A stretch of 64,000 nt of DNA from Acidobacteriota bacterium (lineage in GTDB: Bacteria > Acidobacteriota > Vicinamibacteria > Vicinamibacterales > CAVVIG01), in NCBI GenBank assembly GCA_003222395.1, contig QHWB01000031.1, forward strand, positions 312,501 to 376,500, given 5' to 3'. The notes beneath the pieces are model-generated. The model saw only the letters and a program-made list of their open reading frames with translations. It ran no database searches and was not told the DNA's origin. The translations under genes and the position numbers were made by a program. Positions 1 to 64,000 of the stretch are shown here, piece by piece (position 1 is the stretch's first letter; each line of letters starts with the position of its first letter).

Positions 1-321
1 GCGGTCGTCGGCATCGTCAGCGGAACATTCCAGCGCCTCGTCGCGATTACGGCGTTCTTCCTTGCGCTCAACTACGGCATCTGCTGCGTCGCGCTCGTCG
101 TGTTACGCCGCCGCGAGCCGCACCGCGCGCGGCCGTTCGTCGCGCCCGGATATCCGTGGTCCGCGTACATCGTCCTGTCTGGCGCTGTCGCGCTGGTCGT
201 CGGCACGCTGGTGGGCGACACGGTGAACGGCGGGCTCGCGATTGCGCTGCTGATCGCGGGCCTTATCGGGCGGATGGCGTTCGCCCGGCGCGGTGCGCGG
301 CGATCGGTGGCGAAGTTGTAG
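1..321 (+). CDS. APC-family amino-acid permease, C-terminal fragment
   Basis: The reading frame is open from the first base and ends at TAG 319-321, so only the last 106 residues are present. They hold three strongly hydrophobic segments separated by a short basic loop (LRRREPHRARPF) followed by the conserved turn VAPGYPWSAY, which is typical of the last helices of APC/LAT-type amino-acid permeases, where a proline-rich loop precedes helix 11. The C-terminus is short and basic (RRGARRSVAKL). Substrate cannot be told from this part. It is convergent with the symporter gene downstream and the two are separated by a tandem repeat. The family call is by resemblance only and the rest of the gene lies outside the window. 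Confidence 0.7.
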   Translation, partial: AVVGIVSGTFQRLVAITAFFLALNYGICCVALVVLRRREPHRARPFVAPGYPWSAYIVLSGAVALVVGTLVGDTVNGGLAIALLIAGLIGRMAFARRGARRSVAKL

Positions 322-343
322 CGCAGGCCATACGGCTCCGCTC

Positions 344-463
344 GCCTGAAAGGCTCGCGCTACGAAAGCCTGAAAGGCTCGCGCTACGAAAGCCTGAAGG
401 GCTCGCGCTACGAAGGCTTGAAAGGCTCGCGCTGCGAAAGCCTGAAGGGCTCGCGCTACGAGA
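344..463. repeat. Five-copy 24-bp tandem repeat (repeat family A)
   Basis: Five head-to-tail copies of a 24-bp unit beginning GCCTGAAAGGCTCGCGCTAC, with one or two substitutions per copy and no spacers. The fifth copy supplies the TAG stop (456-458, minus strand) of the symporter gene. The same core recurs at about 29.72-29.85 kb and 49.74-49.86 kb, and a related form at 23.94-24.0 kb and inside actB near 33.80 kb. Confidence 0.9.
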
Positions 464-2084
464 GGAGCAGGCCAACGACGACGACGACGACGGCGCCGAT
501 CAGGTTGTGCCACAGGAACTCGATCCACGGCAGCTCGATGGCGACCGTCAGAACGGCCGCCATGCCGGCGATGAGGCCGATGAAGGCGCCGCGCGCCGTC
601 GCGCGCGGCGTCAGGATCGCGAGGATGAAGACGCCGAGCAGCGAGCCGTATACGAACGATCCGTAGCGGTTCACGACCTCGATCAACGATCCCTGCCCGG
701 CCGCCCGCATGGCGACAACGCACGCGAAGAGTCCCCAGAACACCGTCGCGATCTTCGAGACATGGACGTAGTGCTGCTCGGGCGCGGACGTCACGAAGTG
801 GCGCCGGTAGAAATCGATGATCGTCGCCGTCGCCAGCGCGTTCAGCTCGCCGCCGCTCGCCGACATCGCCGCGACGAAGATCGCTCCAATCAGCAGCCCG
901 ACGAGGCCGACGGGCATACGCGTGGTGACGAACGTCGGAAAGATGTAGTTGGAATCGTTGTAGTTCTCGTCGCCGCTCGCCTGCTTCACGAGCGCGACCG
1001 CCCTGGCGCGGACGCCCTGCAGCCGCGCGTCGCTCGCCAGAAACGCGGTGCGCTCCCCGCGCTCGGCCGCGCCGCGCCGCGCCGCCACCGATCGATCGAA
1101 TTCCTGCTGGAGCGCTGCATAGTCGGCCGCATACGCGCTCCCGGCGATCCGATCGTCGTACACGCGGTTGAACAGCATGGGCGGCGTCTGGAACAGGTAG
1201 TACACGAACAGCAGCACGCCCGTCCCGAGGATCAGCAACTGCAGCGGGATCTTCACGTACGCGCTCATCATGAGCGAGTGGCGCGCCTCGTCGATCGACT
1301 TCGCCGAGAGATACCGCTGCACCTGGCTCTGATCGCAGCCGAAGTACGACAGCATCAGGAAGAGGCCGCCGATCATGCCCGACCAGAACGTGTAGCGCTC
1401 CGTGAGGTTGACGTTGAAGTCGATCGCGTGAAGCCGCCCGCTGGCGCCGGCGAGGTGCAGCGCCTGACCGAGGCCGACGTGCTGCACGATGCCGTACAAG
1501 AGGATCGCCACCGCCGCCAGCATCCCGAACACGACAATGAACATCTGCTTCACGTCGGTCCATGCCACCGCCTGCACGCCGCCGAACGTCGTATAGACGA
1601 TCATCGGCACGCAGATCACCAGGACCGTGACCGGGAGCGTCCATCCCAGAATGGCCGACATGACGACCGACGGCGCCGCGAGCGTGACGCCGAGCGAGGC
1701 GGCGCGCCCGACGAGGAAGAGGAGGCTGGCGAGCGACCGCGTCTTCGCGTCGAAGCGGCGCTCGAGATATTCGTACGCCGTGTAGACCCGTGCCCGAGTG
1801 AAGAACGGCACGACGGTGACCGACAGAATCACCATCGCGAGCGGCAGGCCGAAATAGAACTGCACGAAGCGCAGACCGGTCAGATATCCGAGTCCCGTGG
1901 TACTGACAATCGTCACCGCGCTCATCTGCGTCGCCATCACCGACAGGCCGACCGCCCACCACGGCAGCGATCGGTTGGCGAGTAGATAACCGTCGACCTG
2001 ATCGGTGGCTTTCGATCGGCGCAGCCCGTCGACGATGACCCACGCGATGTAGGCGATGACGACGGCCCAGTCGAGCGGACGCAT
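456..2084 (-). CDS. Sodium:solute symporter (SSS family)
   Basis: A 542-residue polytopic membrane protein with about 13 hydrophobic segments, the usual length for the sodium:solute symporter family. The N-terminal block LLANRSLPWWAVGLSVMATQ matches the family's conserved helix 1-2 region, where sodium-coupled carriers read ..GRSLPWW.. followed by a small-residue helix. A long hydrophilic loop sits around residues 300-370. The substrate (sugar, proline, sialate or other) is not evident. Its ATG overlaps the stop of a 27-codon micro-ORF (TGATG at 2086-2082) and lacks its own Shine-Dalgarno sequence, which suggests translational coupling. The last residues and the stop lie within repeat family A, so the present C-terminus may be repeat-derived. 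Confidence 0.88.
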   Translation of the reverse strand: MRPLDWAVVIAYIAWVIVDGLRRSKATDQVDGYLLANRSLPWWAVGLSVMATQMSAVTIVSTTGLGYLTGLRFVQFYFGLPLAMVILSVTVVPFFTRARVYTAYEYLERRFDAKTRSLASLLFLVGRAASLGVTLAAPSVVMSAILGWTLPVTVLVICVPMIVYTTFGGVQAVAWTDVKQMFIVVFGMLAAVAILLYGIVQHVGLGQALHLAGASGRLHAIDFNVNLTERYTFWSGMIGGLFLMLSYFGCDQSQVQRYLSAKSIDEARHSLMMSAYVKIPLQLLILGTGVLLFVYYLFQTPPMLFNRVYDDRIAGSAYAADYAALQQEFDRSVAARRGAAERGERTAFLASDARLQGVRARAVALVKQASGDENYNDSNYIFPTFVTTRMPVGLVGLLIGAIFVAAMSASGGELNALATATIIDFYRRHFVTSAPEQHYVHVSKIATVFWGLFACVVAMRAAGQGSLIEVVNRYGSFVYGSLLGVFILAILTPRATARGAFIGLIAGMAAVLTVAIELPWIEFLWHNLIGAVVVVVVGLLLS

Positions 2085-2167
2085 CAGGCGAAGAGGCGGC
2101 CGAAGATCCAGAGGACGGTGATGACGAGAGCTTCGAGGACGATGACCTGGATATACCTGCGAGTCAT
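2084..2167 (-). CDS. 27-residue single-span membrane micro-ORF coupled to the symporter
   Basis: ATG at 2167-2165, 27 codons, TGA at 2086-2084. It begins MTRRYIQVIV and ends WIFGRLFA: two arginines, then one hydrophobic stretch long enough to span the membrane with a central glutamate (E12), then a short basic end. Its stop shares an A with the ATG of the sodium:solute symporter, so ribosomes finishing it would be placed on the symporter start. Only a weak A-rich leader (AAAGAAA) precedes it. Small membrane partners of this carrier superfamily are known (for example YhdT next to PanF and YjcH next to ActP in Escherichia coli), but they are larger. Whether this one is a partner or only a leader peptide cannot be decided from the sequence. 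Confidence 0.6.
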   Translation of the reverse strand: MTRRYIQVIVLEALVITVLWIFGRLFA

Positions 2168-2400
2168 TTTCTTTATTTGCGCGCGGGGCCCCACCTTTCT
2201 TTAGGCGGCGGAGACCCCACCCCCGCCGCTGTTGCTCGGCGCATGCGCGCCTCGCAACGGCTCAAAGCTGTCGCGCGCTGACGCGCTCGGGCTTTTCTGA
2301 CTGCTCTCGCAGCTCCACCCCCGCTCGGCTCGCTCGCGCAATTGCGCTCGCTCGAGCCGCGGGCGCTGCGCTCGCGCGTATCCAGAACGGATCGTCACGG
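2168..2400 (-). repeat. Dispersed intergenic repeat, family B
   Basis: Non-coding stretch between the argH-type gene and the symporter operon. Read on the minus strand it begins near TTCTGGATACGCGCGAGCG, contains TTTGAGCCGTTGCGAGGCGC and GCCGAGCAACAGCGGCGGGG, and ends at GGGGCCCCGCGCGCAAATAAA just before the micro-ORF start. The same blocks in the same order are found at 9260-9410 (minus), and shorter relatives at 38839-38931, 57253-57440 and 61085-61175 (plus). It likely also holds the symporter promoter, but no clear -35/-10 pair is visible. Confidence 0.75.
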
Positions 2401-2405
2401 CAACC

Positions 2406-3860
2406 TCACAGCGCCGCTGATCGTGCGGCAAGGTTGCGTTCGGCGTCCGCGAGGCCGGTCGTGGCGCCGTTCCACCATGCTTCGTCGGACTCGAGCGCGG
2501 CGCGTGACTGCCTGGCGGCGCGCGCTGTCTCTTCCGGCGCCGGTCCGCCGAGCGTGCGTCGGATCTCGATGAAATGGCGCGCGCTGAGAATCTGCGCGAT
2601 CGCCGCCTCGTCGTACGCAAGCGGCACGCCGGTCAGATCGGCCGATACCCTCGCGAGCGTGTGCGACAGCGGCACGCCCGGATCTCTTTCCCGCTCGTGC
2701 ATCAGCCGCGACGAAATGGCGTGCGCCGTCCTGAACGGCAGCCCGTGATCGCGGACGAGCGTATCGGCCAGCTCCGTCAGCGTCGTCCAGCCGTCGGCGG
2801 CGCGCGCTTCCAGTCGCTTCGCGTCGAACGCAGCGGTCGTCATCGCCGCGGCGACGAGCTTCACCGCGCGCGTCGCGTCGCGGAACATCGCGAAGACGAG
2901 CGGCTGCAGGTCGTCCTCGGTGTCGACGATGTCGCCGAACGGCGTGTTGTGGACGGCGGTGACGATGGCCTGCGCCTGGCCGAGCGCCTTGCTGCCGATG
3001 GCGCGCGCGTGCTCGATGGCGACCGGATTCCGCTTCTGCGGCATGATGCTGCTGCACTGCACGTAGCCGTCGCCGAAGGAGACGTAGTTGAACTCCGCCG
3101 TCCCCCACAGCAGCAAATCCTGGAGGAAGCGGCCGAGCCCGACCAGCAGGACCGACGACGCGGTCACGCTTTCGAGCAGGTAGTCGACGGTCGCAATGCT
3201 GCCGTAGGTATTGCCGGTCGGCCCGCAGAAGCCGAGCAGATCGGACGTGAGCTGCCGATCGATCGGAAATCCGGTCCCGGTGATCGCGCACGCGCCGAGC
3301 GGATTGCGATTCGTGCGGTCGTACGCGCCTTTCAGTCTCGTCGCGTCGCGCTCGAGCTGCTCCACCACCGCCAGCAGGTAGTGCGCCACGGTCGTCGGCT
3401 GCGCGCGCTGCGTGTGCGTGTGCACCGCCAGCACCGTCTCGCGGTTGCGATCGATCACGTCGACGAGCGAGCGCCGCAGCGCGAACGTGGCCGAGAGGAG
3501 ACCGAGCACGAACTCGCGCTGCCGCATGCGGTACATCGTCATGTCGATGTCGTTGCGCGACCGCGCGGTATGCAACCGTCCTGCGACGTCCTCTCCGCAT
3601 CGAGCGATGACCAGCCGTTCGATATAGAAGAAGAGATCCTCGTAGCTGCCGTCGTACCTGGCTTCCTGCACCTCGTCGAGCGAGATGGAGTCCAACGCCT
3701 CACGGATCCGATGCGCATCCTCGCGCGAGACGATACCCTGCTCGGCGAGCATCACGAGGTGCGCGTGGTGAATCGCCATCAGCGGCGAGAGAAACAGCTC
3801 TTTGGCGTCCTCGAAGTTCTCGTTGAGCACGTACGTGACGTATTCCGGAGCGAATTTCAT
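2406..3860 (-). CDS. argH: Argininosuccinate lyase-type protein
   Basis: A 484-residue member of the fumarase/aspartase superfamily. The signature loop SSIMPQKRNP near residue 280 and the block GRLHTARSRND near residue 95 are those of argininosuccinate lyase, which splits argininosuccinate to arginine and fumarate; HTHTQRAQPTT carries the conserved H-T-x2-Q catalytic region. The start ATG (3860) gives the expected N-terminus; an upstream extension in the same frame is spurious. Two points are atypical: the segment preceding the HTARSRND block reads YEDLFFYIE rather than the common HEDIHMxxE, and no other arginine gene lies beside it. It is divergent from a secreted M20 peptidase with only 21 bp between starts. 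A related lyase acting on another N-substituted aspartate-type substrate is a possible alternative. Confidence 0.8.
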   Translation of the reverse strand: MKFAPEYVTYVLNENFEDAKELFLSPLMAIHHAHLVMLAEQGIVSREDAHRIREALDSISLDEVQEARYDGSYEDLFFYIERLVIARCGEDVAGRLHTARSRNDIDMTMYRMRQREFVLGLLSATFALRRSLVDVIDRNRETVLAVHTHTQRAQPTTVAHYLLAVVEQLERDATRLKGAYDRTNRNPLGACAITGTGFPIDRQLTSDLLGFCGPTGNTYGSIATVDYLLESVTASSVLLVGLGRFLQDLLLWGTAEFNYVSFGDGYVQCSSIMPQKRNPVAIEHARAIGSKALGQAQAIVTAVHNTPFGDIVDTEDDLQPLVFAMFRDATRAVKLVAAAMTTAAFDAKRLEARAADGWTTLTELADTLVRDHGLPFRTAHAISSRLMHERERDPGVPLSHTLARVSADLTGVPLAYDEAAIAQILSARHFIEIRRTLGGPAPEETARAARQSRAALESDEAWWNGATTGLADAERNLAARSAAL

Positions 3861-3881
3861 TGTTTTGAGTATAGTTCGATT

Positions 3882-5270
3882 ATGCGTACACCTGTCGCAA
3901 TCGCCTGCAGCATCGTCTTTGCGCTCGCGATGCCGACCGCTCCATCGGCGCCGAACGATCAGCGCGCAAGAGACCTGTTCAAGCAATTGATCGAAATCAA
4001 CACGACCGACACGCCGGCCGGCAACGTGACGAAGGCGGCCGACGCCGTCGCGGAGCGGTTGAAGGCGGCGGGATTTCCGGCGGCGGACATTCAGGTGCTC
4101 GGACCGGATCCGAAGAAACACAACGTCGTCGCCCGGCTGCGCGGCAGCGGCGCGAAGCGGCCGTTGCTCCTCCTCGCGCATCTCGACGTCGTCGAAGCGA
4201 AGCGTGAGGACTGGTCGTTCGATCCGTTCGCCTTTCTCGAGAAGGACGGCTTCTTCTACGGCCGCGGCACGAGCGACGACAAGGCGATGGCATCCATCCT
4301 CACGGCGAATCTGATCCGACTGAAGGAGGAAGGGTTCAAGCCCAATCGCGACCTGATCCTCGCGCTCACCGCCGACGAAGAGGGCGGCCGCTTCAACGGC
4401 GTCGACTGGCTCGTGAAGAACCACCGGACGCTGGTCGACGCGGCGCTCGCGCTCAACGAGGGCGGATCGGGTCAGATGAAGAACGGGAAGTATCTGATCA
4501 ACGAAGTGCAGGCGAGCGAGAAGGTGTATCAGGACTTCCGGCTCGAGTCGCGCAATCCGGGCGGGCACAGCTCGCGGCCCATCCGAGACAACGCCATCTA
4601 CCATCTCGCCGACGGTCTCGCGAAGCTCGAACGTCTGGACTTCCCGACGCGCCTCGGCGAGGTCACGCGAACGTACTTCGAACGGATGGCGGCGTTTCAG
4701 AGCGACGCACAGGTCGCCGCCGACATGCGCGCCGCCGCGCAGCCCGAGCCGGATCCGCAGGCCGTCGCGCGGTTGTCGGCCGGCTCCTCGTACTTCAACG
4801 CGCTGATGCGGACGACGTGCGTGGCGACGAGGCTCGAAGGAGGACACGCGAACAACGCGCTCCCGCAGATCGCGGCCGCGAACGTGAACTGCCGCATTCT
4901 GCCGGGCGAAGCGCCGGAGGCGGTGAAGCAGAAGATCGAAGAGACGCTCGCGGATCGGAAAATCAACGTCACGTTCGTCGACAAGGCCACGCCGAGCGCG
5001 CCGTCGCCGCTCACGCCGGAGGTGATGACGGCGATCGAGTCGACGACCAAGACGATGTGGCCCGGCGTCATCGTCGTCCCGATGATGGGCACCGGCGCGA
5101 CCGACGGTCTCTTCCTGAGGAACGCTGCCATTCCGACCTACGGCATCGAAGGCATCTTCTACGAGATCGACGACAACCGCGCGCACGGCCGCGACGAGCG
5201 CATCGGCGTCAGGCAGTACTTCGAAGGGCTCGAGTTTCAGTACAGACTGATCAAGGCGCTTTCGCAATGA
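3882..5270 (+). CDS. Exported M20-family metallopeptidase
   Basis: A 462-residue zinc peptidase of the M20/M28-like dipeptidase group. Residues 1-22 form a signal peptide (MRTPVAIACSIVFALAM..). Metal ligands and catalytic residues are in place: LLLAHLDVV (His100, Asp102), GRGTSDDKA (Asp132/133), TADEEGG (Glu166 base and Glu167), the acidic NEGG at 193 and a late histidine in DDNRAHGRDER near 440; NPGGHSSRP in the middle is the dimerisation-domain histidine motif. It would cleave small peptides or acylated amino acids outside the cytoplasmic membrane. The start ATG 3882 leaves a 21-bp divergent gap to the argH-type gene. It converges on the nucleosidase gene, with about 70 bp between stops. 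Confidence 0.87.
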   Translation: MRTPVAIACSIVFALAMPTAPSAPNDQRARDLFKQLIEINTTDTPAGNVTKAADAVAERLKAAGFPAADIQVLGPDPKKHNVVARLRGSGAKRPLLLLAHLDVVEAKREDWSFDPFAFLEKDGFFYGRGTSDDKAMASILTANLIRLKEEGFKPNRDLILALTADEEGGRFNGVDWLVKNHRTLVDAALALNEGGSGQMKNGKYLINEVQASEKVYQDFRLESRNPGGHSSRPIRDNAIYHLADGLAKLERLDFPTRLGEVTRTYFERMAAFQSDAQVAADMRAAAQPEPDPQAVARLSAGSSYFNALMRTTCVATRLEGGHANNALPQIAAANVNCRILPGEAPEAVKQKIEETLADRKINVTFVDKATPSAPSPLTPEVMTAIESTTKTMWPGVIVVPMMGTGATDGLFLRNAAIPTYGIEGIFYEIDDNRAHGRDERIGVRQYFEGLEFQYRLIKALSQ

Positions 5271-5339
5271 ACAGGCCGGCGGTCGCGTTCGCCCTTGCCG
5301 TCTTCGCCGCTGGCAAAACACTCGGGCGACGGCGGGCCG

Positions 5340-6290
5340 CTATCGCTTCAGCGTGCGGACGTACGCCTTGACGACGTCGTAGACGAAGTCCTCGCACGCT
5401 TCGCTGGTCTTCGGATCGTACGCGTCGCCGTTCGTGATGTTGTCGGACACGACGCGGATGCCGAGGAACGGCACGCTCAACAGCTTCGCGATCTGCGCGG
5501 CCGAGGCCGTTTCCATTTCCTCGACGGCGGTCCCGAATTCCGTGTGGAACCGCGCGATCAGATCGACCTCGTCGTTCCACATGTCGCTCGAGCCAATCGC
5601 GCCCTCGACGACTTTTCCGCGCGTGTAGGTTTTGGTCACGCTCCGGGCCGCGTCGAGCAGCGGGCCGTCGGCCTCGAAGCGCGCGGCGCGGCGCGCGTTC
5701 GGATCGTTGGCCGCGCTCCCGTCCGCCGCGGTGAGATCCATCGGCCTCCAGTCGAGCGGATTGCTGCCGGACCCCGCCGCGCGGTAGCGGCTCCTGAACG
5801 CGCCGAGATTCACCGCGCTCGTGCCGAGCACGATGTCGTACAGCCGGAGCCGCGGATCGTGGCCGCCCGCGGTGCCCTGATTGATGATCGCGAGCGGCCG
5901 GAATCGCTCGACGGCGAGGACGGTTGCCGCCGCCGCGCTCGACATCCCCTTCAGCGTCTTCGAAACAATGACTGGATAGCCATCGATCGTGCCGCTCCAG
6001 AACGTCCAGTCGCCCACGCGCTCGACCTTGACGTGTTCCAGCCGGCCGGCGAGCTTCTCCGTCTCGATCTGCATCGCGCCCTGGACGATGACAGGACGCA
6101 GCGCGGCCGCCGGCGATTGAGCGAACGCCGGAAGCGGAACGAGCAGAAGTACAAGCACGAAGGACGAAGTCCGAAGTCGGAAGAAGTCCGAAGTACGAAG
6201 TACGAAGTCGGAAGATCGGCTTCGTACTTCGTTACTTCGTACTTCGTTACTTCGGACGTCGTACTTCAGACTCCGTCCTATGCCAGCCAT
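5340..6290 (-). CDS. Exported 5'-methylthioadenosine/S-adenosylhomocysteine nucleosidase-like protein
   Basis: A 316-residue protein of the PNP/UDP phosphorylase family. The block IINQGTAGGHDPRLRLYDIV matches the nucleosidase INTGSAGG region, and EEMETASAAQIA followed by IRVVSDN match the ribose-binding Met-Glu and the catalytic Asp of MTA/SAH nucleosidases; GAMQIE near the front matches the catalytic-Glu loop. Unlike the usual 230-residue cytosolic enzyme, it has a long N-terminus: residues about 5-43 are written in a GAAGT/CTTCG repeat (6163-6278), leading straight into a hydrophobic stretch ending PAFAQ that looks like a signal peptide. Its ATG overlaps the stop of the sugar-isomerase-like gene (TGATG at 6292-6288), so the two are probably translated together. 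Export of such a nucleosidase is unusual. Confidence 0.8.
   Translation of the reverse strand: MAGIGRSLKYDVRSNEVRSNEVRSRSSDFVLRTSDFFRLRTSSFVLVLLLVPLPAFAQSPAAALRPVIVQGAMQIETEKLAGRLEHVKVERVGDWTFWSGTIDGYPVIVSKTLKGMSSAAAATVLAVERFRPLAIINQGTAGGHDPRLRLYDIVLGTSAVNLGAFRSRYRAAGSGSNPLDWRPMDLTAADGSAANDPNARRAARFEADGPLLDAARSVTKTYTRGKVVEGAIGSSDMWNDEVDLIARFHTEFGTAVEEMETASAAQIAKLLSVPFLGIRVVSDNITNGDAYDPKTSEACEDFVYDVVKAYVRTLKR
6163..6278. repeat. GAAGTACGAAGT-type short-period repeat within a coding region
   Basis: Low-complexity stretch built from GAAGTCC/GAAGTAC/TTCGTACTTCG units. The left part reads in GAAGT orientation and the right part in ACTTCG orientation, so the two halves can pair. It is translated as the N-terminal extension of the nucleosidase-like protein (pieces such as VRSNEVRS and SDFVLRTSDF). 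Confidence 0.85.
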
Positions 6291-7195
6291 CACAGCACGC
6301 GCGCCTGCCGCATGACCCCTTCCGCCTTCGGCCGGATCTCCCGCGCGACCTCGAACGGATCGCCTTGCTGGAATTTCGGCAGGAAGAGCTCGACGGACAG
6401 CGCACCCGTATAGCCCTTGTCGGCGAGCTTCCGGAGAATCGTCGTCAGCGGCGACACGCCGTCGCCGGGGATGACGCGCGTCACGGTGTCCAGCAGCTCG
6501 CGCGGCATGTCGGGCACGTCCTGGAAGTGCACGTGACCGAGCTCGCCCGGCTTGAGCAGATCCAGGTCCTCGAGCTTGTTGAGACCGGACCAGAAGTGAT
6601 AGCAGTCGAGCATCGGACGCATGTTTGGATGTCCGGCGGCGCGCGTCATCTTCAGCAGCGTCGGCAGCGTGGAGATGAGCGGCGACGTGCGTATGAACTC
6701 GGCCATCGCCGTCATGTCGAACTGTCTGGCGATTTCTCCGACTTCGCGCATGCTGTCGGGAACAGGTTTGTAGTCCTCGGCGGTGACCTTCTGCTGTGGC
6801 GTAGCGGTCGTCGAGTAAATGCGCTTCAGACCGAGCGTTGCGAACATCTCGCAGCGCTTCTTCAACGCGTCGAGCGCGGCCGGTCGGTTCGGATTCTGTT
6901 CCCACAATCCCTGCAGCGCGCCGCCGTTGCACGATACCGGCGTCAGTCCGAGGTCGGTGAGCAGCCGGTGCGCTGTCGCCAGCGATTCGGTCTTCAAGAA
7001 CTCGTCGAGAAGATTCCCGGCGATCTCGACTTGCCGGATGCCCGCGCGCGACCAGCCTTCGAGCGACTGCCGGAAGCCCGCTCTCGAAGACGTGTTCTGA
7101 TGGATCGCGAGCGTCATCTTCGACGCCGCGGCCGGCGCGCCGCGCGCCGCAGCCAACGCGACCGGCGTCAGAAGCATCGTTCGTCTGGACAGCAT
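6290..7195 (-). CDS. Sugar phosphate isomerase/epimerase-type TIM-barrel protein
   Basis: A 301-residue protein of the xylose isomerase-like TIM-barrel (AP endonuclease 2) fold. It opens with a twin-arginine-like or Sec signal (MLSRRTMLLTPVALAAARGA), then HQNTSSRAGFRQSLEGWSRAG, and carries the family's scattered metal ligands: glutamate in MAEFIRT, DCYHFW (Asp and His), GHVHFQD and a late glutamate in LSVELF. These match the E-D-H-E pattern of such isomerases. The substrate is unknown. A start further upstream is possible in frame, but the signal sequence begins at ATG 7195. The stop overlaps the ATG of the nucleosidase gene, so the pair may act on the same exported nucleoside or sugar, which is an inference. 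Confidence 0.82.
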   Translation of the reverse strand: MLSRRTMLLTPVALAAARGAPAAASKMTLAIHQNTSSRAGFRQSLEGWSRAGIRQVEIAGNLLDEFLKTESLATAHRLLTDLGLTPVSCNGGALQGLWEQNPNRPAALDALKKRCEMFATLGLKRIYSTTATPQQKVTAEDYKPVPDSMREVGEIARQFDMTAMAEFIRTSPLISTLPTLLKMTRAAGHPNMRPMLDCYHFWSGLNKLEDLDLLKPGELGHVHFQDVPDMPRELLDTVTRVIPGDGVSPLTTILRKLADKGYTGALSVELFLPKFQQGDPFEVAREIRPKAEGVMRQARVL

Positions 7196-7293
7196 GAGCC
7201 CTGCTTTCGTTCGAACGCTACTTGGCGTGGATTTCGATACAACCTGCCCACCACGGTTCCTCCGTGTCCTGAACGACCTCCGTGGTGGAGAGC

Positions 7294-7722
7294 TTACTTC
7301 TGCGACGTGCCCCTGCTCTTCGTGACAGGATTGCCCGCGTTCACCCACTCATTCCATCCGCCGAGGAGGGCGCGCACGTTCTTCACGCCGCGCTGCTGCA
7401 GCATGAGCGCCGCACGGGCGCTCGTGAACTCGTCGCGTCAGGCACAGTAGGTGACGATCGGCTTCCGGCTCTTCTGGATCATCTGCGCGACCTTCTCGTA
7501 CTCAGCCGGCCACGTCATCAATCCTTCGAGCGGCAGCAGCACCGCGCCCGGGATGTGCGAGATCTCGTATGCGTCGACGTTGCGCGTGTCGACGATGAGC
7601 ACGTTGTTCGACGCGACGAGCTTCTTGAAGTCCTGCTGGGTGATACGGGGCGCGTCGACCTGCGCGGACGCGGCGGGCGCGAGCAGCAGCAGAGCGGCGA
7701 GGGACAAGCATGCGTGTTTCAT
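7294..7722 (-). CDS. Exported rhodanese-like selenoprotein (UGA read as selenocysteine)
   Basis: Reading from ATG 7722, a signal peptide (MKHACLSLAALLLLAPAASA) is followed by a single rhodanese domain: VLIVDTRNVDAYEISHIPGA, then PIVTYCA, then an in-frame TGA at 7440-7438 (codon 95), then RDEFTSARAALML, NVRALLGGWNEW and a TAA stop at 7296-7294, for 142 residues. Rhodaneses of this type commonly read Y-C-A-C-x-[DE]-x-x-[TS]-A-R at this place, so UGA occupies the second-cysteine position two residues after the catalytic Cys93. Everything after the TGA is intact rhodanese C-terminus. A hairpin fitting a bacterial SECIS lies 15 nt after the UGA. Stopping at the TGA would remove the last helix and strand. 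Rhodanese-related selenoproteins are known from marine metagenomes. Divergent from an FAD oxidase. A sequencing error turning TGC/TGT to TGA is the main alternative. Confidence 0.82.
7405..7423 (-). promoter_or_regulatory. Candidate bacterial SECIS element in the rhodanese gene
   Basis: Counting U of UGA as 1, nucleotides 18-36 form a perfect 7-bp stem, GAGCGCC-CGTGC-GGCGCTC, with a five-base apical loop holding G26-U27. In the known formate dehydrogenase fdhF element the loop GU is at 23-24, so position and loop content agree with what SelB recognises. Confidence 0.72.
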
Positions 7723-7747
7723 GGGTCTACTATAACGACATATCACA
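7723..7747. promoter_or_regulatory. Short divergent promoter interval
   Basis: Only 25 bp separate the start of the rhodanese gene from the TTG start of the FAD oxidase. The AT-rich string CTACTATAACGACATAT is the only promoter-like sequence here; at least one of the two promoters must reach into a coding region. Confidence 0.3.
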
Positions 7748-9241
7748 TTGTTGATTCGGCGCGATCCGGACGTGCTCTCTGCGTTTCTCGAGGACGCGGC
7801 CCACTTTCCAGGCGGGCACGCGGCGGGAATCGCCTCGCCGTCGAGTGAATCGGAGGTCGCCGACGTTCTGCGATCGGCGAGCGCGGTGCTGCCAATCGGC
7901 GCGCAATCGTCGCTCACCGGCGGCGCGACGCCGATGGGCGAGGTGCTGCTCGGCACCTCGCGGCTCAATCGCATCCTCGAAATCGGATCGGATTGGGCGC
8001 GCGTGCAGGCGGGCGTGACGCTCGCGGATCTCGATGCGGCGCTCCGGGCGGTAGGCAAGTACTATCCGCCTGCGCCGACGTTCACCGGCGCGTTCGTCGG
8101 CGGCACGGTGGCCACCAACGCAGCCGGCGCCGCCACCTTCAAGTACGGCACGACGCGCGACTGGGTGCGTGCGATGACCGTCGTGCTCGCCAGCGGCGAC
8201 GCGCGTCGGATCGAACGCGGCGGCGTGAAGGCCTCCAGCCTGGTGCCGGTGCCCACCTACCGGATGCCGGCAGTGCCGAAGAATTCGGCCGGTTATTTCG
8301 CGGCGGCCGGCATGGACCTCATCGATCTCTTCATCGGATCGGAAGGAACGCTCGGCGTCATCACCGAGGTCACGCTGCGCGTTCTGCCTCGGCGTCCCGC
8401 GTTATGCCATGCGTTCGTGACGTTCGCCGATCGATCGGCGGCGCTCGCGTTCGTGGCAGGCCTGCGTCGCGCGTCGCACGCCGTCGCCGTCTCCGCGATC
8501 GAGCACATGGACGCGCGCTGTCTCTCCATCCTTCGAGAAGACGGCGTCGATCGTCAGCTCGGCGTGCCGATTCCGGACGATTCGGCGATCGCGCTGCTCG
8601 TCACGCTCGAGCTCCCTGCGGGCACGGACGCCGAGCAGGCGTTCGACGAGATCGGCCGTGCGCATGACGGGTCGCCGCCCGATACGCCGCTCGTCCGCCT
8701 GTGCCGGATGCTCGACGAGGCGGGCGTGCTCGAGCGCGTGGAAATTGCGGTGCCCGGCGATTCCGCCCGCGCGGAGCAGCTGCTGGCGGTCCGCGAGGCG
8801 GTGCCGGCGTCGGTCAACGCGCGCGTCGGCCGCGCGAAGCACGCCATCGATCCGCTCATCGCGAAGACCGCGGCCGATATGGTCGTTCCCTTCGATCGGG
8901 TCGGCGATCTGATGACGATGTACGACGAGGAGTTCGCGAGGCGTCGACTCGACGCAGCCGTGTGGGGACACATTTCGGACGGGAATCTTCACCCGAACGT
9001 TTTGCCGCGATCGTACTCGGACGTCGAATCGGGCAAGGACGCCATCATGACGTTCGGCCGCGCGGTCATTGCCATGGGTGGATCGCCTTTGGCCGAGCAC
9101 GGCGTCGGCCGGAATCCGGTGAAGCAGGCGTTGCTTGGCGAGCTCTACGGCGACCGCGGCGTGGCCGAGATGCGAGCCGTAAAAGAAACGTTGGATCCGG
9201 ACTACAAGCTCGCGCCTGGTGTCCTCTTTCCACGGCGATGA
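7748..9241 (+). CDS. FAD-linked oxidase (glycolate/D-lactate dehydrogenase GlcD type)
   Basis: A 497-residue flavoprotein. The N-terminal half is an FAD-binding PCMH domain with LPIGAQSSLTGGATP (pyrophosphate loop) and GAFVGGTVATNAAGA, then GSEGTLGVITEVTLR; the C-terminal half is the FAD-oxidase C domain ending in WGHISDGNLHPNVLP (substrate/metal histidines) and AEHGVGRNP. These blocks are those of GlcD and D-lactate dehydrogenases, which oxidise 2-hydroxy acids. The start is TTG 7748 with no ATG near. There is no signal peptide or iron-sulfur partner next to it. The exact hydroxy acid is not evident. Confidence 0.88.
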   Translation: MLIRRDPDVLSAFLEDAAHFPGGHAAGIASPSSESEVADVLRSASAVLPIGAQSSLTGGATPMGEVLLGTSRLNRILEIGSDWARVQAGVTLADLDAALRAVGKYYPPAPTFTGAFVGGTVATNAAGAATFKYGTTRDWVRAMTVVLASGDARRIERGGVKASSLVPVPTYRMPAVPKNSAGYFAAAGMDLIDLFIGSEGTLGVITEVTLRVLPRRPALCHAFVTFADRSAALAFVAGLRRASHAVAVSAIEHMDARCLSILREDGVDRQLGVPIPDDSAIALLVTLELPAGTDAEQAFDEIGRAHDGSPPDTPLVRLCRMLDEAGVLERVEIAVPGDSARAEQLLAVREAVPASVNARVGRAKHAIDPLIAKTAADMVVPFDRVGDLMTMYDEEFARRRLDAAVWGHISDGNLHPNVLPRSYSDVESGKDAIMTFGRAVIAMGGSPLAEHGVGRNPVKQALLGELYGDRGVAEMRAVKETLDPDYKLAPGVLFPRR

Positions 9242-9259
9242 TGACGAACATTCTCTCAG

Positions 9260-9410
9260 TCGCGCGGGGGCGGCCCCGCTTTTCTTTCCGCGGCGGAGAC
9301 TCACCCCGCCGCTGTTGCTCGGCGCATACGCGCCTCGCAACGGCTCAAGGCTGCCGCGCAAGCCGCGGGCGCTGCGCTCGGGCGTATCCAGAACAGAACG
9401 TCGCAGACTG
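9260..9410 (-). repeat. Dispersed intergenic repeat, family B (second full copy)
   Basis: Read on the minus strand it runs GTTCTGTTCTGGATACGCCC, CAGCGCCCGCGGCT, CAGCCTTGAGCCGTTGCGAG, CGCCGAGCAACAGCGGCGGG and ends in AAGCGGGGCCGCCCC. These blocks match 2168-2400 in order, but an internal segment of about 60 bp present there is missing. It lies between two convergent genes. Confidence 0.78.
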
Positions 9411-9418
9411 ATGGCGCG

Positions 9419-10000
9419 TCACACCAGCACAGCGATGCCGATTACCGCAAGCGCGACGATGATCAACCAGAGCGTGAGCGTGCCGGCGACGCTGGCAGCG
9501 CGAGGATCGCGTTCGCGTTCCATCGCATACGCAATGGTCGACTGAGCGCTGAACGAGGCGCCGATCGCGGCGAGCAGCAGCAGCCATCCGGCGCCGAGCG
9601 CGACGCGGGCGCCGACGCTGCCGCCGGTGAGCCGCGTCGCGAAGAACAACGTCCCGAGCCAGCTCGCCACGGCGACGCCGGCCAGCAGGCGCAGCCGTCC
9701 GATTTCGCGATCGCCGGCCTGCCGCAGCAGCTCGAGCTGCAGCGCGCGCTCGGCGCGGTTGCGCTCCGCCTCGAGCTGCTCGCGCTCGAGCTCCAGCCGC
9801 CGCGTGTCGCGGTCGAACGCCTCCTTGAGCGCCGCCACGACGACGCCCGCAAGGCGCGTTTCGAGGCCGCCGAGCGCCCGCCCGGGATCGGCCTGCTGCA
9901 GCGTCTCGTTCTCCGACGCCATCGATCGCATCCTGCGGCTGCGCGCCAGATCGGTGACGCCGATCAGCGTGTCGAGAATGCGGAGCCAGGGAACTGCCAT
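9419..10000 (-). CDS. Membrane protein with coiled-coil segment, unknown function
   Basis: A 193-residue protein not assigned to a named family. ATG 10000 gives MAVPWLRILDTLIGVTDLAR; residues about 40-105 are a charged, heptad-like region rich in E, R, L and Q (RDTRRLELEREQLEAERNR) predicted to form a coiled coil, and the remainder has about three hydrophobic segments (LLAGVAVASWLGTLFFA, VALGAGWLLLLAAIGASF, GTLTLWLIIVALAVIGIAVLV). This arrangement suggests an inner-membrane protein with a cytoplasmic stalk. A frame extension beyond 10000 is encoded by a CAACGAC/TTGCTGG repeat and is unlikely to be used. It converges on the FAD oxidase across a family-B repeat. Confidence 0.65.
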   Translation of the reverse strand: MAVPWLRILDTLIGVTDLARSRRMRSMASENETLQQADPGRALGGLETRLAGVVVAALKEAFDRDTRRLELEREQLEAERNRAERALQLELLRQAGDREIGRLRLLAGVAVASWLGTLFFATRLTGGSVGARVALGAGWLLLLAAIGASFSAQSTIAYAMERERDPRAASVAGTLTLWLIIVALAVIGIAVLV

Positions 10001-10042
10001 TACTGGTTGCTGGCTGCTGGAATGACCAACGACCAACGACTA
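10001..10042. repeat. TTGCTGG / CCAACGA short-period repeat
   Basis: TGGTTGCTGGCTGCTGG followed by GACCAACGACCAACGAC, squeezed between the membrane-protein start and the stop of the M61 gene. The same TTGCTGG motif recurs at 23.89 kb and, inverted as CAACCAGC, at 53.17-53.20 kb. Confidence 0.7.
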
Positions 10043-11908
10043 ATTATGCAGCCATCGATCGCGGAACGCGCGCTGCGCCGACGTCATCGTTCCGCCGGCG
10101 GCTTCGATCGGTACGGCCTCGAGGTGTGGGTCTTCGGCAAGCGTCACGGTCGGTCGACGCGTGAGGCGCGTTCGATCGACGAAGACGACCTGCACGCGGT
10201 CGCCCGGCCTGTGCCGCTGCAACGCGGCGGCCGCGTCGTTCTCCGATCGGATCGGACGACCATCGATTTCGGTCACCTCATCGTCCTGTTCGAGTCCGGC
10301 TGCGTAGACCGGCCATGACGGCGAGACGATGGAGGCGACGCGCGCGCCGTTGCGCATCTCGTATTTCACGTCGCCCAGCCACGCGCGGCCGGCATTCCGC
10401 CTGCGAAGAGTCACTCCTGCGCGGCCGAGCAGCCGCTCGTAGTCCGCGACGTCGCGTCCCTCGATGTACTTCGCGAAGAACTCGCGCGCGAAGGCGCGAT
10501 CGCCGCTGACGCCGGCGAGCGTTTCCTCGGCGTCGGCCAGCGAGTACGGGCGATCGACGTAGCCTTCGCGCGCGCCGCCGGGCCGGCCGAACTTCTGCCA
10601 CATGGCCCGCATGAAGTCGTCGAGCGACACGCGGCCGTCGCTGCGATCGCGCAGCGAAAGATCGAGTGCGAGTGCGATGGCGCCCCCGAACGGATAGTAC
10701 GAGATGACGGTGTTCGCCCAGTTGGTGCGATCGACGGTCCGGCCACCGTCGATGAACGGCGCCATGCGGCTCATCTCGACGGCGGATCGAACGCCGCGGC
10801 CGGGATCGTTCACGACCGTGTCGACCAGGCCACCGACGATGGCGGCCGTCGCGGCGACGTCGACCAGCTGCGCGCGCTGCATCGCCAGCGGTCCGTAGTA
10901 CTGCGTGAAGCCTTCCGCGAGCCACAGGGAATCGGACAGGTTCGCGCGATCGAAATCGAACGGCTCGAGCCCTGACGGACGAATCCGTTCGACGTTCCAG
11001 CAGTGAAAGAATTCGTGCGCCACGGTTTCGAGAAGCCCCGTGCGCGAGCTGCCGATCGACCCCGACGAGGTCATGACGGTGCTGTTGCGATGCTCCATCC
11101 CGTCACCGCTCGCCCACGGCACATAGTCGGCGAGAAACGTGTAGTATCCCGGCTCGTACTGCGGGTACTCGCCGAAGATCGCGCCTTCCTGCCGAACGAT
11201 CTTCTCGACGTCCTTCACGTAGCCATCGAGCTCGGCGTCGGTCCCCGTGTGGTGCAGCGAGAAGCGGAACGTTCGCCCGCCCGCGGTGAACTGCCGAACG
11301 CTGACCGGGCCGAACTCCACCGGGCTGTCCATCAGGTACTGAAGATTGGGCGCGGTGAACTCGAGCGGAGACGACGAGGCGTGCAGCTGCGTGGCGACCT
11401 GCCAGCGCATGCCGGCGGGCTCCTCGAACGTGAGCGTCGCGGGACGATCGTCGAGGCCGTGCGCCCACATGATGGCCGCCGGCATGTTGATGTGCGCGTG
11501 CGTTTCGTCGACGGCGAGATACGTGCCGTCGACGCGATCGCCGTACACCTTGTAGCCCACCGTCACGCTGCCGCCGTGTCCCGCGACATTCCATCCGTAC
11601 GGGTCGGGCCTCGTCGGCTGTATCCCGCGACCGTCGGCGCCGACCGCGCCGACGTCGTACACGTTCTTCGCGAAATCATGAAGCGAATAGCGGCCGGGCG
11701 ACGATCGGCTCATCCTCAGCTCGAGCGTGCCCGATTCGAGATCCGGAAACGTCGCCTCGACCTGCATCCACCGATGCTGGGGCTGGGGAAACGAGAAGCG
11801 GTAGCGAATCGGAGAATCGCCGTGCAGCCGAACGTTGTGCGGGACACAGAAAGCGACGGCGGCGAGAAGGGCGAAGCCGGTGCGGATCAGCGGGCGCGAA
11901 ACATCCAT
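10040..11908 (-). CDS. M61-family aminopeptidase with PDZ domain
   Basis: A 622-residue secreted peptidase. After a signal sequence (about 30 residues) comes an M61 N-terminal beta domain, then the zinc site VAHEFFHCWNVERIRP (HExxH) and SLWLAEGFTQYYG, which supplies the third ligand glutamate. A PDZ domain near residues 520-590 (YEMRNGARVASIVSPSWPVYAAGLEQDDEVTEIDG) follows, as in other M61 glycyl-aminopeptidases. The role is periplasmic or extracellular degradation of peptides with N-terminal Gly or Ala, taken from the family. Its start overlaps the last 22 bp of the methyltransferase-like gene, so the two are likely one transcript. Confidence 0.88.
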   Translation of the reverse strand: MDVSRPLIRTGFALLAAVAFCVPHNVRLHGDSPIRYRFSFPQPQHRWMQVEATFPDLESGTLELRMSRSSPGRYSLHDFAKNVYDVGAVGADGRGIQPTRPDPYGWNVAGHGGSVTVGYKVYGDRVDGTYLAVDETHAHINMPAAIMWAHGLDDRPATLTFEEPAGMRWQVATQLHASSSPLEFTAPNLQYLMDSPVEFGPVSVRQFTAGGRTFRFSLHHTGTDAELDGYVKDVEKIVRQEGAIFGEYPQYEPGYYTFLADYVPWASGDGMEHRNSTVMTSSGSIGSSRTGLLETVAHEFFHCWNVERIRPSGLEPFDFDRANLSDSLWLAEGFTQYYGPLAMQRAQLVDVAATAAIVGGLVDTVVNDPGRGVRSAVEMSRMAPFIDGGRTVDRTNWANTVISYYPFGGAIALALDLSLRDRSDGRVSLDDFMRAMWQKFGRPGGAREGYVDRPYSLADAEETLAGVSGDRAFAREFFAKYIEGRDVADYERLLGRAGVTLRRRNAGRAWLGDVKYEMRNGARVASIVSPSWPVYAAGLEQDDEVTEIDGRPIRSENDAAAALQRHRPGDRVQVVFVDRTRLTRRPTVTLAEDPHLEAVPIEAAGGTMTSAQRAFRDRWLHN

Positions 11909-13221
11909 ATCGCATCGTACAGCGGCGATCGGCCGCCCTCGACCGTGGCGACGATGGCCGAGCGCGAGTGAATCGGCGACAGACCCGCGGCGCGGCCGGC
12001 CGCGGCGGCGAGGGGACGCGGCTCGTTGTGCAGCAGTATGCCATCGGGCGCCAGCATCAGCGCGATGTTGGCGAGCGCAAGCGACAGATCGGCGTCCGTC
12101 AGATACGGAAAGACGTTGGTGACGACGACGAGATCGAACTTTCGATCGAGTCGATCGACGACCGCGTCGAGCGTTGCCGCGTCGACGGCATCGGTGATTC
12201 CTGCGGACAGATCGATCGTCTTCGCCAGATGTCCCGGCGCGGCGGTACGGGCGGCCTCGACACCAATCGAACGTCCCAGCCTCTCGAAATAGCTGCGGTA
12301 GTCGTCGGTGAATCGGACGCGATCGGTCTCGCGGACGCCGCTGACGAGCATCAGGTGTGGCCGCGTGCCGCGCGAGCCGCGCACCCAGTCGACGACGTGC
12401 GCGTTGATGTCAGCGGCGGTGACGTGGAGCGTCGCGCGGTCCGCCAGGCCGCGGCCGAGAAGCGAATCGATCACCGCGAACGGCTGATAGCTTTGCGGCT
12501 CTCCGCTCTCGACCAGCCCCGTGCGCGGCGCCACGTCGAGGCCCGGTCCGACGATGAGCACTTCACGAATGCGGCAGCGCGGCTCGAGCTCGCGCAGCGT
12601 CGCCAGCTCCAGATCGACGAGGTATCCGGCCTCGACCGACGTGTCGGTGCTCAGCCCGCGTTGTTGGTACAGCAGACCGGTCGCCGCCGCGGCGTCAGCA
12701 TCCGCAGCCGCGACGAATTCCTTGTCGTAGAGGAACCGCATCGCGCGCGCGTACTCGCCGAGGATCGAGGATCGCCGCGTCGCGCGATCGGGATATGCCC
12801 GCGCCGCGATCTCCCGGAAGTATGAGAGGCGCGGGCTCGGATCGCCGCCGTCGATCGCCTTGAGGAGCGCGTCGACGCGTGCCGCGACGTCAGGAGGAAT
12901 CGACCGCCGGTCGATGAACGCCTTCGCGCTCAGCGCCGGTTCGATCGCCGGCAGGCTCGTGAACGACGCCGACTGCAGCGTGTAGTAAACGAGGTGATCG
13001 AGCTCGCCTTCCCGGACCCGCTTCTGGTTTCGTTCGCGGACACTGCCGATGTAGGCGGTAAAGGTCGGTCCGCTGAGCCCGTGGGCTTCGAGGATCTGCT
13101 GGAGCGGCCGGGCGAGATCATCCCACCGGATCTCGCGAATAACGGAGTCGGCGCTTAGCGTCGCCCCGATCGCGAAGACAAGCGAAACAGCAATGCAGAA
13201 GTTCTTAGCCACAGAGAACAT
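11887..13221 (-). CDS. Exported methyltransferase-like protein
   Basis: About 444 residues. The C-terminal half looks like a class I methyltransferase fold: EVLIVGPGLDVAP (glycine loop), LHVTAADINAHVVDWV (acidic residue after strand 2), KFDLVVVTNVFPYL and ALANIALMLAPDGILLHNEP, the last resembling CheR or UbiE-type strands 4-5. The N-terminal half is helical and unassigned. ATG 13221 gives a signal peptide (MFSVAKNFCIAVSLVFAIGATLSA) whose first seven codons come from the CTCTGTGGCTAAG repeat; a TTG at 13236 would add five more repeat-encoded residues. A secreted methyltransferase would have no S-adenosylmethionine, so it may bind another ligand or the signal may be a membrane anchor. Function unknown. 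Confidence 0.6.
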   Translation of the reverse strand: MFSVAKNFCIAVSLVFAIGATLSADSVIREIRWDDLARPLQQILEAHGLSGPTFTAYIGSVRERNQKRVREGELDHLVYYTLQSASFTSLPAIEPALSAKAFIDRRSIPPDVAARVDALLKAIDGGDPSPRLSYFREIAARAYPDRATRRSSILGEYARAMRFLYDKEFVAAADADAAAATGLLYQQRGLSTDTSVEAGYLVDLELATLRELEPRCRIREVLIVGPGLDVAPRTGLVESGEPQSYQPFAVIDSLLGRGLADRATLHVTAADINAHVVDWVRGSRGTRPHLMLVSGVRETDRVRFTDDYRSYFERLGRSIGVEAARTAAPGHLAKTIDLSAGITDAVDAATLDAVVDRLDRKFDLVVVTNVFPYLTDADLSLALANIALMLAPDGILLHNEPRPLAAAAGRAAGLSPIHSRSAIVATVEGGRSPLYDAIWMFRAR

Positions 13222-13236
13222 CGAGACACAGAGCAA

Positions 13237-13383
13237 GGATTAGCCACGGAGACACAGAGACACTGAGAAAAGCAAAGCAAACGCAGAGATCGCCAGTATG
13301 AGTACGGCAAAGTGAACGCCGACCGGGTCGACGGCGGCGGCCTGCGGAGCAGGCCGCTGGGCCTCTGTCTCCGTGGCTTATCC
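13237..13383. repeat. Inverted-terminus hairpin element E1
   Basis: 147 bp bounded by near-perfect inverted ends: GGATTAGCCACGGAGACA at the left and the complement of GGATAAGCCACGGAGACA at the right. Near the right end is a 9-bp hairpin GCGGCCTGC-GGA-GCAGGCCGC (13337-13357). Additional CACAGAG copies lie just to the left (13207-13233). No coding capacity. Relatives: 35862-36092 and 38130-38289. Confidence 0.8.
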
Positions 13384-13395
13384 AAACTTCATCGT

Positions 13396-16300
13396 TCAAA
13401 ATAGCAGCTTGATGCCAAGCTGGCCGTACCGCGGGAAGTTCGACTGGCGCACGACCGTCCGATCGATCGTTCCGAACAGTGAGTTGGTCGGATTGTTCTC
13501 GTACTGGCGCTCGTCGTAGATCACCTGGTTCAGCACGTTGTACAGCTCGAACCGGAGCTGCAGCCGCACGCTGCGCGTCAACTGCGTTGTCTTGGCGAAG
13601 TTGATGTCGAACTGATAGAACGGCGGCCGACGGATGCCGTTGTCGCGGAAGTTCACGTACGTGCCGGTGTAATTCGGCTTGATGATGAAGTTCGGCTCCG
13701 TGCAGCCGGCGGCCACCGAGTAGCTGAGCATGGTGACGACGCCCGCATCGCTCATCTGCGCCACGCACGGCCTGACCGCGCGAATCACCCCCGCGTCGAA
13801 GTCGACGTTGTCGATCGCCGCGTCCTTCACGTAAATGACGTTCTGCGGCAGGCCCCACGGCCGGCCGCTGTTGAACAGCCACATGCCCGCGACTTCCCAG
13901 CCCGCGGCGAGGCCATTGACGATCGAGCTCGACGTCGACAGGAACTTCTGTTCGCGTCCGAATGGCAGGTGGTACACCCCGGACACGGTGACGCGGTGAC
14001 GCCGATCGCTCTCGAAGGGCGACCGTTGGACGATCCGATCGACGTCGGTGATGAGCGGGTTCACGTTGTTGTTCCCGCCGATATCATTCGCGCCGCCGTT
14101 TTCCTCGATCATCTTCGACAACGTGTAGGTGCCGGAGAGCGTGAGGCCGGTCGACACGCGCTTGTTCGCGACGAACTGCGCCGAGTTGTACCAAATCCGG
14201 CCGTCGTTGCGGTCGAACATCGTGATGCTGCCGAACTGCGGGAACGGCCGGCTCAGCTCGTAACGCGACAACGTCGGGCTCGTGAAGCGCGCCGTCCCTT
14301 CGAAGCCGGGCACCTGGAAGAAGGGATTCGGCAGCAGCTCGTTGCAGAAGGCGACGCTGCCGCCTTTCGTCGGATCGCAGCGATCGCGCAGCGACAGCGG
14401 CGGCTCGTTGAATCCTCCCCAGCGGTTCTGCTCCTGTCTCGTGCGGCTGCCGACGTAGGAGAGCTCGATCGTCGTCCGCCACGGCAGCTCGCGCTGCGCG
14501 CCGATCGAGAACTGGTGAACGTACGGATTGACGAAGTCGGGATTCGAGAAACCGACAGTGCGGCCGAGAAACGTCTGCAGCCCCTGCGACGATCCCGGAG
14601 CTGGCGCGATGCCCTGTGAGAAGGGATTCGACAACGCGAACGTCGACGTGCGGTCGGCATCGAGCGACGTAATCAGCGGTGTCTGGACACCGAAGCCGTT
14701 CGACGCGGAGATGCTGACGACGTTGAGGTAATAGAGCCCATAGCCGCCGCGCACGACGGTCTTCTCGCCGAGCAGATAGGCGAACCCGACGCGCGGCTGG
14801 ACGTTGTTTCGATCCCATTGGTACGGGTACTTCGGGTTGCCGCCGACGTCGACGAATCCGAGGCCACCGCGCACCTGATAGCCGGGGAACTGCTGCTGGT
14901 CGATCCGCGACGACGCGGGGTTGATCGTCTGTGTGTCGAACCCGTAGTTGAGCCGGTCGTCCCGTTCGAACACCGGCGTGTTCAGGTCCCAGCGGAATCC
15001 GAGATTCACGGTGAACCGGTCCGTCACCTTCCAGTCGTCCTGCACCCACGGTGCCGCGTAACGCCACCGGAACGTCGGATAGAAGTTGTTCTCGACGATG
15101 CCGAACGCCGGCGCGCCGAGCAGGAACGACGCGATGGAATTGCCGCTGAGCGCATCGGCCGCGTTGAAGACCCGCTGGGTGAACCGGCGGTCGAACGTCA
15201 TCACGAACAGATTGAAGTTGATCTCGCGCGTGTACCATGTGAGCCGCATGTCGAGGCCGCCGCGGACGCTGTGCGCGCCTTTCACCAGCGAAAAGTTCGG
15301 TTGCAGGCTGAATCCCGTCGTCGTCTCGCTGTTGCGGCTGTTGCGTCCGAGGTTCTGGTACTCGGTCGTCCCGCCGGTTGACGCGCCGAAGCCGCTCGGC
15401 GCGCTCGCCGTCGTCACGAAATTCAGCCGTGGAAACACCTTGTTCGGAAGCTGATTGACGAACGACGCGGGGAAGCCGAGCTCGGCGGGGTTGGAATTCA
15501 GGCCCGGATCCGACCGCGCGAGCTCGAGGTACTGATTGAGGCCGGCGCGAACGTTCAGGATGAACGACGAGCTCACGGTTCGAACCCAGTCGGCGACGCC
15601 CGTGTGGTTGATGCGCCACAGCGGCAGCTGGCCGTCCTGTGCCGGTCCGCTCGTGATGCCGTTCGTGCTGCGCTGCTCGGTCCGCTTGTTGTAGGCATAG
15701 CGCACGAACATCCTCGTCTTGCTGCTGATGTTCTGATCGACCTTCATCGCGACGTTGTGGAAGGTGTCGAACGCCAGGTTCGGCGCGAAGACGAAGTTGT
15801 TGCGCCATGGATCGCTTCCGACCGGCGCCGAGGCGTTCGGCTGCAGGAAGTACTGCGAGAGCCGCTGCGCCATCGGGTCGATGCGGTTGGCGGGAATGAC
15901 GTTGCCGGGGAACGGATCGCGGATCCACTGTCCGTTTTCCAGGCGTCCGGTCGCCGGATCGTAAATGGTGATGAGACGTCCCTGCGCGTCCCGCAGGTTG
16001 CTGAAGTCGCCGCGAAGCTGCGCCGCATCGGGCACCGTGTAGGTCGCCGGGTTGGGCGTCGCTTCCTTGTAGCCTTCGTAGTTGAACATGAAGAACGTCT
16101 TGTTGCGCCCGTCGTACAGCCCCGGAATCTGGACCGGGCCGTCGACCTGGAAGCCGTATTGATCCAACTTGTGATCCGGCTTCTCGCGGTCGTTCACCTT
16201 GAAGAAGTACTCGTTCGAGTCGAGCTCTTTTCGGCGCGCGAACTCGTACGCGGCTCCATGAAACGTGTTCGTGCCGGACTTCAACGAGACGTTGATGACG

Positions 16301-17028
16301 CCGCCGGCCGTCCGCCCGTACTGCGCGTCGTAGCTGTTGGTGACGATCTTGAACTCCTGCACCGAATCGACCGGCGGCACGTACGCGATGTTGTTGCCGC
16401 CCTGGATGGAGTTGTTCGGCGCGCCGTCGAGCAGGAACTCGTTGTTGCGGTTCTGGCCGCCGTTGATCGACCAGTCGGCGATGGCGCCGTTGTCGAACGG
16501 CCGCTGGTAGATCGCCGGACCGTTGTAGGTGATGCCCGGCGCGAGGTAGGACAGCATGAACGGGTTGCGGGCGTTGAGCGGCAGCTCGGTGACGCGCTGG
16601 TTGTCGATGACCATGCCGCGGTCCGCCTTCGACGTCTCGATGAGCGGCGATTCTCCGATGACGGTCACCGTCTCGGAAATCGATCCGACCTGCATCGTCA
16701 TGTTGAGCGTCACCGTCTGGCCCACTTCGAGCTGCATGCGCTCCTGCGTCCACTTGCGGAATCCCTCGAGCTCGGCTGCAAGCGTGTACACGCCGGGCTT
16801 CAGAAACGGGAGCGAGTAGACGCCGTCGGCGCTCGTGATGGCCGTCGCGATCTCGTTCGTCTGCGTATTGGTGGCGCTCACGGTCACGCCCGGAATCGGC
16901 AGTCCCGCGGCATCGACCACGCGACCCGTCACCGTCGCGCGAAACTCCTGCGACCACGCAGATGGAGAAACGAGACAGGCGAGAACGAGGAGGATCTGCA
17001 CGCTGATGCGCGGCGAGAAATTGATCAT
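13396..17028 (-). CDS. Large TonB-dependent receptor, Oar-like
   Basis: A 1210-residue outer-membrane protein. Signal peptide (MINFSPRISVQILLVLACLV.., cleavage near AWSQ), then a carboxypeptidase-regulatory-like domain (TGRVVDAAGLPIPGVTVSATN), a linker ending in VGSISETVTVIGES, a plug domain (about 130-260, with INGGQNRNNEFLLDGAPNN and YGRTAGGVINVSLKSG), and a long beta barrel ending in the short aromatic strand GQLGIKLLF. This architecture is typical of the abundant Oar/TBDR proteins of Acidobacteriota, thought to import plant or microbial polymers' fragments. A good Shine-Dalgarno (GGAGG) lies 7 nt before ATG 17028. There is no TonB, ExbB or SusD-like partner nearby. Confidence 0.9.
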   Translation of the reverse strand: MINFSPRISVQILLVLACLVSPSAWSQEFRATVTGRVVDAAGLPIPGVTVSATNTQTNEIATAITSADGVYSLPFLKPGVYTLAAELEGFRKWTQERMQLEVGQTVTLNMTMQVGSISETVTVIGESPLIETSKADRGMVIDNQRVTELPLNARNPFMLSYLAPGITYNGPAIYQRPFDNGAIADWSINGGQNRNNEFLLDGAPNNSIQGGNNIAYVPPVDSVQEFKIVTNSYDAQYGRTAGGVINVSLKSGTNTFHGAAYEFARRKELDSNEYFFKVNDREKPDHKLDQYGFQVDGPVQIPGLYDGRNKTFFMFNYEGYKEATPNPATYTVPDAAQLRGDFSNLRDAQGRLITIYDPATGRLENGQWIRDPFPGNVIPANRIDPMAQRLSQYFLQPNASAPVGSDPWRNNFVFAPNLAFDTFHNVAMKVDQNISSKTRMFVRYAYNKRTEQRSTNGITSGPAQDGQLPLWRINHTGVADWVRTVSSSFILNVRAGLNQYLELARSDPGLNSNPAELGFPASFVNQLPNKVFPRLNFVTTASAPSGFGASTGGTTEYQNLGRNSRNSETTTGFSLQPNFSLVKGAHSVRGGLDMRLTWYTREINFNLFVMTFDRRFTQRVFNAADALSGNSIASFLLGAPAFGIVENNFYPTFRWRYAAPWVQDDWKVTDRFTVNLGFRWDLNTPVFERDDRLNYGFDTQTINPASSRIDQQQFPGYQVRGGLGFVDVGGNPKYPYQWDRNNVQPRVGFAYLLGEKTVVRGGYGLYYLNVVSISASNGFGVQTPLITSLDADRTSTFALSNPFSQGIAPAPGSSQGLQTFLGRTVGFSNPDFVNPYVHQFSIGAQRELPWRTTIELSYVGSRTRQEQNRWGGFNEPPLSLRDRCDPTKGGSVAFCNELLPNPFFQVPGFEGTARFTSPTLSRYELSRPFPQFGSITMFDRNDGRIWYNSAQFVANKRVSTGLTLSGTYTLSKMIEENGGANDIGGNNNVNPLITDVDRIVQRSPFESDRRHRVTVSGVYHLPFGREQKFLSTSSSIVNGLAAGWEVAGMWLFNSGRPWGLPQNVIYVKDAAIDNVDFDAGVIRAVRPCVAQMSDAGVVTMLSYSVAAGCTEPNFIIKPNYTGTYVNFRDNGIRRPPFYQFDINFAKTTQLTRSVRLQLRFELYNVLNQVIYDERQYENNPTNSLFGTIDRTVVRQSNFPRYGQLGIKLLF

Positions 17029-17151
17029 CAGTTTCCTCCAGCGCAGTTTGACCCCGCAGTATAGGTGCAGCGGCCGCGAACGCGAGGAAAAAGTCTTGCG
17101 CGCGGCGGCGTCTCGAAGTGGTCAGACCAGAAGGTCAGACCAGCGGCGGCA

Positions 17152-17811
17152 TCATCTGCTGGCGGGGTGAGCGTGGCGACCGGCGATCGACTGCAGAAGA
17201 TCGTCGAGGTACGGCCAGATGTTGTCGGCGATCGCGCGCGCGCCCGCGGCGTTGGGATGCGCTCGATCGGGCTGCATCATCTCGGGATTGCCGATCACGT
17301 TCAGCAGCATGAACGGCACCAGCGGCACCTGATATTTCCCGGCGAGCTCGCGATACGCGTTGTGGAAGGCGACCGAATAGTCCCACCCGTGAATCGGGAG
17401 CGCCTCCATCCCGCACAGCAGCACCGAGATGCCGCGCGCCTGCGCGGTCTCGATGATGCGACCCAGGTTCGCCTCGAGCTGCGCGATCGGCACCCCGCGC
17501 AGCCCGTCGTTCGCGCCCAGCGCGACGATGAGCACCCGAACGTCGCCGTCGAGGGCGCGCTCGAGGCGCCGGACGCCGCCGGCTGAGGTATCGCCCGAGA
17601 TGCCCGCATTCACCATCGTGAATTCGAGTTCTTGTGCGTCGAGGCGCTGTTGCAGGACGGCCGGGTAGGCGCTATCGACGCCGATGCCGCGGCCCGACGT
17701 CAGGCTGTCGCCAAGCGCGACGATGCGTGCGCGCGCAGACGATTGCGCCGGTTGAGCCGAAGAAATCACGAGAGCCGACACGAGTGGCAGGAGAAAGCTC
17801 GACAGAATCAT
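17152..17811 (-). CDS. SGNH-type esterase/lysophospholipase (TesA-like)
   Basis: A 219-residue exported hydrolase. After a signal peptide of about 25 residues it shows all four SGNH blocks: IVALGDSLTSGRGI (nucleophile Ser), NAGISGDTSAGG (Gly), VALGANDGLRG (Asn) and DRAHPNAAG (Asp-His). The arrangement and length match TesA/arylesterase enzymes that act on thioesters, lysophospholipids or small esters in the periplasm. ATG 17811 is preferred over the TTG one codon earlier. It is divergent from a hybrid histidine kinase, with only about 20 bp between starts. The C-terminus (HAHPASR) is unremarkable. Confidence 0.9.
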   Translation of the reverse strand: MILSSFLLPLVSALVISSAQPAQSSARARIVALGDSLTSGRGIGVDSAYPAVLQQRLDAQELEFTMVNAGISGDTSAGGVRRLERALDGDVRVLIVALGANDGLRGVPIAQLEANLGRIIETAQARGISVLLCGMEALPIHGWDYSVAFHNAYRELAGKYQVPLVPFMLLNVIGNPEMMQPDRAHPNAAGARAIADNIWPYLDDLLQSIAGRHAHPASR

Positions 17812-17833
17812 CAACAGGAACCTTTCCTTACAA

Positions 17834-20335
<2,502 letters not shown>

Positions 20336-20339
20336 CGAA

Positions 20340-20777
20340 TCAGCGCATATCCAGCTCGTTGAGCGGCACGTCCCAGTGCGCGTCGAGGATCTCGAACCGG
20401 CGCTGCTCTTCCTTGAGGAACTTCTGCCGATCGGGATAGAGCCGCTTCTGGATTTCTTCCTCGCCCGAGGGCCCGGTCATCGCCGCCGCATCCTTGAACA
20501 CGATCTGCACGGCGAACGTCCAGTCGGCGCGTCCGTCGCCGTGATAGGTCGGGACGAACGTCTTCACGCCGACGAGCCGGCCGCCCTTGATCTCCTCGCG
20601 CAGCACCGGCAGGTGATTGCGCGCGAACAGCGACTGAAACTCTTCCTGGAATCCCCATTTCACGCGGTAGAAGTACCAGACGGTCCGCTGCGGGCTCGCG
20701 GCGTTCTGCGCCGCGGGCGATTGCGCGTGGCCGACCGCCGACAGCAGGAGCAGCGATCCCAGAACGATGTGCCGCAT
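20340..20777 (-). CDS. Secreted hypothetical protein
   Basis: A 145-residue protein of unknown function. Signal peptide MRHIVLGSLLLLSAVGHAQ, then a single compact domain with WYFYRVKWGFQEEFQSLFARNHLPVL, THGD-like loop FVPTYHGDGRADWTF, and a charged C-terminal helix (KFLKEEQRRFEILDAHWDV). The pattern of an aromatic strand, an amphipathic helix and an N-H pair resembles small dimeric alpha-beta barrel (ABM/EthD-like) proteins, but this is only a guess. It starts four bases downstream of the agmatinase-type gene and is probably co-transcribed with it. Confidence 0.7.
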   Translation of the reverse strand: MRHIVLGSLLLLSAVGHAQSPAAQNAASPQRTVWYFYRVKWGFQEEFQSLFARNHLPVLREEIKGGRLVGVKTFVPTYHGDGRADWTFAVQIVFKDAAAMTGPSGEEEIQKRLYPDRQKFLKEEQRRFEILDAHWDVPLNELDMR

Positions 20778-20781
20778 ACGG

Positions 20782-21711
20782 TCACCTCACCAGAGCGCAG
20801 AGAAACTCGAACATCACGTTTGCCGCCAGCACCGCCGTGATCTGACCCGGACCGTCGAAGAGCGGCGCCACTTCGACGATGTCGCCGCCGACGAGCGACA
20901 GGCCGCGCAGCCCGCGAACGAGGCGGATGGCTTCGTGGCTCGTCAACCCGCCGACCTCGGGCGTACCGGTTCCGGGCGCGAACGCCGGATCGACGCCGTC
21001 GATATCGAACGTCATGTACGCAGGACCGGTGACGATGCGCCGGATCTCGTCGATGGTCCACGCGACGCCGCGATCCTTCACCTGATCGATGTCGACGACG
21101 GTGATGCCGTGCTCGCGGTGGAAGTCGAAGTCGTCCTCGCCGTACATCGGTCCGCGAATGCCCACCTGCACGAACCGGCGGCCGTCGACGAGACCCTCTT
21201 CGATCGCGCGCCGGAACATCGTGCCGTGGAAGTACTTGCCGCCGAAGTACTCGTCCCACGTGTCGATGTGCGCATCGAACTGCACGAGGCCGAGCTGGCC
21301 GTGACGACGCGCGAGCGCGCGCAGAACCGGCAGCGTGATCGAGTGGTCGCCGCCGACCACGATCGGCCGCGCGCCGGCGTCGGCGATCTGGCCGATGCGC
21401 GCGTCGATCGCGTCGTAGGCCTTCTCGATGCTCACCGGCGGCGGGTCGACGTCGCCCGCGTCGGCGACGTTGAGGCGATCGAAGGGGGCGACCTTCTGGA
21501 AGGAGTTGTAGGTGCGGATGAGCGACGACTGATGGCGAACCTCGCGCGGCCCGAGCCGCGCGCCCGGCCGGTACGACGTGCCGCCGTCGTACGGCACGCC
21601 GACGATCGCGACGTCGACGCCGGCGAGATCGTCGGTGTGAGGGAGGCGCATGAACGTCGCGGGCTGCGCGAAGCGCGGAGACTTGAACGAAGGGCGCGGC
21701 TGATTGTTCAT
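20782..21711 (-). CDS. speB: Agmatinase/arginase-family ureohydrolase
   Basis: A 309-residue metal-dependent ureohydrolase. The manganese-binding motifs are complete: VVGGDHSITLP, QFDAHIDTWDEY and FDIDGVDPAFAPGTGTPEVGG. The N-terminal VGVPYDGGTSYRPGARLGP is the agmatinase/guanidinobutyrase loop rather than that of true arginase. It would hydrolyse agmatine or another guanidino compound to urea and an amine. ATG 21711 is chosen because upstream residues in frame lack family similarity. It is divergent from an amino-acid permease (start 21785), which may supply or export its substrate; that link is an inference. The gene symbol reflects the family, not proven specificity. Confidence 0.85.
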   Translation of the reverse strand: MNNQPRPSFKSPRFAQPATFMRLPHTDDLAGVDVAIVGVPYDGGTSYRPGARLGPREVRHQSSLIRTYNSFQKVAPFDRLNVADAGDVDPPPVSIEKAYDAIDARIGQIADAGARPIVVGGDHSITLPVLRALARRHGQLGLVQFDAHIDTWDEYFGGKYFHGTMFRRAIEEGLVDGRRFVQVGIRGPMYGEDDFDFHREHGITVVDIDQVKDRGVAWTIDEIRRIVTGPAYMTFDIDGVDPAFAPGTGTPEVGGLTSHEAIRLVRGLRGLSLVGGDIVEVAPLFDGPGQITAVLAANVMFEFLCALVR

Positions 21712-21784
21712 CGCCGGCAATTCTACGGCTTCTCGCCGTCGTCTTCCTCTTTTCCACGCATCGTGATCTATAGTGCGGCGGCGA

Positions 21785-23176
21785 ATGGCGACACGCGCGG
21801 CGACAAGACCGGCGCTCCACGGCGGGCTCAGCACCGTCGAGTACTTCACCTTCGGCTTCGGCACGATGATCGGCGTCGGCTGGCTCGTGCTGATGGACGA
21901 CTGGCTGGCACGCGGCGGGCCGGGCGGCGGCATGCTCGGTTACCTGGTCGGCGGCCTCCTGCTCTTTCCAATCGCCCACACCTACGGCCGCCTAGTGCAA
22001 CGCATCCGCGATGCGGGCGCCGAGATCGCGTACACCGAAGGCGTCTTTCCGCCCTTCATCAGCTTTGCCGCCGGCTGGACGATGGTGCTGTCGTACGCAA
22101 TCGTCTGCCCGTGGGAGGCGGTCGCGACGGGCAACCTCCTCGCGCGCGTGTTTCCCTCGCTGAACACGTATCAGCTGTACGTCGTCGGCGGATCGCCGAT
22201 CTACGCGCCGCGGCTCGGCGTCGGCCTCGCGCTGACCGTCCTTGTCGCGTACGTCAACTACCGCGGCATCAAACCGAGCGGCCTGTTCCAGGACGTCATG
22301 ACCTTCGGGCTTCTCGCGACGTTCGCGATCTTCACCGCGCTCGGCTTCGTCCGCGGGTCGGCGGCCAACATGCGGCCGTTCTTCTCGCAGGGCGGATCGG
22401 CGGGACCGTGGCTGTCGATCTTCCTGGTACTGCAGATCGTGCCGTACTTCATGACCGGCTTCGAGTCGGTCGCCAAGGGGTCGGAGGAAGCCAAACCCGG
22501 TTTCGATCCGGCAAACTTCACGAAGGCGATCTACGCCGCGCTCGTCGCCGGCTTCGTCTTCTACGTCCTCATCATCGGCGTCGTCACGTACGTATACCCG
22601 TGGCAGGAGATCGTTTCCGGCCACGTGCGCACCGAAGTCGCCTTCGAGCGCACGTTCGGCTCGCACGCCATCGCGCAGCTGATTCTGTTCGGCGCCTTTC
22701 TCTCGCTGCTGAAAATCTTCAACGGCAACTTCGTGGCCGCCACGCGGATGCTGTACGCGATCGGCCGCCGCAATCTCGTGCACCCGTCGCTCGGCCGCGT
22801 GCACGCGGCGTTCGGCACGCCGGTCGTCGCGGTCTCGTTGATGGGCGTCCTGACCGCCGCCGCGGCGATGTTCGGCGACGCGCTCCTCGTGCCCGTGACC
22901 GAGGTCGGCTCGCTCGCCGTCGGCATCGGCTGGCTGTCGGCGTGCGCCGCCTATCTGGCTCGCCGGCGGCGGCGTGAATGGAGCGCGGGCCCTGAGGCGA
23001 GCGAGTCGGCGCTGTTCGCGTGGGCCGGCGCGGCGGTCGCCGCCGCGATCGTCCTGATGAAAGTCGTTCCGAACGTGCCCGGCAGCTTCACCCGAGCTGA
23101 GTGGACCGCCTTCATCGCGTGGTCGGTGGCCGGCCTGCTGTTTTGGCTGATGCGACCACGATCAATGAACAATTAA
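21785..23176 (+). CDS. APC-family amino-acid permease
   Basis: A 463-residue permease with 12 predicted helices. STVEYFTFGFGTMIGVGWLV at the front is the conserved APC helix-1 unwound glycine motif (G-x-G-x-x-I-G), and the PYFMTGFESVAKGSEEAK segment is the helix-6 region of the same superfamily. Likely substrate is an amino acid or amine; the neighbouring agmatinase-type gene fits a polyamine or guanidino compound but does not prove it. ATG 21785 or GTG 21773 may start it. The C-terminus ends SMNN at a TAA lying in an AACAATTAACAAT repeat shared with the convergent gene. Confidence 0.85.
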   Translation: MATRAATRPALHGGLSTVEYFTFGFGTMIGVGWLVLMDDWLARGGPGGGMLGYLVGGLLLFPIAHTYGRLVQRIRDAGAEIAYTEGVFPPFISFAAGWTMVLSYAIVCPWEAVATGNLLARVFPSLNTYQLYVVGGSPIYAPRLGVGLALTVLVAYVNYRGIKPSGLFQDVMTFGLLATFAIFTALGFVRGSAANMRPFFSQGGSAGPWLSIFLVLQIVPYFMTGFESVAKGSEEAKPGFDPANFTKAIYAALVAGFVFYVLIIGVVTYVYPWQEIVSGHVRTEVAFERTFGSHAIAQLILFGAFLSLLKIFNGNFVAATRMLYAIGRRNLVHPSLGRVHAAFGTPVVAVSLMGVLTAAAAMFGDALLVPVTEVGSLAVGIGWLSACAAYLARRRRREWSAGPEASESALFAWAGAAVAAAIVLMKVVPNVPGSFTRAEWTAFIAWSVAGLLFWLMRPRSMNN

Positions 23177-23221
23177 CAATCTAGCCCTTTGTAAATTGTG
23201 AATTGTCAATTGTAAATTGAC
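23165..23221. repeat. AATTGT short-period repeat shared by two convergent C-termini
   Basis: AT-rich island in a GC-rich region: AATGAACAATTAACAAT then AATTGTGAATTGTCAATTG and TAAATTG. It encodes the last residues and TAA of the permease on one strand and the last residues (QFTIDNSQFTKG) and TAG of the disulfide oxidoreductase on the other. Inverted AATTGT/ACAATT units could form a hairpin and serve as a bidirectional terminator. Confidence 0.8.
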
Positions 23222-23867
23222 CGAGCGCCTGTTCGATGAACGCGTCCTGCGGCAGCGCGCCGAGAATCTCCACCTGATCGTTCACGACCGTCTTCGGCAC
23301 GCCGGTCACCGTGTACCGGCGCGCCAGATCGGGGAACTCCGTCGCTTCGACGGCAATCGCCGTGATGTTCGGGTTGGCGAAGGCGATTTCGTGCGCGAGG
23401 CTGACCGCCCGCGGGCAATGCGGTCAGGTCGGCGTCGTGAACACCTGAAATGTGAGCGGCGTGGCGACGGCGGCGATCTTCTTCCGGTTGCTTTCGGTGA
23501 GATTCGACTCGCGTCCGCCGACGAGCAGCACGGCGTTGATGAGCGACATGAATTCGTAGCCCGCCGGCGTGCCCAGGAACCGTATTCGCGAATCGCGCTC
23601 CTGTCCGTCGCCGTCGGGGCCAACCAGCGCGAGCGCCGGCACGCGATCGACGCCGTATCGCTTCGCTTTCTCGGCGTCGAGCACGAGATTGACTTCGTCG
23701 ACGGTGATCTTGTCCGACAGCGGCGGGAGCTCGTCGATGATCTGACGCGCCTGCGGGCATGTCTCGCAGCCGAGCGTCTGGGTGAAGAACAGAATCTTGA
23801 CCGAATGCCGCATCTCCGCGAATGCCTCGCGGAGCTTCGCCTGATCGGACGGGGACAGAAGGGCCAT
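23181..23867 (-). CDS. Glutaredoxin-like protein disulfide oxidoreductase, selenoprotein (U-x-x-C)
   Basis: Reading from ATG 23867, two thioredoxin folds follow each other, the layout of the archaeal/bacterial PDO family (about 226 residues; here 228). The N-terminal fold has FFTQTLGCETCPQARQ (CxxC) and VDRVPALALV with the cis-proline. The C-terminal fold reads QVFTTPT, then TGA at 23426-23424 (codon 148), then PHCPRAVSLAHEIA, ..RRYTVTGVPKTVV and a TAG at 23183-23181. Family members have C-P-Y/H-C-P here, so UGA replaces the nucleophilic first cysteine exactly (UPHC). A SECIS-like hairpin with loop GGTCA follows. The protein is cytosolic and would reduce or shuffle disulfides. Ending at TGA would delete half of the catalytic domain. 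The last dozen residues come from an AATTGT repeat. Confidence 0.88.
23394..23413 (-). promoter_or_regulatory. Candidate bacterial SECIS element in the PDO gene
   Basis: With U of UGA as 1, nucleotides 14-33 fold as CGCGGGC-GGTCA-GCC-T-CGCG: seven base pairs with one bulged U (29) and a five-base apical loop GGUCA, whose G22-U23 are within one base of the loop GU (23-24) of the fdhF SECIS, which has loop GGUCU and also a bulged U. Confidence 0.78.
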
Positions 23868-23884
23868 TTCCTGATTATGACGGG

Positions 23885-24006
23885 GCCGGTTGCTGGTTGC
23901 TAGGTGCTCGTTGCCAAGCCGGGCGCTGGCGACGCGCCGGCAGGCCTAAAGGCCTGCGCTACCGCCTCGACGGCGAACTGTTTCGGTAGTGCAGCCCTTC
24001 AGGGCT
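23885..24006. repeat. Cluster of short repeats and two hairpins
   Basis: GGTTGCTGGTTGCTAGG (TTGCTGG type), then GCAGGCC-TAAA-GGCCTGC followed by GCTACC, then GGTAGT with GCAGCCC-TTCA-GGGCTGC. The two hairpins, each flanked by GCTACC or its complement GGTAGT, form one inverted arrangement related to repeat family A (GCTAC next to a pair of self-complementary arms). Lies between two minus-strand genes. Confidence 0.7.
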
Positions 24007-24008
24007 GC

Positions 24009-24470
24009 TCACTTGAACAAATCATCAAATGCTTTGCGGGCGCTCGTCGTCTCGCCGCTCGGCGCGCCGGGGGTGCTCGTCTGGCGCTCGACAGTCGTGC
24101 GCGGCGTGAAGAACACGCAATCGTTGCGCTCGTCTTTCGGCGCGACGCGCGCCGGCAGCTTCGCGCTCTGCGCGCATTCCCACCGCGCGCTCGTGTCGAA
24201 CGAGACGCACTGAATGCAGCTGTGGATGTCGACGCCGCAGCGCGAGCATTTCGCGTCCGCCGCCACCGGTACGGCGAGCAGGTTGCCGCACCGCGCGCAG
24301 CGGAACACCTCGTGCGCCGACATGAGGTTCGGCGTCTTCGGACCCGACGCGTCCTGCAGCACACGGCCCGGTGCCCGCTCCTGCGGCGGCTTCGGCGGAC
24401 GCGGGCCCTTCGGCCCGCGCTGGCCCGAGTCCTGGTAGCCGCGCTGGCGATACTTCCTGTCGTCAGACAT
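24009..24470 (-). CDS. Zinc-ribbon-type hypothetical protein
   Basis: A 153-residue cytosolic protein. The first 45 residues are basic and proline-rich (GPKGPRPPKPPQER). Then come paired cysteines: FRCARCGNLL and AKCSRCGVDIHSCIQCVSF, i.e. CxxC...CxxCx5CxxC, and a further WECAQ and NDCVFF. The spacing suggests two zinc knuckles. The C-terminus is unstructured with KAFDDLFK at the end. No enzymatic motif is seen. Its position downstream of the MetX-like gene and upstream of the selenoprotein gene, all on the same strand, makes co-transcription possible but repeats lie between. Function unknown. Confidence 0.75.
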   Translation of the reverse strand: MSDDRKYRQRGYQDSGQRGPKGPRPPKPPQERAPGRVLQDASGPKTPNLMSAHEVFRCARCGNLLAVPVAADAKCSRCGVDIHSCIQCVSFDTSARWECAQSAKLPARVAPKDERNDCVFFTPRTTVERQTSTPGAPSGETTSARKAFDDLFK

Positions 24471-24490
24471 GAGTCATCGGTTCGGATCGA

Positions 24491-25594
24491 TCAACGAATC
24501 GAATGTGCATCCTCGTTTTCTTTCAGAAACTGTTCGAGGTACTTGCCCCAGACCGCCGGCAGCGAATGCGTGCCATGCCCGCGGGTCTGCTCGCTGGTTG
24601 GAATAAGGATATACCGCCCGCGCTTCACGCGCGGCATCAGCTTCTCCATCAGCCCGAGCTCCGGCGGGTTCACGACGTCGTCGGCCGAGTTGATCGCGAG
24701 CACGGCAGCGGTGATCCTGTCGAGATTCGGTGAGGGATCGTAGTCGCGCGACGCGTTGTACTGGTACAGCATGTCGTTCGCATCGGTCGATGCGAGGCGC
24801 GACTTGATCTGGTTCTCGTACCACTCGTCGGCCGCATCGCGCGTCGGGCCCGACTTGTGCCACTGAAGCGGACTGCTGGTCATCATCATCAGCAGGTTGA
24901 TCGCGCCGGTCAGTCCCTGCCGCGGCTGCTCGGTGTACTCGCCGTTCCTGTAATTCGGATCGCGGGTGATGCTGTCCATGATCATCGTTCGCATCACGCG
25001 GTTGCGTCCGGCGATCGCGGTCGGCGCGCTCGCGAGCGGCACGAGCGCGTCGACGAAGTCGGGATACATCTCACCCCACACCCAGCAGTGCATCGCGCCC
25101 ATCGACGTGCCGAGCACGAGCCGAAGATGATTCACGCGCAAACCGTCGGTCAGGAGCGCGTGCTGTGCGCGGACCATGTCGTCGTACGTGTACTTCGGAA
25201 ACCGCGCGTGCAGCCCCTCGCTCGGCTTGCTCGACCTGCCGTGGCCGATGCCGTCCGGAAGAACGATGAAGTAGCGCGTCGCATCGAGCATCTGGCCCGC
25301 GCCGAAGAGTCCGCCGGCGAACGTCTGGTTCAGGAATCCGCCGCCGCTGCCGCCCGTGCCGTGCAGAATCAGGACCGCGTTTCGGACGACGCCGGCCGCG
25401 TCGCGGCGAGGCGTGCCGATCGTGCGGTAGTGCAGCTTCAGCTCCGGCAGCATCTCACCGGTGCCGAACCGGAAATTGCGCACGACGAAGTCGGCCTCGG
25501 TCGGCGCCGGGTACTCCGCCGCCAGCGCCGCGTGGCTCGCGGCGCCGGCGCACAGAACGAGAACGACACGAAGCCAGGTCTTCACAACGCTCAT
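24491..25594 (-). CDS. Exported MetX-like alpha/beta hydrolase
   Basis: A 367-residue protein of the homoserine acetyltransferase-like alpha/beta-hydrolase group. After a signal peptide (VKTWLRVVLVLCAGAASHAAL) it has LILHGTGGSGGGFL (oxyanion loop), LVLGTSMGAMHCW (nucleophile Ser in GxSxG), LAINSADDVVNPP (acid Asp) and TRGHGTHSLP (His). MetX enzymes are cytosolic; the signal peptide and the HGTGG loop suggest an esterase or other hydrolase instead. ATG 25594 is preferred since GAGGA lies 8 nt before it; a GTG one codon earlier is possible. The start is only 8 bp from the TonB receptor's stop, so it likely follows it in one transcript and may process the imported substrate. Confidence 0.82.
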   Translation of the reverse strand: MSVVKTWLRVVLVLCAGAASHAALAAEYPAPTEADFVVRNFRFGTGEMLPELKLHYRTIGTPRRDAAGVVRNAVLILHGTGGSGGGFLNQTFAGGLFGAGQMLDATRYFIVLPDGIGHGRSSKPSEGLHARFPKYTYDDMVRAQHALLTDGLRVNHLRLVLGTSMGAMHCWVWGEMYPDFVDALVPLASAPTAIAGRNRVMRTMIMDSITRDPNYRNGEYTEQPRQGLTGAINLLMMMTSSPLQWHKSGPTRDAADEWYENQIKSRLASTDANDMLYQYNASRDYDPSPNLDRITAAVLAINSADDVVNPPELGLMEKLMPRVKRGRYILIPTSEQTRGHGTHSLPAVWGKYLEQFLKENEDAHSIR

Positions 25595-25601
25595 CACGTC
25601 C

Positions 25602-28600
25602 TCAGAACCGGTACACGAACGTCACCTGCAGCGCGCGGGCCGGTTGCTGGTTGCGCATCTGCAGGAAGTTCGCCTGGTTGAACACCTCGTTGGCGCCGTT
25701 GTAGTTGTACTGCGTGAAATCGCCGGCGTTCAGCAGGTTGAAGATGTTCGCCGCCACCTCGATGTTTCGTCCGCCGCCAAGAGAGAGCTTCTTGCCAATC
25801 TTCAGACCGAGCGTCTTGACCGCCGGCGCCATCACCTGCCCCTCTCCCCTCGTCGGATACACGAATCGCATGCCGGTCGACAGCGGATTCGACGCCCGGA
25901 ATCCGGTCGAGGACACGACGATGCCGGGCCCGAACGCCAACCTGCGTGGATCGTTCGGATCGGTGATGAAGTCGACAATCGCGCCGGACCACGGACCCGC
26001 CTCGACGGTGTAGCTGGCGGCAACGACGACACCGTACGGCGCGATCCAAGAGCCGCCGAAGTTCAGCCGGTACTTCTGCCACGTCGGTCCGTACGTGTGC
26101 ACAGTCGTGCCAGTCGTGATTGGCAGGCTGTTCTCCTCGTTGTTCCCGCGTGGCATGTACAGCAATCGGTCGTTTGGAAACGCCGACGGCTGGATGAAAC
26201 GAGCGGGATCGGTCGGGTTCCAATCTCCGCTGATGTGCTGCCACTGCCGGTTGATGCCCGCCATGAACTGGAAGCCGTGCGTGAGATTCTTGGTGGCCGT
26301 GATCTCCAGCGCTGTGTAATTCAGGCGACTCCATGAGTTGTTCGTTTGCTGGAACACGATGCCGCGCGTGGGATCCACCTTGCCGAAACCGCCGAACGGC
26401 TGGTTCGGGCCGCTTGGATAGAAGCCGTTGATGTCGATGCGGGCATACGTGTCTTTGTAGGCGCGATGGATCCCGGCGATGTCGATACCGATCGAATACG
26501 GCAGCTGTTTTCGATAGCCGAGGATGAACTCGTCCACGTACGGCTGGTGAAGATTCGGGGCGAACTCGGACGCCGCCAACGATCCCGTCCGCGCCGGATC
26601 GTCGAAGCGGGTTTCGAACACGCCGTCGCCGTCGAGATCGTACGTGTCGACGAATCCGGCGCGTCCGCCTGCGCCGAACAGCGTGACGGCGTCGCGCCCC
26701 ATCATCTGCTCCCCGACGCGAACGTAGCTGCCGCGCAGGACGTTTCTCGCGTCACCGGTCACGAGGTACGAGAATCCGAGCCGCGGCTGCACGACGTGTG
26801 CGTTCTCGCGCGTCACGTCGAAAATCTTGTCGTAGCGCTTCACCCAGTCGAACCGGATACCGAGACTGGCGGTGAGCCTTTCAGTGGGCCTCCAACTATC
26901 CTGGACGTAGAACGCGAAGTTGCGATCGCGTGCAAGACGGGTTGTGAGATCGAGCGGTGTGGCAAAGCGACGATGGAACGGCACGGTCCCTCTCCCGGGA
27001 TCGTTGGCATCCACCTGTCGCCGTTCTTCGAGGATGAAGCCGTCGTTGAGATAGATCGTCTCGGTGTCGTATGTGCTGCGCGGCGAGCCGAAGAACCCTG
27101 TCTGAAACTCGTGCGATCCCGCCAGGCCCTCCTTGTAGTAGGTGAGATCGCCTCGCAGCGTGATTTGCGATGACGGCAGGTATGAGATCGACGCCTGCCC
27201 GGCGCCAGGGGAGCCGTCGTCGATATTTCCGCCAGAGACCAGCCGGCCGGTTCCAACCAAGCGTCCGCCCTGGAGGTTGACGCCTTGGTGGATCGTAACC
27301 GTCGGACCGGAGCCAATCCGACCCTCGAACGTGCTGGCATCGGAGCCGCCTTTGTTGTTGTACGACGCGAGGAAGGTCGTCGTCACCTTCTGGCCCCAGA
27401 CCGAAGTGATCTTGCCGCCGTACAAACCACCGCCGGTGGAATACACGACGGCGCGGCTGTAGTGGTACTCGCGGTCGCCGGTGGCGGTGAGTCGATCCTG
27501 CTGCACGAAGCCGACGAGCTCGTGCGACGGCGTGAGCTTCGCGGTCACCTTCCCGTAGGGCTGCCAGCTCTTGGTCGTGTTGTTGAAGAGTGAGGCGTTG
27601 GGGAAGAACGCCTTCAGTCGCCCGACCTCGTCAGAGGTCCGGCTGATGCCGGCCTCGAGATCGGCGCGGCGAACGGATCCGAAGAACCACACTTTGTCGC
27701 GCTTGATCGGCCCGCCGACGCCGCCGTCGAACTGCCGGACGATTGCAGTGGTGGATGTGCCGGCGGCAGCCAAAGACGACGGCTTGCAGCCGGCGCTCGG
27801 TGAACAGTTGTTGGCGTTGTCGCCGTTCCAGTCCTCCGGTTGATACGCGAGCGCGGCGGACCCCTTGAACATATTGCCGCCGCTCTTCGTGATGACGTTG
27901 ATATTCAGACCGACGCCCATCGGCGCCGACGCGTCGACGCCGCCTGTCTTGACCTGTACGTCATCGATCATGTCTGCGCCCATTGCAACGTAGGTAACCT
28001 GTGCGTCCTGGTAATTCGAGGCGATGGCGCCTTCGAGCTGGATCACATGGGCGAAGTGCTCGGTGCTGTGACCGAAATACACCATGCGGCCGCTGCCGTC
28101 GTCGAATGGCCGCGAGTGGACGCCCGGCGTAATCTCCAGGAAATCGCTCCAGTTTCGGCGCGCCTGAATCGGCATGTCGCGCTGGAACTCGCCGGAGATA
28201 TTCAGCACGTTGCTCGGCTTGCTGACCTCGAGCATCGGCGATTCGCCGGCGACCGTTACCGTCTCCTGCAGCGAGCCGATCTTCATCGTCACGTCGACCT
28301 GGAAGTTCGCGCCGGCGCGAAGCAGGACGTCTTCGCGCCGGTACGGCGCAAAACCGGTCAGCTCCGCCTTGATCACGTATGTTCCCGGCGGCAGATTGAT
28401 AAGGCGGTAATAGCCCTCGGCGTCCGTCGTGGCCGTCGTCGGCTGAATCAGCGCGGGGCTGGTCGCCGTCACCGTCACGCCCGGGAGCGCGCCGCCCTGT
28501 TCATCCTTGATGTACCCGCGTAAACTGCCCTGGCCCGTCTGGGCCTCGGCGATCGCCGCAGCAATCAGCATGACGAGGCAGGCGATTGCGATTCGTGTGC

Positions 28601-28607
28601 GGACCAT
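25602..28607 (-). CDS. TonB-dependent receptor with carboxypeptidase-regulatory domain
   Basis: A 1001-residue outer-membrane receptor. Signal peptide (MVRTRIAIACLVMLIAAAIA), regulatory-like domain (LRGYIKDEQGGALPGVTVTATS, ..YYRLINLPPGTYVIKAEL), linker IGSLQETVTVAGES, plug with DDVQVKTGGVDASAPMG and LNINVITKSGGN, and a barrel ending in ALQVTFVYRF with terminal phenylalanine. It is shorter than the receptor at 13.4-17.0 kb and diverged, so the two are not recent duplicates. GGAGGT lies before ATG 28607. The MetX-like hydrolase follows at once on the same strand. The ligand is unknown. Confidence 0.9.
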   Translation of the reverse strand: MVRTRIAIACLVMLIAAAIAEAQTGQGSLRGYIKDEQGGALPGVTVTATSPALIQPTTATTDAEGYYRLINLPPGTYVIKAELTGFAPYRREDVLLRAGANFQVDVTMKIGSLQETVTVAGESPMLEVSKPSNVLNISGEFQRDMPIQARRNWSDFLEITPGVHSRPFDDGSGRMVYFGHSTEHFAHVIQLEGAIASNYQDAQVTYVAMGADMIDDVQVKTGGVDASAPMGVGLNINVITKSGGNMFKGSAALAYQPEDWNGDNANNCSPSAGCKPSSLAAAGTSTTAIVRQFDGGVGGPIKRDKVWFFGSVRRADLEAGISRTSDEVGRLKAFFPNASLFNNTTKSWQPYGKVTAKLTPSHELVGFVQQDRLTATGDREYHYSRAVVYSTGGGLYGGKITSVWGQKVTTTFLASYNNKGGSDASTFEGRIGSGPTVTIHQGVNLQGGRLVGTGRLVSGGNIDDGSPGAGQASISYLPSSQITLRGDLTYYKEGLAGSHEFQTGFFGSPRSTYDTETIYLNDGFILEERRQVDANDPGRGTVPFHRRFATPLDLTTRLARDRNFAFYVQDSWRPTERLTASLGIRFDWVKRYDKIFDVTRENAHVVQPRLGFSYLVTGDARNVLRGSYVRVGEQMMGRDAVTLFGAGGRAGFVDTYDLDGDGVFETRFDDPARTGSLAASEFAPNLHQPYVDEFILGYRKQLPYSIGIDIAGIHRAYKDTYARIDINGFYPSGPNQPFGGFGKVDPTRGIVFQQTNNSWSRLNYTALEITATKNLTHGFQFMAGINRQWQHISGDWNPTDPARFIQPSAFPNDRLLYMPRGNNEENSLPITTGTTVHTYGPTWQKYRLNFGGSWIAPYGVVVAASYTVEAGPWSGAIVDFITDPNDPRRLAFGPGIVVSSTGFRASNPLSTGMRFVYPTRGEGQVMAPAVKTLGLKIGKKLSLGGGRNIEVAANIFNLLNAGDFTQYNYNGANEVFNQANFLQMRNQQPARALQVTFVYRF

Positions 28608-28643
28608 CGTGACCTCCTCGAAGAAACGGGAGATGCCGAACGG

Positions 28644-29717
28644 ATGAGTGCCGCGGGGGCGATGAAGTGCCGCCTCTTATATCAGCCGCTTCGGACGCTG
28701 GCAAGCTGCGTCGTCTGGCTCGCCGTCGCGCTTCGAGCCGCCGCGCCATCCGCCGCCGCGGCCGAACTCCCACGCGTCCATCTGCTCGCGACCGGCGGCA
28801 CGATTTCCGGCGGACAGCAGCCGCTCGACGCCGCCGGCGTCACCGCGCTCGTGCCCGGCGTGAAACAGATCGCAGCTGTGTCTATGGAGGACGTGACGCG
28901 AGTGGGCAGCTCGCGCATGACGCCCGAGCTGCAGTTCAAGCTCGCATCGCGGATCAACGAGCTGTTCACGAAAGATCCGGCGCTGGCCGGGATCGTCGTC
29001 ACGCACGGCACCGACACACTCGAAGAAACGGCATTTCTCGTCGACCTGCTGCTCGCTGGCGATCGGCCGGTCGTGTTCGCGGCGGCGCAGCGTCCGCCGC
29101 GCGAGACCGACACCGACGGTCCGCGCAATCTGCTGAACGCGTTTCGCATCGCGGCGTCGCCGACCGCGCGCGGCACCGGCGTGCTCGTCACGCTGAACGA
29201 CGAAATCCACAGCGCGCGCTACGTGAGGAAGACGCACGCGATTGCCGTCGAAGCGTTTCAGTCGCCGTGGGCCGGGTCCGTTGGCTACGTCGATGCGGGA
29301 CACGTCATCCTGACGCGCCGTCCTGCGGCGCGCGTGACGATCGCGACGTCGCGCGTCGAGCCGAATGTCGATCTGATCACCCTGACCGCCGGCAGCGACG
29401 GTCATCTGATTCGCGCGGCGACGGCTGCCGGAGCGAAGGGAATCGTCGTCGAAGTGTTCGGCCGCGGTAACGTGCCGCCGGCAATCGTCGAAGCGGTACA
29501 AGAAGCGAGAGCGAAAGACGTCGCGGTGGTGTACACGACGCGGACGCGCGGCGGACGCGTCGAAGTAGATCAGGAATCCCGAAAGGTCGGCGTCATCGGC
29601 GGCGAAGATCTCGACGGCCTGAAAGCGCGCATGCTGCTGGTCGCCGCGCTCGGCGCCGGGGCTGCGACTGAGACTATTCAGGAGTGGGTGAATCGACTCG
29701 CGGGATCGCGGCCATAA
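28644..29717 (+). CDS. Periplasmic type II L-asparaginase
   Basis: A 357-residue asparaginase/glutaminase. After a signal peptide (..TLASCVVWLAVALRAAAPSAAAA) the first catalytic motif LLATGGTISGG holds the nucleophile threonine, and GIVVTHGTDTLEETAF holds the second Thr-Asp pair; AAQRPPRETDTDGPRN and GSDGHLI fit the remaining active-site loops. The enzyme hydrolyses asparagine to aspartate and ammonia in the periplasm. A downstream ATG at 28662 (MKCRLLYQPL) gives a more normal signal peptide. It is divergent from the TonB receptor and followed by an array of repeat family A, then an S9 peptidase in the same direction, which suggests a role in using extracellular peptides as nitrogen source. 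Confidence 0.9.
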   Translation: MSAAGAMKCRLLYQPLRTLASCVVWLAVALRAAAPSAAAAELPRVHLLATGGTISGGQQPLDAAGVTALVPGVKQIAAVSMEDVTRVGSSRMTPELQFKLASRINELFTKDPALAGIVVTHGTDTLEETAFLVDLLLAGDRPVVFAAAQRPPRETDTDGPRNLLNAFRIAASPTARGTGVLVTLNDEIHSARYVRKTHAIAVEAFQSPWAGSVGYVDAGHVILTRRPAARVTIATSRVEPNVDLITLTAGSDGHLIRAATAAGAKGIVVEVFGRGNVPPAIVEAVQEARAKDVAVVYTTRTRGGRVEVDQESRKVGVIGGEDLDGLKARMLLVAALGAGAATETIQEWVNRLAGSRP

Positions 29718-29720
29718 TGC

Positions 29721-29849
29721 GGCTCGCCTGAAAGGCTCGCCCTACGGGCGCGCTGTAGCGCGAGGCTTTCAGCCGAGCGTGGCACAGCGTAGCGCGAGGC
29801 TTTCAGCCGAGCGTGGCACAGCGTAGCGCGAGGCTTTCAGCCGAGCGTC
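29721..29849. repeat. Repeat family A array with inverted first copy
   Basis: One copy in the orientation GGCTCGCCTGAAAGGCTCGC (29721 on) is followed by three head-to-tail 34-bp units in the opposite sense starting GTAGCGCGAGGCTTTCAGCC (29755, 29789, 29823; the last one is cut). The inverted pairing of first copy with the rest gives a strong hairpin between the asparaginase stop and the S9 peptidase start. Confidence 0.88.
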
Positions 29850-29862
29850 CGATGGAGGAAAA

Positions 29863-31911
29863 ATGCGTTCTGCTCATCGAATCATTGTCGTACTCGCCGT
29901 CCTCATCGCCGCCGGCATCGCCGTGCGGGCGCAGTCGCCGCGGCCGATGGGCATCGTCGATCTGCTGAACCTCCCGCGGCTCGGCGATCCCGAGATCTCG
30001 CCCGACGGCCGCACGGTGTTGTTCACCCGCGGGGACGCCGACTGGAAGGCCGATCGGCGCGTCACGCATGTTTGGCGCGTATCGACCGACGGCGGCCAGC
30101 CGCTGCAGCTGACGTTCGGTACCGAGAGCGAATCGTCGCCGCGCTGGGCGCCGGACGGCAAGACGATCGCGTTCACGGCCAAGCGGGGCGACAACGAGTT
30201 CGCACAGCTGTACCTCCTGCCGATCGACGGCGGCGAAGCGCGTCAGCTGACGACGCATGCGAGCGCCGTGTCGGACGTGCGGTGGTCCGGTGATGGAACG
30301 GCGCTGTACTTCTCGGCGCCGGAACCGAAGACCGCCGACGAACGCACGCGCGACAAAGCCAAAGACGACGCGTATTCGTACGACGAGAACTACAAGCAGA
30401 CGCAGATCTGGAAAGTGACGATTGCGACGAAGGAGGAATCGCGGATTACGGGCGGTGATTTTTCCGTCACCTCGTACGAGCTGTCCGACGACGGGAAGAA
30501 GATCGCGTATCACCGGGCGCCGACGCCGCTCCTCGGATCGTCGGCCGACGGCGAGGTGTGGATCGCGAACGCCGATGGATCGGGCGCAGTCCGCCTGACC
30601 AACAACGGCGTTCCCGAAACGAACGCACGCGTGTCGCCCGATGACTCGCGCGTGCTCTTCATCTCACAGGCCAACGCCCGCTTCGACACGTACTACAACG
30701 GCCGCCTGTTCGTCGTGCCCGCCGCCGGAGGTCCGGCCCGCGTCGTCGCCGGCGAAACGGAGTCCTTGGACGTCGACCGCGCGTCGTGGTCGAAGGACGG
30801 CAAGTCGATCTACTTCCTCGCGAACCTCGGCGTCCACGAAGAGATCTTCAGCGTCCCCGCGGAAGGAGGCAAACCGACACAGCTCACCGACGGCCGGCAA
30901 AACATCGGCGCGTGGTCGCTGGCGGGCGATCGGCTGGCCATGACCATCAGCGATTCGACGAGCGACGAGATCTGGACGATGCGCGTGGGCGACCAGAAGC
31001 CGTCACGGCTCACGCATGTGTTCGACTACGTGACACGCGACTTCAAGCTCGGAAAGCAGGAAGCCATTCAGTGGAAAGGCGCCGACGGCATGACCGTCGA
31101 AGGAGTCCTCACCTATCCGGTCGACTATCAGGCGGGACGCAGGTATCCGCTCGCGGTGATGACGCACGGCGGACCGCAGGCGGCCGACAAATACAGCCTC
31201 GGCAGCACCAACTACGAATTTCAGGTGCTGGCCGGCAAGGGCTACGCCACACTGCAGCCGAACTACCGGGGATCGACCGGCTACGGCGACGCCTTCCTGC
31301 GTGACATGGTCGGTCATTACTTTCAGAACGCGCATCTCGACGTGATGACGGGCGTCGACGAGGTGATCCGACGTGGCATCGCCGATCCGGACCGGATGGT
31401 GAAGATGGGGTGGAGCGGCGGCGGACACATGACGAACAAGATCATCACCTTCACGGATCGCTTCAAGGCGGCGTCGAGCGGCGCCGGCGCGGCCAACTGG
31501 ACGTCGATGTACGCGCAGAGCGACATCCGCTTCATGCGGACCCCGTGGTTCGGCGGCACGCCGTGGCAGAAGAACGCGCCGATCGAGGCCTACTGGAACA
31601 ACTCGCCGCTCAAGGACATCGCGAACGTGAAGACGCCGACGATCTTCTTCGTCGGCGAGCGCGATCCGCGCGTGCCGATGCCGCAGTCGATCGAGATGCA
31701 CCGCGCGCTGAAATCCAACGGCGTGCCGACGCATCTCTACGTCGCGCCGCGCGAGCCGCACGTGTGGGCCGAGCTGCGCCATCAGCTGTTCAAGCTGAAC
31801 ACCGAGATCGCGTGGTTCGAGCAGTACGCGACGAAGCGGCCGTTCACCCCCGAAAAAGCGCCGGCGGAGGAATCGAACAAGGACGGACGGCCGACGACCG
31901 ACCAGCCGTAG
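29863..31911 (+). CDS. S9-family prolyl oligopeptidase-like peptidase
   Basis: A 682-residue secreted serine peptidase. Signal peptide (MRSAHRIIVVLAVLIAAGIA), an N-terminal beta propeller with repeated WAPDGKTIAFTA/SPDDSRVLFISQ/WSKDGKSIYFLA blades, then an alpha/beta-hydrolase domain with MTHGGPQAA, NYRGSTGYG, the nucleophile in MGWSGGGHMTN, the Asp in VGERDPRVP and the His in PREPHVW. This is the DPP-IV/acylaminoacyl peptidase layout (S9C-like). The nucleophile elbow G-W-S-G-G-G differs from the common GxSYGG by replacing tyrosine. GGAGG lies before ATG 29863. It would trim proline-containing or acylated peptides. Confidence 0.92.
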   Translation: MRSAHRIIVVLAVLIAAGIAVRAQSPRPMGIVDLLNLPRLGDPEISPDGRTVLFTRGDADWKADRRVTHVWRVSTDGGQPLQLTFGTESESSPRWAPDGKTIAFTAKRGDNEFAQLYLLPIDGGEARQLTTHASAVSDVRWSGDGTALYFSAPEPKTADERTRDKAKDDAYSYDENYKQTQIWKVTIATKEESRITGGDFSVTSYELSDDGKKIAYHRAPTPLLGSSADGEVWIANADGSGAVRLTNNGVPETNARVSPDDSRVLFISQANARFDTYYNGRLFVVPAAGGPARVVAGETESLDVDRASWSKDGKSIYFLANLGVHEEIFSVPAEGGKPTQLTDGRQNIGAWSLAGDRLAMTISDSTSDEIWTMRVGDQKPSRLTHVFDYVTRDFKLGKQEAIQWKGADGMTVEGVLTYPVDYQAGRRYPLAVMTHGGPQAADKYSLGSTNYEFQVLAGKGYATLQPNYRGSTGYGDAFLRDMVGHYFQNAHLDVMTGVDEVIRRGIADPDRMVKMGWSGGGHMTNKIITFTDRFKAASSGAGAANWTSMYAQSDIRFMRTPWFGGTPWQKNAPIEAYWNNSPLKDIANVKTPTIFFVGERDPRVPMPQSIEMHRALKSNGVPTHLYVAPREPHVWAELRHQLFKLNTEIAWFEQYATKRPFTPEKAPAEESNKDGRPTTDQP

Positions 31912-31998
31912 GGGGGCGCGTGACGTTTGATGAGATAGGGGGGTCGCGAAGGCCGACGGAAACGGAGTAAGCTCGGGAAGTTTCGCATCGTTCGATCG

Positions 31999-32649
31999 AT
32001 GTCGCAGATCTTTCATCGAAGCGCGAACACGATCGCGCGGGTCAGCATTTTCGGAGCCGTCTTCTTCATCGCGGCGCTCCTCGGACTCTTCGACGAAGTG
32101 AATCGATCGCCGTGGGTGACGCAGGCGCGCACCGCGCGCGAGCAGCCGATTCAGTTCAGCCACGAGCGCCACGTCGCCGGCAACGGCATCGATTGCCGCT
32201 ACTGCCACACCTCGGTCGAGGAGTCGTCGTTCGCCGGCATCCCGCCGACGAAGACGTGCATGAACTGCCACTCGCAAATCTTCGCGAACAGTCCGTTCCT
32301 CGAACCGGTGCGCGAGAGCTTCCGCAGCGGGCGATCGATCGAGTGGACGCGCGTGCACGACCTGCCCGACTTCGTCTACTTCAACCACAGCATCCACGTG
32401 CACAAAGGCATCGGCTGCACGACCTGCCACGGCCAGGTGGACCGCATGCCGCTCATGTGGCAGGAGAACTCGCTCCAGATGGAATGGTGCCTCGACTGCC
32501 ATCGCAATCCGGAACGCTACGTGCGCCCGCGCGCCGCGGTCTTCCGCGTCGATTACGCGGCGCCGGCCAATCAGCTCGAGCTCGGACGGACGCTGGTCGC
32601 TGAGTACCAAATCCAGAAGCTGACGAGCTGCTCGACGTGCCATCGATGA
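31999..32649 (+). CDS. actA: Alternative Complex III subunit A, multiheme cytochrome c
   Basis: A 216-residue protein with one N-terminal membrane helix (VSIFGAVFFIAALLGLF) and five CxxCH heme sites: CRYCH, CMNCH, CTTCH, CLDCH and CSTCH, the last at the extreme C-terminus. This is the pentaheme ActA of the quinol:cytochrome c oxidoreductase that replaces the bc1 complex in many Acidobacteriota and Bacteroidota. It passes electrons on the periplasmic side. It opens the operon actA-actB-actC-actD-actE-actF-...-sco-coxBACD, and its stop overlaps the actB ATG (ATGA). Confidence 0.92.
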   Translation: MSQIFHRSANTIARVSIFGAVFFIAALLGLFDEVNRSPWVTQARTAREQPIQFSHERHVAGNGIDCRYCHTSVEESSFAGIPPTKTCMNCHSQIFANSPFLEPVRESFRSGRSIEWTRVHDLPDFVYFNHSIHVHKGIGCTTCHGQVDRMPLMWQENSLQMEWCLDCHRNPERYVRPRAAVFRVDYAAPANQLELGRTLVAEYQIQKLTSCSTCHR

Positions 32650-35600
32650 GCGCTGACACTCCTCGGGACTCGGGATTCGGGATTCGGGATTCGCTCAAGA
32701 TTCGGGATTCGGGATTGGGGATTCGGGATTCGTTGGGGATTCGCGACGCGCAATCCAGCAATCGAGGCTTGCCCCGCGAATCCCGAGTCCCCAATCCCGA
32801 ATCCCGCAATCGAGACCTGCCCGACGAATCACGAATCCCAAATCCCGAATCCCGACACGGATCGTTCTGGAGAACGCTCGACGAACGCGCGAGCGATCCG
32901 GCATTTCAGCAGCGGCTTTACCGCGAGTTCCCGTCGCAGATCGAGGCGATCGCCGATCCGGTCGAACGCAGAACGTTTCTCAAGTTGATGGGCGCGTCGC
33001 TCGCGCTGGCCGGCGTGACCGCGTGCACGCGGCAGCCGGCAGAGACGATCGTTCCCTACGTTCGGCAGCCCGAGGAGTTGATCCCCGGGCGGCCGCTGTT
33101 CTTCGCGACCGCGATGCCGCTGGGCGGCGTCGCGACGGGCCTGCTCGTCGAGAGCCACGAAGGGCGGCCGACGAAGGTCGAAGGCAATCCGCTGCACCCC
33201 GGAAGCCTCGGCGCGACGGACGTGTACGCGCAGGCGGCGATTCTCGGCCTCTACGATCCGGATCGATCGCAGACGCTCACCAACCTCGGCGAGATTCGCC
33301 CGTGGGCCGCGTTCCTCGGCGCGATCCGCGCGGCGTTGACGGCGCAGGCGCCGCTCAGAGGATCCGGGCTGCGAATCCTCACGGAATCGGTGAACTCACC
33401 GACGCTCGCCGCGCAGATCCGCGATCTGCTCGCCCGCTTCCCGTCGGCGAAATGGCATCAGTGGGATCCGGCGAGCGCCGACAGCGCGCGCGCCGGCGCG
33501 AAGCTCGCATTCAACGAGTACGTCGACGCGCAGTACCGCCTCGACCAGGCCGACGTGATCGTCGCGCTCGACGCCGATTTCCTCGGCTGCGGCCGCGGCA
33601 GCCTCCGCTACGCACGCGATTTCGCCGCGCGCCGCAACCCCGAGCAGCCCGAGCGCATGAATCGTCTCTACGCGGTCGAGACGATGCCGACATCCACTGG
33701 CGCTCGCGCGGATCATCGTCTGCCGCTCAAGCCGAGCGAGATCGCGCGCGTGGCCCTCGCTATCGCCGGGGCCGTGGGGGCTGGCGGGGCGGGAGAGGGA
33801 AATGTAGCGCAGCCGCCTTCGCAAGGCTTCGGCGCGCCTGCTGTCCAGAAATGGATCGACGCGGTCGCGAAAGATCTGCGCGATCACCGCGGCCGGTCAG
33901 TCGTGATCGCCGGCGACTCGCAACCCGCGGTGGTCCACGCGCTCGCGCACGCGATGAACGGCGCGCTCGGCAACGCCGGCCGCACGGTCGTCTATATGCA
34001 AACCGCCGAAGCCGAGCCGGTCGACCAGCTCGCGTCGATCCGCGATCTCGTCGCCGACATGAACGCCGGCAAGGTGGATCTGCTCGTCATTATCGGCGGC
34101 AATCCGGTGTACACGGCGCCCGTCGATCTCGCCTTTGCGAGCGCGATGGGCAAGGTGCAGCTTCGCGCGCATCTGAGCCTGTACGACGACGAGACGTCTG
34201 AGCTGTGCCACTGGCAGATTCCTGAAGCGCATTTCCTGGAGGCGTGGAGCGACGCGCGCGCGTACGACGGCACAGCGTCGATCGTCCAGCCGCTGATCGC
34301 CCCGCTCTACGGCGGCAAGAGCGCGCACGAAGTGCTCGCCGCGATGAGCGACCGGCCGGAGCGGTCGGGCTACGACCTCGTTCGCGAGCTCTGGAAGGTC
34401 GATCCCAAAGACGATTCCGCGTGGCGCCGCTGGCTGCACGACGGCGTGATTCCGGACACGGCGTTCGCGCCAAGGAACGTCAGCGTGACGCCGTCGCGTC
34501 CAGCCCCCAGCCCCCAGCCCCCAGCCGAAGGATTCGAAATTTCGTTCCGAAACGATCCGTCGATCCTCGACGGCCGCTTCGCGAACAACGGCTGGCTGCA
34601 GGAGCTGCCGAAGCCGATCACGAAGCTGACCTGGGACAACGCGGTCATCATCAGTCCTGCGACGGCGGCGAAGATCAGCGGACACCAGGCTCCGGCCTTC
34701 ACGGGCGGCGAGCACGGACAGGTCGTCAGCGACGTGCTCGAGGTCCGCTACGGCGGCCGGACGGTGCGCGGACCGATGTTCGCCGTCGCCGGCCACGCCG
34801 ACGACTGCGCGACTCTATTTACAGGCTACGGCCGGACGCGCGCCGGCCGCATCGGCACGGGCGCCGGCTTCAACGCCAACGCGCTGCGCACCGCCGACGC
34901 GCGTCTGTTCGCCGGCGGCGCCGAGCTGGCGCGGACGGGCGACACGTTTTCGCTCGCGTGCACGCAGTATCACCACCTGATGGAAGGGCGCGATCTGATT
35001 CGCGCGGTCACGCGTGACGAGTACGCGCGCGATCCCAGGTCGATCCGCGAGCACCCTGGAATAGAAGCCACTCCGCCGCGAACCATCACGCTGTATCCGG
35101 ATTACCGGTACGAAGGCTACAAGTGGGGCATGGCCATCGACGTCAACGCCTGCATCGGCTGCAACGCGTGCGTCGTCGGCTGCCAGGCCGAGAACAACAT
35201 CGCGGTGGTCGGCAAGGATCAGGTGCTGCGCGGGCGCGAGATGCACTGGCTGCGCGTCGACACGTACTACCGCGGGCCGGCCGACAATCCCGAGACCTAC
35301 TTCCAGCCGGTGCCGTGCATGCAGTGCGAGAACGCGCCGTGCGAAGTCGTGTGCCCCGTCGGGGCGACCGTGCACAGCCATGAAGGGCTGAACGACATGG
35401 TCTACAACCGGTGCGTCGGCACGCGGTACTGTTCGAACAACTGTCCGTACAAAGTGCGCCGGTTCAATTTCCTGCTCTATCAGGACTGGGACACGCCGAG
35501 TCTGAAGCTCGGACGCAATCCTGACGTCAGCGTCCGGAGCCGCGGCGTCATGGAGAAGTGCACGTACTGCGTGCAGCGGATCAACGCCGCGAAGATCGAA

Positions 35601-35828
35601 TCGGAGAAACAGGATCGCCGCATCGCGGACGGCGAGATCCAGACCGCGTGTCAGCAGGCGTGTCCCGCCAACGCGATTGTGTTCGGCGATCTCAACGATC
35701 CGAACAGCCGCGTCGCGAAGCTGCAGCGACAGGAGCGCAACTACGCGCTGCTCGGCGAGCTGAACACGCGTCCGCGCACGACGTATCTCGGCGCCGTGAG
35801 GAATGTGAATCCGGAGTTGGAGAGCTGA
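32646..35828 (+). CDS. actB: Alternative Complex III subunit B, molybdopterin-like/iron-sulfur fusion
   Basis: A 1060-residue protein. After ERRTFLKLMGASLALAG (Tat-type leader, about residues 101-125) comes a molybdopterin-oxidoreductase-like region without a cysteine or serine Mo ligand, as usual for ActB, and from about 829 a ferredoxin region with four cysteine groups: CIGCNACVVGCQ, CMQCENAPCEVVCP, CVGTRYCSNNCPY and CTYCVQR..CQQACP. It carries electrons within the complex. Three different repeat types lie in frame: residues about 7-70 are the GGATTCG repeat, about 386-398 a family-A-like piece (NVAQPPSQGFGAP), and about 618-627 CCAGCCC units (APSPQPPA). Remove these and the protein is close to normal ActB. 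ATG 32646 overlaps the actA stop. Confidence 0.92.
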   Translation: MSADTPRDSGFGIRDSLKIRDSGLGIRDSLGIRDAQSSNRGLPRESRVPNPESRNRDLPDESRIPNPESRHGSFWRTLDERASDPAFQQRLYREFPSQIEAIADPVERRTFLKLMGASLALAGVTACTRQPAETIVPYVRQPEELIPGRPLFFATAMPLGGVATGLLVESHEGRPTKVEGNPLHPGSLGATDVYAQAAILGLYDPDRSQTLTNLGEIRPWAAFLGAIRAALTAQAPLRGSGLRILTESVNSPTLAAQIRDLLARFPSAKWHQWDPASADSARAGAKLAFNEYVDAQYRLDQADVIVALDADFLGCGRGSLRYARDFAARRNPEQPERMNRLYAVETMPTSTGARADHRLPLKPSEIARVALAIAGAVGAGGAGEGNVAQPPSQGFGAPAVQKWIDAVAKDLRDHRGRSVVIAGDSQPAVVHALAHAMNGALGNAGRTVVYMQTAEAEPVDQLASIRDLVADMNAGKVDLLVIIGGNPVYTAPVDLAFASAMGKVQLRAHLSLYDDETSELCHWQIPEAHFLEAWSDARAYDGTASIVQPLIAPLYGGKSAHEVLAAMSDRPERSGYDLVRELWKVDPKDDSAWRRWLHDGVIPDTAFAPRNVSVTPSRPAPSPQPPAEGFEISFRNDPSILDGRFANNGWLQELPKPITKLTWDNAVIISPATAAKISGHQAPAFTGGEHGQVVSDVLEVRYGGRTVRGPMFAVAGHADDCATLFTGYGRTRAGRIGTGAGFNANALRTADARLFAGGAELARTGDTFSLACTQYHHLMEGRDLIRAVTRDEYARDPRSIREHPGIEATPPRTITLYPDYRYEGYKWGMAIDVNACIGCNACVVGCQAENNIAVVGKDQVLRGREMHWLRVDTYYRGPADNPETYFQPVPCMQCENAPCEVVCPVGATVHSHEGLNDMVYNRCVGTRYCSNNCPYKVRRFNFLLYQDWDTPSLKLGRNPDVSVRSRGVMEKCTYCVQRINAAKIESEKQDRRIADGEIQTACQQACPANAIVFGDLNDPNSRVAKLQRQERNYALLGELNTRPRTTYLGAVRNVNPELES
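32664..32856. repeat. GGGATTCG heptamer repeat with inverted second half, inside actB
   Basis: The first half is many GGGATTC units (CGGGATTCGGGATTCGGG); from about 32765 the complement appears (CGAATCCCGAGTCCC, CCCGAATCCCG). The two arms can fold back on each other over about 190 bp. All of it stays in frame in actB, encoding alternating IRDSG- and NPESR-type peptides. Confidence 0.9.
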
Positions 35829-35861
35829 CGGTACAGGGAATGCCAAGCGCACAGCCGAAGA

Positions 35862-36092
35862 TCAACCACAGAGACACCGAGACGCGGAGCGCCTCGATTC
35901 GACGGGATGGCCGGCGTAGCCGGCCATCGTGCGGACCGACGCCGCCGCTTCGCGGCGCCCGTCGAATCGATCGGCGTTCACCGGCTGTGCGCTCCGCATC
36001 TGCCGATGCCAATGTCATGATGCCGCCCCGCGAGCGAATGCTGCTGCTGCGCGCTCGAGTTTCTCCGTGTCTCTGTGTCTCTGTGGTTGATT
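35862..36092. repeat. Inverted-terminus hairpin element E2
   Basis: Fills the 304-bp gap between actB and actC. Ends are 29-bp inverted repeats with 27 matches, starting ATCAACCACAGAGACAC on each outer side (35862-35890; 36064-36092). Inside, a perfect 13-bp outer stem (35895-35907 with 35959-35971, TCGATTCGACGGG) encloses two hairpins: TGGCCGGC-GTA-GCCGGCCA and CGCCGC-TTC-GCGGCG. No coding capacity; transcription of the operon must pass through it. Confidence 0.88.
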
Positions 36093-36132
36093 CGTCTCCG
36101 TGTCCTGCCGCCAACTCCGTGTCGTCACGTAC

Positions 36133-37551
36133 ATGGATCCACTGAACCCGCTCGCCCCGCCGTCCGAAGGTCCCGAGGCCATCCACAAGGTCCCGGCCAC
36201 GCCGCCCGTGATCGCGCCGGGGCACACGTTCGGGACGGTCACCGACAAGATCAGCTCGATCGTCCTCACGCGGAAGACGCCGCTCGGCTGGTGGCTCGGA
36301 TTCGGCCTCGCCTCGATGTTCACGTTCCTGCTCATGATGTCGCTGACCTATCTCGTCGTGAAGGGCATCGGCATCTGGGGCAACAACATCCCTGTCGGCT
36401 GGGCGTTCGACATCACGAACTTCGTGTGGTGGATCGGCATCGGCCACGCCGGCACGCTGATCTCCGCGATTCTGCTGCTGCTCAAGCAGACGTGGCGGAC
36501 GTCGATCAATCGGTTCGCCGAAGCGATGACGCTCTTCGCGGTGGCGTGCGCCGGCATCTTCCCGCTCTTCCACACGGGACGGCCGTGGCTCGCGTACTGG
36601 CTGATCCCGTATCCGAACACCATGAACGTCTGGCCGCAGTTCCGGAGCCCGTTGATCTGGGACGTGTTCGCCGTGTCGACCTATGCGACGGTGTCGGCGC
36701 TGTTCTGGTTCGTGGGACTCATCCCCGATCTCGCGACGCTTCGCGACCGATCGCAATCGAGAGCCGGGCGCGTCATCTACGGCATGCTCGCCATGGGTTG
36801 GCGCGGCTCGTCGCACCACTGGCACCGCTACGAGACGGCGTATCTGCTGCTCGCGGGCCTCGCGACGCCGCTCGTCGTCTCGGTCCACACGGTGGTGAGC
36901 TTCGACTTCGCGATCTCGATCCTGCCCGGCTGGCACACGACGATCTTCCCGCCTTACTTCGTCGCCGGCGCCATCTACTCCGGCTTCGCGATGGTGCTGA
37001 CGCTGGCGATTCCGATCCGCGCGGTGTACGGGCTCGAGGACTTCATCACCATGCGCCACATCCAGAACATGGCGAAGGTGATGCTCGTCACCGGGCTGAT
37101 CGTCGCGTACGGCTACGGCGTCGAGGCATTCATGGCCTGGTACAGCGCCGACAAATTCGAATCGTTCGTGCCGCTCAACCGCTTCACCGGTCCGTACTGG
37201 CCATTCTATTGGGGACTGCTGGCGTGCAACATCGTGCTCGTGCAGTCGCTGTGGATCAGGCGCGTCCGCACGAACGTGGTCGTGCTGTTCATCATCGCGC
37301 TGATCGTCAACGTCGGCATGTGGCTGGAGCGCTTCATCATCATCGTCACGAGCCTGCACCGTGACTTCGCGCCCTCGTCGTGGGGCATGTTCAACGCGAC
37401 GTTCTGGGACTGGTCGACCTACTTCGGCACTATCGGGTTGTTCCTCGCGCTGCTGTTCCTGTTCCTGCGCTTCCTGCCGATGATTTCGATCGCCGAGATG
37501 CGCGCGATCCTGCCCGAAGCGCGGCTCGACGACGACATTCGGGTGATTTGA
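36133..37551 (+). CDS. actC: Alternative Complex III subunit C (NrfD-like membrane protein)
   Basis: A 472-residue polytopic protein with ten predicted helices of the NrfD/PsrC family, the quinol-oxidising membrane subunit paired with ActB. Conserved features visible are LIFHTGRPWLAYW-like segment PLFHTGRPWLAYWL, HHWHRYETAYLLLAGLATPL and SFDFAISILPGWHTTIFPPYFVAGA. ATG 36133 follows element E2 and gives MDPLNPLAPP; there is no strong Shine-Dalgarno, so its expression may depend on the sequence brought by E2. Its stop overlaps the actD start (TGATG at 37549-37553). It is in the same operon as the caa3 oxidase. Confidence 0.92.
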   Translation: MDPLNPLAPPSEGPEAIHKVPATPPVIAPGHTFGTVTDKISSIVLTRKTPLGWWLGFGLASMFTFLLMMSLTYLVVKGIGIWGNNIPVGWAFDITNFVWWIGIGHAGTLISAILLLLKQTWRTSINRFAEAMTLFAVACAGIFPLFHTGRPWLAYWLIPYPNTMNVWPQFRSPLIWDVFAVSTYATVSALFWFVGLIPDLATLRDRSQSRAGRVIYGMLAMGWRGSSHHWHRYETAYLLLAGLATPLVVSVHTVVSFDFAISILPGWHTTIFPPYFVAGAIYSGFAMVLTLAIPIRAVYGLEDFITMRHIQNMAKVMLVTGLIVAYGYGVEAFMAWYSADKFESFVPLNRFTGPYWPFYWGLLACNIVLVQSLWIRRVRTNVVVLFIIALIVNVGMWLERFIIIVTSLHRDFAPSSWGMFNATFWDWSTYFGTIGLFLALLFLFLRFLPMISIAEMRAILPEARLDDDIRVI

Positions 37552-38090
37552 TGGCGACACGCTCTTCGATTTACGGATTGATGGCGGAGTTCGACGATCC
37601 GGCCGCGCTCGTCACGGCGGCGCAGCGCGCGCGCCAGGACGGCTACAGCTGCATGGACGGGTATGCGCCATACCCGATCGAGGAGCTGCACCACGCGCTC
37701 GGTTCGCCCACGACGCGGCTGCCGCTCGTCGTGCTCATCGGCGGCCTGCTCGGCTGCGGCGGCGGCTACGCAATGCAGTATTGGATGTCGGCAGTCGCGT
37801 ACCCGCTGAACATCGGCGGCAAGCCGTTACACAGCTGGCCGGCGTTCATTCCGGTGACGTTCGAGTGCACGATTCTCGCGGCCGCGCTCTCGGCCGTGCT
37901 CGGCATGCTCGCGCTGAACGGCCTGCCGCAGCCGTATCACCCGGTCTTCAACGTGCCGCGATTCGCGCTGGCGAGCCGCAATAGGTTCTTCCTGTGCATC
38001 GAGGCCGCCGATCCGAAGTTCGATCTCGAGCAGACACGAAGATTCCTCGAGACGTTGAATCCGCGCGAGGTGTCGACTGTCGCTGATTGA
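37551..38090 (+). CDS. actD: Alternative Complex III subunit D (DUF3341)
   Basis: A 179-residue protein with two helices in the middle (VVLIGGLLGCGGGYAMQYWM and FECTILAAALSAVLGMLALNG) and soluble ends, the standard ActD/DUF3341 layout. The front SIYGLMAEFDDPAALVTAAQ and the motif AYPLNIGGKPLHSWPAFIPV are family hallmarks. It anchors the peripheral subunits of the complex; no redox centre is expected and none is seen. The start overlaps the actC stop. A repeat-bearing region and actE follow after 19 bp. Confidence 0.92.
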   Translation: MATRSSIYGLMAEFDDPAALVTAAQRARQDGYSCMDGYAPYPIEELHHALGSPTTRLPLVVLIGGLLGCGGGYAMQYWMSAVAYPLNIGGKPLHSWPAFIPVTFECTILAAALSAVLGMLALNGLPQPYHPVFNVPRFALASRNRFFLCIEAADPKFDLEQTRRFLETLNPREVSTVAD

Positions 38091-38109
38091 GATTGGGAGG
38101 ACACAGAGC

Positions 38110-38838
38110 TTGGAAGAGACACAGACCAAATCAACCACAGAGATGCGGAGACCCAGAGACGGCGAATCGAAGTCGACGAGCGCAGTCTGGGAACGCCGAG
38201 CGGTTCGGCGGCGTCGCGAAGCGACTTGCCGGCCTGCGCAGCAGGCCGGCCGCCGAACCGCCCTCTGCACGACTGTGTCTCTGTGGTTTGCCTGTCTCTG
38301 TGTTCTCTGCCCTCTCTGTGTCCTCGGCTGCCGCCAGGACATGCACGATCAACCGAAGTTCGTCCCGCTCCGTCAATCGACCTTCTTCTCCGATTCGCGA
38401 TCGGCGCGGCCGCTCGTCGCCGGCACCGTGGCGCGCGGTCAGCTTCGCGACGACGTGTTGCTCTACACGGGGAAGGCGAACGGGAAGGATGCGGACATGT
38501 TTCCGTTTCTGATCGACGGCAAGGTCATGTCGCGCGGCCAGGAGCGGTTCGACATTTACTGCTCGCCGTGCCACGGCCGCACCGGGCAGGGAGACGGGAT
38601 GATCGTGCGCCGCGGGTACCGTCGGCCGCCGACCTACCATCAGGACCGCCTCCGTGATGCGCCGGTCGGCCACTTCTTCGACGTGATCACCAACGGCTTC
38701 GGCGCGATGCCCGACTACGCGGCGCAAATCAGGCCGGACGATCGCTGGGCCATCATCGCCTACGTGCGCGCTCTGCAGCTGAGCGAGCACGCGACCATCA
38801 ATGATGTTCCACCAACCGACAGAGACAAGCTTCGGTGA
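38110..38838 (+). CDS. actE: Alternative Complex III subunit E, monoheme cytochrome c lipoprotein
   Basis: The mature part has FDIYCSPCHGRTGQGDG (heme CxxCH) and GFGAMPDYA (axial Met), the ActE monoheme cytochrome. It is preceded by a lipoprotein signal, LWFACLCVLCPLCVLGC, with lipobox cysteine. TTG 38110 has a very good Shine-Dalgarno (GGGAGGA, 9 nt before), giving 242 residues with a 55-residue arginine-rich extension ahead of the signal; GTG 38275 would give just the lipoprotein. Element E3 (38130-38289) covers this extension, and the hydrophobic signal itself is written in its CTCTGTGTC-type right end. The start cannot be fixed from sequence alone. ActE carries electrons to the oxidase. 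Confidence 0.85.
   Translation: MEETQTKSTTEMRRPRDGESKSTSAVWERRAVRRRREATCRPAQQAGRRTALCTTVSLWFACLCVLCPLCVLGCRQDMHDQPKFVPLRQSTFFSDSRSARPLVAGTVARGQLRDDVLLYTGKANGKDADMFPFLIDGKVMSRGQERFDIYCSPCHGRTGQGDGMIVRRGYRRPPTYHQDRLRDAPVGHFFDVITNGFGAMPDYAAQIRPDDRWAIIAYVRALQLSEHATINDVPPTDRDKLR
38130..38289. repeat. Inverted-terminus hairpin element E3, within the actE 5' region
   Basis: Left end ATCAACCACAGAGATGCGGAG; right end the complement of AAACCACAGAGACACAG. Inside, an 11-bp outer stem CGGTTCGGCGG (38201-38211 with 38250-38260) encloses GTCGC-GAA-GCGAC and GCCGGCCTGC-GCA-GCAGGCCGGC. Same plan as E2: outer stem around two triloop hairpins. Further CTCTGTGT copies continue to about 38335. Confidence 0.85.
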
Positions 38839-38931
38839 TGTTCTGTTCCAGACGAGAGCGAACGGCGAGCGGGGGCAGCTCTGAGCCCGACGGTACAGGG
38901 GCCCCACGCGCGTGAAGATGACCCCCGCGAG
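38839..38931 (+). repeat. Dispersed intergenic repeat, family B (short form) between actE and actF
   Basis: TGATGTTCTGTTCCAGACG, then GAACGGCGAGCGGGGGCAGC, TCTGAGCC and GGGGCCCCACGCG leading into the actF start. It shares the GTTCTGTTC beginning, the GAGCGGGGGCAGC..TGAGCC middle and the GGGGCCCCACGCG end with 57253-57440 and 61085-61175. Confidence 0.72.
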
Positions 38932-40155
38932 ATGGTAATAAACGAGACAGCTGACGTTGCGATTCCAGAGCTGGCCGGCGTTCAACGGCGCGCCTTCGCG
39001 GTCGGCGCCGTCGCCGCCCTCGTGTCGGCGATCGGGCTGTTCGTGAACGTCGATCAGTTTCTGCAGTCGTATCTGATGGCGTTCATGTGGTGTCTCGGCG
39101 TGACGCTCGGCTGCCTGGCGCTCGGCATGGTCCACCAGTTGTCGGGCGGCGCGTGGGGTGTCGTGCTGCGCCGGCCGATTGGCGCCGCCGCGCGCGTCCT
39201 GCCGGTGATGACGGCCCTTTTTCTGCCGATAGTGGTCGGCGCGCGGCATCTTTATATTTGGACGCACGCCGACGTCGTGGCGGCCGACGAAGCGCTCCAG
39301 CACAAGCAGCTGTATCTGAATACGCCGTTCTGGATCGTGCGCGCGATCCTGTACTTCGCCGTCTGGAACGCGCTCTCGTACGTGCTCAATCGCTGGTCGG
39401 CCGAACAGGACCGCACCGCCGATCCGCGCATCGCGCGCAAGATGCAGCTCGTGAGCGCCGGCGGCCTGGTCGCCTACGGCGTCACGATCACGTTCGCGTC
39501 GTTCGACTGGCTGATGTCGCTGGAACCGCGCTGGTACTCGACGATCTACGGCGTCCTCGTCATGGGCGGCCAGGGGCTGTCCGCGCTCGCCTTTCTCATC
39601 GTCACCATCGTGTGGCTCAGCCGGCGCGCTCCGCTCGATCGCATCATCGTCGCTTCGCATTTCCACGACGTCGGCAACCTGATGCTCGCGTTCGTGATGC
39701 TGTGGGCTTACTTCTCGTTCTCGCAGTACCTGATCATCTGGGCCGGGAACCTGCCTGCGGAGATCGCGTGGTACCAGCACCGGCTCCAAACCGGCTGGCG
39801 AGCCGTCGGCGTCGCGCTCGTTCTGTTTCACTTCGCCGTTCCGTTCGTGCTGCTACTGTCTCGGGTGATCAAGCGCACGCCGGACCTGCTCGTCAAGGTC
39901 GCACTCGGCGTGCTGTTCGTCCGGCTGATCGATCTGTTCTGGCTCATCGCGCCTGAATTTCACATGCAGGGACTCGCGATCAGCTGGCTGGACGTCGCGC
40001 TGCCGATCGCGCTGGCGGCGGTGTGGCTCGGCTGCTTCGTGCGGCAGCTTCGCGGCCGCGCCATTCTGCCCGTGCACGACCCGCAGTTCGACGAAGCGCT
40101 CGGCCGCATCATCGAGCGCGGCGCTCCGCCGAGGACGCGCACCAGCGAGCCATGA
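38932..40155 (+). CDS. actF: Alternative Complex III subunit F (NrfD-like)
   Basis: A 407-residue, ten-helix membrane protein, the second NrfD-like subunit of the complex (paralogue of ActC). Visible family features include FASFDWLMSLEPRWYSTIYG, ASHFHDVGNLMLAFVMLWAYFSFSQYLIIWAGNLPAEI and FWLIAPEFHMQG. ATG 38932 sits at the edge of a family-B repeat and lacks a clear Shine-Dalgarno. Its stop overlaps the next start (ATGA). It does not carry cofactors and builds the proton/quinone half of the complex with ActC. Confidence 0.92.
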   Translation: MVINETADVAIPELAGVQRRAFAVGAVAALVSAIGLFVNVDQFLQSYLMAFMWCLGVTLGCLALGMVHQLSGGAWGVVLRRPIGAAARVLPVMTALFLPIVVGARHLYIWTHADVVAADEALQHKQLYLNTPFWIVRAILYFAVWNALSYVLNRWSAEQDRTADPRIARKMQLVSAGGLVAYGVTITFASFDWLMSLEPRWYSTIYGVLVMGGQGLSALAFLIVTIVWLSRRAPLDRIIVASHFHDVGNLMLAFVMLWAYFSFSQYLIIWAGNLPAEIAWYQHRLQTGWRAVGVALVLFHFAVPFVLLLSRVIKRTPDLLVKVALGVLFVRLIDLFWLIAPEFHMQGLAISWLDVALPIALAAVWLGCFVRQLRGRAILPVHDPQFDEALGRIIERGAPPRTRTSEP

Positions 40156-40580
40156 GCGAGCTTCACCTTCCGCACGGCGCCCACGCGGAAAGCCCGCGCG
40201 TCGACAGCCCGGACGTTCGCCACGAAGAGAGCGACGTCAACATCCGCGCCATCTTCGGGTTCGGCATCGGCCTCGCCGTGGCCGGTATCGTCATCTCCTT
40301 CGTCGTCTGGCTGCTGTTCCAGTACTTCGAGGCACGCGAGAGCCGGAAGGTGACGCCCGAGTTCCCGCTCGCCGCGCAGCAGGAGAACCGCCTGCCGCCC
40401 GAGCCGCGCCTGCAGACGAACCCGCGCGCCGATCTCGCCGACCTTCGCGCGCAGGAAGAGAACGTGCTCAAGACCTACGGATGGATCGACAAGAAGGCGT
40501 CGGTGGTGCGGATTCCGATCGAGGAGGCGATGAAACTGACCGTGCAACGCGGGCTGCCCGCGAGACAGGAACGCCGATGA
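40152..40580 (+). CDS. Small single-span membrane protein of the ACIII-caa3 operon
   Basis: A 142-residue protein: an acidic, histidine-bearing N-terminus, one helix (AIFGFGIGLAVAGIVISFVVWLLF) and a periplasmic tail with PRADLADLRAQEENVLKTYGWIDKKASVVRIP split by a flexible proline region. The tail pattern W-x-D-K-x-x-x-V-R-I-P is common to proteins found at this place in ACIII-oxidase operons, where the function has not been established. Both ends overlap neighbours by ATGA, so it is tightly coupled to actF and sco and probably a minor subunit or assembly factor; that is an inference. Confidence 0.8.
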   Translation: MSELHLPHGAHAESPRVDSPDVRHEESDVNIRAIFGFGIGLAVAGIVISFVVWLLFQYFEARESRKVTPEFPLAAQQENRLPPEPRLQTNPRADLADLRAQEENVLKTYGWIDKKASVVRIPIEEAMKLTVQRGLPARQERR

Positions 40581-41452
40581 GGCCCGTTGGACGTTCTCGT
40601 GCTTTCGTGTTTTTCGTGGCGCTTGCGTGGCTGGAGTTGAACGCGCCGCTGCTGCGGGCGCAGATGACCGGCGCCCCCACCGCGGGCTACAAGCTCGAGC
40701 CCGGCATCACGTCGTCGACGATGCCGCGGCCGCTGCGCGAGATCGGGTTCGATCAGAACCTCGATCAGTACGTGCCGCTCGACGTCCCGTTCCGCGACGA
40801 AAGCGGCCGCACGGTCCGACTCGCTGATTACTTCGGCAGCCGTCCCGTTGTGCTGGTCTTCGCGTACTACGACTGCCCGATGCTTTGTACGCAGGTGATC
40901 AACGGGCTGTCGACCGCGCTCAATCTTCTTTCGCTCGCGCCTGGAAAGGATTTCGAGATCGTCACTGTCAGCTTCAATCCTCGCGACACGCCGGCGACGG
41001 CATCCGCGAAGAAAGCCGTGTACCTCGAGCGGTACACGCGCGACGGCGCGGCGCGGGCATGGCACTTCCTCTCAGGCGATGAGCCGTCGATCGACCGGCT
41101 CACGAAAGCCGCCGGTTTCCGCTACGTGTGGGACGCGGAGACGAAGCAGTTCGCGCATCCGACCGGCGTCATCGTGCTCACGGCGGACGGACGCCTTTCG
41201 CGGTATCTGTTCGGCATCGAGTACGGCCCGCGCGATCTGCGCTACGCGCTCGTCGAGGCATCGGCCGGCAGCGTCGGCAACGCCGCCGATACGCTGCTGC
41301 TCTACTGCTATCACTACGACCCGATGACCGGCCGCTACGGCTTCGTCGTCATGCGCGCCGTCCGGATTGCCGGCGCGGCGACGGTGCTGGCGCTCGTCTC
41401 GTTCATCATCGTCATGGTGCGGAAGGAGAAGCGTGCCGCCTCTCTTTCCTGA
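40577..41452 (+). CDS. sco: SCO1/SenC-family copper chaperone
   Basis: A 291-residue protein with a signal peptide (AFVFFVALAWLELNAPLLRAQ), a thioredoxin-like SCO domain with YYDCPMLCTQVING (the CxxxC copper site), a distal histidine expected in the GVIVLTADG region's neighbourhood, and one C-terminal helix (AATVLALVSFIIVMV) anchoring it. SCO proteins load the CuA centre of cytochrome oxidase subunit II, the gene that follows. Codons 5-15 lie in a CTTTCGTGTTTTTCGTGG repeat also present near 63.6 kb, so part of the signal peptide is repeat-encoded. Its start overlaps the upstream stop; the coxB start lies inside its last codons. Confidence 0.9.
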   Translation: MRPVGRSRAFVFFVALAWLELNAPLLRAQMTGAPTAGYKLEPGITSSTMPRPLREIGFDQNLDQYVPLDVPFRDESGRTVRLADYFGSRPVVLVFAYYDCPMLCTQVINGLSTALNLLSLAPGKDFEIVTVSFNPRDTPATASAKKAVYLERYTRDGAARAWHFLSGDEPSIDRLTKAAGFRYVWDAETKQFAHPTGVIVLTADGRLSRYLFGIEYGPRDLRYALVEASAGSVGNAADTLLLYCYHYDPMTGRYGFVVMRAVRIAGAATVLALVSFIIVMVRKEKRAASLS

Positions 41453-42374
41453 GCGCGCCTCGACGATCGCGGCGCGCGTCGACGCGCTGTACTTCTTCCT
41501 GCTCGCGATCGCGATCTTCTTCGGGCTGCTGATTGCCGGCCTCATCGTCTATTACGCGGTGAAATTCCACCGCCGCTCGCCGAGCGCGGTCGGCGCGCGC
41601 ATCCATGGCGGCATGGTGCTCGAAGTCACCTGGACGGTCGTGCCGCTGCTGATCACGATGGTCATCTTCGTATGGGGCGCGAGCGTCTACTTCGCGATGG
41701 CGCACCCCCCGGACGAAACGCTGAACATCTACGTCGTCGGCAAGCAGTGGATGTGGAAGTTCCAGCATCTCGACGGCCAGCGCGAGATCAACGAGCTGCA
41801 CGTCCCCGTCGGCCGTGCGGTGAAGCTGATCACGACGTCGGAGGACGTCATCCACGATTTCTTCGTGCCCGCCTTTCGGGTGAAGGCCGACGTGCTGCCG
41901 GGACGCTACGTGACGATCTGGTTTCAGCCGACCCGGCCCGGACGCTATCACCTGTTCTGCGCCGAGTATTGCGGCACGCGCCATTCAGGGATGATCGGCG
42001 AAGTCGTCGTGATGGAGCCGAACGAGTACGAAACGTGGCTGAGCGGCGGGGCGGCCGAAGGTTCGCTCGCGTCGGCTGGCGCGAAGTTGTTTCAGGATCT
42101 CGCGTGCAACACGTGTCATCGACCCGACGCGCAGGGCCGCGGGCCGATGCTGGAGGGGCTCTTCGGCAAGACCGTCACGCTGCAGAGCGGCGAGACGGTG
42201 ACGGTCGACGAAGCGTACGTGCGCGAATCCATTCTGACGCCGTCGGCGAAGATCACCGCCGGCTTCCAGCCGATCATGCCGACCTTTCAGGGGCTCGTCA
42301 CCGAAGAACAGCTGCTGGCGCTGATCGAGTACGTGAAATCGCTGCAGGCGCAGCCGCAGGTGACGGCGAAGTAA
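41433..42374 (+). CDS. coxB: caa3-type cytochrome c oxidase subunit II with fused cytochrome c
   Basis: A 313-residue subunit: two N-terminal helices, a cupredoxin domain with the complete CuA site (HDFFVP, then CAEYCGTRHSGM: His, two Cys, Glu carbonyl, His, Met), and a C-terminal cytochrome c domain with ACNTCHRPDAQG (CxxCH) and QPIMPTF (axial Met). This fusion defines caa3 oxidases, which take electrons directly from cytochromes such as ActE. GTG 41433 is chosen because AAGGAG lies 6 nt before it; upstream residues in frame are arginine/serine-rich noise. It overlaps the sco end by 20 bp. Confidence 0.93.
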   Translation: MPPLFPERASTIAARVDALYFFLLAIAIFFGLLIAGLIVYYAVKFHRRSPSAVGARIHGGMVLEVTWTVVPLLITMVIFVWGASVYFAMAHPPDETLNIYVVGKQWMWKFQHLDGQREINELHVPVGRAVKLITTSEDVIHDFFVPAFRVKADVLPGRYVTIWFQPTRPGRYHLFCAEYCGTRHSGMIGEVVVMEPNEYETWLSGGAAEGSLASAGAKLFQDLACNTCHRPDAQGRGPMLEGLFGKTVTLQSGETVTVDEAYVRESILTPSAKITAGFQPIMPTFQGLVTEEQLLALIEYVKSLQAQPQVTAK

Positions 42375-42380
42375 CCATTT

Positions 42381-43997
42381 ATGTCAACCGTCCTTCTTCC
42401 ACCGCGTCACTACCTGAACGACGGCTACGGCGTCAGGTCGTGGCTGCTCACGCGCGATCACAAGCGCATCGCCCTGTTGTACCTCGCCGGCGTCACCTTC
42501 TTCTTCTTCATCGGCGGCGCGATGGCGGTGCTCATCCGGCTCGAGCTCGCCACGCCGCCCGGCGACCTGGTGACCGACGAAACCTACAACAAGCTGTTCA
42601 CGATGCATGGCGTGATGATGGTGTTCTTCTTCCTCATCCCCGTCATTCCGTCGGTGCTCGGCAACTTCCTGGTGCCGATCATGATCGGCGCCAAGGATCT
42701 CGCGTTTCCGAAGATCAACCTTCTGAGCTGGTACATCTACGTCGTCGGCGGCCTCTTCACGCTGTATGCGCTCATCAGCGGCGGGCTCGATACCGGCTGG
42801 ACCTTCTACACGCCGTTCAGCACCGTCGCATCGACGACCAACGTCATTCCGGCGGCGCTCGGCATCTTCATCACCGGCTTCTCGTCGATCCTGACCGGCC
42901 TCAACTTCATCGTCACGATCCACCGCATGCGCGCGCCTGGCATGACGTGGTTCCGCATGCCGCTGTTCCTGTGGTCGACCTACGCGACGAGCCTGATCAA
43001 CGTGCTCGGCACACCGGTGATCGCCATCACGATTCTCCTCGTCGCGGCCGAGCGCGTCTTCCACTTCGGCTTCTTCAATCCGGCTGTCGGCGGCGACCCG
43101 GTTCTCTTCCAGCATCTCTTCTGGTTCTACTCGCACCCGGCGGTCTACATCATGGTGCTGCCGGCGATGGGCGTCGTCAGCGAGCTCGTCGCCGCCGGCT
43201 GCCGCAAGCCGGTTTTCGGCTACTCGTTCGTCGCGTTCGCAAGCCTCGCCATCGCGGTTCTTGGATTCCTTGTGTGGGGCCATCACATGTTCGTGGCCGG
43301 CGAATCGGTCTACTCGGCGCTGATCTTTTCGATCCTCAGCTTTCTCGTGGCAATTCCGTCGGCGGTGAAAGTCTTCAACTGGACGGCGACGATGTACCAG
43401 GGCGCGGTGTCGTGGGAGACGCCGATGCTCTACGCGTACGGCTTCATCGGGCTGTTCACGATCGGAGGGCTCACCGGATTGTTCCTGGCGGCGATCGGCG
43501 TCGACGTGCACGTGACCGACACGTACTTCATCATCGCGCACTTCCACTACATCATGGTCGGCGGCACGATCATGGGATATCTCGGCGGGCTGCACTACTG
43601 GTGGCCGAAGATGAGCGGGCGCTTGTACAACGAAGGGCTCGCGAAGCTGAGCGCCGGCATCATCTTCATCGGCTTCAACCTCACGTTCTTCCCGCAGTTC
43701 GTGGTCGGCTATCTCGGCATGCCGCGGCGCTATCACGCATATCCGCCTGAATTTCAGGTGCTCAACGTGTTGTCGTCTGCCGGCGCATCGATCCTCGGCG
43801 TCGGCTACCTGATTCCGATGGTGTACCTGATGTGGTCGCTGCGCTACGGACGCCTCGCCGGATCGAACCCGTGGGGCGCGGTCGGGCTCGAGTGGACGAC
43901 GTCGTCGCCTCCGCCGACGGAAAATTTCACGGAGACGCCGCGCGTGACGTGGGACGCGTACGAATATCCCGCCTCGGTGGAGACCGATGTTGCCTGA
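42381..43997 (+). CDS. coxA: Cytochrome c oxidase subunit I, A2-type
   Basis: A 538-residue, 12-helix heme-copper oxidase subunit. The low-spin heme ligand lies in [12 protein letters not shown]; the CuB/active-site region reads [15 protein letters not shown] with HH in VWGHHMF, and the heme a3 and second low-spin histidines lie in [11 protein letters not shown]. The usual helix-VI glutamate (HPEVY) is replaced by alanine with a preceding Tyr-Ser, the YSHPAVY signature of A2-type oxidases such as that of Rhodothermus. The enzyme reduces oxygen to water and pumps protons. Tightly packed between coxB and coxC. Confidence 0.95.
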
Positions 43998-44652
43998 AGC
44001 GGCGCATCACCATCCGGCGGGGCTCGCGCATCAGTTCGACAACCTCGAACAGCAGAAGGAAGCCGCGACGCTGGGCATGTGGGCGTTCCTCACCACCGAG
44101 ATTCTGTTCTTCGGCGGGCTGTTCATGGTCTACACGGTGTACCGCAGCTCGTATCCCGACGCGTTCGCCGCCGCGAGCCACGAGCTCGTCGTGTGGGCCG
44201 GCACGGTGAACACCGCCGTGCTGATCACGAGCAGTCTGACGATGGCGCTGGCCGTGCACGCGGCGCAGTTGGGACAGCGGCGGCTGCTGATTGTGTTCCT
44301 CCTGCTCACCATGGCGCTCGGATGCGTGTTCCTCGGCATCAAGGCGTTCGAGTACTACACGGAGTTCGTCGAGCGCCACATCCCCGGCCTGAACTACGAC
44401 TTCGAGCCGAAGTACTTCCGCAACGCGCAGCTCTTTTTCTCGCTGTACTTCCTGATGACGGGATTACATGCGCTGCACATGATCATCGGCCTCGGCATCA
44501 TGGCGTTCATGCTGTGGTGGTCCGTTCGCGGCGTGATTACGGCGGAGTACTACATCCCGATCGAGATCAGCGGTCTCTACTGGCACTTCGTCGACATCGT
44601 CTGGATCTTCCTGTTCCCGCTTCTCTATCTCATCGGCCGTCATGCCCACTAA
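43987..44652 (+). CDS. coxC: Cytochrome c oxidase subunit III
   Basis: A 221-residue protein with five predicted helices. [20 protein letters not shown] near the front and [16 protein letters not shown] plus [18 protein letters not shown] at the end are the family signatures (helix with conserved Glu; H-x-x-H-x-x-x-G; WHFVDxVW). Overlaps the coxA end by 11 bp and the coxD start by 11 bp. It completes the membrane core and does not bind metal. Confidence 0.93.
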
Positions 44653-44938
44653 CCATATCCTTCCGACCCGCGTGTACTACACGATCTTCGCGATCCTGAT
44701 GCTCTGCACGTTTGCGACGGTGCTGATCGCGTTCTTCGACCTCGGTCCGCTCAATGCCATCGCCGCGCTGACGATTGCCGTGTTCAAGGCGGTGCTGGTC
44801 GTCCTGTTCTTCATGCATGTCCGCTATAGCACCCGGCTCACATGGGCAGTCGTTGCCGGTGGGGTTTTTTGGCTCGGGATTCTGCTTGCCTTGACACTTT
44901 CCGACTACTTGACCCGCTCCTGGCAGACCTTCGGATAA
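44642..44938 (+). CDS. coxD: Cytochrome c oxidase subunit IV-like
   Basis: A 98-residue protein with three helices and the motif [21 protein letters not shown], which is the prokaryotic cytochrome c oxidase subunit IV signature (A-x-x-V-x-x-x-F-M-H-x). It is the last gene of the act-cox operon; its start overlaps coxC. No heme A synthase or assembly factor CtaG follows in the window. A 225-bp gap with no recognised feature separates it from the VOC gene. Confidence 0.9.
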
Positions 44939-45163
44939 ACTTTCACATCCGAATTGATTGATCCCGCAAGGCTCGCAAGGCGCTTGCGTTGACGCAGCGC
45001 TGGGCATCAGCCTGCCACCCGCGGCGCGCCAGGCCCAGGCGCTGCGCCGATCGATAGCGCCCTCACGGCGGCGAGACCCGTGCGGGCCACCCTCGCTCTG
45101 GCGCCCCGTTCGACAAGAGGGCGCCCGTGAAGGCTGCGTACAATGGCTGCGGAGGGAGGGACT

Positions 45164-45637
45164 ATGACCAATTGGAAAGGAGTTCCCGACGGCGCGTCGG
45201 CCGTGATCCCCAGGCTCTTCTGCCTCGATCCAGTTGCGGAGATCGAGTTCTGCACGACCGCGTTTGGAGCCGAAGAAGGTGTCCGCAGGCCTGGTGCTGA
45301 CGGGAAGATTGCTCACGCGCTCATCACGATCGGACCAGCCATGGTGATGATTGAGAGCGAGTGGCCGGAAGTTCCCAACCGTGCGCCCGCGCCTGATGGC
45401 AGTTCGTCGGTGGCGCTCTACGTATACGTCGAGAATGTCGACGAAGCCGTCCAACGCGCGGTGAGGTCCGGAGCAAGGATTCTGATGCCGGCGACGAATC
45501 AGTTCTGGGGCGACCGGACCGCATGGATCATCGACCCGTCCGGACATGTGTGGACCGTCGCCACGCGTATCGAGGAGACAACCGAAGAGCAAAGACAGGA
45601 ACGCTTGGCGCGCCTTCACGCCAAATCGTCGCTCTAG
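45164..45637 (+). CDS. VOC-superfamily (glyoxalase/PhnB-like) protein
   Basis: A 157-residue protein with two beta-alpha-beta-beta-beta units: AVIPRLFCLDPVAEIEFCTTAFG, then VMIESEWPE, then SSSVALYVYVENVDEAVQRAVRSGA and GDRTAWIIDPSGHVWTVATRIE. The last block is the PhnB/YdcG-like ending. Such proteins are metal-dependent isomerases, dioxygenases or drug-binding proteins; this one cannot be assigned further. ATG 45164 follows GGAGGGAGGG, a strong Shine-Dalgarno; the TACAAT at 45138 may be a -10 element. Its stop overlaps that of the aquaporin gene on the other strand by four bases. Confidence 0.85.
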   Translation: MTNWKGVPDGASAVIPRLFCLDPVAEIEFCTTAFGAEEGVRRPGADGKIAHALITIGPAMVMIESEWPEVPNRAPAPDGSSSVALYVYVENVDEAVQRAVRSGARILMPATNQFWGDRTAWIIDPSGHVWTVATRIEETTEEQRQERLARLHAKSSL

Positions 45638-46350
45638 CGCTTCATCGCGCGCGGCTCATCCACCTTCGGCCGCACGGGCTCGAGCAGCAGGTGCTCGTAA
45701 GCGAGCGCGGCGACACAAGCGCCGGCAATCGGCGCCACCCAATACGCCCAATGCCACTGCCAGTACATCTGCAGCACAGCCGGCCCGAACGATCGCGCCG
45801 GGTTCATCGAAGCGCCGGTGACGCCGCCGCCCGCGAGAATGTCGAATGCGACGGTGAGCCCGATACCGAAGCCGCCGATCTTGACGTTCCGCCCGCGCTC
45901 GTCGACAGCGGTTCCGAACACCGACGTCATCAGCAGGTAGGTGAGTAGGAGTTCGGTCACGAGCACGACGCGGGTCGAGGCCCAGGCCGCGGGAAGCGGC
46001 AGGCCGAGCTTGACGGCCGCCACGATGTCGGCCGGAAAGATGAACCGGCAGAAACCGGCGGCCGTCGTCGCGCCGAGCAGTTGCGAGATGATGTACGCGA
46101 CGGCAAGCGTCGGCGTGACTCGCCCGGTCACGAGGAACCCGCACGTCACCGCAGGGTTCACGTGCGCGCCGGATATGCCGCCGAAATTGCTGATGGCCAG
46201 CGAGAGGCCGAGCCCATGGGCCAGCGCAATCACCACGAGTGCCGCGCCGGGCTCAACGCCTTTCGCGGTCGCGAGAATCGCGGCGATTCCGGGAAAACAC
46301 AAGTAAAAAGTGCCCACAAACTCGGCCAGACACGGTCTGAACGTCTTCAT
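45634..46350 (-). CDS. MIP-family aquaporin/glycerol facilitator
   Basis: A 238-residue, six-helix channel with both half-helix motifs: SGAHVNPAVTCG and GASMNPARSFGPA (NPA boxes). The second NPA is followed by RSFGPA, the water-channel (AqpZ) pattern with conserved arginine, rather than the aspartate of glycerol facilitators, so water or small neutral solutes is the more likely substrate. The N-terminus CLAEFVGTFYLCFPG has the typical E in helix 1. Its ATG (46350-46348) overlaps the proposed ATG of the divergent subtilase by two bases, so promoters must lie within coding sequence or one start is wrong. Confidence 0.92.
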   Translation of the reverse strand: MKTFRPCLAEFVGTFYLCFPGIAAILATAKGVEPGAALVVIALAHGLGLSLAISNFGGISGAHVNPAVTCGFLVTGRVTPTLAVAYIISQLLGATTAAGFCRFIFPADIVAAVKLGLPLPAAWASTRVVLVTELLLTYLLMTSVFGTAVDERGRNVKIGGFGIGLTVAFDILAGGGVTGASMNPARSFGPAVLQMYWQWHWAYWVAPIAGACVAALAYEHLLLEPVRPKVDEPRAMKR

Positions 46351-47221
46351 GAGGTACTCCCTTGGAGCGACGCTGCTACTTCAGGTGTCCGCTGCGTCGT
46401 GGGGACCGCAGCGAGTCGGCGCGCCGCAGCGATCCACCGACGGCGCCGGCGTGCATGCGTACGTAGTCGACACCGGCGTAAGGAAGACTCATGCCGAGTT
46501 TGGCGGCCGCGCCGACTGGGTCGGCGACTTCGTCGGCGCGACCTCATCGCGTCCGGTGAGCGACGACGCGCGCGACTGCGATCCCGGCGACGGTCACGGC
46601 ACGCACGTCGCCGGCGTTCTCGGCGGCCGCACGCTTGGCGTCGCGCCAGGCGTCCAGCTCCACGCGCTGCGCATCCTCGCGTGCACCGGCACGACGCGAA
46701 CCGATCCGGAAGCGGCCATCCACGCCGTCGACTGGATCACCGAGAACGGACGCAAGCCCGCCGTCGTGAACATCAGCCCGCTGCGCCTGGAGACGACCGA
46801 GGCCCGACTTGACGACGCGATCCGCCGATCCATTCGAGCCGGGTTCGTGTACGTCGTGTCCGCCGGTGGGATGCCGGATCTGTCGCGCTTCACGCCGCAG
46901 CGGATAGCTGAGGTCATCGTGGTGGGCGCCTCGACCGAGGACGATCGCGCGATGCAGAGCGAATACGGTCCACGCTTGACGCTGTTCGCGCCCGGCGCGC
47001 GGATTCCGGCGGCGGGACGCGCGGCCGACGACGCGATCGTCGTCGGCGACGGCGATTCGTACGCCGCGCCGATGGTGTCCGGTATCGTCGCGATGTATCT
47101 TCAGCGTCACGCCGGCGCGTCGGCCGCCGACGCGAAGCAGGCGCTGCTGGCGTCGGCGAAGCGAGATGCGATCGCGAACGCGGGTCGCTCGCCAGGCCTC
47201 CTCGCGCACGTGATTCAGTAG
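46349..47221 (+). CDS. Subtilisin-family (S8) protease, atypical
   Basis: A 290-residue proteinase K-like domain without an inhibitor propeptide. The triad is recognisable: AYVVDTGVRKTHAEFGG (Asp), GDGHGTHVAGVLGG (His) and GDSYAAPMVSGIVAMYL (Ser). But the strand that normally reads AAGN, giving the oxyanion-hole asparagine, reads VVSAGGMPDLS, so Asn is replaced by Gly, and the loop is shortened; VVNISPLRLE replaces the normal VVNMSLGG. A signal-like N-terminus (MRYSLGATLLLQVSAASWG) is present. Reduced or changed activity is expected. A GTG start at 46310 inside the aquaporin gene is an alternative. Overlap of start codons with the divergent gene is noted there. Confidence 0.82.
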   Translation: MRYSLGATLLLQVSAASWGPQRVGAPQRSTDGAGVHAYVVDTGVRKTHAEFGGRADWVGDFVGATSSRPVSDDARDCDPGDGHGTHVAGVLGGRTLGVAPGVQLHALRILACTGTTRTDPEAAIHAVDWITENGRKPAVVNISPLRLETTEARLDDAIRRSIRAGFVYVVSAGGMPDLSRFTPQRIAEVIVVGASTEDDRAMQSEYGPRLTLFAPGARIPAAGRAADDAIVVGDGDSYAAPMVSGIVAMYLQRHAGASAADAKQALLASAKRDAIANAGRSPGLLAHVIQ

Positions 47222-47232
47222 AATGATGACGC

Positions 47233-49149
47233 GTGGCCGATCCGTCCGCTCTTGAAGAAACGATCGCGATTCTCGAGGCGACGCTCGATGCGACACACGA
47301 CGGCGTCGTCGTGTTCGATTTGAATCGCCGGTTGATCCGGTACAACCGCAGGTTCCTCGAAATCTTCCGCATCACCCCCGACGTCGTGGCCGGCGGCGTC
47401 CCGGCAATCGCCTCGTACATCCGCGCGCAGCTCGACGAGTCGGCGCCGTTCCTGTTCGACGCCGACGCGATGTGGACCGACCCGGCGTCGGAGTCGACCA
47501 GCCTGATGCGCTGCCGCGACGGCCGCATCGTCGAACGATTCGTCGCGCCGCAGCGCGTCGAAGGGCGGATCGTCGGCCGCGTCGCGAGCTACCGCGATGT
47601 CGGCGACTCCATTCGCGCGGCGGACGCGATCGAGCAGCATCGCGCGTTCCTCGAACGGGCGCAGGAAGTCGCGCACGTCGGCAGCTGGGTCGCGGAGCTC
47701 GACGGATCGGGTCATCTCGGCTGGTCGAACGAAACGCATCGCATCTTCGGCGTGGCGCCGGGCCAGTTCGTCGGCACCTCCGCGGCGTTTTTCGAGTTCG
47801 TTCACCCCGACGACCGCGACACCGTGCGGGCTGCGAGCCGGGCGGCGACCGAAACGGGCCAACGCTACGACATCGAGCACCGCATCGTGCGTGTCGACGG
47901 GACGGTGCGCTGGGTCCACGAGCTGGCCGACATCGTTCGCGACGACGAGGGCCGCGCGATCCGCATGATCGGCACCGTGCAGGACATCACCGAACGGCGC
48001 CACCTCGAGGATCAGCTTCGGCAGTCGCAGAAGATGGAGGCGATCGGGCGACTCGCCGGCGGCATCGCGCACGATCTGAACAATACGCTGACCGCCATGG
48101 TCGGCTACGCCGAGCTCGCGCTCACCGCCATCGCCGCGGATCACGAGGCGCGGCCCGACATCGAAGAAATCCGGCGCGCAATCGAGCGGGCGGCCGCGGT
48201 CACGCGCCAGCTGCTCGCGTTCAGCCGCAAGCAGATCCTCGAGCCGCGTCTCTTCGACGTCAACGACACGGTGGCGTCGATCGCGCGGCTGTTGTCGCGG
48301 CTCGTCGGACCCGACATTCGCGTGCGCACGGCGCTCACCGAAGGCGTCCAACCAATCCTCGGCGATCCGGGACAGGTGGAGCAGGCGATCGTCAACCTGG
48401 CCGTCAACGCGCGCGACGCCATGCCGAAGGGGGGCGAGCTGACGATTTCGAGCGAGCTGCTGGTGGTCGACGAAGCGTTCGCGCGCGCGCACGTGCCGAT
48501 GCCGCCGGGACGGTACGTCACGCTGAGCGTCAGCGACACCGGGCACGGCATGTCTCGGGAAACGCAGGCGCGAATCTTCGAGCCGTTCTTCACGACGAAA
48601 GGGGTCGGCCAGGGCACCGGCCTCGGTCTGTCGATGGTGTACGGGACGCTCAAACAGGTCGGCGGCTTCATCTTCGTCGACAGCGAGGTCGGCCGCGGAA
48701 CCACGTTCCGGCTGTACTTTCCGCCCGCGCGGCAGGCCGCGCCTCCCGCGAAGCCCACGACTGCGGAGCCGACCGTCGCGGAGGGTCAGGAGACGCTGCT
48801 GGTCGTCGAAGACGAGGACGCGGTGCGGAACCTCGTCGCCTCGGCCCTGCGGCACGACCGGTACACCGTGCTGCTGGCGACGTCGGCCGAGGAGGCGCTG
48901 CAGGTCGCCGACTCGTATCCGGGCACGATCGATCTGCTGCTCACCGACGCGATCATGCCAGGCAAGAGCGGCGTCGAGCTCGCGAAGACGCTGCTCGAGC
49001 GCTGGCCGAAGCTGCCGGTGATTTTCATGTCCGGCTACACGGAAGAGGACGTGCACGTCGCCGCGCTCAACCGGCCGATCGAGCTGTTGCAGAAGCCGTT
49101 CACGCCGCGCGACCTCCGGCAGCGGATTCGGCGCGTCCTCGGCCGCTGA
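47233..49149 (+). CDS. Hybrid sensor histidine kinase (PAS-PAS-HisKA-HATPase-REC)
   Basis: A 638-residue cytosolic kinase. PAS 1 about 10-125 (LEATLDATHDGVVVFDLNRR), PAS 2 with PAC about 145-255 (FLERAQEVAHVGSW .. VRMIGTVQDITE-like end), HisKA with GRLAGGIAHDLNNTLTAMVG (His about 280), HATPase with LAVNARDAMPKGG, VSDTGHGMS and GQGTGLGLSMVYG, then receiver LLVVEDEDAVRNLV with the Asp in LLTDAIMPGKSG (about 575) and LQKPFT. This arrangement is a common 'HDLNN' hybrid kinase. GTG 47233 starts it, 11 bp after the subtilase stop. Its stop overlaps the methyltransferase start (TGATG). Confidence 0.92.
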   Translation: MADPSALEETIAILEATLDATHDGVVVFDLNRRLIRYNRRFLEIFRITPDVVAGGVPAIASYIRAQLDESAPFLFDADAMWTDPASESTSLMRCRDGRIVERFVAPQRVEGRIVGRVASYRDVGDSIRAADAIEQHRAFLERAQEVAHVGSWVAELDGSGHLGWSNETHRIFGVAPGQFVGTSAAFFEFVHPDDRDTVRAASRAATETGQRYDIEHRIVRVDGTVRWVHELADIVRDDEGRAIRMIGTVQDITERRHLEDQLRQSQKMEAIGRLAGGIAHDLNNTLTAMVGYAELALTAIAADHEARPDIEEIRRAIERAAAVTRQLLAFSRKQILEPRLFDVNDTVASIARLLSRLVGPDIRVRTALTEGVQPILGDPGQVEQAIVNLAVNARDAMPKGGELTISSELLVVDEAFARAHVPMPPGRYVTLSVSDTGHGMSRETQARIFEPFFTTKGVGQGTGLGLSMVYGTLKQVGGFIFVDSEVGRGTTFRLYFPPARQAAPPAKPTTAEPTVAEGQETLLVVEDEDAVRNLVASALRHDRYTVLLATSAEEALQVADSYPGTIDLLLTDAIMPGKSGVELAKTLLERWPKLPVIFMSGYTEEDVHVAALNRPIELLQKPFTPRDLRQRIRRVLGR

Positions 49150-49742
49150 TGTCGGTCGTCGCGCACTATGTGAAGTGGCGCCTCGGCCTCGCGGCGGCCG
49201 AGGGCGCGACCACCGCAGCCGAGGCGGACTGCCTGGTGCGCCATGCCTGCGGGAAGAAACGGCTCGCCGAAATCGGCGTGTGGCAGGGCGGCACGACGGC
49301 GCGCCTGCGCGCCGCAATGGCGCCCGGCGCGACGCTGTTCGCGGTCGACCCGTTTCCGAAGGGGCGCCTCGGGTTCAGCACGCAGCGCGCGATTGCGACG
49401 CGTGAGGTCGCGAAGATCGCCAACGGCCAGGTCGTGTGGATCCGGCAGACGGCGGCGGACGCGTCACGGGATCCGATCGTGCGCAGCGGCGGCTTCGAGT
49501 TCGTATTCCTCGATGCGCTCCACACGTACGACGGGCTGCGCGAGGACTGGGAAGCGTGGTCGCCGCTCGTGGCGAATGGCGGCGTGATCGCGATTCACGA
49601 CAGCCGCGCCTCGCCTGGCGGTCACAGCGAAGACGTCGGAGGCGTGCGCTTCACGAACGACGTCATCGTCAAGGATGACCGGTTCGAGATGATCGAGACG
49701 ATCGATTCGTTGACGGTGCTGCGACGACGGACCGTCGCCTGA
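49149..49742 (+). CDS. Class I SAM-dependent methyltransferase (Methyltransf_24 type)
   Basis: A 197-residue protein: RLAEIGVWQGGTTARLRAAM (SAM-binding glycine motif), TLFAVDPFPKGRLG (acidic residue of strand 2), FEFVFLDALHTYDGLREDWEAW (motif with HxYxxxxxDxxxW) and GGVIAIHDSRASPGG. This set is typical of the cephalosporin-hydroxylase/Methyltransf_24-like group that methylates sugars or small molecules. Start overlaps the kinase stop. It lies upstream of a Gfo/Idh/MocA-GT2-DegT run, so a sugar-related substrate is possible. A family-A repeat follows immediately. Confidence 0.85.
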   Translation: MSVVAHYVKWRLGLAAAEGATTAAEADCLVRHACGKKRLAEIGVWQGGTTARLRAAMAPGATLFAVDPFPKGRLGFSTQRAIATREVAKIANGQVVWIRQTAADASRDPIVRSGGFEFVFLDALHTYDGLREDWEAWSPLVANGGVIAIHDSRASPGGHSEDVGGVRFTNDVIVKDDRFEMIETIDSLTVLRRRTVA

Positions 49743-49862
49743 AGGCTCGCGCTCCATTTGCGCCGCCGCTCGCCTGAAAGGCTCGCGCTACCGCGGTACC
49801 GTGTGGCGCGAAGCTCTCAGCCGACTTTGATCGGCGACCTGTAGCGCGAGCATCAGCGGACG
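49743..49862. repeat. Repeat family A, inverted pair
   Basis: GCTCGCCTGAAAGGCTCGCG-CTACC on one side, then GTGTGGCGCGAAGCTCTCAG-CCGA and CTGTAGCGCGAGCATCAGCGG in the opposite sense. The facing copies form a hairpin between the methyltransferase and the oxidoreductase genes. Confidence 0.8.
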
Positions 49863-49948
49863 CATGACGTCCTCCGCAGGGCGACACTGTAGCGTACACA
49901 GCGCGCAGCGAGTTGACGGACGATCCGCGGCCAATTAATGTTGGCCCG

Positions 49949-50962
49949 GTGCGTCTGCGGATCGGTTTGATCGGTTTCGGCCGCTGGGGACCCAATTACG
50001 CGCGCGTGCTCAGCGACCTGCCGGGCGCCGAGCTCGCGATCATCTGCGATCGAAGCGCCGACCGTCTCGACCTGGCGCGGCAGCGCTACCCGACGGTGAC
50101 GACGTGCCGCGACCTCGACCCGGTGTTGAGGCGCGACCGTCTCGACGCCGCGGTGATTGCGACCTCCGCGTCGACGCACGAAGACATCGTGAAGCGGTCT
50201 CTCGAAGCCGGCCTTCACGTCCTCGTCGAAAAGCCGATGGCGCTCCGGGCCGACAGCTGCACCGCGCTGACCGGGCTCGCCGCCGCCGCCGACCGCGTGC
50301 TGATGATCGGGTACACCTTCTTGTACAACGCGGGCGTCCGCAAGATGAAGGAATGCATGGCGGCGGATCAGTTCGGCGACGTCTACTACCTGCACGCGAC
50401 GCGCACCAACCTCGGGCCCATTCGTCCCGACGTCAACGCCGTCTGGGATCTTGCGCCCCACGACGTGGCGATCTTCAATTACCTGCTCGGCGAACAGCCG
50501 CAGTGGGCCTCGGCCATCGGCACCCGGGTTCTGCGGACCACTCGCGACGACATCGCGTTCGCGACGCTCGGCTACGCGCACGACGTCGTCGGAAACATCC
50601 ACGTCAGCTGGGCCGATCCAAACAAAGTTCGCGAGGTCGTCGCCGTCGGCAGCCGCCGCCGCGTCGTGTTCAACGATCTGAACGACGCCGAGCGGGTGCG
50701 GTACTTCGAGCGCGGCGTGTCGGTGGGCGAGGCGATCGCCGACTCGTTCGGCGAGTTCAAGCTGCTCGTCCGCGACGGCGAGATCGTCAGCCCACGGGTC
50801 GAACCGGCCGAGCCGCTGAAGGCGCAGTGCGTCGAATTCGTCGACTGCATCGCCGAGCGGCGTTCGCCGCTCGCCGACGGCCGCTTCGCGCTCGGCGTCA
50901 TTCGGGCCCTTGCCGCCATCGACAAGTCGATCCAGTCGAGAGGCGCGGCCGTTGACGTCTGA
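49949..50962 (+). CDS. Gfo/Idh/MocA-family sugar oxidoreductase
   Basis: About 337 residues. N-terminal Rossmann fold RIGLIGFGRWGPNYARVL (GxGxxG), LDAAVIATSASTHEDIV and HVLVEKPMAL (the EKP motif), then the substrate domain with VWDLAPHDVAIFNYLLG (the D-x-x-x-H catalytic region). This subgroup oxidises or reduces NDP-sugar acids, for example at C3 ahead of a DegT aminotransferase, which is the fourth gene here. GTG 49949 begins right at the Rossmann strand; a TTG 36 bp upstream is the alternative. Its stop is one base before the GT2 start. Confidence 0.88.
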   Translation: MRLRIGLIGFGRWGPNYARVLSDLPGAELAIICDRSADRLDLARQRYPTVTTCRDLDPVLRRDRLDAAVIATSASTHEDIVKRSLEAGLHVLVEKPMALRADSCTALTGLAAAADRVLMIGYTFLYNAGVRKMKECMAADQFGDVYYLHATRTNLGPIRPDVNAVWDLAPHDVAIFNYLLGEQPQWASAIGTRVLRTTRDDIAFATLGYAHDVVGNIHVSWADPNKVREVVAVGSRRRVVFNDLNDAERVRYFERGVSVGEAIADSFGEFKLLVRDGEIVSPRVEPAEPLKAQCVEFVDCIAERRSPLADGRFALGVIRALAAIDKSIQSRGAAVDV

Positions 50963-50963
50963 C

Positions 50964-51674
50964 GTGGCGCGCGTCCTCACCGCCACGTTTGCCTACAACG
51001 AGGGCGAGAAGATCCGGCAGACGCTCGCCCGCCACCCGCGCACGCGCGCGTACGATCTGCTCGTCGTCGACGATGGCTCGACCGACGGCGCGCTCGACGG
51101 GGTGGATCCGGCCGTCATCGTGCTGCGCAACGAGAGGAACCTCGGTATAGGCGCGTCGATGAAGCGCGTCTTCCGGCACGCGCTCGACGAGGGCTACGAC
51201 GTGCTGGTCATTCAGGCGGGCAACGACAAGGACGATCCGCTGGAGATTCCGTCGCTCGTCGATCCGATCGTGAGCGATGCGGCCGATTTCGTGCAGGGCT
51301 CGCGCTATCTTGGCGGCGGCGGGTTCGGCAACATGCCCCTGTACCGCGTATTCGGGACGCGCGTCGTCCACCCGCTCGTCTTCTCGCTCGCCGCCCGCAA
51401 GCGCGTCACCGAGAGCACGAACGGCTTTCGCGCGTTTCGAACCGCGCTGCTTCGCGATCCGCGAATCAACTGGCGCCAGGACTGGCTCGACCGCTACGAG
51501 CTCGAGCCGTACCTCCTGCTGAAGGCGATCACGCTGGGATACCGGCATCGCGAGGTTCCGGTGACGAAGATTTATCCGCCGCATCAGCTCGGGTACACGA
51601 AAATGCGGCCGTTCGTCGACTGGTGGAGCATCCTGCGCCCCGTCGTCTATCTCGGCCTCGGACTGAAAACATGA
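50964..51674 (+). CDS. Family 2 glycosyltransferase (dolichol-phosphate mannosyltransferase-like)
   Basis: About 236 residues, soluble GT-A fold. VLTATFAYNEGEKI, LLVVDDGSTDGALDG (DDGSTD nucleotide-binding motif), NLGIGASMKRVF, VIQAGNDKDDP (a D-x-D variant: N-D-K-D-D) and VQGSRYLGGGG agree with polyprenyl-phosphate glycosyltransferases; the ending YTKMRPFVDWWSILRPVVYLGL is the membrane-surface helix of that group. The catalytic DxD-like site has an Asn before Asp. GTG 50964 or TTG 50952 may start it. Stop overlaps DegT ATG. Confidence 0.86.
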   Translation: MARVLTATFAYNEGEKIRQTLARHPRTRAYDLLVVDDGSTDGALDGVDPAVIVLRNERNLGIGASMKRVFRHALDEGYDVLVIQAGNDKDDPLEIPSLVDPIVSDAADFVQGSRYLGGGGFGNMPLYRVFGTRVVHPLVFSLAARKRVTESTNGFRAFRTALLRDPRINWRQDWLDRYELEPYLLLKAITLGYRHREVPVTKIYPPHQLGYTKMRPFVDWWSILRPVVYLGLGLKT

Positions 51675-52771
51675 CCACCGCGACGCAGGTGCCGTTCGTC
51701 GATCTTCGCGCGCAGTACGAGCAGATCCGCACCGACGTCGATCGCGCGATGCGGCAGGTGATCGATCGCGGCGACTTCATTCACGGCAGCGCGGTCGCGC
51801 GGTTCGAGAGCGACTTCGCGGCGTACATCGGCGTCAGCCACGCAATCGGCGTCGGCAACGGCGGCGATGCGATCGAGCTGGCGCTGCGGGCGTTCGACGT
51901 CGGGCCCGGCGACGAGGTCATCACCGCGGCGAACACGTTCATCGCGACCGTGCTGGCGATCTCGGCAACCGGCGCCCGGCCCGTGCTCGTCGACATGGAC
52001 CGCGAGTCGTACACGATCGATCCGGCCGCGATCGGCGCCGCCGTCACGCCGCGCACGCGCGCCATCGTGCCGGTCCACCTGTACGGACAGCCGGCCGACA
52101 TCGAGGCGGTGCTGGCGGTCGCGTCGCGGCACAATCTCGTCGTCATCGAAGACGCCGCGCAGGCGCACGGCGCGCGCGTCAGCGGGCGGCGCGCCGGCGC
52201 GTTCGGCCACGCGGCGGCCTTCAGCTTCTACCCATCGAAGAACCTCGGCGCGTACGGCGACGCCGGGATCGTCGTGACCAACGACGGTCGCGCGGCGGAA
52301 AAGCTGCGGCTCCTCGGGAATTACGGGCAGCGCGTGAAGTACGAGCACGCGGTCGAAGGGCGCAATTCGCGCCTCGACACGATGCAGGCGGCCGTGCTCG
52401 CGGTGAAACTTCCGCACCTCGATCGCTGGAACGCGGCGCGGCGCGCCCACGCCGAGACCTATCGCGCGCGTCTTCTGCGCCGCGTGCATACGCCCGCCAC
52501 GCGGTCCGGCGTCGAGCACGTGTTCCACTTGTACGTGATTGAAACCGAACAGCGCGATCGGCTGCGGGAGAAGCTCTCCGAGCGCGGGGTGCACACCGGT
52601 ATCCATTATCCGGTGCCGGTGCACCTGCAGGATGCGTACGCGTCGCTCGGCTACAGGACCGGCGCGTTTCCCGCGACGGAAGCAGCGGCAAAGAGGATGC
52701 TGTCGCTGCCGATGTACGCCGAGCTCACGGAGGAACAGATCGATTACGTCTGCAGCGCGATCAACGTGTAG
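51671..52771 (+). CDS. DegT/DnrJ/EryC1-family sugar aminotransferase
   Basis: A 366-residue PLP enzyme. VPFVDLRAQYEQI at the front, GVGNGGDAIELALRAFDVGPGDEV, IEDAAQAHGAR (PLP-pyridine Asp-Ala-Ala), SFYPSKNLGAYGDAG with the Schiff-base Lys and NYGQRVKYEHAV match the sensory-transduction/NDP-sugar aminotransferases. With the preceding dehydrogenase it would make an amino sugar (3-keto or 4-keto NDP-sugar as acceptor, glutamate as donor), and the GT2 would use it; the product is an inference. It ends 11 bp inside the convergent cupin gene. Confidence 0.92.
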   Translation: MTTATQVPFVDLRAQYEQIRTDVDRAMRQVIDRGDFIHGSAVARFESDFAAYIGVSHAIGVGNGGDAIELALRAFDVGPGDEVITAANTFIATVLAISATGARPVLVDMDRESYTIDPAAIGAAVTPRTRAIVPVHLYGQPADIEAVLAVASRHNLVVIEDAAQAHGARVSGRRAGAFGHAAAFSFYPSKNLGAYGDAGIVVTNDGRAAEKLRLLGNYGQRVKYEHAVEGRNSRLDTMQAAVLAVKLPHLDRWNAARRAHAETYRARLLRRVHTPATRSGVEHVFHLYVIETEQRDRLREKLSERGVHTGIHYPVPVHLQDAYASLGYRTGAFPATEAAAKRMLSLPMYAELTEEQIDYVCSAINV

Positions 52772-53156
52772 GGGCGGCCGGCGTTGCGAGCGGCTTTCCT
52801 TTTTCCACGATGTACGTCGCGAGGATGCGTGCCGCGCCCTGCCCCTTGTTCGTCGCGTTGTGCACGGCGCCGGCGGCAATCAGAAACGTCTGGCCCGCGT
52901 TGAGCGTCGCGGCCGGCTTGCCTTCCTGCTCGAGGAGCACCGTGCCCTCGAGGACATAACCGACTTCCTCGCCGGGATGCGTGTGGCGTCCGGCCGCAAC
53001 TCCTGGCTGAAGCTCCGCGATCGCGGTGACAGCCTCGCGTCCTGGCACCGACAGGTCGACCTGCTGCAGCACCGTCCGCTTGAACCCTGTCTGCTGCGCT
53101 GCCGCGGCACTCACGACCGCCACGATTGATACAGCGCCAATCACGAGCTTTTTCAT
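52761..53156 (-). CDS. Exported cupin-domain protein
   Basis: A 131-residue protein: signal peptide MKKLVIGAVSIVAVVSAAAA, then one beta-barrel cupin with GVAAGRHTHPGEEVGYVLEG (cupin motif 1: HxH...E) and AGQTFLIAAGAVHNATN (motif 2 His). Metal-binding ligands (His, His, Glu, His) are all there. Single-domain cupins of this size include quercetinase-like and regulatory proteins; function unknown. ATG 53156 is chosen; the in-frame extension upstream is encoded by CAACCAGC repeats. Confidence 0.85.
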   Translation of the reverse strand: MKKLVIGAVSIVAVVSAAAAQQTGFKRTVLQQVDLSVPGREAVTAIAELQPGVAAGRHTHPGEEVGYVLEGTVLLEQEGKPAATLNAGQTFLIAAGAVHNATNKGQGAARILATYIVEKGKPLATPAAPTR

Positions 53157-53162
53157 ATCAGC

Positions 53163-53200
53163 CCCCCAGCCCCCGGCAACCAGCCGCCAGCAACTCAACG
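53163..53200. repeat. CCAGCCCC / CAACCAGC short repeat
   Basis: AGCCCCCCAGCCCCCGGC followed by AACCAGCCGCCAGCAACTC between the cupin start and the NHL gene's stop. Same units as in actB near 34.5 kb (CCAGCCC) and at 10.0 and 23.9 kb (complement of CAACCAGC). Confidence 0.7.
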
Positions 53201-54397
53201 AGCGGCGCGCAGCGTCACCTTCTGGACCCGCCAGTTCGTCAACTCGCCGATGTACAACTCATTTTCATTTCGGCAGTCGATCGAATTGACCATGCCGAAC
53301 TCCTTCGGCAGCTTCCCGGCGCGCCCGAACTTGCCGACGATGCGGCCGTCGAGCTCGAGCTTGTAGATCTCGCCGTTGTCCAGCGTTTCCGGATCGTTGG
53401 AGTTCGAGCTGTAGAGATATTGATGCGCGCCCGGCGTGATGCAGACCGCGTACGGCGTGCCGACGTTCGCGATCGCGGTCTTGAACGTGCCGTCGCCGTC
53501 GAACACCTGGATGCGTTTGTTGCCCGCGTCGGCGACGTACACGTTGCCCTGCGCGTCGAGCGCGATGCCGTGGAGCGAATTGAACTGGCCGGGCTCGCTG
53601 CCGCGCGCGCCCCACGACTTGATGAAGTGGCCGTCCTTGTCGAACTTCGCGACGCGCGCGTTGCCGCCTCCCACGGCGACGCCGTCGGCGACGTAGATGT
53701 TGCCGGCGCGATCCCACGCGACATCGGCGGTGCGCACGAAGCTGTCGCCTGGAATTCCCGACCCCGGAGGTCCGGGGATGCCGCGTCCGCCGCCGCCACC
53801 GGCGCCGGGGGGCGCGCCGCCGCGGGCTTCGCTTCCACCGCGTCCTTCGGGCGGCGGGGCCGCGCGTCCTTCAGCCCCGCGTCCTTCGGGCGGCGGACCG
53901 CCGCGCGGCGCGGCGGGTCGAACGCCGATGGCTTCAGGCTTGCGGCTCAGGACGAGCTGAATCCGGCCTTCGGGATCGAACTTGATCACGTTGCTCGATC
54001 CCTGATCGACCGCCCAGATGTTGTCCTGCGGATCGATGCGCAGCGCCTGCGCGAAATTCAGTCCGTAGACGCCGGCGCCGATCTCGCGCACGAACTTGCC
54101 GGTCTGATCGAACTCGAGCAGCCGCGAGCCGGCCTTGTAGAACGTGCGCGACGCGCCGACGGTGGCGTTCGCCGGACCGGTGCGTGTGTACACGAACACA
54201 TGCCCCCTCGAGTTGGTCGCGACACCCGCCGCTTCGCCGAGATGAATCGTGTCCGGCAGCTTCAGGAAGTCCGCATTCGAGTCGAACGCGATATCGGGAG
54301 CTGAGGGTTGCGCTCGGAGCGACACACCGAGGGCGAGCCCGAGGAGCGCGAGGAAACGCAAAGACCGCGGAGAGCTCAAAGGATTTGTTCTTCTCAT
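53195..54397 (-). CDS. Secreted NHL-repeat beta-propeller protein
   Basis: A 400-residue protein with signal peptide (LRFLALLGLALGVSLRAQ) and six NHL-type blades, each with a motif like DPQDNIWAVDQG, DRAGNIYVADG, DAQGNVYVADAGNKRIQVFD. Between blades, residues about 155-215, is a glycine/proline/arginine-rich insert with two copies of PPPEGRG. The paralogue downstream has no such insert. NHL propellers bind ligands or act as amidating lyases/gluconolactonases; a lyase active site is not seen. It follows the paralogue on the same strand with 10 bp between, so they are a tandem duplication in one operon. Confidence 0.85.
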   Translation of the reverse strand: MRRTNPLSSPRSLRFLALLGLALGVSLRAQPSAPDIAFDSNADFLKLPDTIHLGEAAGVATNSRGHVFVYTRTGPANATVGASRTFYKAGSRLLEFDQTGKFVREIGAGVYGLNFAQALRIDPQDNIWAVDQGSSNVIKFDPEGRIQLVLSRKPEAIGVRPAAPRGGPPPEGRGAEGRAAPPPEGRGGSEARGGAPPGAGGGGGRGIPGPPGSGIPGDSFVRTADVAWDRAGNIYVADGVAVGGGNARVAKFDKDGHFIKSWGARGSEPGQFNSLHGIALDAQGNVYVADAGNKRIQVFDGDGTFKTAIANVGTPYAVCITPGAHQYLYSSNSNDPETLDNGEIYKLELDGRIVGKFGRAGKLPKEFGMVNSIDCRNENELYIGELTNWRVQKVTLRAAR

Positions 54398-54407
54398 GGG
54401 CGGTCTC

Positions 54408-55457
54408 CTACTTTCCGCTCGACGTCGGGAGTTGCTGGCGCAGGATGATTTTCTGCACGCGCCAGTCGGTGATCTCCGACACGAACAGCTCGTTCGGATT
54501 CCGGCAGTCGATCTCGTGGACCGTGCTGAACTCCTTCAGCGCCTTCCCCGCCTTGCCGAAACGGCCGACGATCGTGCCGTCGAGCTCCATCTTGTAGATC
54601 TCGCCGGTCTGCGCCGCGAGCCGCGAGTCGCCGTTGTCGGGAATCGAGTTCGACACGAATAAATATTGATGCGTTCCCGGCGACACGCAGATTGCCCACG
54701 GGCTGCCGACCGTGTCGTAGATCGCCTTGAAGGTCAGGTTGTTGTCCCACACCTGCACGCGCGCGTTGCTGCGGTCGCCGATGTAGACGTTGCCCTGCGC
54801 GTCGGTGGCGAGCGTGTGCGGCAGGTTCAGCTGACCCGGCTGGGTGCCGCGCGTGCCGGCGCTCTTGATGAAGCGGCCGTTCCTGTCGTACTTCACCACG
54901 CGCGAGTCGCCGTAGCCGTCCGACACGAAGATGTTGCCGTCCTTGTCCCACGCGACGTCGGTCGGCCGGTTGAACGAGTACGGCTTGTTCGCGCCGGTGT
55001 ACGCGCCCTGACCCGGCATGTCGGCGAGCTGATCGACCGTTTCCTGGCGCCGGCCGAGCACCAATACGACGCGTCCCTGTGGGTTGAACTTGATCACCAT
55101 GTTCGTGCCTTCGTCGACCGCCCACACGTTGTCCTGCGGATCGACGCGCACCGCGTGCGCGAACGCGAAGCCGTAGAGGCCCTGTCCCCACTCCTTCACG
55201 TAATTGCCGTTCTGATCGAACTCGAAGAGGCGGGTCTCGCCGCTCCGCGTGTAGACGAACACGTGCCCTTTCGAGTTGGTGGCGACGCCAATCCCTTCGC
55301 CGAAGTAGATGTTCGGCGGAAACTTGAAGAAGTTCGGCACCGAGTCGTAGGCGATCTCCGGAACGTTCTGGGCCTTGGCCTTCGACTGCGCGAACGCCGG
55401 CGCGGCCGAGACGACTGCAAGCGAGATGACGACGCCAATCAGAGTGCGGCGCTGCAT
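54408..55457 (-). CDS. Secreted NHL-repeat beta-propeller protein (paralogue)
   Basis: A 349-residue protein: signal peptide MQRRTLIGVVISLAVVSAAP, then blades DPQDNVWAVDEG, DKDGNIFVSDGYGDSRVVKY, DAQGNVYIGDRSNARVQVWD and others. The last third (GTHQYLFVSNSIPDN .. GEIYKMELDG .. GRFGKAGKALKEFSTVHEIDCRN) lines up residue by residue with the neighbouring protein. ATG 55457 is used; the upstream in-frame extension lacks signal character. It is divergent from the PilB-type ATPase, with 43 bp between starts that include TAGAAT (possible -10 for the ATPase). Confidence 0.87.
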   Translation of the reverse strand: MQRRTLIGVVISLAVVSAAPAFAQSKAKAQNVPEIAYDSVPNFFKFPPNIYFGEGIGVATNSKGHVFVYTRSGETRLFEFDQNGNYVKEWGQGLYGFAFAHAVRVDPQDNVWAVDEGTNMVIKFNPQGRVVLVLGRRQETVDQLADMPGQGAYTGANKPYSFNRPTDVAWDKDGNIFVSDGYGDSRVVKYDRNGRFIKSAGTRGTQPGQLNLPHTLATDAQGNVYIGDRSNARVQVWDNNLTFKAIYDTVGSPWAICVSPGTHQYLFVSNSIPDNGDSRLAAQTGEIYKMELDGTIVGRFGKAGKALKEFSTVHEIDCRNPNELFVSEITDWRVQKIILRQQLPTSSGK

Positions 55458-55500
55458 GCGAACCTCCGTCCGACCGAAACTGTAGAATACGGGCGGCCCG

Positions 55501-57252
55501 ATGACAACCCCTCCGACCCGCCGGGCGCAGCCGAACGCGCCGTCGCAGAGCGTCGACTCGGATCTGCTGCAGATCCTGATGTTCCGCAAGGCGCTGACGC
55601 GCGAGCAGGCCGAGCGCGTCCGCAAGCACGCGCGCGCCAGCGCGATGCCCGTCGTCGAAGCGGTCGTCAAGCTGGGATTCGCGACGGAGGTTCAGGTCGC
55701 CGAGGCGCTGGCGCAGTTCACCGGCCTGCGCTTCGTCAAGATCAATCCGCTCGAGCTCGACCTCGACGTCGTCACCGGCGCGCTCTCCGGTCCGTTCGCA
55801 CGCAAACACGGCATCGTCGCCCTCGCGAAGACCGAGGAGAAGCTCACCGTCGCCGTCTCCGATCCGTTCGCGCCATTTCCCGCCGACGACATCAAGCGCG
55901 TCACCGGACTGCTCGCGATCGAGCGCGTCATCGCGACGCGGTCCGACATCGAATCGGTCAACAAGAGCTTCTACGATCTGAAGTCGAGCCTCAAGACCGC
56001 GGAGAAGCAGCTGTCGGCGCGGTCGGTACCGGCGTTCGATCTCGGCAACCAGGAGTACTTATCCGGCGAAGCCGAGGAGCTCGATCCCGGTTCGGGTCCG
56101 GTGATCAAGGCGCTCGACCATCTGCTCGGCTACGCCTTCGAGCAGCGCGCGTCGGACATTCATTTCGAGCCGAAGCGCAACGCGACGCTCGTGCGACTGC
56201 GCATCGACGGCATGCTGCACGACGTCCATGTCATCCCGCGCATCGTCTATCAGGCGGTCGTCTCGCGGGTGAAGCTGCTCTCGGGCTGCAACATCGCCGA
56301 AAAACGGCGGCCGCAGGACGGCCGCATCAAGCGCGACCAGAACGGCCGCGAGATCGAGCTGCGCGTGTCGACGATGCCGACGGCGTTCGGCGAGAAGGCG
56401 GTGCTGCGCATTTTCGATCCCGACGTGCTGCTGAAAGGGGTCGACGAGCTCGGGTTCGCGGCGCCCGACCTCGCGAAGTTCCATCAGTTCCTCACGCGCT
56501 CGCACGGCATCATCCTCGTCACCGGCCCCACCGGCAGCGGCAAGACGACGACGCTGTATTCGGTGCTGAAGCATCTGTCGCGGCCCGAGGTGAACATCGT
56601 CACGATTGAAGATCCGATCGAGATGGTGCACGAGGAGTTCAACCAGGTGGCGGTGCGGCCGGCGATCGAGCTGACATTCGGCAACGCGCTGCGCACGGTT
56701 CTGCGACAGGATCCAGACATCATCATGGTCGGCGAAATCCGCGACGGCGAAACGGCCGCGAACGCCGTGCAGGCGGCGCTCACCGGGCACCTCGTGCTGT
56801 CGACGCTGCACACCAACGACGCGCCGTCGACCGTCACGCGGCTGCTGGACCTCGGCATCCCGCACTTCCTCATCCTGTCGACGGTGATCGGCATCGTCGC
56901 GCAGCGTCTGGTGCGCGTGAACTGCAATCACTGCTCGGTCGACGTCGAGCCCGACGCCGAGGAAGCGGTTGCGCTCGGCGTGCCGCTCGATCAGCTGCCC
57001 GATCGCCGGCTGCGTCGCGGAACCGGATGCCTGCACTGCCGGCAGACGGGATATGCCGGACGCGACGGCGTGTTTCAGGTCATGCCGATCGGCGAGCGCC
57101 TGCGCAGTCTGATCGGGCGGCAGAGCACGTCGCTCGAGATCTTCGAGGCGGCGCGCGGAGAAGGGATGCGTACGGTTCGCGAAGCGGCGATCGAGAAGGT
57201 TCTGCAGGGCGTGACGACGGTGTCGGAAATGGTACGCGTCACCGGCGCGTGA
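55501..57252 (+). CDS. Type II/IV secretion ATPase, GspE/PilB type
   Basis: A 583-residue ATPase. N-terminal GspE-N domain (LGFATEVQVAEALAQFTGLRF), then ATPase with the Walker A VTGPTGSGKTTTLYS, Asp box VTIEDPIEM, Walker B IIMVGEIRDGETA and His box GHLVLSTLHTND, and a C-terminal zinc motif CNHC..CLHCRQTGY. It powers assembly of type IV pili or a type II secretion system. No other pilus gene is adjacent, so it may be an orphan extension ATPase. The ATG at 55501 follows the divergent interval. Confidence 0.92.
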   Translation: MTTPPTRRAQPNAPSQSVDSDLLQILMFRKALTREQAERVRKHARASAMPVVEAVVKLGFATEVQVAEALAQFTGLRFVKINPLELDLDVVTGALSGPFARKHGIVALAKTEEKLTVAVSDPFAPFPADDIKRVTGLLAIERVIATRSDIESVNKSFYDLKSSLKTAEKQLSARSVPAFDLGNQEYLSGEAEELDPGSGPVIKALDHLLGYAFEQRASDIHFEPKRNATLVRLRIDGMLHDVHVIPRIVYQAVVSRVKLLSGCNIAEKRRPQDGRIKRDQNGREIELRVSTMPTAFGEKAVLRIFDPDVLLKGVDELGFAAPDLAKFHQFLTRSHGIILVTGPTGSGKTTTLYSVLKHLSRPEVNIVTIEDPIEMVHEEFNQVAVRPAIELTFGNALRTVLRQDPDIIMVGEIRDGETAANAVQAALTGHLVLSTLHTNDAPSTVTRLLDLGIPHFLILSTVIGIVAQRLVRVNCNHCSVDVEPDAEEAVALGVPLDQLPDRRLRRGTGCLHCRQTGYAGRDGVFQVMPIGERLRSLIGRQSTSLEIFEAARGEGMRTVREAAIEKVLQGVTTVSEMVRVTGA

Positions 57253-57440
57253 AGCGCCAGCGGCTCGAGCGAGGCGCCGGGTCCCCAACGCGGCAGCCGC
57301 GTTGGGGTGGCTCGCCGGAGGGAAGCCCGGCGAAGCCGGGCCGCCGAGTGAGCGCGAGCGGGGGCAGCCTTGAGCCAAGCGTGGGGGTGGGCCCCCACGC
57401 GAATAAGGGAAGTTCCCCGCGAGCATTGCAGAAAGGTTCG
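57253..57440 (+). repeat. Dispersed intergenic repeat, family B, with two strong hairpins
   Basis: Begins at the ATPase stop: GCGGCTCGAGCGAGGCGCC, a hairpin CCCCAACGCGG-CAG-CCGCGTTGGGG, a second hairpin GCCCGGC-GAA-GCCGGGC (57325-57341), GAGCGGGGGCAGCCTTGAGCC and GTGGGGGTGGGCCCCCACGC-GAATAAGG just before the ADOP gene. The first hairpin could stop transcription. Confidence 0.75.
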
Positions 57441-57442
57441 AC

Positions 57443-59854
57443 ATGTTCTTCCACGACATCCGCTACGCGTTCCGATCCATCTCGCGTCAGCCGACGTTCG
57501 CGGCGATGGCCATCCTGACCCTGGTGCTCGGCATCGGCGCCAACACCGCCATCTTCGGCGTGGTCAAGGCGGTGCTGCTGAACCGCCTCCCGTACGAGAA
57601 GCCGTCGGGTCTCGTCGTCCTGTGGGAGCAGAATCCCAACGGCTCGCCCGATCTCGTCGCGCCGCTGACGTTCAAGGACTGGCAGTCGCAGTCGCGCGCG
57701 ATCGAATCGATGGCGGCGTACCGATCGCTCCGCTATGCGTTCGCGGGATCGCCTGTAAAGGAAGACCCGCTCGACGTACCAAGCATCCGCGCCACGCCGA
57801 ATCTCTTCGGGGTCCTCGGCGTTAACGCGATGCTCGGCCGGACGTTTCTCCCCGAGGAAGGCGTTCCGGGCGCCGACCACGTCGCGATGCTCAGCCGCGC
57901 GTTCTGGGAGCGTCATTTCGGCGGAGCGCCGAGCATCATCGGCCGCACGATTCAGCTCGACGCGCAGCCCTATACGGTCGTCGGCATCATGGCGGCGAAC
58001 TTCGACTTTCCGCCGAGCGATCACATCGACATCTGGACGCCTTTGAGCTTCGACCCGAACGACGCGCATGGCCGATCGCGGAAGGGACGCTCGCTGAGCG
58101 TCGTCGGACGGCTGGCGTCGGGCGTTCCGCGCGAGCAGGCGCAGCGCGAGATGAGCCTCATCGCGAGCCGTCTCGGCGTGACGTATGCCGACAGCAACGC
58201 CGGCTGGGGCGCGCGTGTGATCTCCGCCCAGGAACAGCTCGTCACGACCGTGCGTCCGGCGCTGCTGCTCGTCACAGCAGCTGTCGGTTTCCTGCTGCTG
58301 ATCGTCTGCGCGAACGTCGCGAACCTGCTGCTCGCGCGGATCTCGAGCCGGCGCACCGAGCTCGCCGTTCGCGCGGCGCTCGGCGCGGGCCGCGGGCAGC
58401 TCGTGAGGCAGGTGCTCGCGGAGAGCTTCGTGCTGTCAGGGATCGGCGGCGCGCTCGGCGTGCTCGTCGCGTGGGCCGGCGTGCGGTTCGTGCACGCGCT
58501 GCCGGAAGGCAGCCTGCCGCGGATGAACGACGTGCGGCTCGACGCGGGCGTGCTCCTGTTCGCCGTCGTCGTGTCGCTCGTCGTCGCGTTGATCTTCGGA
58601 CTCGTGCCGGCGCTGCAGGCATCGCGCGCGGGGCTGCGCGACACCGTCGGCGCGTTCGGCACGACGACGGCGGTGTCGGGCACGCGGGTGCTCAGCGCGC
58701 TGATCGTCGTGGAGGTGGCGCTGGCGCTCGTGCTCCTCGTCGGCGCCGGGCTGATGACGCGAAGCTTCGCGCAGCTGATGCGCGTGTCGCCCGGATTCGA
58801 GCCGTCGAATCTGCTCGCGGTGCAGGTCTATCTGCCGCAGACGAAATACAAGGACGCCGCTTCGCGCATGCGGTTCTACAAGGAGGCGCTCGGCCGCATC
58901 GACGGTCTGCCGGGCGTCCGCTCGGCTGCCGCCGTCAGCGCGCTGCCGATGTATCCGGTCGGCATCGATTTCGCGCTGCCGTTCACCATCGAAGGCAAGG
59001 CGGCGCCGACCAACGGCGAGGAGCCGCGCGCCGACATCCGGATCGCGACGCCGCGCTACTTCGAGACGATGAAGATCCCGATGGTGAAGGGGCGGTCGAT
59101 CGACGAGCGCGATCTCCCTGGCCGTCCCGGAGCGATGGTGATCAACGAGACGATGGCGCGGCGGTATTTCCCTGGCGAGGATCCGATCGGACGCGTCGTC
59201 AGGGGCCCGCACGGCACCGCCGAAGTCGTCGGCATCTCGGGCGACGTGAAGCATTACGGCCTCGACGGCGGCCCGCGCGCCGAGCTGTTCATGCCGGCGT
59301 GGCAGCAGCCGCTGAACGGCATGGCGTTCGTCGTCCGGACGGCGTCGGATCCGACGAACTTCATCGAGCCGATCCGCCGCTCGATTGCGGCGATCGACGC
59401 GGAACAGCCGATCTTCGATTCGAGCGCGATGGTCGACGTAGTGGCGCGATCGGTGTTCCTGCCGCGCATCAGCATGGTGCTGCTCGCGACGTTCGCGGCG
59501 CTGGCGCTCGTGCTCGCGGTCGTCGGCATCTTCGGCGTCGTCTCGTACAGCGTCGCCGAGCGGACGCGCGAGATCGGCGTCCGCATGGCGCTCGGCGCGA
59601 ACGCGGGCGACACGCTGCGGCTCGTGCTCGGAAGAAGCATGGCGCTCGTCGCCGCCGGAACCGTCGTAGGACTCATTGCGGCGGTCGCGCTCACACGTGC
59701 GATCACCGGGCTGCTCTACGAGGTGAGCCCGCTCGATCCCATCGTGTTCGTGGGCGTTTCGATCGTGCTCGCCGCCGCCGGACTGCTGGCGAGCGTCATC
59801 CCCGCCCGCCGCGCGACGCGTGTAGATCCGCTCGTCGCGCTGCGGGTGCAGTGA
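57443..59854 (+). CDS. Duplicated FtsX-like permease (ADOP/MacB-type)
   Basis: An 803-residue protein with two copies of the MacB periplasmic core plus FtsX-like domain: N-terminal DIRYAFRSISRQPTFAAMAILTLVLGIGANTAIFG, FtsX helices about 280-430, second core after SALIVVEVALALVLLVGAGLMTRSF, and last helices ending VIPARRATRVDPLVALR. This doubled form (acidobacterial duplicated orphan permease) is highly multiplied in Acidobacteriota and usually has no ATPase partner beside it, as here. It is thought to export or to transmit signals across the membrane; the substrate is unknown. Codon-level start ATG 57443 follows a GAAAGG-like leader. Confidence 0.93.
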   Translation: MFFHDIRYAFRSISRQPTFAAMAILTLVLGIGANTAIFGVVKAVLLNRLPYEKPSGLVVLWEQNPNGSPDLVAPLTFKDWQSQSRAIESMAAYRSLRYAFAGSPVKEDPLDVPSIRATPNLFGVLGVNAMLGRTFLPEEGVPGADHVAMLSRAFWERHFGGAPSIIGRTIQLDAQPYTVVGIMAANFDFPPSDHIDIWTPLSFDPNDAHGRSRKGRSLSVVGRLASGVPREQAQREMSLIASRLGVTYADSNAGWGARVISAQEQLVTTVRPALLLVTAAVGFLLLIVCANVANLLLARISSRRTELAVRAALGAGRGQLVRQVLAESFVLSGIGGALGVLVAWAGVRFVHALPEGSLPRMNDVRLDAGVLLFAVVVSLVVALIFGLVPALQASRAGLRDTVGAFGTTTAVSGTRVLSALIVVEVALALVLLVGAGLMTRSFAQLMRVSPGFEPSNLLAVQVYLPQTKYKDAASRMRFYKEALGRIDGLPGVRSAAAVSALPMYPVGIDFALPFTIEGKAAPTNGEEPRADIRIATPRYFETMKIPMVKGRSIDERDLPGRPGAMVINETMARRYFPGEDPIGRVVRGPHGTAEVVGISGDVKHYGLDGGPRAELFMPAWQQPLNGMAFVVRTASDPTNFIEPIRRSIAAIDAEQPIFDSSAMVDVVARSVFLPRISMVLLATFAALALVLAVVGIFGVVSYSVAERTREIGVRMALGANAGDTLRLVLGRSMALVAAGTVVGLIAAVALTRAITGLLYEVSPLDPIVFVGVSIVLAAAGLLASVIPARRATRVDPLVALRVQ

Positions 59855-59858
59855 GGCG

Positions 59859-60053
59859 ATGCTGGCAATTAATCCCCCTCGAAATCCGAGCGGCGGCGCA
59901 TTAATGCCCGGCATATGGCCCGTCGTCGGTGACCGTCTTGCCCTGTTGCCGCAGGCGCCGCTCGTCGTGAGCGGCGCCGTCGAGAGTCTCGAAGAGAATC
60001 CGCGCAGCTCCGGCCTTTGCACGCAGGTGCACTCACGGCGGGAGCGCGTATGA
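59859..60053 (+). CDS. Possible 64-residue protein coupled to the PLD-like gene
   Basis: ATG 59859, TGA 60051-60053 overlapping the PLD ATG (ATGA). The sequence (MLAINPPRNPSGGALMPGIW, .. LALLPQAPLVVSGAVESLEENP) has no recognised domain and a moderately hydrophobic middle. Codon third-position bias is weaker than in neighbours in the first 15 codons and normal later, so ATG 59904 (MPGIWPVV) may be the real start. Overlap with the next start is its best support; it could equally be a leader region. Confidence 0.33.
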   Translation: MLAINPPRNPSGGALMPGIWPVVGDRLALLPQAPLVVSGAVESLEENPRSSGLCTQVHSRRERV

Positions 60054-60916
60054 GCCGGGAGGTGTCACAGCCGCCGGCCACGCGCGTGATTACGTCGGTG
60101 GCAGATCGCCGCGACACGATCCTCGATGTCATCCGCAACGCCGAGCGCGACATCTGTCTGTCGCTCTTCCGCTGCAGCGACGCGGCGATCTTCGAAGAGA
60201 TCGGCCGCGCGGTGAAGCGCGGCGTCGGCGTCAACGCGCTCATCACGTCGCGCGCCAAGGGCGGCCAGAAAAAACTGACGAAGCTGTGCGCCGCGCTGGA
60301 CGATACCGGCGCGACGATCTCGGCCTACACCGACGCGGTCGTCAAGTATCACGCCAAGTACCTCGTCGCCGACGATGGTCCGGCCGTCGTGGGATCGTGC
60401 AACTTCACGCGGAAATGTTTCGAGCGCACGTGCGACGCGCTCGTCGTCACTTACGACGCCGGCGTCGTGTCTGGCCTGCGGGCGCTGATGGCCGCCGACC
60501 GTGACGGCCTGCGCGCGCCGGAAACCGTCACCGAGCGGCTCGTCATCGGTCCGGAGCGGGCGCGCCGGCAGCTCACGACCATCGTCGAACAGGCGCGATC
60601 CAGCATCCGGCTGATCGACGCCAAGCTCTCCGATCCCGACCTCGTCACGCTGCTCAACGCCAGGCGTGCCGCCGGCTTGAAAGTCGAGGTGTTCGGATCG
60701 AAGAACCTCGGCGGCCTGAAATCGCACGGCAAGATCCTGCTCGTCGATGATCGCCTCGCCGTCGTCGGCAGCCTCGCGCTGGCCGCGATCAGCCTCGATT
60801 TCCGCCGCGAGGTCGCCATCATCGTCGACGAGCCCGACGCGGTCGCCGAAGTACGCAAGCTGTTCCGATCGATCGATGGCGCTCCGATGATTGGCGCAGA
60901 AGGGCTGGCGTTGTGA
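60050..60916 (+). CDS. Phospholipase D-like (double HKD) protein
   Basis: A 288-residue protein with two PLD half-domains: VKYHAKYLVADDGPAVVGSCNFT (HxKx4D, then G-S-x-N) and LKSHGKILLVDDRLAVVGSLALA (HxKx4D, G-S). Both histidines and lysines are present, so an active site with two HKD motifs is complete. No signal peptide or membrane segment is seen, so it acts inside the cell, as a nuclease or phosphodiesterase by family range. GGGAG lies 6 nt before ATG 60050. In the same frame directly after its TGA lies a CotH-like fragment. Confidence 0.82.
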   Translation: MSREVSQPPATRVITSVADRRDTILDVIRNAERDICLSLFRCSDAAIFEEIGRAVKRGVGVNALITSRAKGGQKKLTKLCAALDDTGATISAYTDAVVKYHAKYLVADDGPAVVGSCNFTRKCFERTCDALVVTYDAGVVSGLRALMAADRDGLRAPETVTERLVIGPERARRQLTTIVEQARSSIRLIDAKLSDPDLVTLLNARRAAGLKVEVFGSKNLGGLKSHGKILLVDDRLAVVGSLALAAISLDFRREVAIIVDEPDAVAEVRKLFRSIDGAPMIGAEGLAL

Positions 60917-61072
60917 TTTCGGTACGCCGTCGAGAGCTTCATCGCCGACCAGGACGGGTTCAACGGCGATTACGGCGTCAACAACTTCTACTGGTACCGC
61001 TGGACGAACAAGAACCAGTTCACGTGCCGATACGCGCGGCTGGAGCGCGAGATCGAGTGCGTCTGCCTGTAG
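60917..61072 (+). pseudogene. CotH-like kinase fragment
   Basis: No start codon. The frame directly after the PLD TGA encodes RYAVESFIADQDGFNGDYGV and NNFYWYRW..KNQF, which resemble the conserved core of CotH spore-coat-type kinases (..AxExFLAxxDGxxGDxGMNNFYLYR..). About 35 residues match and then the frame runs into unrelated sequence with a TAG at 61070-61072. Codon use is strongly biased, like real genes of the region. Probably the last trace of a gene removed by deletion, now abutting the PLD gene. A UGA-read-through fusion was considered and judged less likely. Confidence 0.55.
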
Positions 61073-61084
61073 AAGGGGAATGGC

Positions 61085-61175
61085 GGCGGTGACGTTCTGT
61101 TCTAAATACGCGCGAGCGGTTTACGCCGCGAGCGCGTCTGCGCGTGGGAGTGGGGCCCCACGCGAATAAAATAAA
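61085..61175 (+). repeat. Dispersed intergenic repeat, family B (short form)
   Basis: GGTGACGTTCTGTTCTAAAT-ACGCGCGAGCGG, then GCGTGGGAGTGGGGCCCCAC-GCGAATAAAATAAATCC. The right part encodes the last 20 or so residues of the thymidylate-kinase-like protein on the other strand. Relatives at 2168, 9260, 38839 and 57253. Confidence 0.72.
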
Positions 61176-61716
61176 TCCTTTGCAGGTGCCGGCGCGCGCG
61201 GTCGGTCAGCTGATTCCGCGTCAGCCCGTATCCGCCCGCAGATAACCGTTCGCAGCCGAACTCGACGAAGCCGGCCAGCCCGCCGCTGCGCGTCGGCGCC
61301 GCGTCGACACAGCGTGCTTCGTCGGGGCGCGCCGCGAACGAGAACAGATTCTTCAGCCAGCCGCCCGGCAGCCCGGCCGCGCGGCCGAACGCAATCGCGG
61401 TCACCACGTACGGCGCCGCCGCCACGACCCGTCCTTCGGCAAGCGCCGGACGGATTTCCCATCGAAGACGGAACGCCAGGTCGGCGGCGTACAGTAGTAA
61501 GAGCGTGCGCGCCGACGGCTCGCCGGCCTCTTCGCCGGCCACGACGAGGTCGTCGAAGACGCCCGACGCATCCCACTCGCTCACGCCGCCGCGATGCCCG
61601 CGCTTGACCGCCGCGATTTCATGTTTCGCGGCGGCCTGCACCGCCACGCCGCTGACGCCATCGACCGCGATCAGCTTGCCCGACGGCCGACCCCGGTCCT
61701 GCCGTGGTCCAGCCAC
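61102..61716 (-). CDS. Thymidylate-kinase-like protein with degenerate P-loop
   Basis: A 204-residue protein starting at GTG 61716, one base after the stop of a complete dTMP-kinase-like gene. GKLIAVDGVSGVAVQAAAKH sits where kinases have GxDGSGKTTQ, but the Lys-Ser/Thr of the Walker A loop is missing. LLLLYAADLAFRLRWEIRPALAEGRVVAAAPYVVTAIAFG matches the kinase's central helix and the 'DRY' strand, which here lost its Asp-Arg. So it is a pseudokinase-like paralogue, perhaps a regulatory partner. The last 22 residues lie in a family-B repeat and probably are a late addition. Confidence 0.72.
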   Translation of the reverse strand: MAGPRQDRGRPSGKLIAVDGVSGVAVQAAAKHEIAAVKRGHRGGVSEWDASGVFDDLVVAGEEAGEPSARTLLLLYAADLAFRLRWEIRPALAEGRVVAAAPYVVTAIAFGRAAGLPGGWLKNLFSFAARPDEARCVDAAPTRSGGLAGFVEFGCERLSAGGYGLTRNQLTDRARRHLQRIYFIRVGPHSHAQTRSRRKPLARI

Positions 61717-61717
61717 G

Positions 61718-62482
61718 TCAGCCTCGGCCTCCGTTGAGCGCGAGCCACTCCGTCACCGCGTCGACGTTCCACTCGGACCACGGACGCCGCTGCCCCTGGC
61801 GAAAGAGGTCGCGCAGCTTGTGATGCTGATCGCCAATCGGCTGCTCGGCGTCGATCGTGATCATGTTGAAGATGATCGCCAGCGACTCGTACTCCTTGAT
61901 GACGCGCTTGATGAACCGGTAGTAGCTTTCGACCGGATCGACGAGATCGGTGACGTCGCGCCCCGACTCGTAGTAGTTGGGCGTGCGCGTCGCCGTGACG
62001 CGGCGGCTCGACGTGTCGGGTGTGACGGTGAAACAAAACACGAGGTCGGGCCAGAGCAGCGGCTGATACAGCTTCAGGACCCAATCGAGATCGAGACCGC
62101 GCGCGACGTCGCGGGCGAGGCCGGTGAAGAGAAACCGATCGGCAATCACCACCTTGCCGGCCCAGAGCGCCGGCAGCACCGTATGCTCGACGCGATGCCT
62201 GAAGTCGGCGGCGTGAAGTAGCGAGAACTCTTCCGGGCTCAGCGCCTGCACCGACTTGCGCGCCTTGATGATCGGCTTGATGAGCTCGGACGAATTCCAT
62301 TTGGTCGTGACGACTTCGTAGCCCTCCGTCTGCAGCCACGTCTTGAACAGCTTCCGCTGCGTCGTCTTTCCCGATCCGTCGGGGCCTTCGAACGCGATCA
62401 GAAAGCCGCGACGATCGGGATCGGTGAAGCGCGCGCGGGCGCGCTGCCGAAGCTGACGCAGCGTGGCGGGAGGCGTCGCCAT
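61718..62482 (-). CDS. Thymidylate kinase-family nucleotide kinase
   Basis: A 254-residue kinase. LIAFEGPDGSGKTTQRKLFK is a full Walker A; LLHAADFRHRVEHTVLPALWAGKVVIADRFLFTGLA carries the lid-side helix and the DR[YF] motif; PDLVFCFTVTPDTSSRR follows. A 20-residue N-terminal helix (LRQLRQRARARF) precedes the P-loop. True Tmk is about 210 residues and has a shorter N-terminus, so this may phosphorylate dTMP or a related substrate; it is not the canonical tmk by pattern alone. Next to it is a degenerate paralogue, so the pair could form a heterodimer (inference). Divergent from the RibD-C-like gene. Confidence 0.82.
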   Translation of the reverse strand: MATPPATLRQLRQRARARFTDPDRRGFLIAFEGPDGSGKTTQRKLFKTWLQTEGYEVVTTKWNSSELIKPIIKARKSVQALSPEEFSLLHAADFRHRVEHTVLPALWAGKVVIADRFLFTGLARDVARGLDLDWVLKLYQPLLWPDLVFCFTVTPDTSSRRVTATRTPNYYESGRDVTDLVDPVESYYRFIKRVIKEYESLAIIFNMITIDAEQPIGDQHHKLRDLFRQGQRRPWSEWNVDAVTEWLALNGGRG

Positions 62483-62572
62483 TTTTTAGCGCGCAAAGTT
62501 TACATCGCGAGCCACAGAATTCGAATCGCTGCCACGTCCCTGCCGCGAAAGGTGTCGTCCGGGTCGTACCGC

Positions 62573-62578
62573 TATAAT
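62573..62578 (+). promoter_or_regulatory. Perfect TATAAT -10 element
   Basis: TATAAT in the divergent gap between the kinase and the RibD-C-like gene. No good -35 is seen 17 bp upstream (AGGTGT). Transcription would start near 62585, ahead of the first possible starts (CTG 62598, GTG 62640). Confidence 0.45.
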
Positions 62579-62639
62579 CGCGACGGGGGCGCCGCAGCTG
62601 TCTCATCGCGAATCCGATCCCGACGCGGCCTGGACAATC

Positions 62640-63557
62640 GTGCTCGCCGCGGCGCGGCATGCCGAACGCCTCGCACACACGCATGAACAGTCGACGTTCG
62701 CCGTGACCGATGGCGGCCAGCTGCGAACGGTGACGCCAGAGCACACCGACGCCGTCCTCGAGTGGCGTCCCGGCGCCGGCTGGGCCCTCGCGCTTCGTGG
62801 CGATGACCCGCGCAGCGCCATCATCGACCTCTATCTCCCCATCTGCAGCGCGACCAGCGCGCGACCGGTGACGGTCGGTCACCTCGGTCAGAGCCTCGAC
62901 GGCTTCATCGCCACGCACGCCGGCGAATCGCGGTGGGTCACCGGGCACGAGAACATGGTGCACATGCACCGGCTCCGCGCGCTCTGCGACGCGGTCGTCG
63001 TCGGCTCGGGGACCGTGGCCGCCGACGATCCGCAGTTGACGACGCGACTCGTGGAGGGGCCGAATCCGCTGCGCGTGGTGCTCGATCCCGCACGCAGGCT
63101 GGGCGTTCACCACCGCGTGTTCACGGACGGATCGGCCGAAACGATCTACGTCTGCTCGCGCCCGCTCGTCCGCGCCGGCGAAGATCGTTTCGGCTGCGCG
63201 TCGATCGTCGGGCTCGAAGGCACCGCCGAGCGAATCGATCCGGCGGCGCTGATGCGGCTGCTGCGCGGCCGCGGATGCACGCGGGTCTTCGTCGAAGGCG
63301 GCGGCGTGACGGTGTCGATGTTCCTCGAAGCGAACCAGCTCGATCGCCTGCACATGACGATCGCGCCGCTGCTCATCGGCAACGGACGTCCGGCCATCAG
63401 GCTGCCGGCGCCGGCGGCGCTCGGCGACTGTCACCGCCCGCGATACCGCGTGTTCCGGATGGGCGGCGACGTCCTGTTCGATTGCGAGCTCGGCGTCCGC
63501 GCGGAGGACGAAGGGCCGGACGCCGGCGATCGTCCGCCGGTGACGCGCGTCGTGTAG
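62640..63557 (+). CDS. RibD C-terminal (DHFR-like) domain protein with N-terminal extension
   Basis: A 305-residue protein from GTG 62640. The main domain (about 80-295) reads RPVTVGHLGQSLDGFIATHAG, LRALCDAVVVGSGTVAADDP, RVVLDPARRLG and CTRVFVEGGGVTVSMFLEAN, which is the RibD-C/pyrimidine reductase pattern with its S-L-D-G and E-G-G motifs. The first 80 residues are a separate domain with histidines and WRPGAGWALALRG. Coding bias continues upstream of the GTG for about 14 codons (..HRESDPDAAWTI), so the true start may be CTG 62598. It could be a riboflavin-pathway or a diverged reductase; the deaminase half of RibD is absent. Confidence 0.78.
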   Translation: MLAAARHAERLAHTHEQSTFAVTDGGQLRTVTPEHTDAVLEWRPGAGWALALRGDDPRSAIIDLYLPICSATSARPVTVGHLGQSLDGFIATHAGESRWVTGHENMVHMHRLRALCDAVVVGSGTVAADDPQLTTRLVEGPNPLRVVLDPARRLGVHHRVFTDGSAETIYVCSRPLVRAGEDRFGCASIVGLEGTAERIDPAALMRLLRGRGCTRVFVEGGGVTVSMFLEANQLDRLHMTIAPLLIGNGRPAIRLPAPAALGDCHRPRYRVFRMGGDVLFDCELGVRAEDEGPDAGDRPPVTRVV

Positions 63558-63597
63558 TGGAATGTCGTTGCCACATCGGGCAGTCGTTCCACGGGCA

Positions 63598-63642
63598 CGA
63601 AGAGTTTCGTGTTTTTCGTGGTTTCGAATCTTCGTGATCAAG
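63598..63642. repeat. TTTCGTGTTTTTCGTGG short repeat
   Basis: ACGAAGAGTTTCGTGTTTTT-CGTGGTTTCG with a further CTTCGTGATC. The same string, CTTTCGTGTTTTTCGTGG, occurs in the first codons of the sco gene (about 40590-40620). No gene covers 63558-63686. Confidence 0.7.
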
Positions 63643-63686
63643 CAGCGTTTGCTGATTCAGCGAAGACGGTCAGCGAGCGTGAACAG

Positions 63687-64000
63687 CTAAGGCAGCCAGC
63701 CGCCGAGATCGTCGTGGCCGACGACGATCCGCGATCGATTCTGCGCAACGTGATCCTGTCGTCTGACACGCCAGCTTTGAATCATCGCCGACTCCTCCGG
63801 CGCGATCTCCGCCGCAGCTTCGGCCCATCCCTCAATCAACTCACGCTGCAGCGCGTGCATCTCTGATGGGAGCGCCCAGTCGCTCGGCTCGCGCGTCATG
63901 ACGTATCCGGCCGCGGCAAAGCAGCGCTCCGCTCGATCGACGGCGTCCGGTCCGGCCGCTCGGCCGAATCCCTTATCGTTCGCCCGCTGATGCCGGTTCA
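63687..64000 (-). CDS. C-terminal fragment, probably a SAM-dependent methyltransferase
   Basis: The frame is open to the window edge and ends at TAG 63689-63687. The last 103 residues include DAVDRAERCFAAAGYVMTRE, SDWALPSEMHALQRELIEGW and AEAAAEIAPEESAMIQSWRV. The combination of a helix, a 'Y-x-V-x-x-x-x-SDW-x-L' strand and a final amphipathic helix with ALQ..LIxGWAxAA is characteristic of the C-termini of a group of class I methyltransferases. The SAM-binding part is outside the window, so the family call is provisional. Confidence 0.5.
   Translation of the reverse strand, partial: NRHQRANDKGFGRAAGPDAVDRAERCFAAAGYVMTREPSDWALPSEMHALQRELIEGWAEAAAEIAPEESAMIQSWRVRRQDHVAQNRSRIVVGHDDLGGWLP

Follow-up and report, generated by a model that had tools for sequence, protein, structure and literature searches.

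The window, the 64,000-nucleotide stretch of acidobacterial DNA analysed here, carries on its minus strand (7294-7722) a rhodanese gene with an in-frame UGA at 7440-7438. From sequence comparison, this UGA is almost certainly decoded as selenocysteine (Sec), and the gene product is very probably a Sec-decoded selenoprotein of the rhodanese fold. The UGA is read in this way because the source genome contains the sel machinery, the site is occupied in relatives by TGA or Cys codons only, the silent sites of a downstream hairpin are frozen, and the part of the gene beyond the UGA is under selection and is predicted to fold. The CxU rhodanese is a selenoprotein type that has been predicted before, and the window gene is not new in kind.

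The rhodanese gene and its neighbour

The coding sequence encodes 142 residues, from an ATG at 7722-7720 to a TAA at 7296-7294. With TGA translated as U, the product reads MKHACLSLAALLLLAPAASAQ...KPIVTYCAURDEFTSARAALML...KNVRALLGGWNEW..., and the single in-frame TGA is codon 95, two residues past the presumed catalytic, sulfane-carrying Cys93 (codon 7446-7444). An earlier note on this DNA had described a UGA at this distance from the catalytic Cys of a rhodanese, in a frame closing on TAA, and gave no strand; both features were found on the minus strand. The UGA falls inside the match to PF00581, which covers residues 28-128 (69.3 bits against a cut-off of 22.2, E 4e-19). The N-terminal segment MKHACLSLAALLLLAPAASA (7722-7663, minus strand) was recognised by eye as a probable signal peptide, and by this hydrophobic leader the rhodanese is probably exported. 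The homologues also begin with hydrophobic leaders, which are dissimilar in sequence.

In an alignment of 18 sequences the invariant positions include Asp45, Arg47, Cys93, residue 95 (entered as Cys), Glu98 and the GG..W region, and the rhodanese signature D-x-R ... HIPGA ... GGW is invariant or nearly so. The AlphaFold model, predicted with Cys substituted for Sec, is a rhodanese with a mean pLDDT of 88.5. Its fold is unbroken through residue 95, and a block with a pLDDT of 93-97 extends over residues 91-130. Searched against the PDB, the model matched rhodanese-domain proteins best (E about 1e-7). None of the solved structures searched showed a C-x-C or C-x-U rhodanese loop, in which a further Cys or Sec would stand at +2. 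The usual rhodanese loop is CRxGxRS, and the loop between Cys93 and the following helix (Ser101) appears to be approximately two residues longer. A rhodanese paralogue in the same genome (C14:72682) was considered as a Cys backup copy and rejected, its loop being YDSDPNE, which is without a catalytic Cys.

Divergent from the rhodanese gene, at 7748-9241 on the plus strand, lies a gene for an FAD-linked oxidase (FAD_binding_4 and FAD-oxidase_C in Pfam), for which the NCBIfam assignment is GlcD-like, below the cut-off. According to ORF lists inspected by eye, the same divergent pairing with a Sec rhodanese is present in the window and at six of 12 other loci (L073-L077 and L083), which belong to several families of the order. 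This adjacency may reflect a shared function, or shared regulation alone.

Decoding of the UGA

The source genome encodes selA (542 bits), selB (313.8 bits, cut-off 242) and selD (344 bits), the last with one in-frame TGA of its own, together with a tRNA-Sec with the anticodon TCA. The sel genes that the earlier note had proposed to look for in the same genome are thus all present. A second tRNA-Sec-like match (C34) was rejected as a tRNA-Ser with the anticodon TGA.

The order was surveyed across 162 genomes, in which 42 homologues with a YCxx motif were read in register. At the position of residue 95, 26 of these carry TGA (in 25 genomes, one of which has two), nine TGT and seven TGC, and no other codon was found among the 42. 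This agrees with the expectation in the earlier note that relatives would have either Cys or Sec here. Since the loci were picked by similarity to the window protein, the 26:16 ratio of Sec to Cys does not represent a natural frequency. Within the family, all seven homologues besides the window gene have TGA at the identical codon. Further sequences from the phylum add 12 TGA and two TGC, after exclusion of a different rhodanese (L096, G113), and the homologue in a Blastocatellia MAG is the Cys form. None of the homologues read was without the conserved second half, and a frame that simply ends at the UGA, as the earlier note had considered, was not encountered among the relatives.

Of the 25 genomes with TGA, 23 yielded a selB match, and the other two (G022 and G102) are 85% and 82% complete. 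Among the 16 genomes with the Cys form, selB was detected in 14. Replacement of Sec by Cys is therefore not simply a consequence of machinery loss, and the persistence of the Cys form beside SelB implies that Sec is of use without being indispensable. On a maximum-likelihood tree built from 56 proteins, four changes between Sec and Cys are required, versus 15.5 with shuffled labels.

Several arrangements of these genes were observed in passing. A homologue in a Desulfobacterales MAG (L072, 5230-5565) contains two in-frame TGA codons and the loop YUAU, in which the presumed catalytic Cys would also be Sec. In one genome (L107, G200) a Sec copy (YCAU) and a Cys copy (YCAC) of the rhodanese are adjacent, and in another (L114, G306) two TGA-bearing rhodanese genes stand in tandem, with hairpins that differ from each other and are both well paired.

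Two other explanations of the UGA were considered, and each is very improbable. It could be decoded by a system other than that for Sec, through reassignment of UGA or through programmed readthrough that inserts a different amino acid; readthrough, too, can involve an in-frame TGA followed by a hairpin. Against this, the genome has a complete Sec system including tRNA-Sec, at this site homologues have Cys, the residue with which Sec usually alternates, and several homologues appear to end their frames in TGA, which indicates that TGA still stops translation. That the UGA is a real stop, or else a recent nonsense mutation or a sequencing error, with the downstream half of the rhodanese in decay, accords with the normal role of TGA and with closure of the frame there under table 11, but it is contradicted by the identical TGA in 26 order-level and 12 phylum-level genes, by a site codon that is always TGA, TGC or TGT, and by purifying selection that is similar on both sides of the UGA (pN/pS 0.50 before and 0.42 after).

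The hairpin downstream of the UGA

The decoding of UGA as Sec is also favoured by the sequence that follows it. The hairpin GAGCGCC-CGUGC-GGCGCUC, with a 7-bp stem, lies at 7423-7405 on the minus strand, and its first base is the 15th nucleotide past the UGA, where the earlier note had placed it. Bacterial SECIS elements have been described as commonly sharing a small apical loop that contains a guanosine (PMC1088965); the window hairpin is located just downstream of the UGA and has G at the second position of its small loop. The hairpin is more than a chance pairing, because relatives retain TGA at the same codon (26 of 42 at order level and 12 at phylum level).

Thermodynamic stability was of limited use in this regard. 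The 29-nt hairpin piece has a folding energy of -13.9 kcal/mol (z = -2.4 versus shuffles), and the 48-nt piece from the UGA onwards has a stability that is ordinary for its composition (z = -0.15). The folding energy of the 48-nt piece was accordingly rejected as proof of a SECIS, since a piece that is no better than its shuffles means that folding energy alone proves little.

Codon usage across the hairpin was compared with scripts that count codons from the Tyr codon without allowing gaps. There are no gaps in the hairpin columns, and distant positions in the order-wide set may fall out of register where lengths differ. Reading from +5 to +10, the codons of the 26 TGA genes are ACG in 25, AGC in 25, GCC in 26, CGT in 23 of 24 with Arg, GCG in 26 and GCG in 26. 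Mean synonymous codon identity in the TGA genes is 0.96 over these codons versus 0.58 elsewhere in the same genes, and the TGY genes give 0.39 and 0.54 respectively. The contrast anticipated in the earlier note, a SECIS conserved with TGA and not with TGY, is therefore seen in the silent sites. Among seven members of the family, no silent change occurs at codons +4 to +11 (pS 0.000), and pS rises to 0.438 directly afterwards.

Base pairing is conserved as well. A set of 41 TGA sequences was examined, among them one from Desulfobacterales and two from VTT-fused relatives. All 41 form the four inner stem pairs, with a C-G to U-A exchange in four, and the second loop position is always G. Compensatory changes in the stem are seen across the phylum. 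None of the 500 shuffles and none of the slid controls reaches the observed covariation score, with changes on both sides of the stem in only nine cells. A covariance model matched the window hairpin with 61.8 bits, the window being part of its training set. When this SECIS model was run on the source genome for other selenoproteins, only the window gene stood out (all remaining matches E >= 0.37), so that any other selenoproteins of this genome must use unlike hairpins. An Rfam scan of the window gave no matches.

Proposed function and relation to known rhodaneses

SelB carrying Sec-tRNA-Sec very probably binds the SECIS hairpin, and the ribosome thereby inserts Sec at the UGA, to give a full-length rhodanese with the active-site loop Cys93-Ala-Sec95. 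This decoding is strongly, if indirectly, supported by the comparisons above, and the chemistry that follows is a proposal. After export to the envelope, a sulfane sulfur would be loaded onto Cys93 to form a persulfide. Sec95, more nucleophilic than the Cys of the sister proteins, would then attack this persulfide, so that sulfide is released or handed on and a Cys-Sec selenenylsulfide is left, to be reduced by an exported thiol-redox partner. Whether the Cys93-Sec95 pair in fact performs such chemistry, as a fast persulfide/polysulfide reductase or a sulfur carrier of the cell envelope, is an evenly balanced proposition on the sequence features described. A parallel for such a working mode may be found in the rhodanese-like domain of ThiI, in which a second cysteine resolves the rhodanese persulfide to a disulfide (PMC4041423). 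In ThiI, however, the resolving Cys is in another domain, the process is cytoplasmic tRNA thiolation and there is no Sec.

A somewhat unlikely alternative is that Sec95 is present and the protein acts mainly as a scavenger of peroxides or electrophiles, or binds a metal or metalloid, with the rhodanese fold merely presenting the Cys-Sec pair. According to one review (PMC9312934), almost every selenoprotein whose function is known serves in antioxidant defence, which would suit such a role. The seemingly extended loop after Cys93, as judged from the alignment against general knowledge of rhodaneses, points the same way. The near-invariance of Cys93 and of the rhodanese signature argues against this alternative.

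The earlier note had regarded a location outside the cytoplasm as unusual for a selenoprotein of this fold; an exported rhodanese is not exceptional, nor is the CxU type new. In two reviews, the CxU rhodanese is a predicted selenoprotein family, named 'rhodanese-like domain-containing protein form 3' (PMC13188914) or 'COG0607 form 2' (PMC9312934), and one of them ties it to NCBIfam NF041203 (rhodanese_LYCAU). The E. coli rhodanese PspE is periplasmic (PMC2593051). NF041203 is also the best NCBIfam match of the window protein, which resembles it in having a single rhodanese domain, a similar length and Sec two residues past Cys (YCAU); the YCAU/YCAC active-site motif of that family occurs in the window protein and its homologues. 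The match scores 85 bits, short of the curated cut-off of 115, which no genome among the 162 of the order passes. For these reasons the window lineage is, by sequence, a diverged branch of the CxU rhodaneses that would function as the known type does and is not formally assignable to NF041203.

Other known rhodaneses are more distant. PspE is an exported single-domain rhodanese with persulfide chemistry (PMC2593051), two properties that the window protein would share, but PspE is without Sec, and the NCBIfam PspE model gives the window protein 14 bits against a cut-off of 102. TsoB (NF045694), a rhodanese/DsbD fusion selenoprotein of the UxxxxU type, likewise has a rhodanese domain with Sec. 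It differs in Sec positions and domain make-up, and the window protein scores 42 bits against its cut-off of 805.

Further Sec rhodaneses were noticed in the course of the survey. Four genomes of the order contain a rhodanese with an in-frame TGA at YCG[GS][PF]TU, five residues past the catalytic Cys (L134, L135, L136 and L137 in G012, G020, G014 and G056), to which an ion-channel domain is joined (PF07885, as tested for the protein from G012). Five more matches in the phylum (L144-L148) each contain one TGA. The CxxxxU form does not appear among the rhodanese forms in the consulted passages of a review table. The window's type of hairpin, in the form GAGCGCCAGUYUGGCGC, also accompanies a VTT/DedA-type membrane protein joined to a rhodanese with YCTU (L035, L045 and L139, in G019 and G006); two of these VTT-rhodanese genes, and one more match that holds a single TGA, are present in G006. 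YCSU rhodaneses with a similar downstream hairpin and a different N-terminal part (L140 and L141 in G160 and G161) occur in another family of the order.

A broader interpretation, which is rather doubtful, would make the window protein a member of a phylum-wide envelope Cys-x-Sec persulfide/polysulfide reductase and one of several placements of Sec in the rhodanese loop, within a selenium-dependent sulfane-sulfur system not yet described. The placements would then comprise, just as tentatively, CxU alone, CxU with the VTT membrane domain and CxxxxU with the ion channel.

A thinly described selenoprotein type is now extended to a large bacterial order and to its phylum. These rhodanese genes would be halved by gene callers for which TGA is a stop. 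The Sec and Cys versions form a natural experiment, in which SelB is nearly always kept, with a frozen SECIS in the Sec group and none in the Cys group. The contribution of Sec beside a sulfane-carrying cysteine is thus directly testable through these two groups.
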